Positions 1-64,000 of a stretch of DNA of 64,000 nt are shown here, piece by piece. The notes beneath the pieces were generated by a model that worked only from the letters and a program-made list of their open reading frames with translations, was not told where the DNA came from and ran no database searches. How positions within the stretch are numbered: position 1 is the first letter of the stretch; every line of letters starts with the position of its first letter. Origin of the DNA: Tepidiforma sp. (lineage in GTDB: Bacteria; Chloroflexota; Dehalococcoidia; Tepidiformales; Tepidiformaceae); the NCBI RefSeq assembly GCF_026003995.1, contig NZ_BPIG01000004.1, positions 124,001 through 188,000 of the forward strand, in the 5' to 3' direction. The translations under genes and the position numbers were made by a program.

Positions 1-518
1 ATCGCCAGCGTGGTGCCATCCGCCATAGTGGCGAGGAGGTCGAGCCGCGGCACCGGGCCTGCCAGGAGGTACTCGACCGCCCTGCGAGCATCGGCTTCAT
101 CAGCCCAGAAGCCGTTCGGCCGCCGGTCGAGCGTCACCTTTCGGATGACGGTGCCGGGGGCCACGCCGAGGCGCGTGCAGTCTGTTTCGCCGCGCACCAT
201 GATCGTTTCGCAGGCGACCGACAGGGTGCGAAGGCGGGAGAGCGTCGCTGCCGGGTCGCCGCGGAGGAGCCCATCGAGGGCAGAAGCCGCCGCAGGAGCT
301 TCCTGCTGCAGCCGGGAAAGCGCCCCAACGGGGTCAGCGGGGACTCCGGAGAGAAGGCCGGGCGTAGGCGTCGGGGCTGCAGACACCGGCGGCTGCTCGC
401 TGCTGCCGCTCCTCGCGTTCCAGAGGAGCGCGCCGGCGGCGATGATGACCGCGGCGAGTGCGGCTGCCGTCAGCGCAAGCTGCCGGGGGTGCCTCCACGA
501 GATGTTCGATGAAGCCAT
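1..518 (-). CDS. B0: membrane-anchored protein with PT-rich linker (C-terminus runs off the window)
   Basis: Own translation of minus strand from ATG at 518: MASSNISWRHPRQLALTAAALAAVIIAAGALLWNARSG..SAAPTPTPG..; N-terminal TM anchor, linker, then soluble domain; open to base 1. Confidence 0.75.
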   Translation of the reverse strand, partial: MASSNISWRHPRQLALTAAALAAVIIAAGALLWNARSGSSEQPPVSAAPTPTPGLLSGVPADPVGALSRLQQEAPAAASALDGLLRGDPAATLSRLRTLSVACETIMVRGETDCTRLGVAPGTVIRKVTLDRRPNGFWADEADARRAVEYLLAGPVPRLDLLATMADGTTLA

Positions 519-556
519 GGCGCGGTTCCTTTCGCCGGGCGCCACTGCCCGGCCGC

Positions 557-1306
557 TCAATGTGCTTCGAACGCTGGCGTGTCGGGCGAGCGCCAGCGTA
601 AGGACCAGTTCTGACAGGAGTAGGGAATCCATGACGGGGAATAGCCAACCCCGCCCGACCGGTTGATGGTCGAGCCGACACGATATCCGGGGCACGACGT
701 AGCCGAAGGTCCATGCAGCCCCACTGATTTGCCGCCCATTACCGAACATTCTGAACCGTTCGCCCAGCACGTGTCGTCCGTCTTATCCACGACGGCCACG
801 TACGCTGAGGGCCGCATGGCCATATGAAGGTGGAGCGCGCTCGTCCCACAATACCCCGGATTGGCAACGACGGAAGCAAGCCACTGCCCTGCGGAGCTGA
901 CGGCTGATGTGTACCCGGAGCTCACAGAGGCCGTGGAAACGTGAAGGATGTCAATGTCGTGGTCGTAATCGGTGACCCAGGTCCCTGCGACCAGGCGCTG
1001 CATGCGGGCCCGCACGCGGCAGTCCTCGGCAAGGAAGTACCAGTACCGGACGGGATACGCCTGCGTGACGGGTGCCATCGCCCGGACGTAGACCGGTGTT
1101 GAAAGCGAGAGCGACCCAGAGTAGTCATAGGCTCCGAGGCCCGCGTAGTCGTCGAAATGCAGTCCATAATCAGCAACGGAAGCACCGCCGTTCTGATGGG
1201 CTGGCATTACCCAGACCTGCGTCGCAAGTGCCCCAGCGCTCCGTTCTGCCGTGAACGACGCGAGCGTGACTGTCGCACAAGCAACGATGACAGCCACTCG
1301 CTTCAT
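557..1306 (-). CDS. A0: secreted protein, signal peptide, possible divergent LytM/M23-like domain
   Basis: ORF track 557..1417; best start ATG 1306 (MKRVAVIVACATVTLASF..) with GGAGGT upstream; contains STPVYVRA, ILHVS and LHLH segments. Confidence 0.75.
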   Translation of the reverse strand: MKRVAVIVACATVTLASFTAERSAGALATQVWVMPAHQNGGASVADYGLHFDDYAGLGAYDYSGSLSLSTPVYVRAMAPVTQAYPVRYWYFLAEDCRVRARMQRLVAGTWVTDYDHDIDILHVSTASVSSGYTSAVSSAGQWLASVVANPGYCGTSALHLHMAMRPSAYVAVVDKTDDTCWANGSECSVMGGKSVGLHGPSATSCPGYRVGSTINRSGGVGYSPSWIPYSCQNWSLRWRSPDTPAFEAH

Positions 1307-1334
1307 GGGCGACCTCCGGTGCATAATTTTCGTC

Positions 1335-1362
1335 ATGCTAGCCACAAATTGGGGGGGGTCAA
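1335..1362 (-). promoter_or_regulatory. Candidate promoter for A0 with poly-C tract in spacer
   Basis: Minus strand TTGACC-16 nt-TAGCAT; run of 8 C starts in the -35 hexamer and runs into the spacer. Confidence 0.55.
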
Positions 1363-1450
1363 GGGCTCGGCAACGGTGAGCGAGGGGCGCCGGCAGCGGG
1401 CGCTGGCCCCTTGACAACCCTTAGCCCAAGGCGAACGATACAGGTGATGT

Positions 1451-1575
1451 TCTCGGGGCGGGGTGCAATTCCCCACCGGCGGTGAGAGCCCGCGACCCCC
1501 GAGCCGCTGGCGCGGCGAGGGGCTGACCCGGTGGAATCCCGGGGCCGACGGTAACAGTCCGGATGGGAGAGAACA
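1451..1575 (+). ncRNA. FMN riboswitch (RFN element)
   Basis: ggggcggggtgcaattccccaccggcggt ... gacccggtggaatcccggggccgacggtaacagtccggatgggagaga matches conserved RFN blocks; directly upstream of ribE. Confidence 0.95.
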
Positions 1576-1728
1576 GGGCTGGCGCTGCGCTATGCGCGGC
1601 GCCGGTCGGCGGTCGCCGTCGTATGCCCGTCTGCCCCGGGGAGATCGCGACTACGGACCCGGGGGCCAGGCATCGATGGCAGCAGCGCAAGGTGACATCA
1701 GCCATCCGGCGGGCGAGGGGCACGGCTG

Positions 1729-2325
1729 ATGTTCACGGGAATCATCGAAGAGGTTGGCGAGGTGGTGGAGGCGGGCGAGGGGACGCTGCGCATCCGCGCA
1801 CCGCTCATCCTGCAGGACACGAAGCTCGGCGACTCGATTGCCATCAACGGGGTGGACCTGACGGTGGCGGAGATCGCGGGCGACACGTTCTTCGCGAACC
1901 TGATGCCGGAGACGTACCGGCGGAGCAACCTCGGCGAGCTGCGGCCGGGCGACCGGGTGAACCTGGAGCGCTCGTGCCGGCCGACCGACCGGCTGAGCGG
2001 CCACATCGTGCGCGGGGTCGTTGAAGGCACGGGGACGATCGATTCGTTCACGCCGGAGGGCGACGCCGTCATCGTGAGGGTGCGGGCCCCGCGCGAGCTG
2101 CTCAGGTACATGGTGGTGAAGGGGCCGGTCTGCATCGACGGCATCAGCCTGACCATCATCGCAAAGGACTCGGAGAGCTTCTCTGTCTCGCTGGTGCAGT
2201 ACACGCAGGAGCACACGAACCTCGTCGGCCGGAAGCCGGGCGACCGGGTGAACCTGGAGACGGACATCATGGCGCGCTACATCGATGCCCTGCTGGAAGC
2301 GCGCGCGCAGGAGGCAGACCGATGA
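1729..2325 (+). CDS. ribE: Riboflavin synthase alpha subunit
   Basis: [12 protein letters not shown].. duplicated lumazine-binding repeats. Confidence 0.97.
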
Positions 2326-3569
2326 CGGAGCGCGACCCGGTGATGGCGACAGTGCCGGAAGCGATCGAGGAGTACCGGCGCGGGAAGTTCGTGATCATCA
2401 CGGACGACGAGGACCGGGAGAACGAGGGCGACCTCTGCATCGCGGCGCAGTTCGTGACGCCGGACCACATCAACTTCATGGCGAAGTACGGCCGCGGGCT
2501 GATCTGCTGTTCGCTGACGGAGGAGCGGTGCGATCAGCTGCAGCTGCCGCTGATGGTGGACCCGCGGTCGAACACGTCCGGCTTCGGGACGCCGTTCACG
2601 GTTTCAGTCGAAGCGCGGACGGGGGTGACGACCGGGATCAGCGCGGCGGACCGGGCGCGGACGGTGCAGGTGCTGATCGACCCGGCGACGCGGCCGGAGG
2701 ACCTCGCGCGGCCGGGGCACATGTTCCCGCTGCGGGCGCGGAAGGGCGGCGTGCTGGTGCGGGCCGGGCAGACGGAGGCGAGCGTCGACCTCGCGAAGCT
2801 GGCGGGGCTGTACCCGGCGGCCGTCATCTGCGAGATCATGAAGATGGACGGCGAGATGGCGCGGATGCCGGACCTGAAACGGTTCGCGCGGCGCCACGGG
2901 CTGCGCATCGTGACGGTGAACGACATCATCCGCTACCGGCTGCGGACGGAGCGGCTGGTGACACGGGTGGCGGAGACGCGGCTGCCGACGCCCTACGGAG
3001 AGATGATGATCCTCGGGTACAAGGCCGAGGGGCAGCCGGACGAGCACGTCGCGCTGGTGAAGGGCGAGATCGACCCGGAGAAGCCGACGCTGGTGCGCGT
3101 GCACGACCAGTGCGTGACGGGCGACGTCTTCGGCTCGCTGCGGTGCGACTGCGGGGAGCAGAAGGACAAGGCGCTGAAGATGATCGCCGAGGAAGGCGGC
3201 GTCTTCCTCTACATGCGGCAGGAGGGGCGCGGCATCGGCCTGCACAATAAGCTCCGGACCTATGAGCTGCAGGAGCGCGGGCTGGACACGGTGGACGCGA
3301 ATCTCGCGCTCGGGTTCCCGGCGGACCGGCGGGATTACGGCATCGGGATGCAGATCCTGCGGGACATCGGCGTGAGCAAGATGCGGCTGATTACGAACAA
3401 CCCCGCGAAGCGCGCCGGGCTCGAAGCGTATGGGCTGGAGGTGGTGGAGCGGGTGCCGATCGTGACGACGCCCAACCCGCACAACATCCGGTACCTCGAG
3501 ACGAAGCGGCAGCGGATGGGCCACCTGCTCGACGGGCTGGAGTCGCTGGTCGTGGAGGGCGGCGTATGA
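2322..3569 (+). CDS. ribBA: Bifunctional DHBP synthase / GTP cyclohydrolase II
   Basis: [10 protein letters not shown] and [14 protein letters not shown] motifs. Confidence 0.97.
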
Positions 3570-4036
3570 GCCGCGTGCTCGAAGGGGCGCTCGACGGCGT
3601 CGGCCTGCGCGTCTGCATCGTCGTGTCGCGGTGGAACGAGTTCGTGACGCGGCGGCTGCTGGAGGGCGCGGAGAAGGTGCTGCGCGAGCGCGGGCTGGCC
3701 GACGACGCGGTGACGGTCGCGTGGGTGCCGGGGGCGTTCGAACTGCCGACGGCGGCGACGTGGGCAGCGTCGTCGGGGCGGTTCGACGCCGTCATCTGCC
3801 TTGGCGCGGTCATCCGCGGCGAGACGGCGCACTTCGAGTACGTGGCCGGGGGCGCGGCGGAGGGCATCCGGCAGGCGGCGCAGTCCACCGGGGTGCCTGT
3901 CATCTTCGGCGTGCTCACGGTGGATACGGTCGAGCAGGCGCTTTCGCGGACGGGCGGCAAGGACGGCCACAAGGGCGAGGAGGCGGCGCAGGCGGCGATC
4001 GAGATGGCGAATCTGCGGAAGCTGCTGACCGCCTGA
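3566..4036 (+). CDS. ribH: 6,7-dimethyl-8-ribityllumazine synthase
   Basis: VSRWNEFVTRRLLEGA..WVPGAFELP..GAVIRGETAHFEYV. Confidence 0.97.
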   Translation: MSRVLEGALDGVGLRVCIVVSRWNEFVTRRLLEGAEKVLRERGLADDAVTVAWVPGAFELPTAATWAASSGRFDAVICLGAVIRGETAHFEYVAGGAAEGIRQAAQSTGVPVIFGVLTVDTVEQALSRTGGKDGHKGEEAAQAAIEMANLRKLLTA

Positions 4037-4047
4037 AGCAGCGCCCG

Positions 4048-5292
4048 CTACAGCGGGCAGACATCCCGGTAGGTATAGGCCGGGTTGGCGTAGCCGTGGT
4101 CCATGAGCCGCTGGACGTAGCCTGGGGTATCGATGCCGGGGCCAGTCGTTGCGAGGTAGCGGGTGGCTTCGAGGCAGCCGCCGGTGACGGATTCGCGCTC
4201 CTGGTAGCCCTTGCGGAAGGCCTCGGCGGCGTTGAGGAAGACGGGTTCTTTCGCCTCGCGGATGACCCGGTCGATGGCGGGGTTGGCGTCCTCGCCGCTG
4301 GCGGCGGTGGCGACGGCGATGCGGAAGAGGGCGTAGCTGACGAGGGCCTCGCGGGATTCGCCGCGGCCGTTTTCGAACTTCCAGTCGCGGAGGGTGCGGT
4401 CGGCGATGGCCCGTTCGTAGGCGGCGATGGCCTCGCGCCACTGGCCGCGTTCGAAGAGGGCATCGGCATCGACGATGGCGTGGAAGAGGAACACGGGCGG
4501 GTCGAGTTCGACTTCGAGGGCGGTGAACCGGCCGCGGGAGAGGGTGTAGCGGTAGCTCCCGCCGCGGTTCGGGCCGGCGGCGAGGCTGCTGGCGGGCTGG
4601 TTGTGGAGGACGATCGCGGTCGCGGCGCCTTCGCCTTCGAACGCGACGCGGTCGATGGCCGCGATGCCCTGGTCGGCGGGGCCGATATCGCGCCAGGTCG
4701 CGCCGTCCCAGGTGTAGACGCGGACGAGGCTGGCGCAGCGGCTGGCGGTGCAGAGATTCTCGAGGAAAGCGACTTCTGGGCGGGGCTGGCCGTCGCGGTC
4801 GGCGATGGAGAACAGAGCGCGGCCGAGGATGGAGGTATCGGCGGCGCCCGGCGGGCTGAGGGCGACGAAGCCGGGGGCTGTCGTGAGGCTCACGAGGACG
4901 ACGCCGGGGTAGGGGCCGACCGGGGCGGGCTGGCTGAGCGGCAGCAGGACGGCGGTATCGGGCGCGAGGTCGCCGTCGATGTCGGCCTGGAGGCAGGCGA
5001 TCTGCCAGCGGTCGGCGACGGCGGGGCTGCACGCGCCGATGGTGCGCTCGAGGCGGTCGAGGGCGGCGCGTGCCCCCGGGATATCACGCGGGGGCGGTCC
5101 GACGGGGTCGGGGGTCGGGGTCGGGACGGGCGAGGGACTGAAGGGGACCGGGGAAGCGGTTTCGGCCAGGGAGGGGATGGGCGTGGCAGCCGGCTCACCG
5201 CTGGCGCAGGCGCAGCCGGCAGCGAGGAGCGGCAGCACCAGGAGCAGCAGGGCCGTCAGGGCGCGGGGGTGAGGTAGTTTTCGACCGCCCAT
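4048..5292 (-). CDS. Hypothetical lipoprotein
   Basis: Signal peptide and lipobox LLAAGCACASG. Confidence 0.8.
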   Translation of the reverse strand: MGGRKLPHPRALTALLLLVLPLLAAGCACASGEPAATPIPSLAETASPVPFSPSPVPTPTPDPVGPPPRDIPGARAALDRLERTIGACSPAVADRWQIACLQADIDGDLAPDTAVLLPLSQPAPVGPYPGVVLVSLTTAPGFVALSPPGAADTSILGRALFSIADRDGQPRPEVAFLENLCTASRCASLVRVYTWDGATWRDIGPADQGIAAIDRVAFEGEGAATAIVLHNQPASSLAAGPNRGGSYRYTLSRGRFTALEVELDPPVFLFHAIVDADALFERGQWREAIAAYERAIADRTLRDWKFENGRGESREALVSYALFRIAVATAASGEDANPAIDRVIREAKEPVFLNAAEAFRKGYQERESVTGGCLEATRYLATTGPGIDTPGYVQRLMDHGYANPAYTYRDVCPL

Positions 5293-6188
5293 CCTTCACC
5301 CAGCGATGTCTGGACTTTCCACCATGTGAAGTTCCCGGCCTGCTGCGGCCCGCCGGTGACGCGGACTTCGGCGCCGTCCTGGAGGCAGACGATGGCGTCG
5401 TTTTCGGTGCCGGGGCTGGTGCGGACGTTCAGGCAATCGCCGGTGCCGGTGACGAGGAGGCGCTGGCCAGCCGTGAAGCGGCCCGGTCCGACGGAGGCGG
5501 TCGCGGCAGGGGTTGGCGACCCGGCCGGGGAGGGCGAGGGGGATGGGGTGGCGAAGGCGGGCGGCGTCGGCGTCGGGCCTTGCTGGCTGCCGGCGGCCGG
5601 GGTGGGCGACGCGGCGGGGGAGGCGGCGCCATCGCCGGTGACCTGCCCGGCGGCCCAGATCAGGCCGAAGGCGACGCCGATGGCAAGGAGCACGGCGGCC
5701 GGGACATACCAGTAGCCGAGCCACCGGTGGCGGTCATAGATGCGGGGGAGGGGCTTGCGGGGCAGGGGCTCGTCGCGCGGGGGCTGATAGCGGCGCGGCC
5801 CGCTGCCGATGGGCGGCGCGACGTCTTCGGGCAGCTGGCGGCGGACGAAGCCCGCGCCGATGACCGGCTCGGGCGAGGCTGCGGTCGGCCGGGGCGGCTC
5901 GGGCTCGCGCGGCGGCGACTGGGGAAAGGGAATGGGTCCCGGGGCGGGGTGTTGCGCGGTGCGGGTGCCTTCGCCGGGGTGCGGGGCCGGCTCGCCGGGC
6001 GGCCGCGAAGCGCCGGGGTAGGCCATGGCCTGGGGCGTGGACTGGTGGGGGTTCTGCGTGGCGCAGCCGTTATTCGCGACCCAGCAGCCGGGATGATGCA
6101 GCACGCCGCAGCCGGTGCAGCGGAGCACCGCCTCGCCGTCGTCGAATGCGCGGTCACACAGGGGGCAAAATCGCTGTTGGACGCTCAA
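5256..6188 (-). CDS. Prokaryotic RING-like zinc finger + TM + SH3-like C-terminal domain protein
   Basis: FCPLC..LRCTGCGVLHHPGCW N-terminus; TM VLLAIGVAFGLIWAAG; C-terminal LNVRTSPG.. bacterial SH3 pattern. Confidence 0.8.
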   Translation of the reverse strand: MSVQQRFCPLCDRAFDDGEAVLRCTGCGVLHHPGCWVANNGCATQNPHQSTPQAMAYPGASRPPGEPAPHPGEGTRTAQHPAPGPIPFPQSPPREPEPPRPTAASPEPVIGAGFVRRQLPEDVAPPIGSGPRRYQPPRDEPLPRKPLPRIYDRHRWLGYWYVPAAVLLAIGVAFGLIWAAGQVTGDGAASPAASPTPAAGSQQGPTPTPPAFATPSPSPSPAGSPTPAATASVGPGRFTAGQRLLVTGTGDCLNVRTSPGTENDAIVCLQDGAEVRVTGGPQQAGNFTWWKVQTSLGEGWAVENYLTPAP

Positions 6189-6273
6189 GCTGGGACCCCG
6201 GGGCGCCTCCCAGTATCGGTGTCGCGATCGGCTTCTTCAAGACGAAACGCCGGCCGGGCGCGAAAAGTTCCGT

Positions 6274-7188
6274 TCAGGCGGTCAACCGCCGTGTAAATTC
6301 TTCGACTTCGTCGAACGACGGAAGGGAGGCGGCGGCGCCGGGGCGCGTGCAGGCGAGCGCGGCGGCCCGGCAGGCGTAGGCTGCCGCCGCTTCGAGGGGC
6401 CCGCCGGCAGCGAGTCGGACAGCGAGCGCGCCGCAGAAGGCGTCGCCGGCGCCGACGGTGTCGACGGCCTCGACGCGCGGGGCCGGGACGCGCCGCACGC
6501 CGGAGTCGCTCTCGATGAGCGCTCCGCGCTCGCCAAGGGTGATGACGACGGCAGACGGCCCGAGGGCGCGGAGGGCTGCAGCCTGCGTTTCGAGCGGTGC
6601 GCCGGCGGCGCCGGAGAGGGCGGCGGCCTCGATTTCGTTGGGGACGAGGAGGTCGGCGAGGGCGAACACCTCGCCCGGGTGGGGTGCGACCGGCGCGGGG
6701 TTGAGGATGGTGCGCACGCCGGCCGCGCGGGCGATGCGGAGGGCGGCGAGGGTGGCCTCGGGCGCGACTTCGAACTGGACGAGGAGGACGTCGACGGCTT
6801 CGATGACGGCCCGGGCGGCCTCGATATCGGGCGGCGCGAGGGCGAGGTTCGCGCGCGGGAGGGCGTAGATGAGGTTCGAACCATCGTCGAAGACGACGGG
6901 AACGGCGACGCCGGTGCCTTCGCCGCCGAGGCGGCGCACGAAGCCGGTTTCGATGCCGTCGGCGGCGAGGCTGGCGAGGATGGCCTCGCCAAAAGCGTCA
7001 GCGCCGACGGCGCCGATCATCGCGACCCGGGCGCCGAGACGGGCGGCGGCAGCGGCCTGGTTGCCGCCCTTTCCGCCGACGAAGGTCGCGAAGGAGCGGC
7101 CGATGAGGGATTCGCCGGGCATCGCCGGGCGCGGGGCGCGGACGACGAGGTCCATCATGAGGGAGCCGACGACCGCGATCCGGACCAC
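6274..7188 (-). CDS. rbsK: Ribokinase / PfkB family carbohydrate kinase
   Basis: VVGSLMMDLVVRAPRPAMPGES..GGKGGNQAAAAARLGA..DTVGAGDAFCGAL; GTG start. Confidence 0.92.
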   Translation of the reverse strand: MVRIAVVGSLMMDLVVRAPRPAMPGESLIGRSFATFVGGKGGNQAAAAARLGARVAMIGAVGADAFGEAILASLAADGIETGFVRRLGGEGTGVAVPVVFDDGSNLIYALPRANLALAPPDIEAARAVIEAVDVLLVQFEVAPEATLAALRIARAAGVRTILNPAPVAPHPGEVFALADLLVPNEIEAAALSGAAGAPLETQAAALRALGPSAVVITLGERGALIESDSGVRRVPAPRVEAVDTVGAGDAFCGALAVRLAAGGPLEAAAAYACRAAALACTRPGAAASLPSFDEVEEFTRRLTA

Positions 7189-7243
7189 GGGAGGAGTGTA
7201 GCGCGGCTCGCGCGGGAGCCGCCGGGCGCGTAGGCTCCGGGGC

Positions 7244-7792
7244 ATGGTTCGGATTCTTGGCATCAACGGGGCGATTCGGCCGGGGAGCACGGCCGACCGC
7301 GCGCTGCAGCACGTGCTCGGGCTGCTGACGGCGGACGGCGCGGCGTGCGAGACGTTCGACATCGGGACGCTGCCGCTGCTGGACGGGCGGCCGACGGACC
7401 AGCTGCCGCCGAGCGTGGCGGCATGGCGGGAGGCGTGCCGGGCGGCCGACGGCTTCGTCATCGCGACGCCTTCGTACCACGGCGCGATGCCGGGCGGGCT
7501 GAAGAACGCGCTGGACTTCATCGACGCGCCGGAGGCGGGCGGGAAGCCGTTTCTCGTCGTGGCGGTGGCCGGCGGCGATGCGGAGCCCGCGGCCACGGAC
7601 GTGACGCGGGTGATGCGGCACATCGGCGGGGTAGCCGGCGGGCCGAACGTCGTGGTCTCGCGCGCCGGCGAGGCATGGGGCAAAGGCATCGAGCCGGCGA
7701 GCCCGGCGGCCGCCGACCTCGCGCGGCGGGCGGCCGAGGCGCTCCTCGCGCTCTGCCGGCTGCGGGCCGAGGGGCGGCTGCCGGGGCCGTGA
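7244..7792 (+). CDS. NADPH-dependent FMN reductase family protein
   Basis: ILGINGAIRPGST..ATPSYHGAMPGGLKNALDFI. Confidence 0.9.
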   Translation: MVRILGINGAIRPGSTADRALQHVLGLLTADGAACETFDIGTLPLLDGRPTDQLPPSVAAWREACRAADGFVIATPSYHGAMPGGLKNALDFIDAPEAGGKPFLVVAVAGGDAEPAATDVTRVMRHIGGVAGGPNVVVSRAGEAWGKGIEPASPAAADLARRAAEALLALCRLRAEGRLPGP

Positions 7793-8292
7793 GCGGCTGG
7801 CGCTTCTGCCCGGCCTGCGGCGAACAGCGGCCGGCAGGGCTGGATGACCCGGCGAGCCCGTGCCCGGCCTGCAGCTACCGGGAGGCGCGGTACCCGGGCG
7901 TCGGCGTGGCCGTCATCGTCAGGGATACGCAGGGACGAGTGCTGCTGGGGCGGCGCGCCGGCGGCCGGCGGGCAGGGCTGTGGTGCATCCCCTGCGGACG
8001 GCTGGAGTGGGGAGAGGAGGTGCGGGCGGCGGCCATCCGCGAGTTCCGGGAAGAGACGGGCCTCGAGGTCGAGCTATCCGGCGTGTACGAGGTGCACAGC
8101 AACTTCCACGACCCAGACCGGCTGACGGTCGGCATCTGGTTTTCGGGCAGGGTGACTGGCGGCGAGCTGCACCCGGCCGACGGCGAGCTGAGCGAGCTGG
8201 GGTGGTTCGACCCGGCTCAGCCGCCGGAGCTGGCGTTCCCGACGGACGCGCTGGTGCTGCGCCGCCTCGCGATGGAAGGCCACGGCCAGTAG
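7789..8292 (+). CDS. NUDIX hydrolase with N-terminal zinc ribbon
   Basis: FCPACG..CPACS then REFREETGLEVE Nudix box; GTG start in GTGA overlap. Confidence 0.9.
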   Translation: MSGWRFCPACGEQRPAGLDDPASPCPACSYREARYPGVGVAVIVRDTQGRVLLGRRAGGRRAGLWCIPCGRLEWGEEVRAAAIREFREETGLEVELSGVYEVHSNFHDPDRLTVGIWFSGRVTGGELHPADGELSELGWFDPAQPPELAFPTDALVLRRLAMEGHGQ

Positions 8293-8636
8293 CGGGCGAC
8301 GACGCGGCCGTCGATGAGGTAGGGCGGCACCGGGCCGAAGGCACGGCTGTCGGTGCTGGCGGCGGCGTTGTCGCCGCGGAGGTCGAGGCTGCCGTCGGCA
8401 TGGACGCGGGCGACGCGCTTTACGAGGAGCCGATCGAAGTCGCGGGGGTCGTGGGCCATGACGACATCGCCGGGGCGCGGCGGGTGGGTGCGGTAGGCGC
8501 GGCGGTCGACGATGGCCCAGTCGCCGGGGCGGAGGGCCGGGCGCATGCTCTCGCCCTCGACGGCCATGCGCTGGAAGCGGCGGCTGAGGTACCCGGCGGC
8601 GACAGCGATGAGGAGGACACCTGCGAGGAGGCGCAT
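8217..8636 (-). CDS. S26 family signal peptidase, candidate NiSOD maturation protease (SodX-like)
   Basis: VEGESMRPALRPGDWAIVDRR..VKRVARVHADGSLDLRGDNAAASTDSRAFGPVP; short 139 aa. Confidence 0.8.
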   Translation of the reverse strand: MRLLAGVLLIAVAAGYLSRRFQRMAVEGESMRPALRPGDWAIVDRRAYRTHPPRPGDVVMAHDPRDFDRLLVKRVARVHADGSLDLRGDNAAASTDSRAFGPVPPYLIDGRVVARYWPWPSIARRRSTSASVGNASSGG

Positions 8637-8649
8637 ACGGCAATCCCGG

Positions 8650-9510
8650 TCAGTGGATGAGCGGCGTGCCTTCCGGGGCACCGCTGAGGTCGGGGCGGCC
8701 GCTCCAGAGCCACGCGAAGTTCGTCTTCGAGACGCCGACGAGCATGCCGAAGAGGGCCTTCGGGTGGATGAAGAGGTTGGTGCCCGGCGGGCGGCCCTCG
8801 GCGGGCGCCCAGGGCAGGTTGAGAGCTTCGAGCCGCGCTTCGAGCATCGGGACGTCGTCAGTTTCGAGGTAGCACATGTAGAGCGAGGGGCCGCGGCGGC
8901 GGAAGAAGCGGTCCATGGCGCCGCCGCCGAAGGTCTGGGTGATTTCGATGCGGTCGAGCCGGCGGGGCGGGTCGAAGAGGGTGAGGACGCCTTCGTAGCC
9001 ATACAGCTCGCTGCGGATGGGGCAGAAGTGCGCCGGTTCGAGGCCGAAGATGCGGGTGTAGTAGTCCGCGGCTTCGCGCCAGTTGGCGACGGGGTTGGTG
9101 ACTTCGTAAATGGCGCGGATATCGCCCACGGGGTCGCGCGGCGTTTCGGGGACGATCACGGTGGGCATGCCGTAGCGGGCTTCGCGGAGGTAGAGGACGC
9201 CGTGCTCGGCGGCGAAGGGGACGCCGTTGGCATCGAGGCGGGCGGCCATGGCCTCGATGGAGGGCGTCGCGAAGCCGACGCCGAAGAGGCCCTGTCCCCA
9301 GCGGTCGGCGAACTCCTGGACGGGGCCGGGGCCGGTGGGGGTGAGGAGCTCGATGAGGGATGCGCCGGCCTGGAGGGTGGTGCGGCGTGCGGCGAGGGTC
9401 GCGGTGCCGTCCTCGGCGAGGCGGCGGGCGCCGAAGAGGGCCTGGAAGCGTTCGGCAGCCTCGATGCGGTCGGAGACGACGAGCTGGATGCGGTCGAGAC
9501 GGGTGAGCAT
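8650..9510 (-). CDS. VOC (glyoxalase/bleomycin-resistance) family protein
   Basis: Two VOC-like repeats: LDRIQLVVSDRIEAAERFQALFG..AIYEVTNPVANWREAADYYTRIFGL. Confidence 0.85.
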   Translation of the reverse strand: MLTRLDRIQLVVSDRIEAAERFQALFGARRLAEDGTATLAARRTTLQAGASLIELLTPTGPGPVQEFADRWGQGLFGVGFATPSIEAMAARLDANGVPFAAEHGVLYLREARYGMPTVIVPETPRDPVGDIRAIYEVTNPVANWREAADYYTRIFGLEPAHFCPIRSELYGYEGVLTLFDPPRRLDRIEITQTFGGGAMDRFFRRRGPSLYMCYLETDDVPMLEARLEALNLPWAPAEGRPPGTNLFIHPKALFGMLVGVSKTNFAWLWSGRPDLSGAPEGTPLIH

Positions 9511-9564
9511 GGCACACCTCCGGCAGGGCTATTGAAGCACAGGGAGGGGCAGGTGCGGCAGGGG

Positions 9565-10884
9565 TCAGGCGGGTTCGCGGACGCCTTCGCCGGAGGTGGA
9601 GAGGTCGACCGCCTGGCCGCCGCGGGTGAGGAGGAGCGGCCGCGTCTTGTTGATGACGCAATCGGCGTTGACGACGCACTTCTTGATGTCCGTCCGGCCG
9701 GGGATTTCGTACATCACGTCCATGAGCGTCTCTTCGAGGACGGTGCGGAGGCCGCGGGCGCCGGTCTTGTGCTTGATGGCGAGGTCGGCGACGGCGCGGA
9801 GGGCGTCGTCGGTGAAGACGAGTTCGACGCCGTCCATCGCGAAGTAGCGCTGGTACTGCTTGACGAGCGCGTTCTTCGGCTCGGTCAGGATGCGGACGAG
9901 GGCGTCCTCATCGAGCGACTGGAGGCCGACGACCATGGGGAGGCGGCCGACGAATTCGGGGATGAGGCCGAATTCGAGGAGGTCGTCGTGGGTGACGTGG
10001 GCGAGGAGTTCGTCTTTGCGCTTCTGGCCGCGGAAGCCGCCGCGCTGCGCGGCCTGGAAGCCGAGGCGGACGTGGTCGCGGGTGAGGCGCTTTTCGATGT
10101 GGTTCTCGAGGCCTTCGAAGGCGCCGCCGCAGATGAAGAGGATGTTGGCGGTGTTGATCTGGAGGAAGTCCTGGTGGGGATGCTTCCGGCCGCCCTGCGG
10201 CGGGACGTTGGCGATGCAGCCTTCGATGATCTTGAGGAGGGCCTGCTGGACGCCTTCGCCGGAGACGTCGCGGGTGATGGAGGGGTTATCGCCTTTGCGG
10301 GCGATTTTGTCGATTTCGTCGATGTAGATGATGCCGCGCTCGGCTTTCTGGATATCGAAGTCGGCGGCCTGGATGAGGTGGAGGAGGATGTTCTCGACGT
10401 CTTCGCCGACGTAGCCGGCTTCGGTGAGGGCGGTGGCGTCGGCGATGGAGAAGGGGACGTCGAGGAGCTTGGCGAGGGTCTTGGCGAGGTAGGTCTTGCC
10501 GACGCCGGTGGGGCCGACGAGGAGGATGTTGGATTTTTCGAGTTCGATGTCGCCGTCCGCGGGCTGGCCGATGCGCTTGTAGTGGTTGTAGACAGCGACG
10601 GAGAGGACTTTTTTGGCCTGGTCCTGCCCGATGACGTACTCGTTGAGGTGCTCGTAGATCTTGCGCGGGGGCGGGACGTTCTGGAGGGTGACGCTGCCCT
10701 GGCGGCTGGCGGAACCGGTCGCGGCCTGGCCGTTCTCCTCATCGATGATTTCGCGGCAGAGGTCGACGCATTCGTCGCAGATGTAGACGGCGCCGGGGCC
10801 GGCGATGAGGCGCCGGACCTGGTCCTGGCTCTTGCCGCAGAAGGAGCAGTGGTACTGGACGCGGTTGGTTCGGTTGGTGGCCAA
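9565..10884 (-). CDS. clpX: ATP-dependent Clp protease ATP-binding subunit ClpX
   Basis: [37 protein letters not shown]. Confidence 0.98.
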
Positions 10885-10913
10885 GGCGGTGGTGTCCCCT
10901 CTGCGTGTGCTGG

Positions 10914-11546
10914 CTAGTTGGATTCCGCGACGGGGCGGAGGAGTTCGTCGACGAAGCCGTACTCCTTGGCGCCCTCGGCGTCGAGGTAGAAATCGCGGTC
11001 GAAATCGCGGGTGACGCGTTCGACGGGCTGGCCGGTGTGCTTGGCGATGATGTTCCGGATGATTTCGTTGTTGCGGAGGATTTCCTTCGCAGCGATTTCG
11101 ATATCGGCCGCCTGGCCGCGCGCACCGCCGAGCGCCTGGTGCATGTGGACGGTGGCGTTGGGGAGGGCGTAGCGCTTCCCCTTCGCGCCCGCGCAGAGGA
11201 GGACGGTGGCCATGGAGGCCGTCTGGCCGACGGCGATGGTGGAAACGTCGGGCTCGATGAGCTGCATCGTGTCGTAGATGGCGAGGCCGGCGGTGATGAC
11301 GCCGCCGGGGGAGTGGATGTAGAGCGAGATGTCGCGCTCAGGGTCCTCGCGCTGGAGGTAGAGGAGCTGGGCGACGATGAGGTTAGCGATCTGGTCGTCG
11401 ATGGGGGTGCCGAGGAAGACGATCCGCTCTTTGAGGAGGAGCGAGAAGATATCGAAGGCGCGCTCGGAGCGGGGGCCGGATTCGATGACGGTGGGGATGA
11501 CGTCGTAGATGAGCGGGTGGACGCGGGGGGGCTGCTGCTGGCTCAT
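10914..11546 (-). CDS. clpP: ATP-dependent Clp protease proteolytic subunit
   Basis: [52 protein letters not shown]. Confidence 0.98.
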
Positions 11547-12835
11547 GCCTGTTCCTCCTGGAGTTCGCCCCGGGCAAGGGCGCTGAGGCGTTCGAGGGTC
11601 TTCCGCGAAAGCAAGTTCCGGCGGATGGTGGCGACCCCCTCTTCGGTGGCGAACATCTGGCGGAACCGTTCGGCATCGTCGCCCATCGGCGCGACCAGCG
11701 AATCGAGCTCCTGTTCTATCTCTTCGGCCGAAACGTCGATGCCTTCAGCCTCTGCGAGCGCTTCGAGCACGAGCGAGCGCTTGACGCGGGTCTCGGCGGC
11801 CTCCCGCCAGGTCTCGCGGAACTCCTGCTCGGTGCGGCCGATGGTCTGGAGGTAGGCGAGGTACTGCTGGCGGTCGTTGCCCATCGCATCGCGGATGAGG
11901 TGGTCGATTTCGTGCTCGACGAGGATGCGCGGGTATTCGATGGTGGCGGTTTCGACGAGCTTATCGACGGCAGCGGCGCGGAAGCGGTTCTCGGCGGCTT
12001 CCTCGAGGCTGCGGCGAAGGTCGGCCTCGATGCGGTCGCGGAGCGCCTGCAGCGTCGGGAACTCGTCGGCGTTGATGGACTGGGCGAACTCGTCATCGAG
12101 CGGGGGGAGCTGCTCTTCCTTCACCTCGTGGACGGTGATGGTGAAGGTCGCGGTCTTGCCCTGGAAGCGCTCGATGCGGAAGTCGGCCGGGAATTCGATG
12201 TCGAAGGTGCGGGACTTCCCCTTTTCGAGGCCGAGGAAGGCCTCGGCGAGGCCTTCGACGAAGAGGGTTTCGCCTTCGCGCAGCTGGAATTCGGCGCGGT
12301 CGTCGCGGAGGACTTCTTCGCCGTCGATGGTGGCGGAGACATCGGCGATGAGGATGTCGTTCCACTGGACGGGCCGGTCGACGGGGACGTGGGTGGCGTG
12401 GCGCTTGCGGAGCGCCTCGAGCTGCTCGTCGACCATTTCGGGGGTGACCTCGACGGTCTCGCGCTCGACGCGGATGCTGCGGTAGTCGTTCAGTTCGACC
12501 GAGGGACGGACGGGGACGATGGCCTTGAAGCGGAGCGGCTCGAGGGAGTCGATCTCGAGCTCGGGCTGGCCGATGGCGGGGACGTCCTCGGCTTCGATGG
12601 CTTCGTTGTAGACGTCGGGGACGAGGGTATCGAGGGCTTCGCGGATGAGGCCCTGGCGGCCGTAGGCGCGCTCGACGATGGCGCGGGGGGCTTTGCCCGG
12701 GCGGAAGCCGGGGAAGCGGTTGCGCCGGGCGATGCGGCGGTAGGCGGCATCGAGCGACCGTTCGAGTCGCTCGTCATCGACTTCGATTTCGAGTTTGACG
12801 CGGCTTTCGGGCAGCCGCTCGAGCGTTACCTTCAC
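11543..12835 (-). CDS. tig: Trigger factor
   Basis: [38 protein letters not shown]. Confidence 0.97.
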
Positions 12836-12907
12836 GGGCTGAAACGTTCCTCCGGGTTCGAGTATAGCAAACGGGTCCGCTGGGGCTTTCGGGCGGGCCG
12901 CCGGGCT

Positions 12908-13888
12908 TCAGCGGAGGGCCTGGGTGCGCGGCTCGAGGAGGTCGACGAGGGCGTCGCCCAGGAGGTTCCAGGCGAAGAAGAAGAGCGTGACGGGGATGGC
13001 GGGCGCGAGGAGGAGGTGGGGGTAGCGCTCGAAGGTCTGGGGGCCGGCGCCGGCGGCGATGAGCGAGCCGAAGCTGGCGGTCGGCGGGTCGATGCCGAGG
13101 CCGAGGAAGCTGAGCGTGACCTCGGCGCCGGCGGTGCCGGCCATGCCGGCGGAGACGCCGACGACGAAGAGCGGGAGGACGCCGGGGAGGATGTGGCGGA
13201 AGATGATGCGCCACGACGATGCGCCCATGGCTTCGGCGGCGAGGACGTAGGTCTCTTCGCGGATGGCGAGGGCCTGGCTGCGGACGATGCGGCTCGTGCC
13301 GATCCAGGCGAAGGGGACGGTGGCGAAGACGATGATGCTGAACTTCACGAAGGTGCGGGCGTCGTTGCCGAGGAAGGTGTTGTCCTGGAGCCAGAAGGCG
13401 ACGTCGTTGATGCGGGTGCGGAAGGCGGCGGTGATGGCGAGCATCAGGAGGAGCGTCGGGAGCCCGGCGAGCACTTCGCCGACGCGCATGATGAGGGTAT
13501 CGACCCAGCCGCCGCGGTAGCCGGCGAGGAGGCCGAGCCCGAGCCCGAGGACGAGGCTGCCACTGATGAGGACGACGACGGTGAAGACGACCGTGGTGCG
13601 GGCGGCGTAGATGACGCGGCTGGCGAGGTCGCGGCCGAGGGCGTCGGTGCCGAGCCAGTGCTCCGCGGAAGGCCCCTGCCGGGTCGCGCCGGGCGTGAGG
13701 TTCTGCTGGTAGGGGTCGTGGGGAGCGATGAGGGGGGCGAAGATGCCGCAAGCGTAGAAGATGGCGAGGTAGACGATCGCGAGCACGGCGAGCTTCTTCC
13801 GCAGGAGCTGGCGGATGAAGCGGCGCCGGGGCGCGGCCGCGGCGGTTTCGAAGGCGAGCGGGTCGGAGGCGGCGACGGCGGTGCTCAT
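12908..13888 (-). CDS. ABC transporter permease (DppC/OppC family)
   Basis: HWLGTDALGRDLASRVIYAARTT..EAMGASSWRIIFRHILPGVLP. Confidence 0.95.
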   Translation of the reverse strand: MSTAVAASDPLAFETAAAAPRRRFIRQLLRKKLAVLAIVYLAIFYACGIFAPLIAPHDPYQQNLTPGATRQGPSAEHWLGTDALGRDLASRVIYAARTTVVFTVVVLISGSLVLGLGLGLLAGYRGGWVDTLIMRVGEVLAGLPTLLLMLAITAAFRTRINDVAFWLQDNTFLGNDARTFVKFSIIVFATVPFAWIGTSRIVRSQALAIREETYVLAAEAMGASSWRIIFRHILPGVLPLFVVGVSAGMAGTAGAEVTLSFLGLGIDPPTASFGSLIAAGAGPQTFERYPHLLLAPAIPVTLFFFAWNLLGDALVDLLEPRTQALR

Positions 13889-14835
13889 CCGCGCTGGGCC
13901 CCGAGGCGGATTCGCGGGTCGATGACCGCGTAGAGGATGTCGATCAGGATGTTGGCGAGGACGAAGAGGATGGAGCCGAAGAGGACGAGGGCGAGGATGA
14001 CATCGAAATCGGGCGCGAGGACGGCCTCGAAGCTCTCGGCGCCGATGCCGGGGATGCCGAAGAGCTGCTCGACGATGAGGGAGCCGCCGGCGACGCCGGG
14101 GAGGGAGAGGCCGATGATGGTGATGAGCGGGAGGAGCGCGTTCCGGGCGATGTGGCGGACGACGACGATGCGCTCGGGGAGGCCCTTGGCGCGGGCGGTG
14201 CGGACGTAGTCTTCGCGGAGGACGCCGAGGACGGAGGCGCGGACGAAGCGGGCGATGCCGGCCGTGCCGGGCAGGGCGAGGATGAGGATGGGGAGGATGA
14301 TGTTGGGGCTGGTGAAGCCCTGCCAGCTCAGGCCGACGAGGTCGAGCTTGACGGCGAAGAGCCACTGCAGGAACGGGACGGCGACGAAGATCGGGACGGC
14401 ATCGATGGCGAGCCAGAACGAGATGGTGAGGGGGTCGAGGAAGGTGCCGCGGGCGAGGGCGGCGTAGATGCCGGCGGAGATGCCGAGGAAGAAGCTGATG
14501 GCGAGGGCGAGGAGGCCGAGCCGCGTGGAGACCCAGATCTTCGGGACGATGATTTCCGAAACGGTGAAGGACTGGTGGCGGGTGGAGACGCCGAGGTCGC
14601 CCTGCAGGAGGTGCTGCATGTACTTCACGTACTGGACGTGGATCGGCTGGTCGTAGCCGTACTTCTTGCGGATGAGGGCGGCTTCCTCCTCGCGGTAGCG
14701 CTGGCCGAGGAGAGAATCGACCGGGTCGCCGGGGGCGAGGCGGAGCATGTAGAAGACGATGACGGAGATGGCGAAGAGGACCGGTATCGCCCAGAGCAGC
14801 CGACGAACGATGTAGCCGGCGAGGCCCGGTGCCAC
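13885..14835 (-). CDS. ABC transporter permease (DppB/OppB family)
   Basis: YIVRRLLWAIPVLFAISVIVFYMLRLAPGDPV. Confidence 0.95.
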   Translation of the reverse strand: MAPGLAGYIVRRLLWAIPVLFAISVIVFYMLRLAPGDPVDSLLGQRYREEEAALIRKKYGYDQPIHVQYVKYMQHLLQGDLGVSTRHQSFTVSEIIVPKIWVSTRLGLLALAISFFLGISAGIYAALARGTFLDPLTISFWLAIDAVPIFVAVPFLQWLFAVKLDLVGLSWQGFTSPNIILPILILALPGTAGIARFVRASVLGVLREDYVRTARAKGLPERIVVVRHIARNALLPLITIIGLSLPGVAGGSLIVEQLFGIPGIGAESFEAVLAPDFDVILALVLFGSILFVLANILIDILYAVIDPRIRLGAQRG

Positions 14836-14838
14836 GGT

Positions 14839-16506
14839 TTACGGCTCCTTGATTTCGACGTACCGGAACTTCGGGATGGTCATCGGGGCATCGGGCAGGC
14901 CTTTGACGCAGGGTTTGACGAGCATGTGTTCGACGGACCAGAAGGTCGGGATGATGGAGGCGTCGTCGATGATCTTCTGCTCGGCCTGGCCGTAGAGCTG
15001 GTAGCGGCGCTCGCGGTTGGTTTCGACGCGGGCCTGCTTGAGGAGGGCATCGACCTCGGGGTTGCTGTACTTGGTGTAGTTGAGCGGGCTATCGCTGGCG
15101 AAGAGCTTGCCGAGGAAGTTTTCGGGATCCGGGTAGTCGGCGGACCAGCCTTCGCTCTGGATCTGGAAGTTGCCCTGGCGCTGTTCGCGGAGGAAGGCGG
15201 CGGTATCGATGGCCTGCAGTTCGACCGTGACGCCGAGGACCTGCTGCCAGTTCTCCTGGATGGCGACGAGGAGGTCGCCGGGGGCGGCACCCGTGCCGGC
15301 GTAGGTGAGGACGATGCGGGGCATGCTGTTCGCGTACTTCGATTCGGCGATGAGCTGCTTCGCGCGCTGGGGGTCGTAGGCGTAGGTCTTGACGCTGCTG
15401 GAGCGGCCGGGCATGGCGCCGGGCACGATGCCGCCGGCGACTTCGTAGTAGTCGAAGAGCAGGACGGTGTTGATGGTCTCGCGGTCGATGGACATGGCGA
15501 AGGCCTGGCGGACCTTCGGGTCATCGAACGGGGCTTTGTTGGGGTTGAGGGTGAAGTAGAAGGTCGCGAGCCCGGGGTAGGAGCGGTAGTCCTTCGAGAG
15601 CGGGTTGGAGCCGTCGACGATGGAGTCGAGGAGCGAGGCCGGGAGCGGCGTCATGTGGATTTCGTCGTTCTGGTACTGGGTGAGGAGGGAGCCGCCGCCG
15701 AGCTGGAAGATGACTTCGTCGACTTTCGGGGCGCCGAGGTGGTAGCGGGGGTTCTTGACGAGGCGGATCCGCTCGGCGGGCTTGAATTCGGCGAGGCGGA
15801 AGGGACCGGTGCCGTTCGGGTTGCGCGTCCAGTTGCGCGGGTCGGACTCGATCTGATGGCGGTCGACGACGAAGGAGACGGGGTAGGTGAGTTCGAAGAT
15901 GAAGTAGTCGGAGGGTTCGATGAGGTCGATCTGGAGGGTGCGCTCGTCGATGACTTTGACGCCGGAGACGGAGGGAGCGCGGCCCTGGAAGCGGTCCTTG
16001 AGGCCGACGATGTTGCCGAGGTAGGCGACGACGGTGGGGGAGGCGTTGGCAGGGTCGGCCGCGCGCTCGATGGAGTACTTGACGTCCTCGGCGGTCACGC
16101 GGCGCTGGTTGCCAGTGTGGAAGACGACGTTGTCGCGGAGGCGGAAGGTGTAGGTGCGGCCGCCGTTGGTGACCTCCCAGTTCTCGGCGATGTCGCCGAC
16201 GACCTTGAGGTCCGGGTCGAGGGTGACGAGGCCGCCGAAGATTTCGACGACGTATTCGCTGGTGGAGACATCGACGACCTGGATGGGGTCGAGAACGGTA
16301 TTGGGCTGGGAGCCGGGGATGATGAGGGAGTTGCCTTTGCAGATGCCGCCGGCGGAGGCGCCGGGGCGGTGTTCGGAGCCGCCGCTTGCCGGGGCGGTGC
16401 CGTCGTCGCTGCCGCCGCCCGCGAGGGCGATGACGAAGACGACGCCGACGGCGAGGATGAGGAAAGCGACGACGCCCATCATGAGGGCGAGCATGCGGTT
16501 CGACAT
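14839..16506 (-). CDS. ABC transporter substrate-binding protein, family 5
   Basis: Signal anchor then EIFGGLVTLDPDLKVVGDIAENWEV..YTFRLRDNVVFHTG. Confidence 0.93.
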   Translation of the reverse strand: MSNRMLALMMGVVAFLILAVGVVFVIALAGGGSDDGTAPASGGSEHRPGASAGGICKGNSLIIPGSQPNTVLDPIQVVDVSTSEYVVEIFGGLVTLDPDLKVVGDIAENWEVTNGGRTYTFRLRDNVVFHTGNQRRVTAEDVKYSIERAADPANASPTVVAYLGNIVGLKDRFQGRAPSVSGVKVIDERTLQIDLIEPSDYFIFELTYPVSFVVDRHQIESDPRNWTRNPNGTGPFRLAEFKPAERIRLVKNPRYHLGAPKVDEVIFQLGGGSLLTQYQNDEIHMTPLPASLLDSIVDGSNPLSKDYRSYPGLATFYFTLNPNKAPFDDPKVRQAFAMSIDRETINTVLLFDYYEVAGGIVPGAMPGRSSSVKTYAYDPQRAKQLIAESKYANSMPRIVLTYAGTGAAPGDLLVAIQENWQQVLGVTVELQAIDTAAFLREQRQGNFQIQSEGWSADYPDPENFLGKLFASDSPLNYTKYSNPEVDALLKQARVETNRERRYQLYGQAEQKIIDDASIIPTFWSVEHMLVKPCVKGLPDAPMTIPKFRYVEIKEP

Positions 16507-16646
16507 CGTGCAGGCTCCCAGCGGCAGCGGTTTCGCAGGCGGGCACCCGGGGCTGCGGCGGTCGCGGGCCCCGGATGGCCTACAAGCGTACACGCCGCGG
16601 CGGCCTCAGGGGATGCATCCGCTCACCACGGCGGGAAAAGAGTGCT

Positions 16647-18410
16647 TTACGCCGGGGCGATGACCCGGATGCCGAGCTCTTCGAGCTGCTTCGGGTCGAC
16701 CGGCGAGGGCGCCCCCATGAGCGGGTCGGTGCCGGACGACGCCTTGGGAAAGGCGATGACGTCGCGGATGTTCTCGGTGCCGACGAGCGACATCATGAGG
16801 CGGTCGATGCCCATGCCGACGCCGCCTTCGGGCGGGACGCCGTAGTCGAGGGCGTCGAGGATGACGCCGAAGCGCTCCTGCTGCTCCTCGGGGGTGTAGC
16901 CCATCAGGCTGAAGACTTTCTCCTGGTGGCGGCGGTTGTTGATGCGGATGGAGCCGCCGCCGATCTCGGCGCCGTTGAGGACGAGGTCGTACTGGCGGGC
17001 GATGACGGCGCCGGGGTCGGTATCGAGCAGGGGTTCGTGCTCGGGGAGGAAGCCGCTGAAGGGGTTGTGGGTCGCATCCCAGCGCTGCTCTTCGGGCCGC
17101 CATTCGAGGAGCGGGAAGCCGGTGACCCAGGCCATGCGGTAGACGGACGGGTCTTTGAGGCCGAGCCGGGTGCCGAGTTCATCGCGGACTTCGTGGAGAG
17201 AGCGGGCGACGACGGCCGGCTGGTCGGCGACGATGAAGAGCATGTCGCCTTCGCGGGCACCGGTGAGGCTGCGGATGGCAGCGAGCTCCTCATCGGTGAG
17301 GAACTTGGCGATGGGGGAGCGGAGCTCGCCCGGGGTGAAGCCGATGTAGGCGAGCCCTTTCGCGCCGCCGCCGCGGGCGATGGCGGTCAGCTCGTCGATG
17401 TCGCGGCGAGACATGTCGGCCTGGCGTTCGACGCGGATGGCTTTGACCTGGCCGCCCGCCGCGAGGGCGCCGGCGAAGACCTGGAAGGCGGTGCCGCGGA
17501 GCGGTTCGGAGATGTCGACGAACTCGAGGCCGTAGCGGAGGTCCGGGCGGTCGATGCCGTACTTGTCGATGCACTCGGCGTAGGAGAGGCGGGGGATGGT
17601 GCGGGAGGGGAGCTTCGCGGCGCCGAAGCGGGAGAGGATTTCGACGTAGAGTTCTTCGACGAGGCCCATGACGTCGTTTTCGTCGACGAAGGCCATTTCG
17701 AGGTCGAGCTGGGTGTGCTCGGCGACGCGGTTGGCGCGGAAGTCTTCGTCGCGGTAGCAGCGGGCGAGCTGGAAGTACTTTTCGAAGCCGGCCGCCATGA
17801 GGAGCTGCTTGAGGATTTGCGGCGACTGGGGAAGGGCGAAGAAGGTGCCGGGGCGGATGCGGGCCGGCACGAGGAAGTCGCGGGCGCCTTCGGGGGTGCT
17901 CTTGATGAGCGTGGGGGTTTCGATTTCGCAGAAGCCGCGGCTGCTGAGGTAGTCGCGGATGAAGCGGACGACTTCGTGGCGGAGCTTGATGACGCGCGCG
18001 ACTTCGGGCCGGCGGAGGTCGAGGTAGCGGTACTTCAGGCGGAGGTGCTCGTCGACGTCGGCGGGTTCGTTGATGTAGAACGGCGGCGTCTGAGCCTCGG
18101 CGAGAACGGTGCAGGCGGAGGGGATGACTTCGACTTCGCCAGTCGGGAGGTTGGGGTTGACGGTCGCGGGGCTGCGCAGCGCGACGGTGCCCTCGACCTG
18201 GAGGACCCATTCGGTGCGGGCGCGGTGGGCCACAGCGTGGGCCTCAGGGGTATCGGGATTGAAGACGACCTGGACGATGCCGGAGGTATCGCGGAGGTCG
18301 ATGAAGATGAGGCCGCCGTGGTCGCGGCGGCGGTGGACCCAGCCCGCGAGGGTGACGCGGCGGCCTTCGTCGGCGCGGCGGAGTTCGCCGCAGTAGGCAT
18401 CCTTGAGCAT
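16647..18410 (-). CDS. aspS: Aspartyl-tRNA synthetase
   Basis: [44 protein letters not shown]. Confidence 0.98.
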
Positions 18411-18436
18411 GGGCTACAGGGTAGCCGAGGGCGTGC

Positions 18437-18805
18437 TTACGCGGTGGGACGGGGTTCGCCGGCGAGCGGGCCGAGCTCCTCGGCGAAGGCGGCCTGGACG
18501 GCGGCCTCGACGCGGCGGCGGAAGCGGTCGTAGGCCTCGACGAGGCGGGCGCCCTCCGGGGTGAGGGCGGTGTGGCCGCCGCCGGCACCGCCGACTTCGG
18601 AGCGGACGAGCGGGTGGCCGAGGTTCGCCTCGAGCTCTTTGACTTTGCCCCAGGCGCGACGGTAGGAGAGGCCCATGGCTGCGGCGGCCGCGGCGAGGGA
18701 GCCGGTCTCGGCGATGAGGGCGAGCAGGCGGAGCCGGTAATCGGACATGACGAGGCCGTCGGCCGACTCGAGCCAGAGCTTGTAACGGGGGACGAACTCG
18801 CCCAT
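18437..18805 (-). CDS. ModE-like winged-helix regulator
   Basis: RLLALIAETGSLAAAAAAMGLSYRRAWGKVKELE. Confidence 0.85.
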   Translation of the reverse strand: MGEFVPRYKLWLESADGLVMSDYRLRLLALIAETGSLAAAAAAMGLSYRRAWGKVKELEANLGHPLVRSEVGGAGGGHTALTPEGARLVEAYDRFRRRVEAAVQAAFAEELGPLAGEPRPTA

Positions 18806-18814
18806 GGCCCCAGC

Positions 18815-19555
18815 CTACTGCGGGGCGGGGGCGTCAGCTACCGGCTGCGGGTGGAAGGCGAGGGATGCCGTGACGATCATGGCGGAGGGGACGCGGAAGC
18901 GCTGCTCCCAGCTGAGGCCGGGGAGGCGGTCGATGTCGGTTCGATACCGCTCGGAGCCAGCGATCTCTTCGAAGGCGTCGAGGGCGAAGCCGGCATCGGC
19001 GAGGGCGGTGAGGAGGTCGGCGAGGGTCCACGGGTTGTCGCCGTCGCGGAAGCGGAAGTAGGCGCGCGAGATGACGAGGAGGCCTTTGTGGAGGCCGACG
19101 ACGCGGGCGAAAGGGTGACGGTCGTAGAGGGAGAGCCGGCCGCCGGGGCGGAGGAGGGCGGCGGCATGGCCGGCCCAGGCATCGAAGTCGTCGACGGCAT
19201 CGAGGCCGCCCCAGGCGTGGTAGAGGAGGTCGAACGCGGCCGGGGCGCGGGCCGCGATGGCCTCGAGGGTGCCGAATTCCCAGGCGAGGTCGATGCCAGC
19301 CTCGGCGGCGAGGCGCTGGCCGGGCGCGGCGGCCGCTTCATCGGGAGCCCAGGCGGTCACGCGGGCGCCGAGGTTGGCGAGCGAGAGCGCCTCTTCGGCG
19401 CGGTTCTCCGGGGTGACCGGGCCGACGAGGACGCGGAGACCGTCGACCTCGCCGAGGTACTCCGCTTCGAGGTCGGAGAAACAGGAGCCGCCGTGGGCGT
19501 AGAAGGCCGGGTCGATCTCGAACCAGGAGGGGGACGGTTCGAGCGTGCGGCTCAT
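18815..19555 (-). CDS. Class I SAM-dependent methyltransferase
   Basis: FDLLYHAWGGLDAVDDFDAWAGHAAALLRPGGRLSLYDRHPF. Confidence 0.75.
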   Translation of the reverse strand: MSRTLEPSPSWFEIDPAFYAHGGSCFSDLEAEYLGEVDGLRVLVGPVTPENRAEEALSLANLGARVTAWAPDEAAAAPGQRLAAEAGIDLAWEFGTLEAIAARAPAAFDLLYHAWGGLDAVDDFDAWAGHAAALLRPGGRLSLYDRHPFARVVGLHKGLLVISRAYFRFRDGDNPWTLADLLTALADAGFALDAFEEIAGSERYRTDIDRLPGLSWEQRFRVPSAMIVTASLAFHPQPVADAPAPQ

Positions 19556-20262
19556 GCGTTGAGGTCGCCGCGGGACGACTGGATCGGCATGACGTGGGAG
19601 TAGTCGTTGATAGTGAGGATGACGCGCCGGGTATCGGCGGCGCGCATGACGGAGATGGAGGTGTGGTGGACCGGCACGAGGTGGTCGAAGGGGGAGCCGA
19701 AGACCTGGCTGAGGATGGCGTTGATGACGCCGCCATGGCAGACGACGGCGACGCGCATGCCGATGGACTCCTCGATGATGCGGTCCATGGCGCGGAAGAC
19801 GCGGGTGCGGAAAGCATCGACGTCTTCGCAGAAGGGGTAGGCGCTGTGCTTGCGGGTGCGGGTAACCTCGCGGTAGACGTCCGCGAGCTGTTCGCGGGTG
19901 TAGATATCGAGAAGGCCCTTGTCCTGCGGGGCGCGCTGCCAGAGGTCGATTTCGCGGAGGTCGGGGATGACGACGGGTTCGAGGCCATGGTGGACGGCGA
20001 TCGCCTTCGCGGTGTCGTAGGCGCGGCGCATGTCGGAGGAGTAGACGCGGCCGAGGCGGGCGGGCGCGAGGCGCTGGCCGACGGCTTCGGCCTGCTTCTG
20101 GCCGAGTTCGGAAAGCGGCGCGTCGTAGGCCTGCCCGAGGGGGATGTTTTCGAAGAACTTCTGCTCGCCGTGGCGGATGAGCAGGATTTCGACCATGCCT
20201 TCGAACGAATCGACGAACGGGTTTTCGAGGTCAATGGTGCGGACGCGGCGGACGGAGGTCAT
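19552..20262 (-). CDS. Histidine phosphatase family protein
   Basis: ILLIRHGEQ..LSELGQKQAEAVGQRL..VVCHGGVINAIL; ATG at 20262. Confidence 0.9.
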   Translation of the reverse strand: MTSVRRVRTIDLENPFVDSFEGMVEILLIRHGEQKFFENIPLGQAYDAPLSELGQKQAEAVGQRLAPARLGRVYSSDMRRAYDTAKAIAVHHGLEPVVIPDLREIDLWQRAPQDKGLLDIYTREQLADVYREVTRTRKHSAYPFCEDVDAFRTRVFRAMDRIIEESIGMRVAVVCHGGVINAILSQVFGSPFDHLVPVHHTSISVMRAADTRRVILTINDYSHVMPIQSSRGDLNA

Positions 20263-20759
20263 GCGAGGTTCACCCCGGGCATGGCGACGGCGGCGAGGTT
20301 GGGCTCGACCTTTTGCACGTATTCGCTGGCGGCGACGAAGGCGGCGAGGCCGCGGACGAGGGCTTCGAGGTCTTCGTGGTGCATTTCGATGAGGATGCGG
20401 CGGGTGTAGACCTCGCTGCCGGTTTCGAGGCGGGAGCAGGTAGCTTCGCCCTGTTCGGTGAGAAAGTTGCGGACGAGGCGGCGGTCGGATTCGTCGTCTT
20501 CGCGGCGGATGAGGCCGGATTTGACGAGGCGGTCGACGATGCCGGAGATGGTCGGCGGGGTGACGCCGAGGCGGGTGGCGAGTTCGCCGGCGGTGACCCC
20601 GGGGGCTTCGCGGACGAGGAAGAGGACGCGGAGCTGGGCGGTGGTGAGGCCCATCTCGGCCCACGCGCGGAAGCGGAGGGGGTCGAAGAGGTTGACGGTT
20701 TCGCCGAAGAGCCGGATGGCCGCGTCGACGGCGCTTTCGGAGGTGGGCGGAGACTGCAC
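20259..20759 (-). CDS. MarR family transcriptional regulator
   Basis: GLTTAQLRVLFLVREAPGVTAGELATRLGVTPPTISGIVDRLVKSGLIRREDDESDRR. Confidence 0.93.
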   Translation of the reverse strand: MQSPPTSESAVDAAIRLFGETVNLFDPLRFRAWAEMGLTTAQLRVLFLVREAPGVTAGELATRLGVTPPTISGIVDRLVKSGLIRREDDESDRRLVRNFLTEQGEATCSRLETGSEVYTRRILIEMHHEDLEALVRGLAAFVAASEYVQKVEPNLAAVAMPGVNLA

Positions 20760-20852
20760 GGCACGCCTCGAATGTGGTTCGTCGTACAAAGGGGACTTTA
20801 GCACCGATTGCGGCTTGCCTCCTCCCCGTTGGCGGCGCGCATACTGGAAGCG

Positions 20853-21929
20853 ATGACGCTCGACCTCGACCCGGGCACGGCGGCGCTGGGGAACCCGCGG
20901 CTGATCGCGGCGATCATCGCCGAGATGGATGGCGGGGCGATCCCGTTCCAGCGGTTCATGGAGCTGGCGCTCTACCACCCGGAGCACGGCTACTATCGGA
21001 AGCGGGGGCGCATCGGCCGGCAGGGCGACTTCCTGACGAGCCCGGCGGTGCACCCGATGTTCGGCTGGGCAGTGGCCGGCTGGGCGCGGGAGGTGTGGCG
21101 GCGGCTGGGCGAGCCGGGGGAGTTCACCATCTTCGAGCCGGGCGCGGGCGAGGGGCACCTCGCGAGGGCGGTGCTCGACTGGGCGGAGGGGCGCGACCCG
21201 GCGTTCGCCCACGCACTTCGTTATGTCGCTATCGAACCGAACAGCCCGGGCGACGACCCGCGGGTCGACTGGCGGGTGCCGCCGGTGGCGCCAGCGGCGG
21301 CAGGGGTCGTCGTGGCGAACGAGCTGTTCGACGCCTTCCCGGTGCGGGTGTTCGAAGGCTCGCCGCGGGGGCCGGTGGAGGTGTACGTGCGCTGGGACGG
21401 CGAGCAGTTCGTCGAGGAGCGCGGGCCGATTGCGACGATCGACGATGCGCCGGCCGAGGGGCGGTTCGAAGTGAACCCGGCGGCCTACCCGGCGATGGTC
21501 AGCCTCTGCGGGCTGGTGGAGCGCGGGGCGGTGCTGGTGTTCGATTACGGCTACCCGCAGGAGGAGCTGTGGGCGCCGTGGCGGCGGCAGGGGACGCTGC
21601 TCTGCTTCTACCGACATACGGCGCACGAGAACCCGTACATCCACGTCGGCGAGCAGGATCTGACGTCGCACGTGAACCTGTCGGAGCTGCTGACGGCGCT
21701 GGAGGACGCGGGGATGCAGCCGTGGGGGCCGGTCTCGCAGCAGGAGTTCCTGTACAGCGTCGGGCTGGGCGGGCTGGTGGAAGCGGCGCGGGGCGACTTG
21801 CAGGAGTACTTCACGCGGCGGCGCGCGCTCGAGCACCTGACGGACGGCGCCGGGCTCGGGCGCATCCGGGTCATCGCCGGGACGCGCGGCGTCGAGGGCA
21901 CGCTGCCGGGGTTCGAGCCGCTGCCGTGA
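20853..21929 (+). CDS. SAM-dependent methyltransferase, MidA/NDUFAF7 family
   Basis: IPFQRFMELALYHPEHGYYRKRGRIGRQGDFLTSPAVHPMFG. Confidence 0.93.
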   Translation: MTLDLDPGTAALGNPRLIAAIIAEMDGGAIPFQRFMELALYHPEHGYYRKRGRIGRQGDFLTSPAVHPMFGWAVAGWAREVWRRLGEPGEFTIFEPGAGEGHLARAVLDWAEGRDPAFAHALRYVAIEPNSPGDDPRVDWRVPPVAPAAAGVVVANELFDAFPVRVFEGSPRGPVEVYVRWDGEQFVEERGPIATIDDAPAEGRFEVNPAAYPAMVSLCGLVERGAVLVFDYGYPQEELWAPWRRQGTLLCFYRHTAHENPYIHVGEQDLTSHVNLSELLTALEDAGMQPWGPVSQQEFLYSVGLGGLVEAARGDLQEYFTRRRALEHLTDGAGLGRIRVIAGTRGVEGTLPGFEPLP

Positions 21930-22438
21930 GCGGGCACGCGAACGGTCAGGAGCCGCCGCTCCGGGGGCCGGTGCAGCCGGGCGAGCCGGCGCCGGATTTC
22001 GAGCTGCCGGCGGTGCCGGACGGCGGCGAGCCGTTCACGGTCCGGCTCCGGGAGCTGCTGCCAAAAGGGCGGGTGCTGCTGATTTTTTACCAGGACGACG
22101 GGATGCCGATCTGCACGAGCGAGCTGAAGGCCTTCGCGCAGGAGTACGAGACGCTGCGGCAGGCCGGCGTGCAGGTGTTCGGCATCAACACGAACGGGAT
22201 CGGCTCGCACGCGAAGTTCCACGAGCGCGACCATTTCCCGTTTCCGCTCATCAGCGACTTTTACGGAGAGGCGGTGAAGGCGTACGGCTTTTGGGACCAG
22301 GAGGAGCGGAAGTCGCGCCGCGGCGTGGTCGTGATCGGGCAGGACGGGCGGGTGGCGTACGTGCTGCCGCACTTCAACCCGGGCAGCCTGTCGGCCTTCG
22401 AAGGGGTGTTCCGGGCGCTGGGGCTGTTCGACGGCTGA
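21926..22438 (+). CDS. Peroxiredoxin/redoxin domain protein
   Basis: GEPAPDFELPAVPDG..LIFYQDDGMPICTSELKAFAQEY; GTG start in GTGA overlap. Confidence 0.85.
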   Translation: MSGHANGQEPPLRGPVQPGEPAPDFELPAVPDGGEPFTVRLRELLPKGRVLLIFYQDDGMPICTSELKAFAQEYETLRQAGVQVFGINTNGIGSHAKFHERDHFPFPLISDFYGEAVKAYGFWDQEERKSRRGVVVIGQDGRVAYVLPHFNPGSLSAFEGVFRALGLFDG

Positions 22439-22822
22439 TCAGCCGGGGAGGCCGCGGGCGCGGAGCGCGGCGCGGATGTCCCGCTGGCGTTCGATGCAGG
22501 GAACTTCGAGCGGGTGGCGGCTGTGGCGGAAGCCAGACTGGAGCTGGCCGAGCAGGTAGCGGGCGTAGAACCGGGGCCGGCCCATCTCGCGGACCTGGGT
22601 GAGGTGGAGCGCTTCGTGGGCGATGAGGGCGAGGCCGGCGGCCGTATCCGGCCGGTAGCCGCCGGCGCGGAAGAAGACGAACGGCGCGAAGGTGATGGCC
22701 GTCTTGCCGAGCAGGGCGGGAATCCAGCGCCAGGGCCAGCCGGTGACGATGCGCATCGCCTCGAGGTCGCGGCGAGGCACCCACTCGGCGAGGAGGTCGA
22801 TGGCCGGGGCCTCAAGGCGCAC
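22439..22822 (-). CDS. Small protein with HEALH metal-binding motif
   Basis: GLALIAHEALHLTQVREMGRPRFYARYLL; GTG 22822. Confidence 0.7.
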   Translation of the reverse strand: MRLEAPAIDLLAEWVPRRDLEAMRIVTGWPWRWIPALLGKTAITFAPFVFFRAGGYRPDTAAGLALIAHEALHLTQVREMGRPRFYARYLLGQLQSGFRHSRHPLEVPCIERQRDIRAALRARGLPG

Positions 22823-25800
22823 GGCGGAGGTCCCGGGCGAGGATGTCGGCGGCGAGGCGGTCCTGGTCGACGCGGTAGATGACGTTCGGGCCGTCGCGGA
22901 AGACCTCGGTGAGGGCCGGCATGGCGGCGAACTTCGCGAGGCCCGCTTCGGTGCCGTGGACGCGCTCCTCGGTGCCAACGACGACGTAGCGGACATCATA
23001 TTTGCGGAGGAAGCGCTCGGCGCGGTCGGTGGAGGGGTCGGTGTAGAAGAGCTGGACGTCGGTGCGGCGCTCCTGGACGAGGTGGGCGTAGTCGGTGCGC
23101 TGCTGGATTTGGTGCCAGTCCCAGCCGATGACGGCGGGAAGGCCGGTGTACTGGGAGATGCGGCCAGTCCAGCGGTAGAGCGGGCCGACGGCTTCGACGA
23201 TGACCGGCGAGCCTTCGACGTTCTGGCGGAGCCATGCGATGAGCGGGAGGTCTTCATCGAGGCGGAAGGTGACGTCGTCGGCCGGGGTCGCGTCGCTGCG
23301 GGGCTCGGTGAAGACGCCGTGTTCGAAAAAGGCGAAGCCGTTGAGCGTGAGGGGTGTGTCGCCGAAGCGGGCCTCCTGGCGGGCGCGGGTGCCGGAGACG
23401 AGGAAGAGGCTGGAGGCGACGACGACGGCGGCGAGCGCGGCGAGGGCGAGCCCGGCAGCCCCGCGGGCCGGCACTGCCGCCCCGCGGGCGCGTTCGACGA
23501 GGCCGCGGACGGTGTACCAGGCGGCGTAGCCGCCGCCGAGCGCGAAGAGGTGCCACGCCTGGAGGCTGAACTTGAAGACGGTGTTCATCCGCACGATGTC
23601 GTTCTTCAGGGTGACGATATCGACGCCAGCGGCGATGGCGACCGCGAGCGCGAGGAAGAGCGTGGCGATGAGCCGCGGGACGTCGCGCTCGGACGCGCGC
23701 AGGTCGAGCCAGGCGAGGTTCATCAGGAAGGCCAGGGCGGCCAGCGCCATGGCGACGGTGGCGAGGCCGAAGGGCCACGTGAAGGCGATGAGCCCTGCGA
23801 GGAAGACGGCGAGGGAGACGAGCTCGAGACGGCCGGCGACGACCGCGAGCACCGGGTTGCGCCCGGGGTCGAAGCCGCGGGCTTCGAGTTCTTCGCGGCA
23901 GCGCAGGGCGACGAACGCTGCCGTGAGCGCGAGGAACACGCCGTACTGGACGACGAACTGGTGGAGCGGCGTGGTCGCCGGGGCGCGGGTGATGCCGGGG
24001 TCGAAGGTTTCGAAGCGGGCGTTGTAGGGGGCGAACGCGGCGGCGGCGACGAGGCCGGCGAGCGCGAGCTGACCGAGAACCGTCCAGGCGCGGCGCTCGG
24101 CTGAGCCGGGCGCGAGGAGCCCGGCGAGGGCGATGGCGCCGGCGGCGAGGAGCGCGGCGGTCGGGAAGTCCCAGGTGTGGACGGTGCGGATGAGGCCGAT
24201 GAAAAGGCCCGCGACGGCAGCCAGCACCCACGGGCGAAGCCGATCGCCGCGCGCGGCGGAGAGCGCGAGCGCCGCGCCGGTGCCTGCAAGGCTGACGAAG
24301 AAGGGGATCCCCATCAGATGGGGGTGGAGGTCGGCGAAGAGGAACGACCAGTAGGGGAACTCGGTGATATCGAAGCTGCCGAAGTGGACGCGGGAGCTGC
24401 GCCACCAGTCGAAGGGCGGGAGCTGCGCGCCGCCGAAAAGCCAGCGCCAGAGGCCGCCCGCGAACCCGACGGCGCCGCCGAGGACCGGCGTGCCCGAGGC
24501 GAACGACCACTGGTTGAGCGCCTGGAGCCGTTCGACCCACTGGTGGGCGGCATCGAGGTTGCCGATGGCGACGAGGAGGAAGGCGGCGAACGCGCCGGCG
24601 AGGAGCGGTTCGGCGGCGCGCCGCCGGACGGCGGCAATGGATGGGGCCGCCGCGCCCACGAGGCCGCTGATGATGGCGAAGGCAGCGGCGGCAGCCGTGG
24701 CGGCGAAGGTAGGCACGCCCAGGTTGAAGGCGTATTCGGGCAGGATGCCGAAGGCGCGCACCGGCACGGCGAGGTAGAACCACCCCATGTAGTAGTAGTT
24801 GAGGCTGCCGCCGGCGAACCAGGGGTCGTAGGGCGGGAGGATGGTGGAGCGGACGACGGCCGTGAAGTAGGCGACCTCCATCGGCTTTTCCCCGCCCTGG
24901 GGATGGTGCCAGAGGTCCGGGTTCGCCATGCGGAGGAGGAGGAAGGCGGCAAAGGCGAGGAGGAAGACGGCCTCGGCGGCGAGCCAGTTGCGCCGCTGGC
25001 CGCGGAGGTCGTCGCGCAGGGCGCTGCGGCGGAGGAGGCCGACGGCAACGCCGCCCGCGAGGACCGCGGCAAACGCGGCCCATGCGAGGCCTTTCGAGAA
25101 GTGGAACGGCCCCCAGGCGACGGCCATCCAGGTGAAGAGAACGACCGCGAGCGGGCCGAAGAGCTTCGCGAGGCCGTACCCGCGGCCGGCGAACGGGCGA
25201 AAGAGCCAGGTGACCCACGGCACGGCGGCGAGGCTCGCGGCCTGGAGCCAGAGCAGCCACCAGACCCATGCGGTGCGGTTCATCCAGCCGGGGGCATCGA
25301 AAACGTCCGCGAAGGTGCCGCCGGACTGCTGGATTTCGGCCTCGGCGGCGGTGAACTGGAGGCCGTTCGAGCGGCCCTGGCGGGGGAGGAGGTTCACGGC
25401 GGCCTCCGGGCGCGCCTCGCTGAGGAGGGCGTAGGCGCGGGCAGGGTCGAAGGCCGCGGTCTTCCGGTAGATGCGGACCTCGGGGTGGTCGTAGACGGTG
25501 AACGACTCCTCGGCGCCGGAATCGTCGACCGAGATGCTGAGGAACGAGGGGTGGACGGTGAAGGTCGCGACGCGTTGGAAGCCGAGGTCGCCGGATTCGA
25601 GGAGCTGGTAGTAGCGGATGGTGGCCGGGTATTCCCGCTCGAGCTTCGTGACCGAGTCGCGGATGCGGTTGGAAGTGACCGCGACGTAGTCGGCGCCGGC
25701 GAGGCCGGCCTTCGCGGGGTCGCCAGGGACGCCGAAGACGAGGTCGCGGATTTTTTCCGGCGAGTCGGTGCGGTACATGTCGAGTTCGACGAGGCGGTAC

Positions 25801-27356
25801 GCACGGGGACGGCCGGGGAGGTCCCAGGGCACGGGGTCGTCCCAGATCTCTGTGGTGATGGCGCTGCCGGGCGGGACGTTCGCGTAGACCCAGCGGGTGG
25901 CGGCGATGCGGGGGTGCTCTTCGAGGTAGACGCGCTGGAAGGCGAGCGCCCACCAGGCCGAGGCCCCGAGGACGATGGCGAGCGCCGCAAACGCGAGGAC
26001 GCGGGCGCGCGGCGGGGGCAGGGATACGCGAACGCGGCCGCGGGGGAGCGAGAGGCCGGCGCGGCTGCGCTCGAGCAGCTGGAGCAGGCCCCACGCGGCG
26101 AAGAGGCAGAGGACGGGGTACATCGGCAGGAAGTAGCGCATGAACGCGACGAAGCGCGGCCCCCAGAAGCCGAAGAGGAGCAGGGCGAAGGCGAGCGGCA
26201 GGACGAGGACGAGGTCGCGGGAACGGGCGGTTCGAACCGCGGCTGCGATGAGGCCGGCGAATGCGGCGGCGGCGAGGACGGGACCGAGGCCCCAGAGGGT
26301 GATATTGCGGAGGGCCGTGAGGAACGGCGTCGTGCCCGCGAACTGGATGAACGGCGGGTAGTCGACGTTGCCCTGCTGGAAGTCGCGTTCGCGCTGGATG
26401 TCGTCCCACCACCGCTGGTTGAGGGCGAAATCCCATACGTGGGGGCCGGCGAAGGCGTAGGGCTGGGCGACGCGGAAGACGAGGAGCGAGACAGCGCCAG
26501 CGAGGCAGAGCATGGAGAGGTCGCTCAGCCAGGCCGAGCCGTGGCGGGGAGGCGGCTCGCTCCCGTCCCATCGGGCGGCGAGACGGCGGAGGTCATAGAG
26601 CGCGATGCGGACGGCAAAGGCGAGGACGGGGATGGCGGCGAAGATCGCGCCGTTGACCTTGCAGGCCGTGGCGAGGCCGATGCTGGCGCCGAAGCCGATG
26701 GCGAGCCACCAGGCGCGAGGGCCTTCGGCGCGCACCCAGTGGACGGAGAGGAGGAGGGTGAGGAGGGCGAAGACGTTGAGGTAAGGGTCCATCGCCCAGA
26801 AGTGGGCGAGCTGGGTCGGAAGGACGGCGAGGGCGTAGAGGAGGGCCGCGAGGAGGCCGAGGCGGCGGCTGCCGAGGGCGCTGCCGAGGAGGAAGACGAG
26901 GAGGATGGCGAGCGCATCGAAGGCGGCCGTCACCTGCCGGCCGGAGACGACCGTCGCGGCGTACGAGTTGCCCGGCCCGGGCGGGTCGTCGCCGCGGAGG
27001 GTGGCGACGGCTTTGACGAGGAAGAGCGGGAAGGTGCCGTAGACGTAGGAGTTGGTTTCGCCGTCGTTGTAGGGGTTGAGCGGCGAGCGGGCGGTATCGA
27101 AGTAGCCGCCGACGCTGCCGGGCCAGTCGATGCGGTTCGCGACGAGGGAGAGGAACCGCTCATCGGGGTGCATCTGGAGGGGATAAGCGGCCTCCGCCGG
27201 CCGGTCCCAGCCGAGGCCGTGGAAGCGGAGGACAGCCCCAAGGAGCAGGACGGCCGCGAGCCCTGCCTGCCACGTGAGGAGGCGCGCGATGGGGCCGGAC
27301 CGCAGGGCGGCGAGGCGGCCGCGGGCGGGCGTGACGGCGGGGGAGGTCTCGGCCAC
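22812..27356 (-). CDS. Fused GT39-like glycosyltransferase / DUF2298 polytopic membrane protein (1514 aa)
   Basis: N-half HPDERFLSLVANRIDWPG..; C-half WWRSSRVHFGSFDITEFPYWSFLFADLHPHLMGIPFFV. Confidence 0.9.
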   Translation of the reverse strand: MAETSPAVTPARGRLAALRSGPIARLLTWQAGLAAVLLLGAVLRFHGLGWDRPAEAAYPLQMHPDERFLSLVANRIDWPGSVGGYFDTARSPLNPYNDGETNSYVYGTFPLFLVKAVATLRGDDPPGPGNSYAATVVSGRQVTAAFDALAILLVFLLGSALGSRRLGLLAALLYALAVLPTQLAHFWAMDPYLNVFALLTLLLSVHWVRAEGPRAWWLAIGFGASIGLATACKVNGAIFAAIPVLAFAVRIALYDLRRLAARWDGSEPPPRHGSAWLSDLSMLCLAGAVSLLVFRVAQPYAFAGPHVWDFALNQRWWDDIQRERDFQQGNVDYPPFIQFAGTTPFLTALRNITLWGLGPVLAAAAFAGLIAAAVRTARSRDLVLVLPLAFALLLFGFWGPRFVAFMRYFLPMYPVLCLFAAWGLLQLLERSRAGLSLPRGRVRVSLPPPRARVLAFAALAIVLGASAWWALAFQRVYLEEHPRIAATRWVYANVPPGSAITTEIWDDPVPWDLPGRPRAYRLVELDMYRTDSPEKIRDLVFGVPGDPAKAGLAGADYVAVTSNRIRDSVTKLEREYPATIRYYQLLESGDLGFQRVATFTVHPSFLSISVDDSGAEESFTVYDHPEVRIYRKTAAFDPARAYALLSEARPEAAVNLLPRQGRSNGLQFTAAEAEIQQSGGTFADVFDAPGWMNRTAWVWWLLWLQAASLAAVPWVTWLFRPFAGRGYGLAKLFGPLAVVLFTWMAVAWGPFHFSKGLAWAAFAAVLAGGVAVGLLRRSALRDDLRGQRRNWLAAEAVFLLAFAAFLLLRMANPDLWHHPQGGEKPMEVAYFTAVVRSTILPPYDPWFAGGSLNYYYMGWFYLAVPVRAFGILPEYAFNLGVPTFAATAAAAAFAIISGLVGAAAPSIAAVRRRAAEPLLAGAFAAFLLVAIGNLDAAHQWVERLQALNQWSFASGTPVLGGAVGFAGGLWRWLFGGAQLPPFDWWRSSRVHFGSFDITEFPYWSFLFADLHPHLMGIPFFVSLAGTGAALALSAARGDRLRPWVLAAVAGLFIGLIRTVHTWDFPTAALLAAGAIALAGLLAPGSAERRAWTVLGQLALAGLVAAAAFAPYNARFETFDPGITRAPATTPLHQFVVQYGVFLALTAAFVALRCREELEARGFDPGRNPVLAVVAGRLELVSLAVFLAGLIAFTWPFGLATVAMALAALAFLMNLAWLDLRASERDVPRLIATLFLALAVAIAAGVDIVTLKNDIVRMNTVFKFSLQAWHLFALGGGYAAWYTVRGLVERARGAAVPARGAAGLALAALAAVVVASSLFLVSGTRARQEARFGDTPLTLNGFAFFEHGVFTEPRSDATPADDVTFRLDEDLPLIAWLRQNVEGSPVIVEAVGPLYRWTGRISQYTGLPAVIGWDWHQIQQRTDYAHLVQERRTDVQLFYTDPSTDRAERFLRKYDVRYVVVGTEERVHGTEAGLAKFAAMPALTEVFRDGPNVIYRVDQDRLAADILARDLRRAP

Positions 27357-27416
27357 GCGCTCCTCCAGTGGTGGGCTACAGGATACGGCCGGCGGACGTT
27401 CGGGACAGGAAACGGG

Positions 27417-28709
27417 TCAGGCGCCGGGCGGGGCGGCGCCGGCGACCCCGGCGGCGCGGAGCCGGGCGACCTCGGCCCCGTCGAAACCCAGCTCAGCGAG
27501 CACCTCGTCGGTGTGCTCGTCGAGGAGAGGCGGATGGCGCCCGGCGGGCGCGGCGCTGCCCTCGACGCGGACGGCAGGGCCGAACGTGCGGTAGGCGCCG
27601 AAGAGCGGGTGTTCGAGCTCGACGACGAAGCCGTTGTCCACGAGCTGGGGGTGGAACATCGCCTCTGGCGGGAAGTTGAGCGGGCCGCAGGGGACGCCGC
27701 CGGCGCGGAGGCGCTCGAGCCAGCTTGCGGTCGTATCGGCGGCGAAGCGAGCTTCGGCGTCGGCGACGAGCGCGGCGAGGCGGTCAGCGGCGCCGGGGGC
27801 GTCGAAATCCCAGCCGGGCTCGGTCCGCGGGTCGTGGAGGCCGGTGACGGCGCGGAAGCGGGCGTTGAGGGCGGGGCTCAGGCAGCCGACGGCGACGAAG
27901 CCGTCGCTCGTGCGGTAGACGCGGAAGTAGATGTTGGCGGCGCTGCCGCGGAGGTAGGTCTGCTCGTAGATGCGGCGCTGGGCTTCGAAATCAGCGCCGG
28001 CTGCGCGGGCGGCGGCGAGCGCAGCGCGGAAGGCCTCGTCGCGGGGCGGGTCGGTGGCGGCGAACCAGCTGAGGAGCTGGTTGCCGAGGGCCATGGCGGT
28101 GCCGAGCAGCGAAGTTTCGAGGCGGAGCGGCTCGCCGGTGCGCTCGCGGTGGAGGAGGGCGGCAACGACGCCGAGGGCGCTGAAGGCGCCGGTCGCCATG
28201 TCGTTGAATGCCGGGCGGATGTTCATCGGCACGCCGCCGCGTTCGCGGGCCGTGGTGACGGAGAGGCCGGAGATGGCCTGGACGACCACGTCGTAGCCGG
28301 GGTCGCCGCCGAAGGGGCCGGCATGGCCGAGGGGCACGTGTTCGAGGAAAACGATGCGGGGGTTCCAGGTGCGGAGGTCATCGCAGGTGAGGCTGTAGCG
28401 GGGGAGGTCGGCCGGCTTGAGCGAGACGAGGACGGCATCGGCCCAGGCGACGAGGCGCTGGAGGACCGGGCGCGCGTCCTCGCGCGTGATATCGAGGCAG
28501 ACGGCGCGCTTGCCGCGGTTGACGAGGGTGTAGCCCTTGCTTTCGCCGGGGAGGATCGGCTCCATCGTGTGGCGGATGCCGTCGCCCTCCGGGGGCTCGA
28601 CTTTGATGACGTCGGCGCCGAGGTCGGCGAGGAGGAGGCCGGCGAACGGGACAGCGAGCGCCTGGGCGATTTCGAGGATGCGGTAGCCGGCGAGCGGTCC
28701 CCCGGGCAT
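27417..28709 (-). CDS. CaiB/BaiF CoA-transferase family protein
   Basis: MPGGPLAGYRILEIAQALAVPFAGLLLADLGADVIKVEPPEGD. Confidence 0.95.
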   Translation of the reverse strand: MPGGPLAGYRILEIAQALAVPFAGLLLADLGADVIKVEPPEGDGIRHTMEPILPGESKGYTLVNRGKRAVCLDITREDARPVLQRLVAWADAVLVSLKPADLPRYSLTCDDLRTWNPRIVFLEHVPLGHAGPFGGDPGYDVVVQAISGLSVTTARERGGVPMNIRPAFNDMATGAFSALGVVAALLHRERTGEPLRLETSLLGTAMALGNQLLSWFAATDPPRDEAFRAALAAARAAGADFEAQRRIYEQTYLRGSAANIYFRVYRTSDGFVAVGCLSPALNARFRAVTGLHDPRTEPGWDFDAPGAADRLAALVADAEARFAADTTASWLERLRAGGVPCGPLNFPPEAMFHPQLVDNGFVVELEHPLFGAYRTFGPAVRVEGSAAPAGRHPPLLDEHTDEVLAELGFDGAEVARLRAAGVAGAAPPGA

Positions 28710-28761
28710 GGCGCGGGATGATACGGGAGCCGGCGGCGCCCCGCGAGGGCGGGGAAACGGC

Positions 28762-28787
28762 CGCGCCCCCGCGGGTGCGGGGGCGCG
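28762..28787 (-). terminator. Terminator-like perfect hairpin downstream of gap
   Basis: cgcgcccccgc-gggt-gcgggggcgcg: 11-bp perfect stem, 4-nt loop; no T-tract. Confidence 0.6.
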
Positions 28788-28817
28788 ACGTGCCGTCCGG
28801 GAGCGCGGCGTGCCGGT

Positions 28818-29834
28818 TTAGAGGCCTTTTTCGGCGACGAAGGCGGCGAGGTCGCTGAGGCGGCAGGCGTAGCCCCATTCGTTGTCGTACCAGGCGGCGA
28901 CCTTCACGAGATTGCCGCCGACGACGTTGGTCGAGAGCCCGTCGACGATGGAGGAGCGCTCGTCGCCCTTCATGTCCATGGAGACGACGGGGTCCATGGT
29001 GATGCCGAGGATGCCCTTCATCTTCTCGGCGGCGGTCTCGCGAATGAGGTCGTTGAGGGCGTCCTTCGTGGTGTCCTTTTCGGTGAGGGCGACGACTTCG
29101 ACGATGGAGACGGTCGGGGTCGGGACGCGGTAGGCGAGGCCGTCGAGCTTGCCTTCGACTTCGGGGATGACGAGCTTGAGGGCGCGGGCCGCGCCGGTCG
29201 AGGTGGGGACGATGTTGAGGGCGCCGGCGCGCATTTCGCGGAGGTCGCTGCCGGCGGCCTTGTCGAGGATCTGCTGGGAGTTGGTGTAGGAATGGATGGT
29301 GGTCATCTGGCCTTTGACGAGGCCGAGGTTGTCGACGATGACCTTGACGACGGGCGCGAGGCCGTTGGTGGTGCAGGAGGCGTTGGAGATGACGTGGTGC
29401 TTCGCCGGGTCGTAGGCGTCGGGGTTGACGCCGAGGACGATGGTGACGTCCTCGTTCTTGGCGGGTGCGGAGATGATGACCTTCTTCACCGAATCGCGGC
29501 GGTGAGCGGCAGCCTTCGTGGCGTCGGTGAAGAGGCCGGTGGACTCGATGACGATGTCGGCGCCGACGGAGCCCCACGGGATGGCGCCGGGGTCGCGCTC
29601 CGCGAAGACGCGGACGGCACGGCCGTCGACGACGAGGGCGTCTTGCTCGGCGCGGACGTCGCGGTTCCAGCGGCCGTAGTTCGAGTCGTACTTCAGCAGG
29701 TTGGCATTGACGTCGGTGGCGACGAGGTCGTTGATGGCGACGACTTCGAGGGTGCCGGCGTAGCGGTCGGTGATGGCTTTGAAGACCTGACGGCCGATGC
29801 GGCCGAAGCCGTTGATGCCGATCCTGGTGACCAA
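28818..29834 (-). CDS. gap: Glyceraldehyde-3-phosphate dehydrogenase
   Basis: IGINGFGRIGRQVFKAI..VISNASCTTNGLAPV. Confidence 0.98.
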   Translation of the reverse strand: MVTRIGINGFGRIGRQVFKAITDRYAGTLEVVAINDLVATDVNANLLKYDSNYGRWNRDVRAEQDALVVDGRAVRVFAERDPGAIPWGSVGADIVIESTGLFTDATKAAAHRRDSVKKVIISAPAKNEDVTIVLGVNPDAYDPAKHHVISNASCTTNGLAPVVKVIVDNLGLVKGQMTTIHSYTNSQQILDKAAGSDLREMRAGALNIVPTSTGAARALKLVIPEVEGKLDGLAYRVPTPTVSIVEVVALTEKDTTKDALNDLIRETAAEKMKGILGITMDPVVSMDMKGDERSSIVDGLSTNVVGGNLVKVAAWYDNEWGYACRLSDLAAFVAEKGL

Positions 29835-29913
29835 GGGAGTCCCTCCGGGTGGGTGGTTCGTGTTCGTAGCCTAGCGGGCAGGCACTAACGTTCCACCCGC
29901 CGAACGGCCGGGT

Positions 29914-30234
29914 TCAGGAGAGCTTCACGGCCGTGCCGGAGGCGGTGATCATGAGCATCTGGCCGCCGACGGTTTCGTAATCGATTTTGACACCGACGAC
30001 GGCATCGGCGCCGAGCTGCTGGGCGTACTGGAGCATCTCGGCAACGGCGTGGTCGCGGCCTTTGCGGAGCTCTTCTTCGTACTTGCCGGAGCGGCCGCCG
30101 ACGATGTTGCGGAAGCCGGCAGCGATGTCTTTGAAGACGTTGACGCCGAGGATGACTTCACCGGCGACGAGGCCGAGGTACTGCTGGATGGGGCGGCCTT
30201 CGACGGTGTTGGTGGTGGTGAGGATGATGGCCAT
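29914..30234 (-). CDS. YbjQ/UPF0145 family protein
   Basis: [38 protein letters not shown]. Confidence 0.93.
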
Positions 30235-30428
30235 GCGGAACCTCCGGGCGGGGATTGGGGCAGGGCGTATCCCCAGTCTAGCGGAGCGCGGCGTTTCCCG
30301 GGTGTTCACCTGACCTATCGATCGATAGTCTCCACATATGGATTTTTAGGAATCGATGCCGAATTGCGCCTACCTCGCGCAGCGCGGCCGGCCGATGCTG
30401 GGGGTGAACCCCGCGAAGGAGAACGACG

Positions 30429-30554
30429 ATGAAGCGGAAGCTGGTGACCTGCCCGAAGTGCGAGCTGGAATTCACCTCGAGCCGGGAGCAGACCTACTGC
30501 CCGGGCTGCCACGCGCTGGTGGAGCCGCGGGCGCGGGCGGCGGCCGGGCGCTAA
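30429..30554 (+). CDS. 41-aa zinc-ribbon microprotein
   Basis: Own translation MKRKLVTCPKCELEFTSSREQTYCPGCHALVEPRARAAAGR; aaggaga RBS. Confidence 0.65.
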   Translation: MKRKLVTCPKCELEFTSSREQTYCPGCHALVEPRARAAAGR

Positions 30555-31225
30555 CCGGCCGGGGCGCGGCCTTCCCAGCGGCGGAGGATCGCCTCGCGCA
30601 GCGCGGCTGGCGAGGCGACTTCGATGCCGCCGGGGTCGGGTTCGACGGACCAGGCGGCGGTGAAGGCGATGGCGCCGGCGCGCTCGGCCGCCGATCGTTC
30701 GAAGCGGCCGGGGGCCACGACGGCGGTTTCGGTGGCATGCGTTTCGAGCAGGGCGAGGCACTGCTCGAGCTGCCCGGCCGGGTCGAAACGGCCCTCCGGC
30801 GGCGGGACGATGAGCGAGAGGAAGCGGTCGAGGCCGGTGGACTCGGCGTGTTTCCGGGCGAGGCCGTAGGGCAGCCGGGTGAACGCCGCCATGTCGATCA
30901 GTTCGCCGCGGAGTTCATCGAGCGCCATGCCGATGCCGTCGAAGACGAGGAGGCGCTTGAGGGCGCTGCGGGCTGCGTACTGCTCGCAGAGCGCCTCGGC
31001 GGCGTCGCGCTCGCGCGGGTCATCGAGGAGGACCCGGAGCGCCTCGCGCCAGGGCCGCGTGTGGTAGGCGTCGGCGAGGTCGCGGGCAGAGAGCCGGCGG
31101 CCGGTGACGGCGGCGATGGCTTCTTCGATGGCGTAGGCGAAGGCGGGGCGGCTATCGACGAGGGCGCGGTCCAGGTCGAAGACGACGAGGCGCGGGCGCG
31201 GGCGGCCGCTGCCGACGAGGGGCAT
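30551..31225 (-). CDS. HAD family hydrolase
   Basis: PRLVVFDLDRALVDSRPAFAYAIEEAI. Confidence 0.85.
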   Translation of the reverse strand: MPLVGSGRPRPRLVVFDLDRALVDSRPAFAYAIEEAIAAVTGRRLSARDLADAYHTRPWREALRVLLDDPRERDAAEALCEQYAARSALKRLLVFDGIGMALDELRGELIDMAAFTRLPYGLARKHAESTGLDRFLSLIVPPPEGRFDPAGQLEQCLALLETHATETAVVAPGRFERSAAERAGAIAFTAAWSVEPDPGGIEVASPAALREAILRRWEGRAPAG

Positions 31226-31818
31226 CAGCGGACGGCGGCGAAGAAGCGGTCGCGCGCGGCCTGATACTCCTCGGGGGTGTTGAAGGTGAGGTCGAGGAGG
31301 TCGCCAGCGTCGACTTCGGCGTGGAGGCTTTCGTGGGCGCGGAGGATGCCGCGGAGGCCCTCCGTGGCGTCGTCGGCATGCATGAGCTCTTCGCGGAGGC
31401 GGCCGGCGACGACGACAGGGTGGCCGTGTTTGCCGGCGTGGACCGGGACGGTGTAGTCCGCATCGGCCGGGTGACCTTCGTAGAGCGCGCGGAGGAATGC
31501 AGCGGGCCGGGGCTGGTCGACGTCCTCGATGAGGATGCGGTCAGCGTCGCGGTTGGCGGCCTTGGCGCCGATGCGGAGCGAGCCGGCGCGGCCGAGCTGG
31601 AAGCGGGGGTTGAACATGATGCGGCAGGGGATGCCGCGGAGCTGGCGGGAGACGTCGTCGGCGCGGTAGCCGAGGACGACGATGACTTCATCGGCGCCGG
31701 CTTCCCAGAGCTGTTCGAGTTCGTAGCGGATGAGGGGCTGGCCGCCCCAATCGAGGAGGGGCTTGAGGGTGCCCATGCGCTGGGAGATGCCGGCGGCGAG
31801 GATGATGGCGGAGTTCAT
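31225..31818 (-). CDS. MobA-like NTP transferase / nucleotidyltransferase
   Basis: AIILAAGISQRMGTLKPLLDWGGQPLI. Confidence 0.93.
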   Translation of the reverse strand: MNSAIILAAGISQRMGTLKPLLDWGGQPLIRYELEQLWEAGADEVIVVLGYRADDVSRQLRGIPCRIMFNPRFQLGRAGSLRIGAKAANRDADRILIEDVDQPRPAAFLRALYEGHPADADYTVPVHAGKHGHPVVVAGRLREELMHADDATEGLRGILRAHESLHAEVDAGDLLDLTFNTPEEYQAARDRFFAAVR

Positions 31819-31860
31819 GGCGACTCCTAGTGTAGGAAGGGCTGCGGATTGGGGCGATGG

Positions 31861-32787
31861 TCAGGCGCGCGCGGGCGCGGCGGCCTGGAAGGTGTTCTCG
31901 ACGCCGAATTCCTGCGTGAGGATGCGGAGGAACTCGTGAATGGGCGGCGCGAGGATGCGGTTGCGGAGGATGTGGACGCCGACTTCGCGCTGGGCGGGCT
32001 GCTCCATTTCGCGGATTTCGACGCGGGCGAGGGTGCCGCGCTCACGCTCGCGCTCGAAGGAGACGACCGGGAGGATGGCGACGCCGAGGCCGGCTTCGAC
32101 CATGTGCTTGGTGGTCTCCATATCGTCGAGCTCCATGACGGATTCGGGGACGACGCCCGCGCGGAGGAACATGGAGTAGACGAGGCTGTGGTAGCTGGAG
32201 CCGCGTTCGAAGAAGAGGAACGGCTGGCGGCCGGCCTCGGCGATGGAGACGCGGCCCTTCTGGGCGAAGGGGTGGTCCGGCGGGACGACGAGGGCGAGGT
32301 CGTCGTTGTAGAGGTGGAGGGACTGGATTTCGGGGTGCTGGGCGAGGCGGGTGACGGCGACGTGGAAGTCGCCGGCGAGGAGGGAATCGATGATGTCCTC
32401 GGTCTGCCCGGTCGCGAGGTGGATGTGGACGCGGGGACGGAGCTCCCGGAATTTCTTCAGGATGCGCGGGAGGACGTAGGTGGCGATGGAGGTGGAGGCG
32501 CCGATGCGGATGGTGCCGACTTCGCCGTGGCGGACGGCTTCGATGGCGTCGGTGCCCTCCTGGACGGCGGTCAGGGCGCGCTGGGCGTGGGGCATGAAGG
32601 CGCGGCCGGCATCGGTGAGGGTGACGCTGCGGCCGGTGCGTTCGAAGAGGCGCTCGCCGAGTTCCCGCTCGAGCGACTGGATGCGGGCGGTGACGGAAGG
32701 CTGAGTGAGGAAGAGGGCCTCGGCTGCACGGCTGAAGGAGCGGTGGTGAGCGACCTGGATGAAGGCTTCGAGCTGTGCCAGTTCCAC
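31861..32787 (-). CDS. LysR family transcriptional regulator
   Basis: ELAQLEAFIQVAHHRSFSRAAEALFLTQPSVTARIQSLERELGERLFER. Confidence 0.95.
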   Translation of the reverse strand: MELAQLEAFIQVAHHRSFSRAAEALFLTQPSVTARIQSLERELGERLFERTGRSVTLTDAGRAFMPHAQRALTAVQEGTDAIEAVRHGEVGTIRIGASTSIATYVLPRILKKFRELRPRVHIHLATGQTEDIIDSLLAGDFHVAVTRLAQHPEIQSLHLYNDDLALVVPPDHPFAQKGRVSIAEAGRQPFLFFERGSSYHSLVYSMFLRAGVVPESVMELDDMETTKHMVEAGLGVAILPVVSFERERERGTLARVEIREMEQPAQREVGVHILRNRILAPPIHEFLRILTQEFGVENTFQAAAPARA

Positions 32788-32831
32788 GGGGTTCCTCCGC
32801 GGCGGGGTGCCGTCGGCTCTTAGGGTAGCGC

Positions 32832-33074
32832 TTAGGAACGGTAGAAGTTGGCGTTGATCTCGATGTAATGGCGCATGTCGCCTTCGAGGGAGGCGTCGTG
32901 GGCGATGGCGCTGACGGGGCAGGCGAGTTCGCAGGCGGCGCAGTCGATGCACTGGTCGGGGTTGATGTAGTACTGCGGCGCGTCGTCGGTGGTATGGATG
33001 CAATCGACGGGGCAGACGTCGACGCAGGAGGCGTCTTTGACGCCGATGCAGGGTTCGGTGATGACGTAGGGCAT
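32832..33074 (-). CDS. 7Fe/4Fe-4S ferredoxin
   Basis: CIGVKDASCVDVCPVDCI..CIDCAACELACPVSAI. Confidence 0.95.
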   Translation of the reverse strand: MPYVITEPCIGVKDASCVDVCPVDCIHTTDDAPQYYINPDQCIDCAACELACPVSAIAHDASLEGDMRHYIEINANFYRS

Positions 33075-33077
33075 GGG

Positions 33078-33413
33078 TCAGCGGGCCTCCTGGCGTGCGA
33101 ATGGGTCGGGGAAGACGCCGGTCTTTTCGACGGCGATGTCGCCGAGGACGCGGGCCTGGCAGGCGAGGCGGAGGCGGGGGTCTTCGATGGCGCGGGGGCC
33201 GCGCTGGCGGATGAGGTTGGCGCGTTCGAAGCGGCCCATGACGCTGACGCGGCCGAGGCCGGAGATGACGGTCATGGCGCAGTTGGTGCATTCGCCGTTG
33301 CGGCTGCAGCCGACGGGCCAGTAGTAGCCGGCGGCGTTGGCGGCATCGAGGACGGTGTCGTTGTGGGGTGCGGGGAATTCGAAGCCCCCGGGCTCGACGC
33401 GGACGCGGTGCAC
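33078..33413 (-). CDS. 2Fe-2S ferredoxin-type protein
   Basis: CSRNGECTNCAMTV..RLACQARVLGDI; GTG start. Confidence 0.88.
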   Translation of the reverse strand: MHRVRVEPGGFEFPAPHNDTVLDAANAAGYYWPVGCSRNGECTNCAMTVISGLGRVSVMGRFERANLIRQRGPRAIEDPRLRLACQARVLGDIAVEKTGVFPDPFARQEAR

Positions 33414-33460
33414 GGCCGGTATTGTGCGGCGAGGCGCGGGGGCTGTCGATGGTGTGGGGG

Positions 33461-33536
33461 TGGTGGAGACGAGGGGACTCGAACCCCTTACCTCAGCAAT
33501 GCGAATGCTGCGCTCTCCCAGATGAGCTACGTCCCC
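33461..33536 (-). tRNA. tRNA-Ala(CGC), CCA encoded
   Basis: rc GGGGACGTAGCTCATCTGGGAGAGCGCAGCATTCGCATTGCTGAGGTAAGGGGTTCGAGTCCCCTCGTCTCCACCA; cloverleaf; anticodon CGC. Confidence 0.96.
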
Positions 33537-33545
33537 ACATGTGAA

Positions 33546-33575
33546 CGAGCCGCCTCCATCGTAGGAAGCGGCTCG
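33546..33575 (-). terminator. Hairpin downstream of the 56-aa zinc protein gene
   Basis: cgagccgc..gcggctcg 8-bp perfect stem. Confidence 0.45.
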
Positions 33576-33600
33576 CCGGTGGGTCAACTGGGAAGCGGGG

Positions 33601-33771
33601 CTAGGAGCGGTGGGAGGAGCCCCGGCCGATGCGGTAGGAGGTTTCGCCGGTGAACTCGCGCTCTTTGCCGCACTTCTTACACCGCCCGGGCGTCAGCTCT
33701 CCACGCGGAGGTTCGAGGATCCAGTGATGCACGCATTCCGCGACTACCTGGAGCGCTTCGGCCTTGGACAT
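33601..33771 (-). CDS. 56-aa small Cys/His (putative zinc) protein
   Basis: Own translation MSKAEALQVVAECVHHWILEPPRGELTPGRCKKCGKEREFTGETSYRIGRGSSHRS. Confidence 0.7.
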   Translation of the reverse strand: MSKAEALQVVAECVHHWILEPPRGELTPGRCKKCGKEREFTGETSYRIGRGSSHRS

Positions 33772-33876
33772 GCAACTTCCCCCTGGGTCGTTCGGGTTGT
33801 GGTGTTTGGCCAGAGGCTAAGCACCCCGCCACCGGCCGGGGTCAGTGTAGTCGGGGCTATAGACGGTTTCAATCGT

Positions 33877-34455
33877 TTATGGCGATTCGTCCAGCATGCC
33901 GGGCAAAGGTGTAATGACCATGCGGCCGGCGGCGAGGTCGATGGACTGGACGACCTGCCCGATGGCGGGGACGAGGATTTCGCCCCGCGCGCCGTGGACG
34001 ACGTAGACGTCGTTGGCGCCGGGCTGGAGGACTTCGACGAGCGTGCCGAGGGCTTCGCCGGCAGCGGTCACCACGGCGAGGCCGATGAGTTCGTGGATGA
34101 AGTAGGACTCGGCGTCGTCGCGGAGGACGTCGCTGTCGAGCGCTTCGAGGAGTTCGCCGTGGAGGTCTTCGACCTCGGTGCGGGTTTCGAGGCCGGAGAG
34201 CTTGATGATCCAGTCATCGCCGGCCTGGCGGGCGCGCTGGACGATGCGGCGGATGCCGCGGACGTAGACAGGGCGGCCGCGCTGGATGTTGCGGGCGGTC
34301 GGCGAGAAGACCTCGACCCGGAGCTCGCCGCGGAGGGCGTGGGGCCGGAGGACGCGGGCGACGGCGGTAAAGCCCGGCCGGGGTTCGGCGGGCAGCGTGA
34401 CAGGGTTGCGCGGGCGCGGGGGACGGGAGGGACCGGGCGAGGGCGTCTCGCTCAG
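33877..34455 (-). CDS. rimM: 16S rRNA processing protein RimM (apparent CTG start)
   Basis: In-frame translation gives FTAVARVLRPHALRGELRVEVFSP..LIGLAVVTAAGEALGTLVEVLQPGANDVYVV; no ATG/GTG/TTG at expected start. Confidence 0.88.
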   Translation of the reverse strand: MSETPSPGPSRPPRPRNPVTLPAEPRPGFTAVARVLRPHALRGELRVEVFSPTARNIQRGRPVYVRGIRRIVQRARQAGDDWIIKLSGLETRTEVEDLHGELLEALDSDVLRDDAESYFIHELIGLAVVTAAGEALGTLVEVLQPGANDVYVVHGARGEILVPAIGQVVQSIDLAAGRMVITPLPGMLDESP

Positions 34456-34697
34456 TGGCCAATCTCCAGGTTGACGCGGACGTCTTCGCGGACTGCGGCG
34501 ACCTTGGCGAGCGCGCGGAGGGAGGTGGCGATGCGGCCGCCCTTGCCGATGACCTTGCCGTAGTCGTCCTCGTGGACGTTGAGGTAGACGGTGACGCGGT
34601 CGCCCTGGATGGACTCGCTGACCTGGACGTCGTCGGGGTGGTCGACGAGGGCCTTCGCGAGGTATTCGATGAGCTCGCCGGTCATGGTCTCGGGCAT
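34452..34697 (-). CDS. KH-domain RNA-binding protein (KhpA/YlqC family)
   Basis: LIEYLAKALVDHPDDVQV..GKVIGKGGRIATSLRAL. Confidence 0.93.
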   Translation of the reverse strand: MPETMTGELIEYLAKALVDHPDDVQVSESIQGDRVTVYLNVHEDDYGKVIGKGGRIATSLRALAKVAAVREDVRVNLEIGH

Positions 34698-34700
34698 CGG

Positions 34701-35105
34701 TTACTCGGCGGATTCGCTGGATTCGGCCTCAGCGGGGGCTTCGGCGGCGGCCGCAGCGGCAGCTTCAGCTTCGGCCTTCGCGCGGGCGGCGGCGCGCTCG
34801 GCGGCGGCCTTCGCCTGCTCGGCGCGTTTCGCTTCGAGCTTCGCCTTCACGATCGGGGGCTTCTTTTCGATGACGCCGGCGCGGACGAGGATCTTTTCGG
34901 CGGCCTCGGAGGGCTGGGCGCCCTTGCTGATCCACTCGCGGGTGCGGTCCGCATCGAGGGTGATGCGGGGCGGGTCCTGGTGCGGGTCGTAGGACCCGAG
35001 GGTTTCGATGAAGCGGCCGTCGCGGCGGTCGGGCTGGTTGGCGACGACGACGCGGTAGAGGGGGTAGCCCTTCTTGCCGGTGCGCCGGAGGCGGATGCGA
35101 ATCAT
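34701..35105 (-). CDS. rpsP: 30S ribosomal protein S16
   Basis: [23 protein letters not shown]. Confidence 0.97.
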
Positions 35106-35217
35106 GGGAGCTCCTGCGAAACGCCCGCGCGGGGCGGACGGGATTGGCGGTGGTACTGAGGATACGACATGACGGCGTTAGCGCCACGCGGCAGGCGGCG
35201 CGCCGGGTGCTGCTGCC

Positions 35218-36534
35218 TCAGCGGAAGAGCGGCATCTTGCCGGTGCTGAGCGTCTTGGCGATTTTGCGGGCTTCGAAGAACTGCTTGAGCAGCTGGTTGA
35301 CCTGGGAGGGGTCGGTGCCGCTGCCGCGTGCGATGCGCTTGCGCCGCTTGCCGTCGATTTTCTCGGGGTGGCGGCGCTCCCACGGGGTCATGGAGAGGAC
35401 GATCGCCTCGGCCTGGGCGAAGAAGCGGTCGTCGATGTCGTCGACCTGGAGCTGCATTTTGATGCGGTTGAACCCGGGGAGCATTGAGACGAGCTGGCCG
35501 AGCGGACCCATCTTGCGGACTTTGCGGAGCTGGTCGACGAAGTCCTGGAGGTCGAAGGTGCCGCGCTTCAGCTTGTCCTTGAAGGCGTCGGTGTCCTCTT
35601 CGCCCATCGTCTCCTTGGCTTTTTCGATGAGCGTGAGGAGGTCGCCCATGCCGAGGATGCGGCTCGCGAGGCGGTCGGGGTAGAAGGGCTCGAGGGCATC
35701 GGCTTTTTCGCCGACGCCGATGAACTTGACGGGGACGCCGGTGACGGCGCGGATGCTGAGGGCAGCGCCGCCCCGGGCGTCGCCGTCCATCTTGGTGAGG
35801 ATGAGGCCGGTCGTCCCGACGCGCTCGTGGAACTCCTTCGCGGCGTTCACGGCGTCCTGGCCGGCCATCGCGTCGGCGACGAAGAGGACTTCCGCGGGGT
35901 CGAGGAGGCGCCGGAGCTCGGCGACCTCGTTCATCATGTCGTCGTCGATGTGGAGGCGGCCGGCGGTGTCGACGATGAGGTGGGTGGCGCCCATGCGCTT
36001 CGCTTTTTCGAGGGCGTTCTGGGCGATGACGGCGGGTTTGACGCTCGTGCCTTCTTCGTGGATGGGCACGTCGAGGGTGCGCGCGAGCGTGACGAGCTGG
36101 TCGACGGCTGCCGGGCGGTAGATGTCGCAGGCCGCGAGGAGTGGGCGGAGCCGCTGCTTCTTGAGGAGGTTGGCGAGCTTGGCGGCGCTGGTGGTCTTCC
36201 CGGAACCCTGGAGGCCGACGAGCATGATGACGGTCGGCGGTCGGCTGGAGGTGGCGAGCTTGGGGGCATCGCCGCCGAGGATATCGACCAGCTCCTGGTG
36301 GACGATGTCGATGACCTGCTGCGCGGGGGTGAGGCTGCGCAGGACCTCGGCGCCGAGGGCTTTTTCGCGGACGCGGGCGGTGAATTCGCGGACGACGCGG
36401 AAGTTGACGTCGGCCTCGAGCATGGCCATGCGGACTTCGCGGAGGGCCTGGTCGAGGTCTTCCTCGGTGACGATGCCGCGGGAGCCGAATTTGCGGAAGG
36501 CGCCCTGCAGCCGGTCGGTAAGCGTTTCGAACAT
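35218..36534 (-). CDS. ffh: Signal recognition particle protein
   Basis: MFETLTDRLQGAFRKFG..LVGLQGSGKTTSAAKLA. Confidence 0.98.
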   Translation of the reverse strand: MFETLTDRLQGAFRKFGSRGIVTEEDLDQALREVRMAMLEADVNFRVVREFTARVREKALGAEVLRSLTPAQQVIDIVHQELVDILGGDAPKLATSSRPPTVIMLVGLQGSGKTTSAAKLANLLKKQRLRPLLAACDIYRPAAVDQLVTLARTLDVPIHEEGTSVKPAVIAQNALEKAKRMGATHLIVDTAGRLHIDDDMMNEVAELRRLLDPAEVLFVADAMAGQDAVNAAKEFHERVGTTGLILTKMDGDARGGAALSIRAVTGVPVKFIGVGEKADALEPFYPDRLASRILGMGDLLTLIEKAKETMGEEDTDAFKDKLKRGTFDLQDFVDQLRKVRKMGPLGQLVSMLPGFNRIKMQLQVDDIDDRFFAQAEAIVLSMTPWERRHPEKIDGKRRKRIARGSGTDPSQVNQLLKQFFEARKIAKTLSTGKMPLFR

Positions 36535-36582
36535 CGATATTCAGTGTACCGGGGTTGGGATGAACGGGGCAGATGCGGCGAA

Positions 36583-36604
36583 GGGGTCTGCAGCTGCAGA
36601 CCCC
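36583..36604 (-). terminator. 22-bp perfect palindrome/hairpin between sodN and ffh
   Basis: ggggtctgcagctgcagacccc. Confidence 0.5.
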
Positions 36605-36633
36605 CTCGGAGCGGGTTCGCCGGCGCGCCAGGC

Positions 36634-37089
36634 TCAGGGGTTGGCGCGGTAGAAGGGGACGTCGGTGCGGTTCTTGGTGGCCCAGAAGATGTTGTGGATC
36701 TCTTCGACGGCCTTGAGGAGCGCCTCGCCGTTGGCGGGGTCCTGGCTCCGTGCTTGCTCTTCGAGGCCGGCCTTCGCCGCCTTCCAGAAGACGTCGTGCA
36801 GGTTGGGGTACTTCTCGAGGTGCTCCGGCTTGAAGTAGTCGTGCCAGAGGATGTCGAGCTCCTTCTTGACGATGCTCGGCCTGCTGCTCCTTGATGACGA
36901 TGAAGCGCGTGCGGGTGTTGATCGGTCGCCAGGTCCTGGGCATCCCCGAGCGCGGCGATCTTCTTCTCCATGGAGAGGACGGCTTCGGCGGCGATGCGGG
37001 CCGCGGCCGGGTCGTAGACGCCGCAGGGGCCGTCGCAGTGCGCGCTGCGCGACCTGCGTCGACGGGCGCAGGATGCGGAGAAGGTTCAT
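36634..37089 (-). CDS. sodN: Nickel-containing superoxide dismutase, frameshifted as presented
   Basis: MNLLRILRPSTQVA | HCDGPCGVYDPAAARIAAEAVLSMEKKIAALGDAQDLA | INTRTRFIVIKEQQAE | IVKKELDILWHDYFKPEHLEKYPNLHDVFWKAAK recovered from three frames. Confidence 0.9.
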   Translation of the reverse strand: MNLLRILRPSTQVAQRALRRPLRRLRPGRGPHRRRSRPLHGEEDRRARGCPGPGDRSTPARASSSSRSSRPSIVKKELDILWHDYFKPEHLEKYPNLHDVFWKAAKAGLEEQARSQDPANGEALLKAVEEIHNIFWATKNRTDVPFYRANP

Positions 37090-37240
37090 GGCCTGTGGTT
37101 ACTCCTGGTGGGATGGTGCGAGTGCCGTTAGCGATTATAGGCGGGCCCGTGAACGGCCTGCACCCGGGGCGGAGGGCAGACGCGGCGCGCGGGAAGCCTG
37201 TACGATCGCTCGGTAATCTTTCGAGGAATGGGGGTTACCC

Positions 37241-37717
37241 GTGGCTGAAACAGCAACGCTGAAGGTGGGCGACGAGGCGCCGGATTTCGAGCTGCCGATG
37301 AGCCCGACGGGCGAGAAGTTCAAGCTTTCGGACTACCGGGGCAAGAACGCGGTCATCATCAACTTCGTCCCGGCGGCCTTTTCGCCGGTGTGCAGCAACC
37401 AGCTGCCGCTCATCGAGCAGAAGGGAAGGAGTTCGAAGCGCAGGGCGCCATCCCGGTCGTCATTTCGACGCGACGGCCCGTGGGCGCTGAAGGCGTGGAA
37501 GGAAGCAGCTGGGGGTGGACTTCCCGTCCTGAGCGACTTCAACCCGCTGGGTGAGACGGCGCGGAAGTACGGGGTGCTCATCGAAGGCGCGGTGGATCGC
37601 CAACCGCGTCGTGATCGTGGTCGGACAAGGACGGCAAGGTGGCGTGGATCCAGCCGAGCGAGAAGATCACGGAGCATCCCGGACTACGACCCGGTCCTGG
37701 CCTGCGCGAAGGGCTGA
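37241..37717 (+). CDS. Peroxiredoxin (AhpC/TSA family), several frameshifts as presented
   Basis: [42 protein letters not shown]; downstream family-like segments such as [20 protein letters not shown] and VVIVVD continue in shifted frames. Confidence 0.85.
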
Positions 37718-37798
37718 CGCTCGGCCTTTTCGCACGAGACGCGGGCGCCCCGCCGAATCGGCGCGCCGCTTCGTTCGTCCCAGGGCTCGGGCGACGTC

Positions 37799-38894
37799 TC
37801 AGTTGTCGAAGACGATGACGCTAGCGGTTCACCTTCGCCCTTCTTGAGCGCGTCGTACGCCTCGTTGATCTGGTCCAGCGTGTAGCGGCGCGAGATGAGC
37901 TCGTCGATCTTGAGGCGCTTCTGGCGGTAGAGCTCCATGAGCCAGGGCATGTCGTAGGTCTGGCGCGTCGAGCCGTAGAAGCTGCCGACGATGCCCTTTT
38001 CGCCGAGGAAGGCCATGCCGGCGTGGGGATGCGTGAGCTGCTCGGTGAGTGGCAGCATGCCGACGATCACGGCCGGCCGCCGCGGCGGGATCATTTCGAA
38101 GCACTGCTGCGCGGTCTTCGTCAGGCCGATGGCCTCGAAGGCGTAGTCCACGCCGCCGCCTGTCATGCTGCGATGACCTGCTCGACGGCGTCGCCCTTGC
38201 GAGCATCGACGACGTCGGTAGCGCCGAACTCCCGTCGCGGCGGCGAGCTTGCTCTCGATGAGGTCGACGGCGATGATGCGGGAGGCGCCGGCGAGCTTGG
38301 CGCCCTGGATGATGTTCAGGCCGACGCCGCCGCAGCCGACGACGGCGACGGTCGGCCGGCCTGGCACCTTGACGGTGTTCGTCACGGCGCCGACGCCGGT
38401 CATGACGCTGCACCCGACGAGCGCCGCGGCCTCCATGGGGACGCCTTCCGGGCACGTGGACGCAGGCGTGGGCGCTGACCGAGCTGGTACTCGGCGAAGG
38501 CGGACATGCCGGCGAACTGCATGATCGGCTGGCCCTTGAGGCTGACGCGGCCCAGCGGCCGAGGGCCTGGGTGTTCTCGCAGAGGTTCGGGCCGGCCGGT
38601 GACGCACCGGTTGCAGTGCCGCAGGACTGGACGAAGGCGACGACGACGCGGTCGCCGACTGTGACGTTGGTGACGCCGTCGCCGACTTCCTCCACGATGC
38701 CCGCGGACTCATGGCCGAGGACGACGGGCATGGGGTAGAGTCCACTTGCCCTCCATGAAGTGCAGGTCGGAGTGGCAGACGCCGGTGACGGCAGTCTTGA
38801 TGAGGACCTCGCCGGCCTGGGGCTCGTCGAGCTCGATCTCCTCGATGCTGAGGGGCTGGTTGGGGGCGTACAGGACCGCTGCTTTGACGTTCAT
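37799..38894 (-). CDS. Zinc-dependent alcohol dehydrogenase, several frameshifts as presented
   Basis: [98 protein letters not shown] from different frames. Confidence 0.85.
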
Positions 38895-38978
38895 GGGGTG
38901 TAGGGCTCCTCCTTCTCGAAGCATGGGGATTCTTCCGCCCGGTAGGTTCGGCGTCAAGCGGCCCCGCGCCCGGCAGAT

Positions 38979-40095
38979 TCAGGCGCGGATAAGCTCGGCA
39001 GGGACGGGCTCCGCATCGAGCCGCCGGCCGGTTTCGGCGTCGAACCAGTGGAAGGCGTCGCCGGCGGGGACGAGGCCGAGCACCTCGCCGGGGCGGACAT
39101 CGACGGCCGGGTCGAGGCGCGCAGTGACCTGCTGGCCGGCAGCATCGACGGTGACGTAGAGGTCTGGGCCGTGGGGTTCGACGAGCACGACGGGGCCGGC
39201 GATGGGGGCCGGGGCGGCCTGCGGCCAGCGGTGGAACGCTTCCGGCCGGATGCCGAGCACGGCGGGGGCAGGAAGGCTGCCGAGGGGCGGGCGGGCGACC
39301 GGGATATCGATGGCAGCGGCAGCGAAACGGGCGCCGCCGGGGCCGGGGACGAGGTCGCCGCGGAGCAGGTTCATGGCCGGGCTGCCGATGAACGAGGCGA
39401 CGAACGTGTTCGCCGGCCGGTCGTAGATGTGCTGCGGGGTGTCGACCTGCTGGAGGACGCCGTCCTTCATCACGGCGATGCGGGTGCCCATGGTCATCGC
39501 CTCGACCTGGTCGTGGGTGACGTAGATGAGCGTCGTGCCGAGGCGGCTGGTGCAGGTCGCTCAGTTCGGCGCGGGTGCGGACGCCGGAGCTGGGCGTCGA
39601 GGTTGCTGAGCGGCTCGTCCATGAGGAAGACGCTGGGGCCGGCGGGCGATGGCCCGGCCGAGGGCGACGCGCTGGCGCTGGCCGCCCGAGAGTTCGCGCG
39701 GCCGGCGATTCAGGAGGGGACCGATGCTCGAGCATCTCGGCCGACTTCGCGCCACGCGCTGGTCGATCTCGCGCCTTCGGTGTCTTCGCGCTGGCGCAGG
39801 CCGAAGGCGAGGTTGTCGTCGCACCGCTCATGTGCGGGTAGAGCGCGTAGGACTGGAAGACCATCGCGATATCGCGGTCGCGCGGTTCGACGCCGAGCAC
39901 GGAGCGGCCGTCGATGCGGATGTCGCCGGACGTCGGTTCTTCGAGGCCGGCGACCATGCGGAGGGCAGTGGTCTTCCCGCAGCCCGAGGGGCCGACGAGG
40001 ACGAGGAATTCGCCTTCGCAGACCTCGAGGGTGAGATCGGAGACGGCGCGGACGTGGCCGAAGGTCTTGTGGACGCGGTCGAACTCGACGCCCAT
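38979..40095 (-). CDS. Carbohydrate ABC transporter ATP-binding protein (UgpC/MsmK family), frameshifted
   Basis: [45 protein letters not shown] and C-terminal [38 protein letters not shown]. Confidence 0.88.
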
Positions 40096-40117
40096 GGAAG
40101 CCTCCCGTGGGGAATGG

Positions 40118-40146
40118 GGCAGCCCGGGGACGCGCCCCGGGCTGCC
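40118..40146 (-). promoter_or_regulatory. Strong intra-operon hairpin downstream of substrate-binding protein gene
   Basis: ggcagcccgggg-acgcg-ccccgggctgcc: 12-bp perfect stem, 5-nt loop. Confidence 0.6.
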
Positions 40147-40169
40147 GGAGGGGGATGGCGGCCGGGGGC

Positions 40170-41546
40170 TCAGATCTTGAGCTTGGGCCGGATTTCGGTG
40201 TCGACGATCTTCTGGAGCTCCTTCTTGACGTCGGGCCAGACGTTCTTCGCGTCCTCGTTGTTGAGGATCATCCGTTCGAGGCCCTTACCGAGGATGGCGT
40301 CGCCGCCGGGGACGTAGACGCGGGCGGAGTCCTGCGGGCGGGTCTTGGGGAGCTGGTCGACGGCCGTCTTGAACTGCGGGTACCTGGCGAAGAACTCGGC
40401 CATGAGGGGGCCGTTGACGGCGCTCTTGCGGACGGGCATGTAGCCGACGTTCTGGGAGTAGTAGGCGGTGTTCTCGGGGTTGGTGATGAACGCGATGAAG
40501 AGCATGGCGGCGAGCTTCTTCTCGTCGGAGATCGCCTTCGGGATGCAGAGGCCGGCGCCGCCGGTGGGGCAGCCGAACTGCTTCTTTTCGGGGTAGAAGG
40601 CGGTGCCGACGGGGAACTTGGCGTCCTTCAGGACGCCGGCGAGGCCGCCCGTGGAGGAGAGCATGGAGTAGGTGGTGCCGGCGAGGAAGTCGGCCTTCTC
40701 GTCCTTGGCGGTGACGTTGGCGTATTTCTTCGTGAAGACCTGGGAGCGGATGTAGTTGCCGGCCTCGATGCCCTCCGGGGAGTCCATCAGCATGTTGAAC
40801 TTCTCATCGGAGTAGCGGCCGCCGAACTGCCAGATGATGCCCTGGAAGGTCCAGGCGATGTAGCTGTCGCCTTTGACGTGGGTGAAGGCGAATTCGCCGG
40901 GCTTGGCCATCGCCTGGAGCTTGGCGGCCCACTCATCGAATTCGTCCCAGGTCTTGGGGCCGCGGTCGGGGAGACCGGCGGCGGCCCACTTCTCCTTGTT
41001 GTAGTAGAAGAGCGGGGTGCTGCGGGCGAAGGGCATGCCCCACTGCTTGCCGTCGAACTGGTAGTCCTTGATCAGGGTGTCCTGGTAGTCGGAGCGGTCG
41101 ACCTTGACCTCATCGAGGAGGGCGTCGAGGGGCTCGATGGTGCCGGCGAGGAAGTACTTGAACCACCAGACATCGGAGAGCATGACGACGTCGGGGATCT
41201 GCTTCGCGGCGAGGCCGGCGTTGAACTTCTGGGAGACCTCGGCGTAGTTGGCGCCGGCGGTTTCGAGCTTGACCTTGATATCGGGGTAGGCGGCCTGGAA
41301 GCGCTTGATCAGCTCTTCCTCGGCGGCCTTGGAGTTGGCGGGGTGGACGCTCCAGTAGGTGATTTCGGCCGCGGGCTTGATGCCGCGCGGGGTGGGGGTG
41401 GCGGCGGCGGAGGTGCCGCCCGAGGCCTGCGTCGCGGTCGCGACGGGCTGCTCGGCGTCGTCGTCATCGCCGCCGCAGCCGACGAGGCCGAGGGCGGCCG
41501 CGCCGCCGGCCATGCCGAGGAGGTGGCGCCGGGAGATGTGCGTCAT
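40170..41546 (-). CDS. Sugar ABC transporter substrate-binding protein (family 1)
   Basis: Twin-Arg/lipoprotein-like [54 protein letters not shown]. Confidence 0.93.
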
Positions 41547-41631
41547 GGTTCGTGGAACTCCTTTTGGATGGTGCCTGTGAGGTGATGCGCGAACTGCCCC
41601 GGCACGGGCAGGAATCGCCGGGTGGAGCGGC

Positions 41632-42513
41632 TCAGCCTTTGACCGAGCCGGCGGTGAGCCCTTCGACGATGTGACGCTGGGCCCAGAGGAAGATGAGCAG
41701 GACGGGGGTGATGACCATCGCGGCGCCGGCCATGACGACGCCCCACTCGCTCGAGCCTTCGGAGTGCTGCAGCTGGGTGAGGCCGACGGGGAGCGTCATG
41801 TGCTGGTCGTTGTTGGTGACGAGGAGCGGCCAGAGGTAGTCGTTCCACTTGGCGACGATGGAGATGAGCGCGAAGGTCACGAGGGCGGGACGCGACATGG
41901 GGAGGACGATGCTCCAGAGCATGCGGAGGTGGCCGGCGCCGTCGATGCGGGCGGCTTCGATGACTTCCCGCGGGAGGCTGAGGAACTGCTGGCGCATGAG
42001 GAAGGCGCCGAACGCGACGGCGGCGCCGGGGATGACGATGCCCTGGTAGGTGTTGACCCAGCCGAGGTCGGCGACGAGGACGTAGTTGGGGATGATGGTG
42101 ACCTGGAACGGGACCATGAGGGCGGCGATGACGAAGAGGAAGATGAGGTTCTTCTTCGGGAAGGGGAGGAAGACGAGGGCGTAGGCAGTGAGGACACCGT
42201 TGACGAGCTCGAGGCCGCTGCCGGCGACGGTGGTGACGACGCTGTTGATGAAAAAGCGCTCGAACGGGACGGCGGTCCACGCCTGCCGGTAGTTCTCCCA
42301 GCGGAAGGTCTCCGGAAACCAGGAGACGGGGAGGGTGTAGATCTCCTGGCGGGTCTTGAGCGAGGCGGTGAGCATCCACACCAGCGGGAGCACGATGACG
42401 ATGACGGCAAGCGCGAGCACGGCGTAGGCGGCCAGCGTGCGGAAGGGGAGCGCGGCGCGGATGCCGGCGAGGCGGCGCGGGCGGGCGGGGAGGGAGAGTT
42501 CGCTCGTGGTCAT
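41632..42513 (-). CDS. Carbohydrate ABC transporter permease (MalG family)
   Basis: SWFPETFRWENYRQAWTAVPFERFFINSVV..EAARIDGAGHLRMLWSIVLPMSRPAL. Confidence 0.95.
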   Translation of the reverse strand: MTTSELSLPARPRRLAGIRAALPFRTLAAYAVLALAVIVIVLPLVWMLTASLKTRQEIYTLPVSWFPETFRWENYRQAWTAVPFERFFINSVVTTVAGSGLELVNGVLTAYALVFLPFPKKNLIFLFVIAALMVPFQVTIIPNYVLVADLGWVNTYQGIVIPGAAVAFGAFLMRQQFLSLPREVIEAARIDGAGHLRMLWSIVLPMSRPALVTFALISIVAKWNDYLWPLLVTNNDQHMTLPVGLTQLQHSEGSSEWGVVMAGAAMVITPVLLIFLWAQRHIVEGLTAGSVKG

Positions 42514-42520
42514 CGGAGGG

Positions 42521-43435
42521 TCACCCGTAGTTGACGCGACGCTCGAGGAAGCGGACCTGGAGGAGCGTCACGCCGAGGAGGATGAAGAAGAGCACGGTCG
42601 CGACGGTGGAGGCGTCGCCGACGCGGAAGCGGACGAAGGCTTCTTCGTAGACCTGGTAGACCATGGTCTTGGTGGCATCGAGCGGGCCGCCGGCCGTCAT
42701 GACGCTGATGATGTCGAAGGCCTGCATGGAGCTGAGCATCGTGGTGACGAGGAGGAAGAAGGTCATGGGCGAGAGCTGGGGGAGCGTGACGTGCCAGAAG
42801 CGGGCCCATGGGCCGGCACCGTCGACGCGGGCGGCTTCGTAGAGTTCGCGGGGGATGGTCTGGAGGCCGGCGAGGTAGATGACGGTGGCGTAGCCGAGGT
42901 TCTTCCACGTGTAAACGATGATGACCATCGGCATGGCCCAGTTCGGGTCGTTGTACCAGTTGGGCGAGGGGAGGCCGAGGCGGCCGAGGAGGGCGGAGAC
43001 GAGGCCGAAGCGGGGGTCGAAGATGAAGAGCCAGATGATGCCGATGGCGGCGCCGCCCAGCACGTAGGGCGCGAAGAGGACGGTGCGGGCAGCGTTGCGG
43101 CCGCGGAGGCGGAGATTGAGGAGGAGGGCGAGGCCGAGACCGATCGCCATCGTCGAACCGACGGTTGCGGCGGTGAAGACGAGGGTATTACGGATGATGT
43201 AGCGCGACGTCGGGTCGGCAAAATAGTCCGTGTAGTTTTCGAAGCCGACCCACGTCTTCTGCGGCGAGATGAGATCCCAGTCGTAGAACGAAAGGCGGAT
43301 GCTTTCGACGAGCGGACGGTAGGTGAAGAGAACCAGAAGCGCGATGTTCGGCGCGATGAAGAGGATGAAGAGGAGGTACGGAAACAGGCGCTGAATCCGC
43401 CCCGAAGCGCGGGGGTGTGCCGCTGCGTGAGCCAT
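42521..43435 (-). CDS. Sugar ABC transporter permease (MalF/UgpA family)
   Basis: RPLVESIRLSFYDWDLISPQKTWVGFENYTDYF..YEAARVDGAGPWARFWHVTLPQLSP. Confidence 0.95.
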   Translation of the reverse strand: MAHAAAHPRASGRIQRLFPYLLFILFIAPNIALLVLFTYRPLVESIRLSFYDWDLISPQKTWVGFENYTDYFADPTSRYIIRNTLVFTAATVGSTMAIGLGLALLLNLRLRGRNAARTVLFAPYVLGGAAIGIIWLFIFDPRFGLVSALLGRLGLPSPNWYNDPNWAMPMVIIVYTWKNLGYATVIYLAGLQTIPRELYEAARVDGAGPWARFWHVTLPQLSPMTFFLLVTTMLSSMQAFDIISVMTAGGPLDATKTMVYQVYEEAFVRFRVGDASTVATVLFFILLGVTLLQVRFLERRVNYG

Positions 43436-43574
43436 GAGCGGGATGGTCTTCCGGCGGGTTTAACCGTGATGGAACGGCCGGTAAACGAATCGCGATCAGT
43501 TTCGAGGGACGCCTTTACGTCCTGTTCATCGTTCGACAATCGAATGCAAACGGGCGGGTCGGACGCTGGCGGGC

Positions 43575-45479
43575 ATGGCATTCGAACGCAGCGAACGGAG
43601 CAGCGGGCGCGAGCCGGGCGTCATCGTCCCGGCCTACTACTGGGCGGGCAACGGCAGCATGGTCATCCACCGGCTGAAGGGCTTCGGGCGGCCGGTGGAC
43701 GGCGAGGCCTACCTGCGGGCGTACGAGCCGGAGCGGCTGCGCTGGCTGCGTGACCGGGCGGGCGTGACGTGCGTGTTCCTCAGCTACAACTGGGGGCTGC
43801 CGCCCGAGCTCGAGGCGGAGGACTGGCGAGCGTTCGAGCGGGCGGCGCGCACCTGCCACGACCTCGGGATGCAGGCGGCGGCGTACATCCAGCCGTCGAA
43901 TGCGGCGGCTTCGGGGTCGTTCGCGCCGAAGGCGTGGTATGCCGTGACGCCGAAAGGGAAGCGCATCCCGTACTACAACGGGCGGTTCTTCACCTGCCTG
44001 AACGACCCCGAGTGGCGGGAATGGGTGTTCGAGCGGTGCATGGACGCCTGCCGGCGGGGCGCTGACGTGCTGTTCTTCGACAACTGCGCGTTCGGGGGGA
44101 TGCCGATTCCGCTCTCGCGCGACTACACGGCGTTCGCCGGGTGCGCGTGCGGGCGGTGCCGGGAGCGGTTCGCGGCGTGGCAGGAGCGGCAGGGGCTGGC
44201 GCCGCTGGAGCTGCCGCGGCTGTTCCGGCCAGCGCGGGACGAGGCGGCGCGGCGGTTCGCGCGGTGGCGGGCGGAAACGCTGACGCGGTTCCTCCGGGGC
44301 ATCGTAGAGGAGGTGCGGCTGGCCTACCCCGGCACGAAGTTCGTGACGAACACGGTGGGCGGGGTAAACGTGAACACGTTCAACGTGTTCGGCGCGGACC
44401 TGCCGGCGATCGCGTCGTTCATGGACTGGCTGTTCGTCGAGAACCTGCAATCGCCGCGGTGCGACGGCTCCCGGCTGGTGCAGAACGCGGGGACCTACGG
44501 GCTGCTGCGTGCGCTGCGGCCCGGCGCGCCGGCCCTGAGCATCGCCTACGAGCGCGGCATCGGGGTGGACGGGCCGCCGGCGGCGGCGGTGTTCGCGCGG
44601 GTCGCGGCGGAGGGCTTCGCGGCCGGGGGAACGCCGGTGCTGCGGGCGGCGGAGTACATCCGCGACGGGAAGTGGTCGCTGCTGCAGCCCGGCACCGACG
44701 ACCGGCGGCTGGAGGCGTTCGGCCGGGTCGTTGCGGCGTACGCGGCGCTGCTGCGCGGCGGCGAACGGCGGGAGGCGGCGCGGGTGGGGGTCTACGTGCC
44801 GGACGCCGTCGGCTGGGGCGGCGACCTCTACCCGGGGAGCGGCGACGATTACCTCGCAGTCATCCAGGCGCTCGTCGGGGCGGGCATCCCGTTCCGGGTG
44901 ATCGGGGAGCGGAACGAGCCGTGCGACCTCGGCTGCCTGCTGGTGCCGGCGAGCGCGGACCCGCCGGCGTGGTTCGGCGGCCGGGTGATGCGGTTCGGCG
45001 AACTGGGGCTGCGGATGCCGCGGGCGCGGCCGTTCCGCTGGTTCGGCGGGCCGCTGGAGCCGGTGGTCCGGGTGCTCGGGCCGCGCGTGGTCGATGGGTA
45101 CTACAGCCGGGTGCACGTGCGGCGCTTCGTGGACCGGCTGGACCTGCTGTTCCGGCTGGTGTTCGGCGGGCGTTTCGAGCGGGTGCCGATGCGGGAAGAC
45201 GCGGCCCGGCTGCTCGCAGCGATGAACCCGGTGCAGGTGGAGCTTTCCGGGCCGGGCTACGTCCACCTGTGGGAGAGCGAACGCGGGCTGGAGGTGCACC
45301 TCGTGAACTACGGGGACGCCCCGCTGCGGGCGGAGGTGCGGGGCGGGCGAGGGAGCCGGCTGCGGGTGGAGGGCGACGGCCGCGAAGCGCCTGGCGGACG
45401 GGTGGAGGTGGGGGTCTTCGCGGTGGCGGTGCTCGAGCGCGCGGCGGAGCGGGAGCGGCTGGCGGCGGCGGCGCGGTGA
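43575..45479 (+). CDS. Putative TIM-barrel glycoside-hydrolase-like protein
   Basis: ADVLFFDNCAFGG..CACGRCRERFAAWQERQG, YIQPSNA, divergent from sugar ABC operon. Confidence 0.7.
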   Translation: MAFERSERSSGREPGVIVPAYYWAGNGSMVIHRLKGFGRPVDGEAYLRAYEPERLRWLRDRAGVTCVFLSYNWGLPPELEAEDWRAFERAARTCHDLGMQAAAYIQPSNAAASGSFAPKAWYAVTPKGKRIPYYNGRFFTCLNDPEWREWVFERCMDACRRGADVLFFDNCAFGGMPIPLSRDYTAFAGCACGRCRERFAAWQERQGLAPLELPRLFRPARDEAARRFARWRAETLTRFLRGIVEEVRLAYPGTKFVTNTVGGVNVNTFNVFGADLPAIASFMDWLFVENLQSPRCDGSRLVQNAGTYGLLRALRPGAPALSIAYERGIGVDGPPAAAVFARVAAEGFAAGGTPVLRAAEYIRDGKWSLLQPGTDDRRLEAFGRVVAAYAALLRGGERREAARVGVYVPDAVGWGGDLYPGSGDDYLAVIQALVGAGIPFRVIGERNEPCDLGCLLVPASADPPAWFGGRVMRFGELGLRMPRARPFRWFGGPLEPVVRVLGPRVVDGYYSRVHVRRFVDRLDLLFRLVFGGRFERVPMREDAARLLAAMNPVQVELSGPGYVHLWESERGLEVHLVNYGDAPLRAEVRGGRGSRLRVEGDGREAPGGRVEVGVFAVAVLERAAERERLAAAAR

Positions 45480-46417
45480 CGCTGCGGACGGCGGCGCTGC
45501 TGCTGCGGGCTGCGGCGGTCGGGGCGCTGGGATTCGCGGCCGTCGTGGCGGCGCGGGAGATCGCGCAGAGCCACCGGGGCTGGGCGCTGGATGCGCTCGG
45601 GTGGGCGGCGCTGCTGATGGTGGCGCAGGTGGCGCTGCTTGCGGCAGGGTGGCGGGCGATCGGGCGCGGCCACTGGCCGGCGGGCGAGCGGTGGACGTGG
45701 CTGCGGTCGTTCGCGCACGGCTGGGCGGCGCGGTACGTGCCGGGGCCGCCGACGGGACCGGCGGGCAAATACCTCGCGCTGCGGGACGCGGGGATGGCAG
45801 TACCTGCCGCGGCCGCGCTCCTGTGGGTCGACCAGGTGCTCTCGCTGGCGGCCGGCATCGCGGTGCCGGCGGCGCTGGCAGTACCGGCCTACGGCGCGGA
45901 GTGGCTGTGGGCGGCGGCGCCGGCAGCCGGCTGCGCGCTGGCGCTCGCCGCGGCGGGAGCGCGGCCCGGCCTGGTGAGGCGGGTGAGCGGGCGGTTCGGG
46001 CCGCGGGGCGAGCGGGAAGGGGCGGCGGTCGCGCCGCGCCATGTCGCCGCGGGGTTCGCCGCGTATACGGCTGCGGCGTTCCTCGCCGGGCTGGCGTTCC
46101 ACGTCACCGCCGTCGTGGTGAGCCCGTGGCCGCTGGGGCGGTGGGAGGAAGGCGTGCTCGTCTTTTCGCTGGCGAGCCTGGCGGGCTACGTGACGCCGTT
46201 CGCGCCTTCGGGAGCGGGCGTCCGGGAGAGCCTCATCGTGGCGCTGCTCGGCGGGACGCTCGGTGCGCCGGCCGCGCTGACGGTCGCCGTGGTCGCGCGG
46301 GCAACGGCGGTGCTGGTCGATGCCGTCCTGCTGGCGGGCGCCTACGGGGCGGGCTGGCTGGCGCGGGGAGCTTCGCGGCGCCACTCGGCCGCGACGGCAT
46401 CGAACAGGCGGGCGTAA
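45476..46417 (+). CDS. UPF0104/LPG-synthase-TM-like membrane protein
   Basis: Polytopic; SLASLAGYVTPFAPSGAGVRESLIVALL; GTG start in GTGA overlap. Confidence 0.8.
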   Translation: MTLRTAALLLRAAAVGALGFAAVVAAREIAQSHRGWALDALGWAALLMVAQVALLAAGWRAIGRGHWPAGERWTWLRSFAHGWAARYVPGPPTGPAGKYLALRDAGMAVPAAAALLWVDQVLSLAAGIAVPAALAVPAYGAEWLWAAAPAAGCALALAAAGARPGLVRRVSGRFGPRGEREGAAVAPRHVAAGFAAYTAAAFLAGLAFHVTAVVVSPWPLGRWEEGVLVFSLASLAGYVTPFAPSGAGVRESLIVALLGGTLGAPAALTVAVVARATAVLVDAVLLAGAYGAGWLARGASRRHSAATASNRRA

Positions 46418-47404
46418 TCGGCGGCGACGTCGGCCCACGAGCGGACGCGGGGCCGGGGCCGGGGCGGCGCAGCGAGCTCTTCGGCGACGGCGCGCGCCCA
46501 GGCTGCTGGGTCGGCGGGCGGCACCAGCCGCGCACCGCAGAGGCGGGCCATATCGACGAGCCCTTCGAGGGCGGCGACGAGGACCGGCAGGCCGGCGGCC
46601 GCGGCCTCCGCGGGGGCGATGCCGAACCCTTCCGGACGGCCGGGGACGGGGATGTTCGGCGCGACGAAGAGGTCGGCGCAGGCGTAGAGCGCATCGAGGC
46701 GGCCGGGCGGGAGCGGGCCGAGGAGGCGGAGCCTGGGCTCGCGGCTGGCGATGGCCCGGAGGCGCGGCGCTTCGGGGCCTTCGCCGACGACGGCGAAGGT
46801 GACGACGGGCGGCAGGAGGGGCAGCACCTCTGCCGCGAACCAGGCGGCGCCCTTCCGTTCGACGAGCCGGCCGGTGGTGACGAGCAGCGGCCCGGCTGGC
46901 GGGAGGCCGAGGGCGGCGCGCGCCGCGGCCGGGTCGGGGGGCGCGGCGGATGCGGGCGAAGCGGCCCGCATCGACACCGTTCAGGATGACGCGGGGGCGG
47001 AACCCGCAGCGGGCTTCCACTTCGTCGGCGGTGTACCTGCTGACGGCGACGACGCGGCGGGGGCCGAGCCAGCGGAGCGCCGAGCGGACGAGCGCGCCGT
47101 AGCCGGGAAAGGGACGGGTGACATCCTGGCCGTGGACCGTGACGACGGCGGGTGCGGCGGCGAGCACCTCGAAGAGCGGCGCGGCGAGCGCGAGCAGGCC
47201 GTCGCCGAGGTGAATGGCATCGGCGCGGCCGCGGAGGCTGAAGGCGCGCCACGCGGCGGCGGCGGTGAAGAGCGGGAGCCAGCGCTGCCCGCGGCGGAGC
47301 GCGCACACCTCGGCCGGGCGGGGGAAGTGGCCCGTGAGCTGGCGGGAAAACTCCTCCATGCCGCCGATGGCGGGCGGGTACTTGCGGGTGATGAACAGGA
47401 TCAC
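46342..47404 (-). CDS. GT4-like glycosyltransferase, one frameshift at a C6 run
   Basis: VILFITRKYPPAIGGMEEFSRQL..VVAVSRYTADEVEARCGFRPRVILNGVDAGRF and PLLVTTGRLVERKGAAWFAAEVLPLL..PEGFGIAPAEAAAAGLPVL in two frames. Confidence 0.85.
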
Positions 47405-47535
47405 GGCGCGAGTGAAGCGGGCGAACGTGAACGGATGGATCCGGGGCGTCGATTCCTTAACGGTCCGTTCGCGGGGCGTGAATGGCGCGACAACCGGCGC
47501 GAGGTACTCCTGAAGGAACCGAAACAGGAGCACCC

Positions 47536-48846
47536 ATGGTGACTGGCGAACGGGTCCTGGTGATTGGGGTGGGGCGGATCGGGGCGGTGACAGCGATCGG
47601 ACTGGCGCATCTGCTGCACGACGTCACGGGCGTCGATACGAACGCGGAGCGGGTGGAGGAGCTGCGGGCGGGCCGGCTGCGCGAGGCGGAGCCGGGGCTG
47701 CGGGCGGCGCTGAAGAGCGCCTTGCGGCTGCGGCGGCTGCGGTTCGAGCGGGCGGTGGCGCCGGGCGACTACGACGTTACGTTCCTCTGCGTCGATACGC
47801 CGCCCCTGCCGGGCGGCGAGCCGGACCTGCGCCAGCTGTTCGCGGCCGCCGAGTTCGCGGCGCGGGTGACGGCGCGGGGCGGGGTGGTGGTGACGCGGTC
47901 GACGGTGCCACCGGGGACGGGCGACCGGCTGGAGGCGGCGCTGCGGGCGGCAGGGCGGCGGGACCTCGCGGTGGTGCACGTGCCCGAGTTCCTGCGCGAG
48001 GGCCGGGCGTGGGAGGACTTCCGCGAGCCGGACCGGGTGGCGATCGGCGCGAACGACGCAGCGGCCGGCGAGCGGGTGGCGCGCCTGTTCGCGGACATAT
48101 CGGCGCCGGTGTACCGGATGGACCGGGTGACGGCAGAGCTGGCGAAGTACGCGGCGAACGCGTACCTCGCGACGGCAGTGAGCTTCGCCAACGAGATGGC
48201 GGACCTCGCGGCCTGCTTCGGGGCCGATACCGACCGGCTGTTCGAGGTGCTGAAGGCAGACCGGCGCATCGGGCGGGACGCGTACCTCGGGCCGGGGCTC
48301 GGGTTCGGCGGCCACTGCCTGCCGAAGGACACGGCGGCGCTGGAGTACGTCGCGGCGTCGCGGGGCATCGAGCTGCACCAGCTGCGGGCGACCATCCGGG
48401 TGAACGCGCAGCGGGTGGAGCGCGCGGCGGACTGGCTCGCGCAGGCGCTCGGCGGGCTCGAAGGACGCAGGGTCGCGCTGCTCGGGCTGGCGTTCAAGCC
48501 GGGGACGGACGACCTGCGCGCTTCGCCTTCGCTGGAGCTGGCGCGGGCGCTCCGGGCGCGGGACGCGGAGGTGCGGGGGTTCGACCAGCTGGTGCGGACG
48601 GCGGAAGGGCTGGAGTGCCCCGGGACGCTGCCGGCCGCGCTGGACGGGGCGGACGCCGTCGTGGCGGCGCACCGGGCCGACTGGGTCCGGGCGATCGACC
48701 CGGCGGCAGCCGCGGAGCTGATGCGGCGGCTGGTCGCGTTCGATGCGCCGGGGGCGCTCGACCACGCGGCGTGGTCGGCGGCCGGCTTCGCGACGAACCG
48801 CTGCCCGCGGGTGGCGGCGCGGGCGGGCGAAGGGGCCGAGCGGTGA
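47536..48846 (+). CDS. Nucleotide-sugar (UDP-glucose/GDP-mannose-type) dehydrogenase
   Basis: VLVIGVGRIGAVTAIGLAHLLHDVTGVD..AKYAANAYLATAVSFANEMADL..GFGGHCLPKD. Confidence 0.93.
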   Translation: MVTGERVLVIGVGRIGAVTAIGLAHLLHDVTGVDTNAERVEELRAGRLREAEPGLRAALKSALRLRRLRFERAVAPGDYDVTFLCVDTPPLPGGEPDLRQLFAAAEFAARVTARGGVVVTRSTVPPGTGDRLEAALRAAGRRDLAVVHVPEFLREGRAWEDFREPDRVAIGANDAAAGERVARLFADISAPVYRMDRVTAELAKYAANAYLATAVSFANEMADLAACFGADTDRLFEVLKADRRIGRDAYLGPGLGFGGHCLPKDTAALEYVAASRGIELHQLRATIRVNAQRVERAADWLAQALGGLEGRRVALLGLAFKPGTDDLRASPSLELARALRARDAEVRGFDQLVRTAEGLECPGTLPAALDGADAVVAAHRADWVRAIDPAAAAELMRRLVAFDAPGALDHAAWSAAGFATNRCPRVAARAGEGAER

Positions 48847-49982
48847 GGGTGCTCCTCGCGACGGATTCGTTCCCGCCGAAAATCGACGGGGTTTCGGACA
48901 CGGCAGCGACGATCGCGCGGGTGCTCGGCCAGCTCGGGCACACGGCGCGGGTGGTGGCGCCGGCGCCGGGGCCGGCATGCGCCGAGGGCGCGCGGACCGC
49001 GCGCGTCCGGTCGCTGCCGGCGCCGCTCTACCCCGAGCTGCGGCTCGGGTGGGAGTTCGACCGGGTGGTTCGCATCGCACGGGCGCGCTGGGACGGGGCG
49101 ATCGTGCTGACGCCGGGACCGATCGGGGCGACCGCAGCGCTGGCGCTGCGCCGGGGCACGCCCCTCCTGAACATCTACACGACAGACATCCCGCGGTACC
49201 TGCGGACGTACGGCTTGCACCGGTTCGTCGGGCCGGCGACGTGGCTGCTGCGGCGGATGGCGGAACGGTCGGTGCGGACGCTCTGTCCGACGCGGTTCGT
49301 GCAGGCCGAGCTGGCGGCGCTCGGGTTCCCGCGGCTCGAAGTGTGGGGGCGCGGCGTGGACACGGCGCTGTTCCACCCGGGACGGCGGAGCGCAGCGGTG
49401 CGGGAGCGGCTGACCGGCGGGGAACCCGGGAAGCCGCTGGTGCTGTACGTGGGCCGGCTGGCGAAGGAGAAGCGGATCGAGCAGCTGGCGGAGGTGCTCG
49501 ACGGGAACCCCGGCGCGCGCCTGGCGCTCGTCGGCGACGGGCCGGAGCGGGGGCGGCTCGAAGCGCTGTTCGCGGGCCGGCCGGCCGTCTTCACGGGCTA
49601 CTTGCGGGGCGTCGAGCTGGCGGAAGCGTTCGCCTCGGCGGACGTGTTCGTCTTCCCGAGCGCGACAGATACGTTCGGGCAGGTCGTGCTGCAGGCGATG
49701 GCGAGCGGGGTGCCGCCAGTGGTCGTGACGGGTTCGGCGACGGCGGAGCTGGTGCCGGCCGGGGTGTGCGGACTGCACGTCGCGCCAGGGCGCCCGGGAG
49801 CGCTGGCCGCGGCCGTGCGGCGGCTCATCGAGGACGAGCCGATGCGGCGTTCGATGGGGCTGGCGGCCTCGGAATATGCGCGGCGGTTTTCGTGGGAGGC
49901 GCTGGTGCTGCGGCTGGTCGAACTGCTCGCGCCGGGGAACGCACCGGGGCCGGTCGACGTGCCCCGTTCGTTCGCGAAGTGA
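48843..49982 (+). CDS. GT4 family glycosyltransferase
   Basis: MRVLLATDSFPPKIDGVSDTAATIARVL..LVLYVGRLAKEKRIEQLAEVL; GTG start in GTGA overlap. Confidence 0.93.
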   Translation: MRVLLATDSFPPKIDGVSDTAATIARVLGQLGHTARVVAPAPGPACAEGARTARVRSLPAPLYPELRLGWEFDRVVRIARARWDGAIVLTPGPIGATAALALRRGTPLLNIYTTDIPRYLRTYGLHRFVGPATWLLRRMAERSVRTLCPTRFVQAELAALGFPRLEVWGRGVDTALFHPGRRSAAVRERLTGGEPGKPLVLYVGRLAKEKRIEQLAEVLDGNPGARLALVGDGPERGRLEALFAGRPAVFTGYLRGVELAEAFASADVFVFPSATDTFGQVVLQAMASGVPPVVVTGSATAELVPAGVCGLHVAPGRPGALAAAVRRLIEDEPMRRSMGLAASEYARRFSWEALVLRLVELLAPGNAPGPVDVPRSFAK

Positions 49983-49988
49983 GGGGCG

Positions 49989-50090
49989 TCAGTCGGGCGA
50001 GGCGGGCGCGAGGAGCTCGGAGGCGTCGCTGAGGAGCGCGACGAGCCAGGCGAACCCGGAGGCCACGAGCAGCGCGGCGATGACCTTCAT
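49989..50090 (-). CDS. 33-aa single-TM microprotein
   Basis: MKVIAALLVASGFAWLVALLSDASELLAPASPD. Confidence 0.35.
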   Translation of the reverse strand: MKVIAALLVASGFAWLVALLSDASELLAPASPD

Positions 50091-50113
50091 GCCCGGATCA
50101 TCGGGTGTCGAAA

Positions 50114-51607
50114 TTAACACCCGTGGAAGACGGGCGGGGGTGCCGGTTCGGCGGCGCCGTCGTCTTCGAGCGCGATGAAGTCGCGGAAGAGTTCGCGCTT
50201 CTTCTCGCGGTTCCGGTGCTCGGCCGTGAGGAGGCGGTCGAGGAAGCTGACGGCGGCGGCGACATGGGGACCTTTGTTGAGCATGACGCAATCGGCGCGG
50301 GTCGCTGCCGCGGCGTCGGTGATCTCAGGGCGGGCCGGCATGCCGTGGCGGGCGAGCGTTTCGAGCACCTGGGTGGCCCAGATGACGGGCAGGTGGGCGG
50401 CTTCGGCGAGGCAGAGGATGGCGTCCTGGTAGAGCGCGAGGTCGTCCCAGCCGACTTCGATGGCGAGGTCGCCGCGGGCGATCATGACGCCGAAGGCGGG
50501 ATGGCGGAGCCCCTCGAGGAGGATCGGCGTGAGGCGGTGGGCAGCGGCGCGGGTCTCGATCTTGGCGACGATGCCGCGGCCGTGGAGGCCGCGGGCGTCG
50601 AGTTCGGCGGCGAGGCGGGCAACATCGGCCGGGCCGTGGACGAACGACAGGCCGAACATGTCGGCGAATGGCGCGGCGACATCGAGGCTGGCGACGTCGG
50701 CGGGGGTGAGCGCCGGGAGCGGGAGCGCGAGGCCGGGGAAGTTGAGGCCCTTCTCCGGGCGGAGGCGGCGCGGCCGGCCGGCGGGCGCTTCGAGGAGGAT
50801 CTCGACGGCATCGGACCCGACGGCGACGACCCGGCCGGCGAACTTGCCGTCGTCGATGGCGACGGGCTGGCCGGGCGCGACCGCTTCGAGGGCGGCGGGG
50901 TGGCTGCAGGGTACGGCGGGGACGCCGGCGGCGAACCCGCCGGGGGCCGGCGTTTCAGAGCGCAGGAGCCGAAGCCGGTCGCCTGCGCCGAGGCGGAGCT
51001 CGCCTTCGAACGGGGCGATGCGGAGCCGCGGCCCGGAGAGGTCGAAAAGGATGTGGCAGCGGCGCGGCGGGGGCGTGCCCTGCCGCTCGAGTTCGAGTTC
51101 GGCGTGGCGGACGGATTCGGCGAGGGCGTGCCAGTCGGCCGCGCGGCCGTGGGCGGCGTTGATGCGGGCGACGTCCATGCCGGCGCGGAGGAGGTGCATC
51201 GCCTCGAGGACGGGGTCGGCGACGGTGTGGTCGAGCGTGACCATGATGCGGGTCGCGCGGCCCGGGCGGGGGCGGCCGAAGAGGCGCGCCGCGCGCTGCT
51301 CCTGGAGGCGAAGGGCCTGTTCGCGGGAGGGCGCGACGCAGCGGGGTTCGGTGCCGCTCAGCCACGCCCGGACGTGCTCGAGGGAATCGAGGACGTTCGG
51401 TTCGAGGCGGCCGAGCGAGCTGAGGCCGATATCGGCAAGCGCGACCTGCACGGCGGCGATGTCGCGTGTGCGGAGGGCGCGGTAGGCGAGCAGGTTCGAC
51501 GCGCTGAGGGCGGCGTCGCCGGAGAGCGCCGGCGGAACGCGGGATGCCGCGCGGGCGGCTTCGTCCTGCAGCTCGCGGATGCGCCGGAGGAGTTCGTCGC
51601 GCTCCAT
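50114..51607 (-). CDS. Pyruvate-kinase-like barrel protein with N-terminal extension
   Basis: MVTLDHTVADPVLEAMHLLRAGMDVARINAAHG..LFDLSGPRLRI..MIARGDLAIEVGW..PVIWATQVLETL. Confidence 0.85.
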   Translation of the reverse strand: MERDELLRRIRELQDEAARAASRVPPALSGDAALSASNLLAYRALRTRDIAAVQVALADIGLSSLGRLEPNVLDSLEHVRAWLSGTEPRCVAPSREQALRLQEQRAARLFGRPRPGRATRIMVTLDHTVADPVLEAMHLLRAGMDVARINAAHGRAADWHALAESVRHAELELERQGTPPPRRCHILFDLSGPRLRIAPFEGELRLGAGDRLRLLRSETPAPGGFAAGVPAVPCSHPAALEAVAPGQPVAIDDGKFAGRVVAVGSDAVEILLEAPAGRPRRLRPEKGLNFPGLALPLPALTPADVASLDVAAPFADMFGLSFVHGPADVARLAAELDARGLHGRGIVAKIETRAAAHRLTPILLEGLRHPAFGVMIARGDLAIEVGWDDLALYQDAILCLAEAAHLPVIWATQVLETLARHGMPARPEITDAAAATRADCVMLNKGPHVAAAVSFLDRLLTAEHRNREKKRELFRDFIALEDDGAAEPAPPPVFHGC

Positions 51608-51660
51608 CCGGTCGATCGTGCCGCAGGCGCGGCAAACGCCCCGTTAACGCGGGATGTAAT

Positions 51661-52651
51661 TCAGGCGAGGCGGACGAGGGTCCGGCCGCGGACCTTGCCC
51701 TGGAGGATGTCGGCGCAGACGGCGGGCACGCCCTCGAGGTCGGTTTCGACGGCGATGGAGTCGAGCAGGCCGCGGGGCTTGAGGTCGGTCGCGAGCCGCT
51801 GCCAGGTGCGCTGCCGCTTCTCCATCGGCGTGAACACCGAGTCGATGCCGAGGAGGTTCACGTTGCGGAGGATGAAGGGGTAGACGGTCGTCGCGATGGC
51901 GTTGCCGCCGGTGAGGCCGGAGAGGGCGATGCTCGGCGCCGTACTTCATCGTGCGGATGAGGTAGGCGGTGGTTGCGCCGCCGACGGGGTCGACGGCGCC
52001 GGCCCAGCGCTCGGATTCGAGCGGGCGGGTGCTTTCGGCGCTGACCTCTTCGCGGGAGAGGATTTCGGAAGCGCCGAGTTCGCGGAGGTAGGCGTGTTCG
52101 GAGGCCTTGCCGGTGCTGGCGGCGACGGTGTAGCCGGCCTGGGCGAGCATCGCCACGGCAGTCGAGCCGACGCCGCCGGTCGCGCCGGTGACGATGACGG
52201 TGCCGTTCGCGGGGCGGAGGCCGTTGTGCTCGAGCGCCTCGAGGGAGAGCGCGGCGGTGAAGCCGGCGGTGCCGATGGCCATCGCCTCTTTCAGGGTGAG
52301 GCCGGCGGGCAGCGGCATGACCCAGTCGCCGGGGACGCGGGCGAGTTCGGCGAAGCCGCCGGGGTGGCTGACGCCGACGTCGTAGCCGGTGACGACGACC
52401 TCCTGCCCCGGCGCGAAGCGGATGTCCTTCGATTCGAGGACGACGCCGGCGAGGTCGACGCCGGGAACCATGGGGTAGGAGCGGATGACGCGGCCGCCGG
52501 GCGAGAGGGCGAGGCCGTCCTTGTAGTTGATGGAGCTCCAGTGGACGCGGATGGTGACGTCGCCGGGCGGGAGGTCGGCCTCGGAGAGGTCGCGGACGGC
52601 GACAGAGAAGGCGTCGCCCTGCTTATCGACGACGAGGGCGCGGTAGGCCAT
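51661..52651 (-). CDS. YhdH/AcuI family quinone oxidoreductase, one frameshift near 51935
   Basis: MAYRALVVDKQGDAFSVAVRDLSEADLPPGDVTIRVHWSSINYKDGLAL..; C-terminus SIALSGLTGGNAIATTVYPFILRNVNLLGIDSV in shifted frame. Confidence 0.88.
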
Positions 52652-52660
52652 GGGGCTGCT

Positions 52661-52790
52661 CCTCGGGCGGGGGTGTGAGGGGAAGGGTGGGGCGGGGCGA
52701 GGGGCAAGGGAGGCGGGGAGGGAGGAGGGATGGGAGCCGGGAGACGGGCCGGGAGGCGGGAGGAGGGACCGGGACCGGGAGCCGGGCGAG
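52661..52790. other. G-run-rich, strand-asymmetric intergenic tract (G-quadruplex potential on + strand)
   Basis: gggcgggggtgtgaggggaagggtggggcggggcgaggggcaagggaggcggggagggaggagggatgggag... Confidence 0.7.
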
Positions 52791-52851
52791 CCCCACCTCC
52801 CCTCGCCCCGGTAGACTGCGCGGGAGCTGCGGTGACGGGGGTGACCTGTCC

Positions 52852-53783
52852 ATGAGCGAGGAGCTGCGGGCGGACCGGTTCCGGGTGGAGCGGGCCTCGC
52901 CGCGGGGGTTCGAGCAGGCGTTCGTGCGGGAGGGGGTCGGGCGGCGTGCCGCTTCTGCTGGTCCACGGCTGGCCGGAGACGAAGCGGATCTGGTGGCGAA
53001 ACATCGCGCCGCTGGCGGCGGCCGGCTTCGAGGTGATCGCGCCGGACCTGCGCGGGTTCGGCGATTCGGACGTGGGGCCGGACGGCTTCCACGATGTGCC
53101 CTCGCACGCGCGGGACCTGTACGCGCTGGTGCGCGAACATCTCGGGCACGAGCGGGTGGTGGCGGTGGGCGGCGACCTCGGCGGGCCGGTCATCCAGGAC
53201 CTTTCGCTCCGGTTCCCGGGGTTCGTCGAGCGGATGGTGCTGTTCAATTCGCCGCTGCCGTACGACCGCGAGCGGATGGCGGGGCTGCGGACGCGGCCGC
53301 CGCGGGAGGCCTCGGACTACTTCGTGCGGCAGGGGACGGACGCGGACGGGCTGGCCGCGGAGCTGGCGACGCCGGAGATGCGGCGGCGGTACATCGCGAC
53401 GTTCTACACGTCGCGGTTCTGGGCACACCCGGGGGCGTTCACGCCGGAGGCGGTGGAGTTCATGACGGAGCCGTTCGCAGACGGGGCCAAGCTGCGGGCG
53501 AGCTTCGGGGCGTACGAGTCGGCCTTCAGCGAGGAGTGCGCGGAGCGAGCCGCCGGCGATGGCGTGCCCGAACCCCACGCCGACGCTGGTCCTGTTCGGG
53601 CCGAGCGACCACGTCATCTACCCGGACTTCGACCGGATGGCGGCGGCGGTGTTCCCGAACCACGCCGGGCCGTTCCTGCTGCGGGACTGCGGGCACTTCG
53701 TACAGTGGGAAGCGGCGCACGCACTCAACTCGGCGGTGACGGCGTGGTGCGGCGACCTGCTGGCGGGACGGCGGCGTCAGTAG
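52852..53783 (+). CDS. Epoxide-hydrolase-like alpha/beta hydrolase, two frameshifts as presented
   Basis: PLLLVHGWPETKRIWWRNIAPLAAAGFEVIAPDLRGFGDSD..; C-terminal TPTLVLFGPSDHVIYPDFDRM..DCGHFVQWEAAHALN in shifted frame. Confidence 0.88.
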
Positions 53784-54430
53784 TTCCAGGTCCAGGATTG
53801 CTGGTACTGCCAGTTTGCCGTGTTCTCGATGTCGTAGGTGCCGAGGCTCCCGAAGTTCGTCCAGTTGGCGGACCAGAACGATGGTTCCGCCCCTTGATGC
53901 AGGTGCTGGCCGGCCCAGGGACAGGACGCGCTCTTCTCTTGCGCGACGGAGAAGCCGACTTCCGCCTTGCTGAAGGACCAGGACGGGCTCCCGCTGGCGT
54001 ACACCCACCACTCCGGCGTCCACGTCCGGCTGTGGACGTAATGGATATCGCCCTTCGGAAAGTCGAAGGCGTCGAAGACGCGAAGCGTGACGCGAGAGCA
54101 GTGCCCCGTGTCGTTCTGCAGGATCTGCGCCCTGGCGATGGTGCCGGTTCCGCCGGAGCGGTAGCCGTACGAGCGCCAGAAGATGGGACGGTTGGGCGCC
54201 CACGACTGGTGTCCGTTCGCCCAGTCGAGTGCGTTGCCAGGCGTCGGCGGGTTCAAACACGTTTCGTGCCAGCTGCAGTTGAGGGCGGCGAACCGGGCCT
54301 CCGGACCGGGGTGAACCCGGAGTGTGAGGTATTCGGTGACGGCCGCGGCCTGGCGGGGGCCAGGCAGTGAGGTGGCGAATCCTGCGATGAACCCGGCGGT
54401 GAAGGTGAGCAGGGCGAGTAAGCGGGTCAC
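53777..54430 (-). CDS. A1: secreted protein of the A family
   Basis: VTRLLALLTFTAGFIAGFATSLPG..YLTLRVHPGPEARFAALNCSWHETCLNPPTPGNALDWANGH..GQHLHQ..NWQYQQSWTWNY; GTGA overlap with B1. Confidence 0.8.
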   Translation of the reverse strand: MTRLLALLTFTAGFIAGFATSLPGPRQAAAVTEYLTLRVHPGPEARFAALNCSWHETCLNPPTPGNALDWANGHQSWAPNRPIFWRSYGYRSGGTGTIARAQILQNDTGHCSRVTLRVFDAFDFPKGDIHYVHSRTWTPEWWVYASGSPSWSFSKAEVGFSVAQEKSASCPWAGQHLHQGAEPSFWSANWTNFGSLGTYDIENTANWQYQQSWTWNY

Positions 54431-55260
54431 GGCCGGGTCTCCCCGAGGATCGCCTCGGCGAACTGGAGCAAGAGCGGCAGCGGCATGTTGCCCTGCATCC
54501 ACGTGAGCACGCCATCGCGATAGGTGACCAGCGCGGTGATGCCGACGCCGAGGTCCGGCAGGATGGGGACCGCTACCGCCGCAGGGGCACCCGCCACCTC
54601 CATCTCGCGCACCCGGGGCGCGGGCAGGTGCAGCGACACCGCGGGCGGCTCCCGGTCGACCACCACCCGGTTGACCGACAACGCTCCACCAAACGGGGCC
54701 AACCCGGGGATGACCGGCAGGGAGTACGACGCACTCGCGCCGACCGGGCCGCGGCCGCTGCAGGAGAGCACGTAGATGGCGTGGGGAGGCAACCCGCCCG
54801 GGATCGGATGGACCAGCGGGAGCTCGACCCGGCTCCCGCGCGTGACGGAGAGCTCGGAGTACCAGGCGGGGTCGTCGCACCACGCCGTCGGGTCGTAGAA
54901 GTCCCCTGCACCGGGGCCGATGTGGACCCCGGCGATCACTCCATCGAACCGCGGCAGCCGGAGGTCCGCCTCGTGGTAGGGATCCGCCCAAAATGGCTTG
55001 CTCGTGTCCGGGTCGAGCGAGAGCCCGGTATGCGGGTCAACGGCAGCCGTTGGGGTCGCGGTTGGGGCGGCGCCCGCCGGTGTTGCGGTTGGGGCGGTGC
55101 CCGCCGGGGTTGCGGTTGGGGCCGCAGGCGTCCCCGCAGCGGCCGCGGGCGGTGAGCCCTCCTCCCCGCCAATTTGGCGGCCAAGCGCGAATCCCGCCGC
55201 TCCCAGCACGAGGGCGACGAGCGCCGCTCCGATGACGACGCGTGCACGCGACATCGTCAT
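54427..55260 (-). CDS. B1: membrane-anchored protein of the B family
   Basis: MTMSRARVVIGAALVALVLGAAGFALGRQIGGEEGSPPAAAAGTP..; TM anchor, PT/PA linker, soluble domain. Confidence 0.8.
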   Translation of the reverse strand: MTMSRARVVIGAALVALVLGAAGFALGRQIGGEEGSPPAAAAGTPAAPTATPAGTAPTATPAGAAPTATPTAAVDPHTGLSLDPDTSKPFWADPYHEADLRLPRFDGVIAGVHIGPGAGDFYDPTAWCDDPAWYSELSVTRGSRVELPLVHPIPGGLPPHAIYVLSCSGRGPVGASASYSLPVIPGLAPFGGALSVNRVVVDREPPAVSLHLPAPRVREMEVAGAPAAVAVPILPDLGVGITALVTYRDGVLTWMQGNMPLPLLLQFAEAILGETRP

Positions 55261-55288
55261 GCCACTTCTCCTCTTCAAGCTATAGCGA

Positions 55289-55315
55289 AGCCTAGCACGC
55301 GGGGGGGGGCGTCAA
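55289..55315 (-). promoter_or_regulatory. Candidate promoter of B1-A1 with C9 spacer
   Basis: TTGACG-CCCCCCCCCGCGTGC(15)-TAGGCT. Confidence 0.55.
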
Positions 55316-55368
55316 CACCGGCGGGCCGCCAGCGCGCTTCGCGAAGGCGCCGCACCCGCTGGGGGGCT

Positions 55369-55460
55369 GCGGGCACTTCGTGCAGCGGGAGGCGGTGCAC
55401 GCGCTCAACTCGGCGGCGACGGCGTGGTGCGGCGACCTGCTGGCAGGACGGCGGGGTTAG
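55369..55460 (+). pseudogene. Duplicated 3' fragment of the alpha/beta hydrolase gene
   Basis: ctgcgggcacttcgtgcagcgggaggcggtgcacgcgctcaactcggcggcgacggcgtggtgcggcgacctgctggcaggacgg matches the hydrolase 3' end (about 53693-53780) with few differences. Confidence 0.85.
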
Positions 55461-56140
55461 TAGCTCCAGGTCCACGATTGCTGGTACTGCCAGTTTTCTG
55501 GGGATGAGATGGCGTAACTCACACCGGCGCTAGTGAAACTTGCCCAGTTCACCGCCCACCAGCCGGTCACGTCCCTGTCCTGGTGGAGGTGTTGCCCGGT
55601 CCAGTACCCGCCAGCGACGCACGAGGGAAACTCGGTCGACCAGCTAAACCCGATCTGTTCAATCGACCATTGCCAGGAAGACGACCCGTTGATCGAGAAC
55701 TGCCAGCCGGGCGTCCACGTTCGAGAATGGACGTAGCTGATGTAGCCTTTCGAGAATCCGAATACGTCGACAACCGCAACGCGAAGCGCGGCACAAACCC
55801 CGTCGGCCTGGATGATTTGTCCGGTGGCGATGGCTCCAAACTGATCAGGGTTTGACCTGAACCCGCGTGACCGCCAAAGGATCGGGCGGTCGGGCGCCCA
55901 GCTGTCGTGTCCGTTGGCCCAGTCGAGCGCCGAGCCCGCGGATGGGGGGTTCGTGCAGGCGGCATGCCACGAGCAGGTCAACGCAGCGAACGACTGCTCT
56001 GGGCCCGGATGGATTCGCAGGGTGACTGATTCCGATGCGGCTGCAGCCGGGGCCGGCGGCCGGTCCAGGACGAGCGGGAGATGGCCGAGCCAGAACCCGC
56101 CAGCGAGGGCGACCGCGTACACGAGCACCCGCGGGTTCAT
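55457..56140 (-). CDS. A2: secreted protein of the A family
   Basis: MNPRVLVYAVALAGGFWLGHLPL..VTLRIHPGPEQSFAALTCSWHAACTNPPSAGSALDWANGHDSWAPDRPILWRSRGFRS..YVHSRTWTPG..TGQHLHQ..NWQYQQSWTWSY. Confidence 0.8.
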   Translation of the reverse strand: MNPRVLVYAVALAGGFWLGHLPLVLDRPPAPAAAASESVTLRIHPGPEQSFAALTCSWHAACTNPPSAGSALDWANGHDSWAPDRPILWRSRGFRSNPDQFGAIATGQIIQADGVCAALRVAVVDVFGFSKGYISYVHSRTWTPGWQFSINGSSSWQWSIEQIGFSWSTEFPSCVAGGYWTGQHLHQDRDVTGWWAVNWASFTSAGVSYAISSPENWQYQQSWTWSY

Positions 56141-56955
56141 TTCAGGAGCTCCTCGGCGGCGGCGAGGAGGGCCTCCTCAGTCAAACCCTGGCTGGTGATG
56201 ACCGTCACGACACCATCCGGGACGGCGACCACGGCACCGGGGCCGAATCCGATACGGGGAAGCGGCGGCACCGCCAGAACTGCGGGGCCGCCGCCAACCC
56301 GGGCTTCGCGGACGCGGGGAGCGCGGAGCTGGACGTGGGCGACGGGCTTCGACGGGTCGCCTGCAAGGTAGCGAAAGACCCAGAGGTCCCCACCGCGCGG
56401 AGCGCCACCGGGGTGGGGCAGCAAGGAGAAGGTGGCCTCGGCCGCGACCGCTCGCCCGTCAGCGCACGCCACGACGCGAACCTCGCCCGGCTGCGCGACG
56501 ACGCCCGGAATCCCGGGCGTGCGGATAGCGACCGGCGAATCCGCGATATCAGCCAGCGAGCGCGAACCGGGCGGGAGATACGATGCGCACGGCGCGATGC
56601 GGGAGCTGGCGCCATCGACTCCGTCGGCCGGGGACGGCTCGATACGGACCCCGGCGAGCGTTCCTTCGAAGAGCGGCAGCCGGGACTCCGCTTCGGAGTA
56701 CGGCACGTACCACAGCGGTTTGGTCGTGTCCGGCTCGAGCGGCAGGCCGGTGTACGGGTCGACACCGCCGGCCGGGGTCGCGGTTGGGGCGGCGGCTGCC
56801 GGGGTCGCGGCTGGGGCGGAAGGCGTCCCCGCTGCGGCAGCGGGCGGCGAGCCCTCCTCCCCGCCGACCTGGCGGCCAAGCGCGAAGCCCGCCGCTCCGA
56901 GCACGAGGGCGACGAGCGCCGCTCCCATGACGACGCGTGCACGCGACATCGTCAT
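56137..56955 (-). CDS. B2: membrane-anchored protein of the B family
   Basis: MTMSRARVVMGAALVALVLGAAGFALGRQVGGEEGSPPAAAAGTPSAPAATPA.. Confidence 0.8.
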   Translation of the reverse strand: MTMSRARVVMGAALVALVLGAAGFALGRQVGGEEGSPPAAAAGTPSAPAATPAAAAPTATPAGGVDPYTGLPLEPDTTKPLWYVPYSEAESRLPLFEGTLAGVRIEPSPADGVDGASSRIAPCASYLPPGSRSLADIADSPVAIRTPGIPGVVAQPGEVRVVACADGRAVAAEATFSLLPHPGGAPRGGDLWVFRYLAGDPSKPVAHVQLRAPRVREARVGGGPAVLAVPPLPRIGFGPGAVVAVPDGVVTVITSQGLTEEALLAAAEELLK

Positions 56956-56983
56956 GCCACTCCTCCTCTTCGGGATATCGAGA

Positions 56984-57011
56984 AGCGTAGCAGGCGGGGG
57001 GGGGGCGTCAA
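56984..57011 (-). promoter_or_regulatory. Candidate promoter of B2-A2 with C10 spacer
   Basis: TTGACG-CCCCCCCCCCGCCTGC(16)-TACGCT. Confidence 0.55.
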
Positions 57012-57025
57012 CACCGGAGCGGCGG

Positions 57026-60000
57026 TCAGCCGGCGGGGTCAGCAGCGCGCTTCTCGCGGAGCTCCCGCTCGGATGCGGTCTCCTCGCGCGGCCGAGCACG
57101 CCGTTTCGGCGCAGCCGAGGGCGCGGCTTCGGAAGCCGCCTCCCGTGAGGCGCGGGCGTCGATGCGGGCGGCGGCGGCAGCGGCCCGGCGGGCGACAGCG
57201 TCGGCGCCGGCATGGCTGCCGGCCAGCGGCTCTGCTGCGTGGGCACGGCCGTCGAGGGCGTGCGCCGGGCCGAGTGTGCCGGCGGCTTCGAGGATCGGCC
57301 GGAGGTAGCGCCCGGTGAAGCTGGTTTCGGCGCCGGCGACCTCTTCGGGGGTGCCGACGGCCACCACCTGGCCGCCGCGGTCGCCGCCGAGGGGGCCGAG
57401 GTCGATGATGTGGTCGGCGGATTTGATGACGTCGAGGTGGTGCTCGATGACGACGACGGTGTTGCCGCTGTCGACGAGGCGGTGGAGGACATCGAGCAGG
57501 TGGGCGACGTCCTGGAAGGAGAGGCCGGTGGTGGGTTCGTCGAGGACGTAGAGGGTGCGGCCGGTAGAGCGGCGGGAGAGCTCGGAGGCGAGCTTGATCC
57601 GCTGGGCTTCGCCGCCGGAGAGGGTGGTGGCGGGCTGGCCGATTTTGATGTAGCCGAGGCCGGTGGCTTCGAGGGTGTCGAGGATGCGCTTGATGCGGGG
57701 GAACCGTTCGAAGAACTCGACGGCCTCGGAGACGGTCATGTCGAGGACCTCGGCGATGTTCTTGCCGCGGAAGGTGATTTCGAGGGCTTCGCGGTTGTAG
57801 CGTTTGCCGTCGCAGGCCTCGCAGGGGACGGTGACATCGGGGAGGAACTGCATTTCGACGATTTTGTAGCCGTCTCCGGCGCACTCTTCGCAGCGGCCGC
57901 CTTTGACGTTGAAGGAGAAGCGGCCGGCCTTGTAGCCGCGGGCGCGCGCTTCGGGGACGGAGGCGAAGAGCTCGCGGATGAGGGTGAAGGCGCCGGTGTA
58001 GGTGGCGGGGTTGGAGCGGGGAGTGCGGCCGATGGGGGACTGGTCGATATCGACGACCTTGTCGATGTGCTCGAGGCCCTCGATGGTGTCGTGGGCGCCG
58101 GGGCGCTGGCGTGCTCCATGGAGGACCTGGAGGGCGCGGGGCACGAGGATGTCGGTGATGAGAGAGGATTTGCCGGAGCCGGAGACGCCGGTGACGGCGA
58201 CGAGCTTGCCGAGGGGGATGTCGACGGTGATGTTGCGGAGGTTGTTTTCGCGGGCGCCGACGATGCGAATCGTTTTGCCATTGCCAGGGCGGCGCTGCGG
58301 CGGGACGGGGATTTGGCGGCGGCCGGAGAGGTAGGCGCCGGTGATGCTTTCGGGGTGCTCGAGGATGGCCGGGAGGGGGCCTTCGGCGACGATGCGGCCG
58401 CCGTGGATGCCGGCACCGGGGCCCATGTCGATGATCCAGTCGGCGGCACGCATCATCGCTTCGTCGTGTTCGACGACGAGGACGGTGTTGCCGAGGTCGC
58501 GGAGCCGTTCGAGGGTGCGGATGAGGCGGTCGCCGTCGACGGGGTGGAGGCCGATGGAGGGTTCGTCGCAGATATAGAGCACGCCCATGAGGGCGGACCC
58601 GATCTGGGTGGCGAGGCGGATGCGCTGGGATTCGCCGCCGGAAAGGGTGCCGGAGACGCGGTCGAGGGTGAGGTAATCGAGGCCGACGTCGACGAGGAAC
58701 TCGAGGCGGGAGCGGATCTCCTTGAGGACCTGGACCGCGATCGTTCGCTCGCGGGGGGAGAGCGGGGTTTCGGGGCCGGCGAGGCGGTCGAACCAGGCGC
58801 GCGCCTCGGCGATGCTCATCGCGCTGACGTCGGCGATGGGGCGGCCGTCGATGAGCACAGCCAGCGCCTCGGGGCGGAGCCGGCGGCCGCGGCACTCGGG
58901 GCAGGGAATGGCTGCCATGTACTTCTCGATGTCCTGCCGGACGTAGTCGGAGTCGGTTTCCTTGTAGCGGCGCTGGAGGTTGGGGATGACGCCTTCGTAG
59001 CGGGTGTCGTAGACCTGCGTGCGGCCGTACTGGTTGGTGAAGCGGAGGCGGAGGAGGCGGTCGCCGGTGCCGTAGAGGAGGGCGTGGAGCTGGGATTCGG
59101 TGAGCTCGCTGATGGGGGTGTGGATGGTGAAGCCCTGGTCTTCGGCGACGGCTTCGAGCTGGCGGAGGTACCAGCCGGCGATGCTGGGGGATTTCGACCA
59201 CGGCTCGACGGCGCCCTCGGCGATGGACTTCGTGCGGTCGGGGATGACGAGCGCGGGGTCGATCTGCATTTCGACGCCGAGGCCGGTGCAGCGGGGGCAG
59301 GCGCCGTGGGGACTGTTGAAGGAGAAGGTGCGGGGCTCGATTTCGCCGATGGAGGTGCCGTCGTAGGGGCAGGCGAAGTGCTCGGAGAAGATGCGCTCGG
59401 CGGGCGGTTCGGGTGCGCCGGCGGGAGTGCCGCCGGCGGAGGCGACGATCATGACGCCCTGCCCGACCTTGAGCGCCTGTTCGACGGAATCGGCGATGCG
59501 GCTGGCGGCGGCCGGGTCGCTGCCGGGCTCGGGGACGACGAGGCGGTCGACGACGACGTCGATGTCGTGGCGCTTCTTCTTATCGAGGGCGGGGACTTCT
59601 TCGATATCGTAGACCTGCCCATCGACGCGGACGCGGACGAAGCCGGCGCGGCGGGCTTCATCGAAGATGCCGGTATGTTCGCCTTTCTTCGCGCGGGCGA
59701 CCGGGGCGAGGAGGAGGAGGCGGGCGCCGGGCGGGTAGGCGAGGGTGGCATCGACGATCTGCTGGACGGTCTGGCGCTCGATGGGGCGGCCGCAGGCGGG
59801 GCAGTGGGGCCGGCCGGCGCGGGCCCAGAGGAGACGCATGTAGTCGTAGATTTCGGTGACCGTGCCGACGGTGGAGCGGGGGTTGTTGGAGGTGGATTTC
59901 TGGTCGATGGAGATGGCGGGCGAGAGGCCGTCGATGTGGTCGACATCGGGCTTCTCCATGAGGCCGAGGAACTGGCGGGCGTAGGCGGAGAGGGATTCGA

Positions 60001-60166
60001 CGTAGCGGCGCTGGCCTTCGGCGTAGATGGTGTCGAAGGCGAGGGAGGACTTGCCGGAGCCGGAGAGGCCGGTGATGACGACGAGCTTGTCGCGGGGGAT
60101 GCGGACGTCGATGTTCTTGAGGTTATGTTCGCGAGCGCCGCGGACGACGATGTGGTCGAGTGGCAC
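57026..60166 (-). CDS. uvrA: Excinuclease ABC subunit A
   Basis: [68 protein letters not shown]. Confidence 0.98.
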
Positions 60167-60308
60167 GGTCGGCCTTTCGGGGGAGAGGGCTCGGGTGGCG
60201 CGGGGCGCCCGGGATCGAGTGTAGCGCCCGCGGGGACTTGGGGATGGTAGCGGAGAGGCGAACGTTTGTTCAAGTGGCGGGCTGGTGCGCGGAAGCGTTG
60301 GCGGGGCG

Positions 60309-61571
60309 ATGCTACGCGGCGTGCAGGCGCTGCTGCTGGGGGCCGTGCTCTTGGCGACGGTGGCGGCGCTCTACCTGCGGCCGTTCGGCGCGCGGGACTG
60401 GCAGGTGGCGGCGACGGGCGGGCTGGCGGCATGGGCGCTGGGGCCGCTCGGGCTGCGGGGCGGTGCCGAGGTGGTGGCGGATGCGGCGAACATTCTCGCG
60501 TTCTTCCTCGGGCTGATGCTCATCGCGGCGGGGGCGGAGGCGGCCGGCCTGTACGCGCGCGTCGCCGCACTGCTGGCGGCGCGGGGGACGGCCCGGGGCC
60601 GGGTCGGCATCGTCCTGCTCGCGGGCGCGGCGGTCACGGCGGTGCTTTCGAACGACGCGACGCCGCTGGTGCTGACGCCGGCGATCTTCGCAGCCGGAGC
60701 GGCCGGGGCGCGGTCGACCACGGATGCCGCCTTCGCCGCGACGTTCATCGCGGACGGGGCGAGCCTCCTGCTGCCGGTGAGCAACCCGGTGAACCTGCTG
60801 TTCTTCGAGCGGTTCGAGCTGGGGTTCGGGGGCTACCTGCGGCTGGTGACGCCGGCGGCGCTGGCCGGGACGGCCGCGATGGCGCTCGTCACGTGGCGGC
60901 GGTCCGGGACGGGCCGAGCCGAGGATGCGGGCGCGCCGCGGCGGCTGGCGGTGGCGCGGCCGGCGGGGCCTGCGCTGGCAGTCGTGGCGGGGCTGGCGGC
61001 GGCCTACGTGGCGGCGGGCGCGTTCGATTTCCCGCTTGGCGCGGTGACGCTTGCAGGCGGGGGAGCGATGGCGCTGGCGGCGCGGCTCGGCGGGCCGATC
61101 GACGGGAACCAGTACCGGCGGCACGTCGCGCCGGGGGTGCTGGTGTTCGTGGCCGGGCTCCTGCTGCTGGTCGAAAACGTGGTCGCTGCCGGCGCGCTGG
61201 ACTGGCTGGCGGGGCTGCTCGGCTGGCTGGAGGCGGGGCCGGCGCTCGTGACGGTCGCGGGAGGCGCGCTGGCCGCGGCGGTGCTCGCGAACCTGATGAA
61301 CAACTGGCCGGCCGCGCTGCTGCTGGCGGCGACCATCGGCTCCCGGCCGGGCGACCACGAGGCGCTCGTCGTCGGCACGCTCATCGGGGCGACGATCGGC
61401 GCGAATTTCACCGTCGTGGGGTCGCTCAGCACGGTGTTCTGGCTGAGCCTGGCGCGGCAGCACGGGGCGGACTACGGGCCGGCGCGGTACGCGCGGCGGG
61501 CATTCTGGCCGACGCTGGCGGCCGTCGCGGCGGCGGTGGCGGCGGGGACTGCCGCGCTCAGCGCGGGCTAG
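60309..61571 (+). CDS. ArsB/NhaD-like (SLC13/ion transporter superfamily) permease
   Basis: [62 protein letters not shown]. Confidence 0.85.
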
Positions 61572-62300
61572 CGGCGAACCCGGTAGCGGCAGTAGAGCTC
61601 GCCGGTCTCTTCGTTGGGCACGGCAGAGACGAGTTCGAGCTGCTTCATGGTGCGGCGGGGTGAACGGCCGTTCGCCTTCGACCGGGGTGAGCGTGTCGCG
61701 GCCAGCGACGATGCGGGGGCCGATGGTGATGAACAGCTCATCGACCGCGCCGATGGCGAAGAGGCCGGCGTTCACCGTGGGGCCGCCTTCGCAGAGGAGG
61801 AGCGCAGCGCCGAGGTCGTGGCGCATGTGGCGGAGCATCGCGGCGAGGTCGTTCCGCTTCGGGAGGATGACGACCTGCCGACCGGTGGCGCGGATGGCCG
61901 CGACCCTTGCAGCGGGGGCGCCGCGGGCGACGTAGACGACGGCGTCGAAATCGCTGGCAGTGAAGAAGACACGGTCGAGGGGGAGGTCGCCCGAGGCGGT
62001 GATGGTCGCGGCGACGGGCAGGCCCTCCCGGCCCCGGGCGGCGCGGACCTGTTCGAGCAGCGGGTCGCCGAGGCGGGAGGAGGAGCCGCTGATGCGGAGG
62101 GTGTTCGCGCCGTTGAGGACGACGTCGGCGTGGACGCGGAGTTCGCGCATGAGGCGCTGGTCGACCTTCGAACCGAGGCCCTGTTCGGTGCCGTCGACGA
62201 CGATTTTGCCGTCGACGGACATGACCATATTGATGATGACGTAGGGGCGGCCTTCCGGCGGCGGCGGGAATTCGAGGACGGTGTAATCGGGCTTGGGCAT
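61568..62300 (-). CDS. RibD C-terminal (reductase) domain protein, one frameshift near 61660
   Basis: RPYVIINMVMSVDGKIVVDG..VLNGANTLRISG..LLLCEGGPTVNAGLFAIGAVDELFITIGPRIVAG; C-terminus [24 protein letters not shown] in shifted frame. Confidence 0.88.
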
Positions 62301-62309
62301 GCGTCGATG

Positions 62310-62546
62310 CTACTGGAAGCGGCGGAAGATGGCGGCGAGGAGCGAGAGGCCGAGCGAGAGGAGGAGCATGGTGGTGATGGGGATGTAGATGCGCGTGGAG
62401 CCGGTTTCGATGCGGATGTCGCCGGGGAGGCGGCCGAACCAGCCGAAGGCGCCGACGGCGACGAGGCCGCCGATGACGATGAGCAGCACACCGAGGATGA
62501 TGATGACGAGGCCGAGGCTGCGCGGGTCCATCGGGGAATCGCTCAA
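62310..62546 (-). CDS. DUF2905 family membrane protein
   Basis: [35 protein letters not shown]. Confidence 0.9.
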
Positions 62547-62890
62547 GGCGCGGGGTCGAGGTCGGCGGCGGGGTCGAGCGGGCGGTAGTAGCAGGAGGTG
62601 TGTCCGGTGTGGCAGGCGGGGCCGGCGGGCCGGGCTTTGACGAGGAGGGAGTTGGCCTCGCAGTTCTTGGCGATGGAGACGAGGGCGAGGGTGTTGCCGC
62701 TGGTTTCGCCCTTCTGCCAGAGCTGGCCGCGGGAGCGGCTCCAGAAGGTGACGAGGCCGGTCTCGAGGGTGCGGCGGAGCGCTTCGGCGTTCATGTAGGC
62801 GAGGATGAGGACCTCGCCGGTATCGGCGTCCTGGACGACGGCGGGCACGAGACCGTCGGGGCCGAAGGTGAGGCGGCCGGCTTCGCTCAC
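62543..62890 (-). CDS. hisI: Phosphoribosyl-AMP cyclohydrolase
   Basis: [39 protein letters not shown]. Confidence 0.96.
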
Positions 62891-63675
62891 GGCGCGTCCT
62901 CCGGGGGCGGGACGGGGCGGACGGGGATGCCGCGCGCGGCGAGGTGCTCCTTCACCTGGCGGATGGAGTAGGTGCCGAAGTGGAAGATGCTGGCGGCGAG
63001 GACGGCATCGGCGCGGCCGTCGGTGAGGGCGGCGGCCATGTGTTCGGGGCCGCCGGCGCCGCCCGAGGCGATGACCGGGACGGGGACGGCGTCGGAGATG
63101 GCGCGGAGGAGCTCGACGTCGTAGCCCTGCTGGTGGCCATCGGTGTCCATGCTGGTGACGAGGAGTTCGCCGGCGCCGCGGCGGGCGGCTTCGACGGCCC
63201 ATTCGACGGCATCGAGGCCGGTGGGCATGCGGCCGCCGTGGGAGTAGACCTCCCACGTGCCGGGGACGCCTTCGACCCGGCGGGCATCGATGGCGACGAC
63301 GATGCACTGGCTGCCGAAGCGGTCGGCGCCGCTGTTGATGAGGTCGGGGTCCTGGATGGCGGCGGTGTTGATGCTGACCTTTTCAGCGCCGAGCTCGAGC
63401 ATGATCTTCATGTCGGCCGTGGTGCGGATGCCGCCGCCGACGGTGAAGGGGATGAACACCTGCTCCGCGGTCGCGGCGACCATGTCGTAGGTGGTGGCGC
63501 GGTCTTCGGCCGAGGCGGTGATGTCGAGGAAGACGAGCTCATCGGCGCCGGCCTCTTCGTAGCGGCGGGCGAGTTCGACGGGATCGCCGGCGTCGCGGAG
63601 CTGGACGAAGGAGACGCCTTTGACGACGCGGCCGCGGTCGACGTCGAAGCAGGGGATGATGCGCCGGGTGAGCAT
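62887..63675 (-). CDS. hisF: Imidazole glycerol phosphate synthase subunit HisF
   Basis: [36 protein letters not shown]. Confidence 0.97.
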
Positions 63676-63737
63676 GGTTCGATTGTCGGGTTTGGCGGCG
63701 GGCGCTGTCGACCGGGCGTCAGTCTCCCGGGATGTAG

Positions 63738-64000
63738 CTACACCGCAGCCACCGCGGCGAGCGCCTCGGCGAGGGTGAAGCGGCGCTCGTAGAGCGACGT
63801 GCCGACGATGGCGCCTTCGCAGCCGATGGCGGCGAGCTCGCGGAGGTGGTCGAGGGCGGAGATGCCGCCGGAGGCGATGACGGGGCAGCGGACGGCGGCG
63901 ATGAGGTCGCGGTAGGCCTGGAAGTTGGGTTCGGAGAGGGTGCCGTCGCGCGAGATGTCGGTGAACATGATGCGGGCGACGCCGGCGGCGTCGAAGTCGC
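63738..64000 (-). CDS. hisA: HisA (phosphoribosylformimino isomerase), C-terminal part; start lies beyond window
   Basis: [46 protein letters not shown]. Confidence 0.9.

Follow-up and report, generated by a model that had tools for sequence, protein, structure and literature searches.

How two neighbouring gene pairs come to share similar ends around strongly diverged cores is the question raised by a slot between a hydrolase gene and uvrA in Tepidiforma sp. We analysed a stretch of 64,000 nucleotides (the window) that holds this slot, and compared it across six Tepidiforma genomes (the window genome, G000, and G022, G023, G024, G025 and G026). Two units, each consisting of a gene A and a gene B, had been predicted from the sequence, and their coordinates were borne out, with both units on the minus strand.

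52852-53783, plus strand: hyd, an alpha/beta hydrolase gene (Pfam Abhydrolase_1, E 3e-24), left flank of the slot
53777-54430, minus strand: A1, predicted exported HxH protein with a type-1 core; shared 36-nt tail at 53780-53815
54427-55260, minus strand: B1, predicted membrane-anchored partner with a type-1 core; head of about 47 codons common to B2
55289-55315, minus strand: putative B1 promoter (TTGACG 55315-55310, poly-C(9) 55309-55301, TAGGCT 55294-55289, spacer 15)
55341-55459, plus strand: dHyd, a non-functional copy of the hyd 3' end (88% identical to 53669-53777), edge marker of the duplicated unit
55457-56140, minus strand: A2, predicted exported HxH protein with a type-2 core (invariant H59, H138 and H184; near-invariant D73 and H186)
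56137-56955, minus strand: B2, predicted membrane-anchored partner with a type-2 core
56984-57011, minus strand: putative B2 promoter (TTGACG 57011-57006, poly-C(10) 57005-56996, TACGCT 56989-56984, spacer 16)
57026-60166, minus strand: uvrA, right flank of the slot
557-1306, minus strand: gene X, a further predicted exported HxH protein with a B-like promoter build (poly-C 1351-1358)

Units 1 (A1/B1) and 2 (A2/B2) form minus-strand operons between the convergent hyd and uvrA genes. B is read first in both, and the start codon of A overlaps the stop codon of B (GTGA / ATGA), an arrangement that points to translational coupling within each B-A unit. At the other end of unit 1, the convergent hyd and A1 genes share their last 7 bp, and a duplication containing A would therefore have taken along the hyd end as well, which supplies homology. 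The dHyd segment (about 120 bp) codes for nothing, and because it is a copy of the hyd 3' end, the repeat unit arose, on this evidence, by duplication in tandem of a segment running from the hydrolase end through A and B to the promoter. The original prediction had overlooked that the repeat unit runs past A into this copy.

Ends and cores of the B-A units

Identity between the two units amounts to 55-58 of 60 positions over the ribosome binding site and B head and falls to about 20-45 of 60 across the A and B cores. Within A, similarity is confined to the 3' end of about 36 bp, as had been noticed from the sequence (34/36 identical there), and it continues into the flank past A (55/60). Divergence is thus not uniform along the unit, and the predicted pattern of similar ends around strongly diverged cores holds at the DNA level (about 85-93% against about 57% identity). 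The description of these ends as near-identical was slightly generous: similarity is high, at 87.9% for the B promoter and head and 88.4% for the hydrolase end and A tail, compared with 57% for both cores.

Silent sites separate ends and cores by age. Between B1 and B2, dS is 0.06 in codons 1-20 and 0.37 in the next 20, and is saturated in most core blocks, with an overall dN/dS of 0.50. Between A1 and A2, pS is about 0.67 and dN/dS is 0.26, and silent sites are again saturated. Saturation at the silent sites of the cores, set against 88% identity in dHyd, a segment without function, makes the cores much older than the ends seen today and argues that their divergence is not due to fast protein evolution. 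Read in this way, they are alternative types of long standing.

An account in which positive selection rapidly changed the interiors after tandem duplication would fit the clear duplication with its retained dHyd fragment, the strong differences between the interiors, and the few 20-codon blocks in which dN/dS is near or above 1, each on very few sites. This account requires low core dS like that of the ends, which is not seen; moreover, overall dN/dS is below 1, and orthologous cores of different species differ by only 0-8% and evolve under constraint. We regard it as very improbable. Diversifying selection on the cores, one of the two routes to diversity originally proposed, was accordingly rejected on the saturated silent sites, the dN/dS values of A and B and the constrained orthologous cores.

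The search for alternative cores behind the same ends found type 3 in G023 and G025 and a type-4 B in the same slot of G022 and G026. In the relatives the slot is arranged as follows.

G024: hydrolase, A1-B1, an extra B1 (B1b) with its A deleted, dHyd, A2-B2, uvrA
G023: A1-B1, followed by a second pair of another type, A3-B3 (type 3), joined through a GGCGTCA microhomology to the B1 promoter; no dHyd
G025: a decayed type-3 unit, B3 with an A tail only
G022 and G026: a single lone B of type 4 (B4)

The 27.8 kb common to all six genomes give the species tree ((G000,G023),G025) versus (G024,(G026,G022)), with G023 the nearest relative of G000 in 18 of 18 blocks. Core types are discordant with this tree, type 2 being common to G000 and the distant G024 and type 3 to G023 and G025. 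In unit 2 of G024, the ends agree with unit 1 at 32 of 40 informative sites, while the core agrees with window unit 2 at 473 of 500 sites (ends versus core, Fisher p 6e-28), and ends and cores therefore differ in history. This finding argues against the cores being vertically inherited orthologues that share the phylogeny of their flanks. In addition, a 762-bp run at 53685-54446, covering the hydrolase end and A1, is exactly identical between G000 and G023, whereas mean identity across the window is 93.8%; A1 itself is 100% identical in G023, and the next-longest exact G023 run, the separate gene X block aside, is the adjoining 335-bp stretch of B1. Such an exact match indicates a recent exchange between these two genomes. 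Exact-match runs with G024 inside uvrA (57812-58321 and 58394-58801) suggest that exchange also reaches into this gene.

The same evidence bears on the possibility that the units are two ancient paralogues whose ends are alike by protein and promoter constraint alone, without recombination. The C-terminal NWQ..SWTW motif of A is conserved family-wide (n=20), so part of the A-tail similarity is selected. Constraint alone, however, requires one tree for ends and cores, and the opposite is found; nor does it explain why the non-coding dHyd and the silent sites of the B head are alike, or why the G024 unit-2 ends match unit 1 instead of the orthologous unit 2. We give this possibility very little credence. 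In contrast, the discordant end and core histories, the alternative cores in the same slot of related species, the core types off the species tree and the 762-bp exact run give good support to allele replacement by recombination in the conserved ends, the other route originally proposed, and we are confident that recombination is part of the explanation. On the sequence evidence, tandem duplication that took in the hydrolase 3' end created the second B-A unit, and old core types (1, 2 and 3) have been shuffled among species of Tepidiforma. Gene conversion or homologous exchange keeps the ends alike (promoter with B head at one end, A tail with hydrolase end at the other), and these ends serve as the recombination substrate.

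Poly-C tracts in the B and X promoters

Both B promoters contain a poly-C tract, a feature overlooked in the original prediction and among the rarest of the genome. The whole 2.84 Mb genome has 14 distinct C/G tracts of at least 8, and the four of at least 9 are found at B1 (C9), at B2 (C10), at a promoter-like site of a gene X homologue in the same genome (G11) and in a sortase-like gene, where a C10 tract shifts the reading frame. The B1/B2 promoters read TTGACG-C9/C10-GC[GC]TGC-TA[GC]GCT. The G023 B3 promoter, TTGACA-C9-GGTTTTGC-TACCGT with a spacer of 17, is otherwise unrelated to them, and the gene X promoter reads TTGACC-C-run-AATTTGTGGC-TAGCAT. In each case (B1, B2, B3 and X) the homopolymer lies between the putative -35 and -10 elements. 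Scanning with a strict sigma-70 consensus gave no promoter at B1/B2, where the spacers of 15 and 16 are off the optimum of 17. In relatives, 320 kb of sequence contain 341 TTGAC sites, of which eight precede a C/G run of at least 6 within 4 nt, and seven of these eight are B or X promoters, though the seven are not independent because they stand for three promoter types (B1/B2, B3 and X).

Tract length differs among copies. The B tracts have 7-10 C (9 and 10 in window units 1 and 2, and 8/7/8 in G024) and the gene X tract has 8/8/8/9/7 C in G000/G026/G024/G022/G023, all as read from assemblies, in which sequencing error is possible. Between G000 and G022, the X tract is the sole difference across the core of a 2.2-kb block. 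These observations suggest a new and testable reading, that the B and X promoters are phase-variable by poly-C slippage in the manner of porA and opc, and we lean towards it. Slippage would alter the spacing between -35 and -10, and each unit would therefore switch on or off at random.

The tracts might instead be incidental or assembly noise with no role in switching. Differences in homopolymer length are the commonest sequencing error and could account for those among the copies; hyd of the window has two unique single-base insertions (52939 and 53537) that are not in five relatives, and judging by these the window assembly probably carries indels; and some long tracts elsewhere in the genome have no such promoter context. 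Against this explanation, eight-base C runs are strongly depleted in the window (6 observed versus 21 expected), the order TTGAC, C run, TAnnnT is common to three unrelated promoters, and the occurrence of TAnnnT at five spacings has a 0.4% probability by chance. Incidental tracts are consequently somewhat doubtful, though still a serious contender beside promoter switching. The literature searched contained no account of phase variation in a member of the Chloroflexota, which does not prove its absence.

Proteins A and B and comparison with known systems

A homologues are sparse in the class (14 of 294 genomes), and their adjacency to B is kept across it, with nearly all of those checked adjoining a B. 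In 20 A sequences H59, H138 and H184 are invariant and D73 and H186 nearly so, and the family also keeps cysteines and a C-terminal W motif. The residue order H..D..H..HxH matches the zinc and catalytic residues of M23 peptidases at the level of the motif. Searches of Pfam, NCBIfam and PDB profiles returned no match for A, comparison with M23 by hhalign gave a probability of 3-5% over the HLH motif only, and the AlphaFold model, built with 4 sequences only, has a pLDDT of 32. A is probably exported and zinc hydrolase-like, and its assignment as an M23-like hydrolase is tentative. Gene X was also considered as a close relative of A and set aside, there being no BLAST similarity.

B is predicted to be composed of an N-terminal anchor, a Pro/Thr/Ala linker and an outer domain; its AlphaFold model has a pLDDT of 37, and no recognised fold or FemABX-like match was found. 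A relationship to DUF4367 was dropped, as this family occurs only rarely in the class and the window genome lacks it. The predicted signal peptide of A and anchor of B agree with the secreted or surface pair originally envisaged. A may act on peptidoglycan or another envelope polymer, with B perhaps tethering it, restraining it or conferring immunity to it, and the two are probably a cell-wall or antagonism pair.

A more specific proposal, which would add to the preferred explanation, is an effector-immunity pair in which A is a secreted wall-degrading toxin and B its membrane-bound immunity protein. Translational coupling of B and A would fit this role, and the recombining tandem cores resemble esaG/tipC and T6SS arrays (PMC9484751, PMC5361080). 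B without A recurs (B1b of G024, B4 of G022/G026 and solo B loci), while A without B was not found in the six genomes of the genus; some A genes are frameshifted in relatives, and A thus appears prone to loss or frameshift while B remains, although assembly errors may explain some of these frameshifts. A has no toxin family match, and PADLOC defence, plasmid and phage searches gave no match for A or its partner. Lysostaphin-type bacteriocins use FemABX-like immunity, which B does not resemble, and the same appearance would be expected of a pair that acts as chaperone, as tether or in wall remodelling. We therefore consider an effector-immunity role rather unlikely.

Taken together, the slot between the hydrolase gene and uvrA is likely to be a tandem array of recombining B-A cassettes whose promoters are predicted to switch. 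Switching and core exchange might then vary an envelope or antagonism trait. It is possible, on the sequences compared here, that Tepidiforma has contingency loci of exported HxH proteins and anchored partners (B-A, gene X and its homologue) that combine hypermutable poly-C/G promoters with interspecies core swapping in an envelope or antagonism system. Host-adapted pathogens provide the best-known cases of phase variation and of cassette exchange. If the proposal is true, both processes act on one exported gene pair in a hot-spring member of the Chloroflexota. Selection would then come not from an immune system but from competitors, phages or the envelope environment, and the uncharacterised A and B families would gain a testable role.

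M23 (LytM/lysostaphin) peptidases carry H(x)nD, an upstream His and HxH (PMC9662197), and the cell envelope of Tepidiforma is of the monoderm kind, with both peptidoglycan and an S-layer (PMC10284905). A has these residues in the same order, is predicted to be exported and occurs in a host with peptidoglycan, but differs in its H-D spacing of 13 (3 in M23), its extra cysteines, its conserved aromatic C-terminus and the lack of a profile match. The organization of A is also not that of polymorphic toxins, as its N-terminus and core vary and its C-terminus is constant, although a partner gene is adjacent. In rhs genes, a conserved core domain is followed by a C-terminal tip that varies by displacement (PMC2935791); conserved and variable parts are likewise decoupled by recombination in B-A, but there the conserved parts are the two ends of a two-gene unit. 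Anaplasma msp2/p44 shares conserved flanks, a variable middle and gene conversion, and uses one expression site with about 100 silent donors (PMC11946796). In contrast, every B-A unit has its own promoter-like sequence, ribosome binding site and open frames, and genome searches found no set of silent, promoterless partial copies.

Promoter phase variation is described for Neisseria porA, fetA and opc (PMC2791445) and Treponema tp0126/tprL (PMC7864442), where, as in B-A, a homopolymer lies in or between the -35 and -10 elements of a gene for a surface or exported protein. The B-A case is a prediction from sequence, occurs in a free-living non-pathogen and is combined with tandem core exchange. 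The T7SS immunity paralogues esaG and tipC have conserved 5' and 3' DNA blocks, variable interiors and orphan copies, and homologous recombination via the blocks alters copy number and content (PMC9484751). They share with B-A the tandem paralogues, conserved end blocks, variable core, mosaic histories and orphan copies. B-A differs in being a two-gene operon with its promoter, in having no linked secretion system, and in the exchange of its types between species of thermophilic Chloroflexota.

Near-identical block carrying gene X

The exported HxH protein gene X is encoded, together with its anchored partner gene Y, within a conserved segment:

Window 1-1877, extending to G000:C4:123654; 2.2-kb block containing genes X and Y plus an FMN riboswitch

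This block is ~100% identical across five Tepidiforma species, whereas the same species are 87-95% identical elsewhere. Most of it is absent from the related genome G025, which retains the flanking parts only. The pattern looks like a recent, genus-wide spread of the block through recombination (a sweep).

Insertions and a frameshift in the source genome assembly

The alpha/beta hydrolase gene flanking the tandem B-A units carries two single-base insertions relative to five relatives (window 52939 and 53537), which would represent either a pseudogene in the source genome (G000) or assembly errors. A frameshift occurs in a further pair:

G000:C3:315165-316598; third A gene of G000 and its B (L003)

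Here A is frameshifted and the frame of its B is open; the counterpart of the pair in G023 is intact.

Homopolymer tracts

Three tracts lie in or near genes for exported or exported-looking proteins:

G000:C4:314805-314815; poly-G tract, gene X homologue (L195)
G000:C2:680633-680642; C10 tract, sortase-like exported ORF (L181)
G022:C1:1009146-1009159; C run of 14 bases (L179)

The poly-G tract, at 11 bases the longest C/G run of the G000 genome, belongs to a homologue 42% identical to gene X; TTGACA stands on one side of the tract and a candidate -10 box on the other. The C10 tract breaks the sortase-like ORF, placing the part 3' of the tract in a different frame; the gene may be phase OFF in G000, or else this may be an assembly error. 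In the related genome G022, a long reading frame that looks exported carries the C14 run close to its 3' end, a possible case of coding phase variation.
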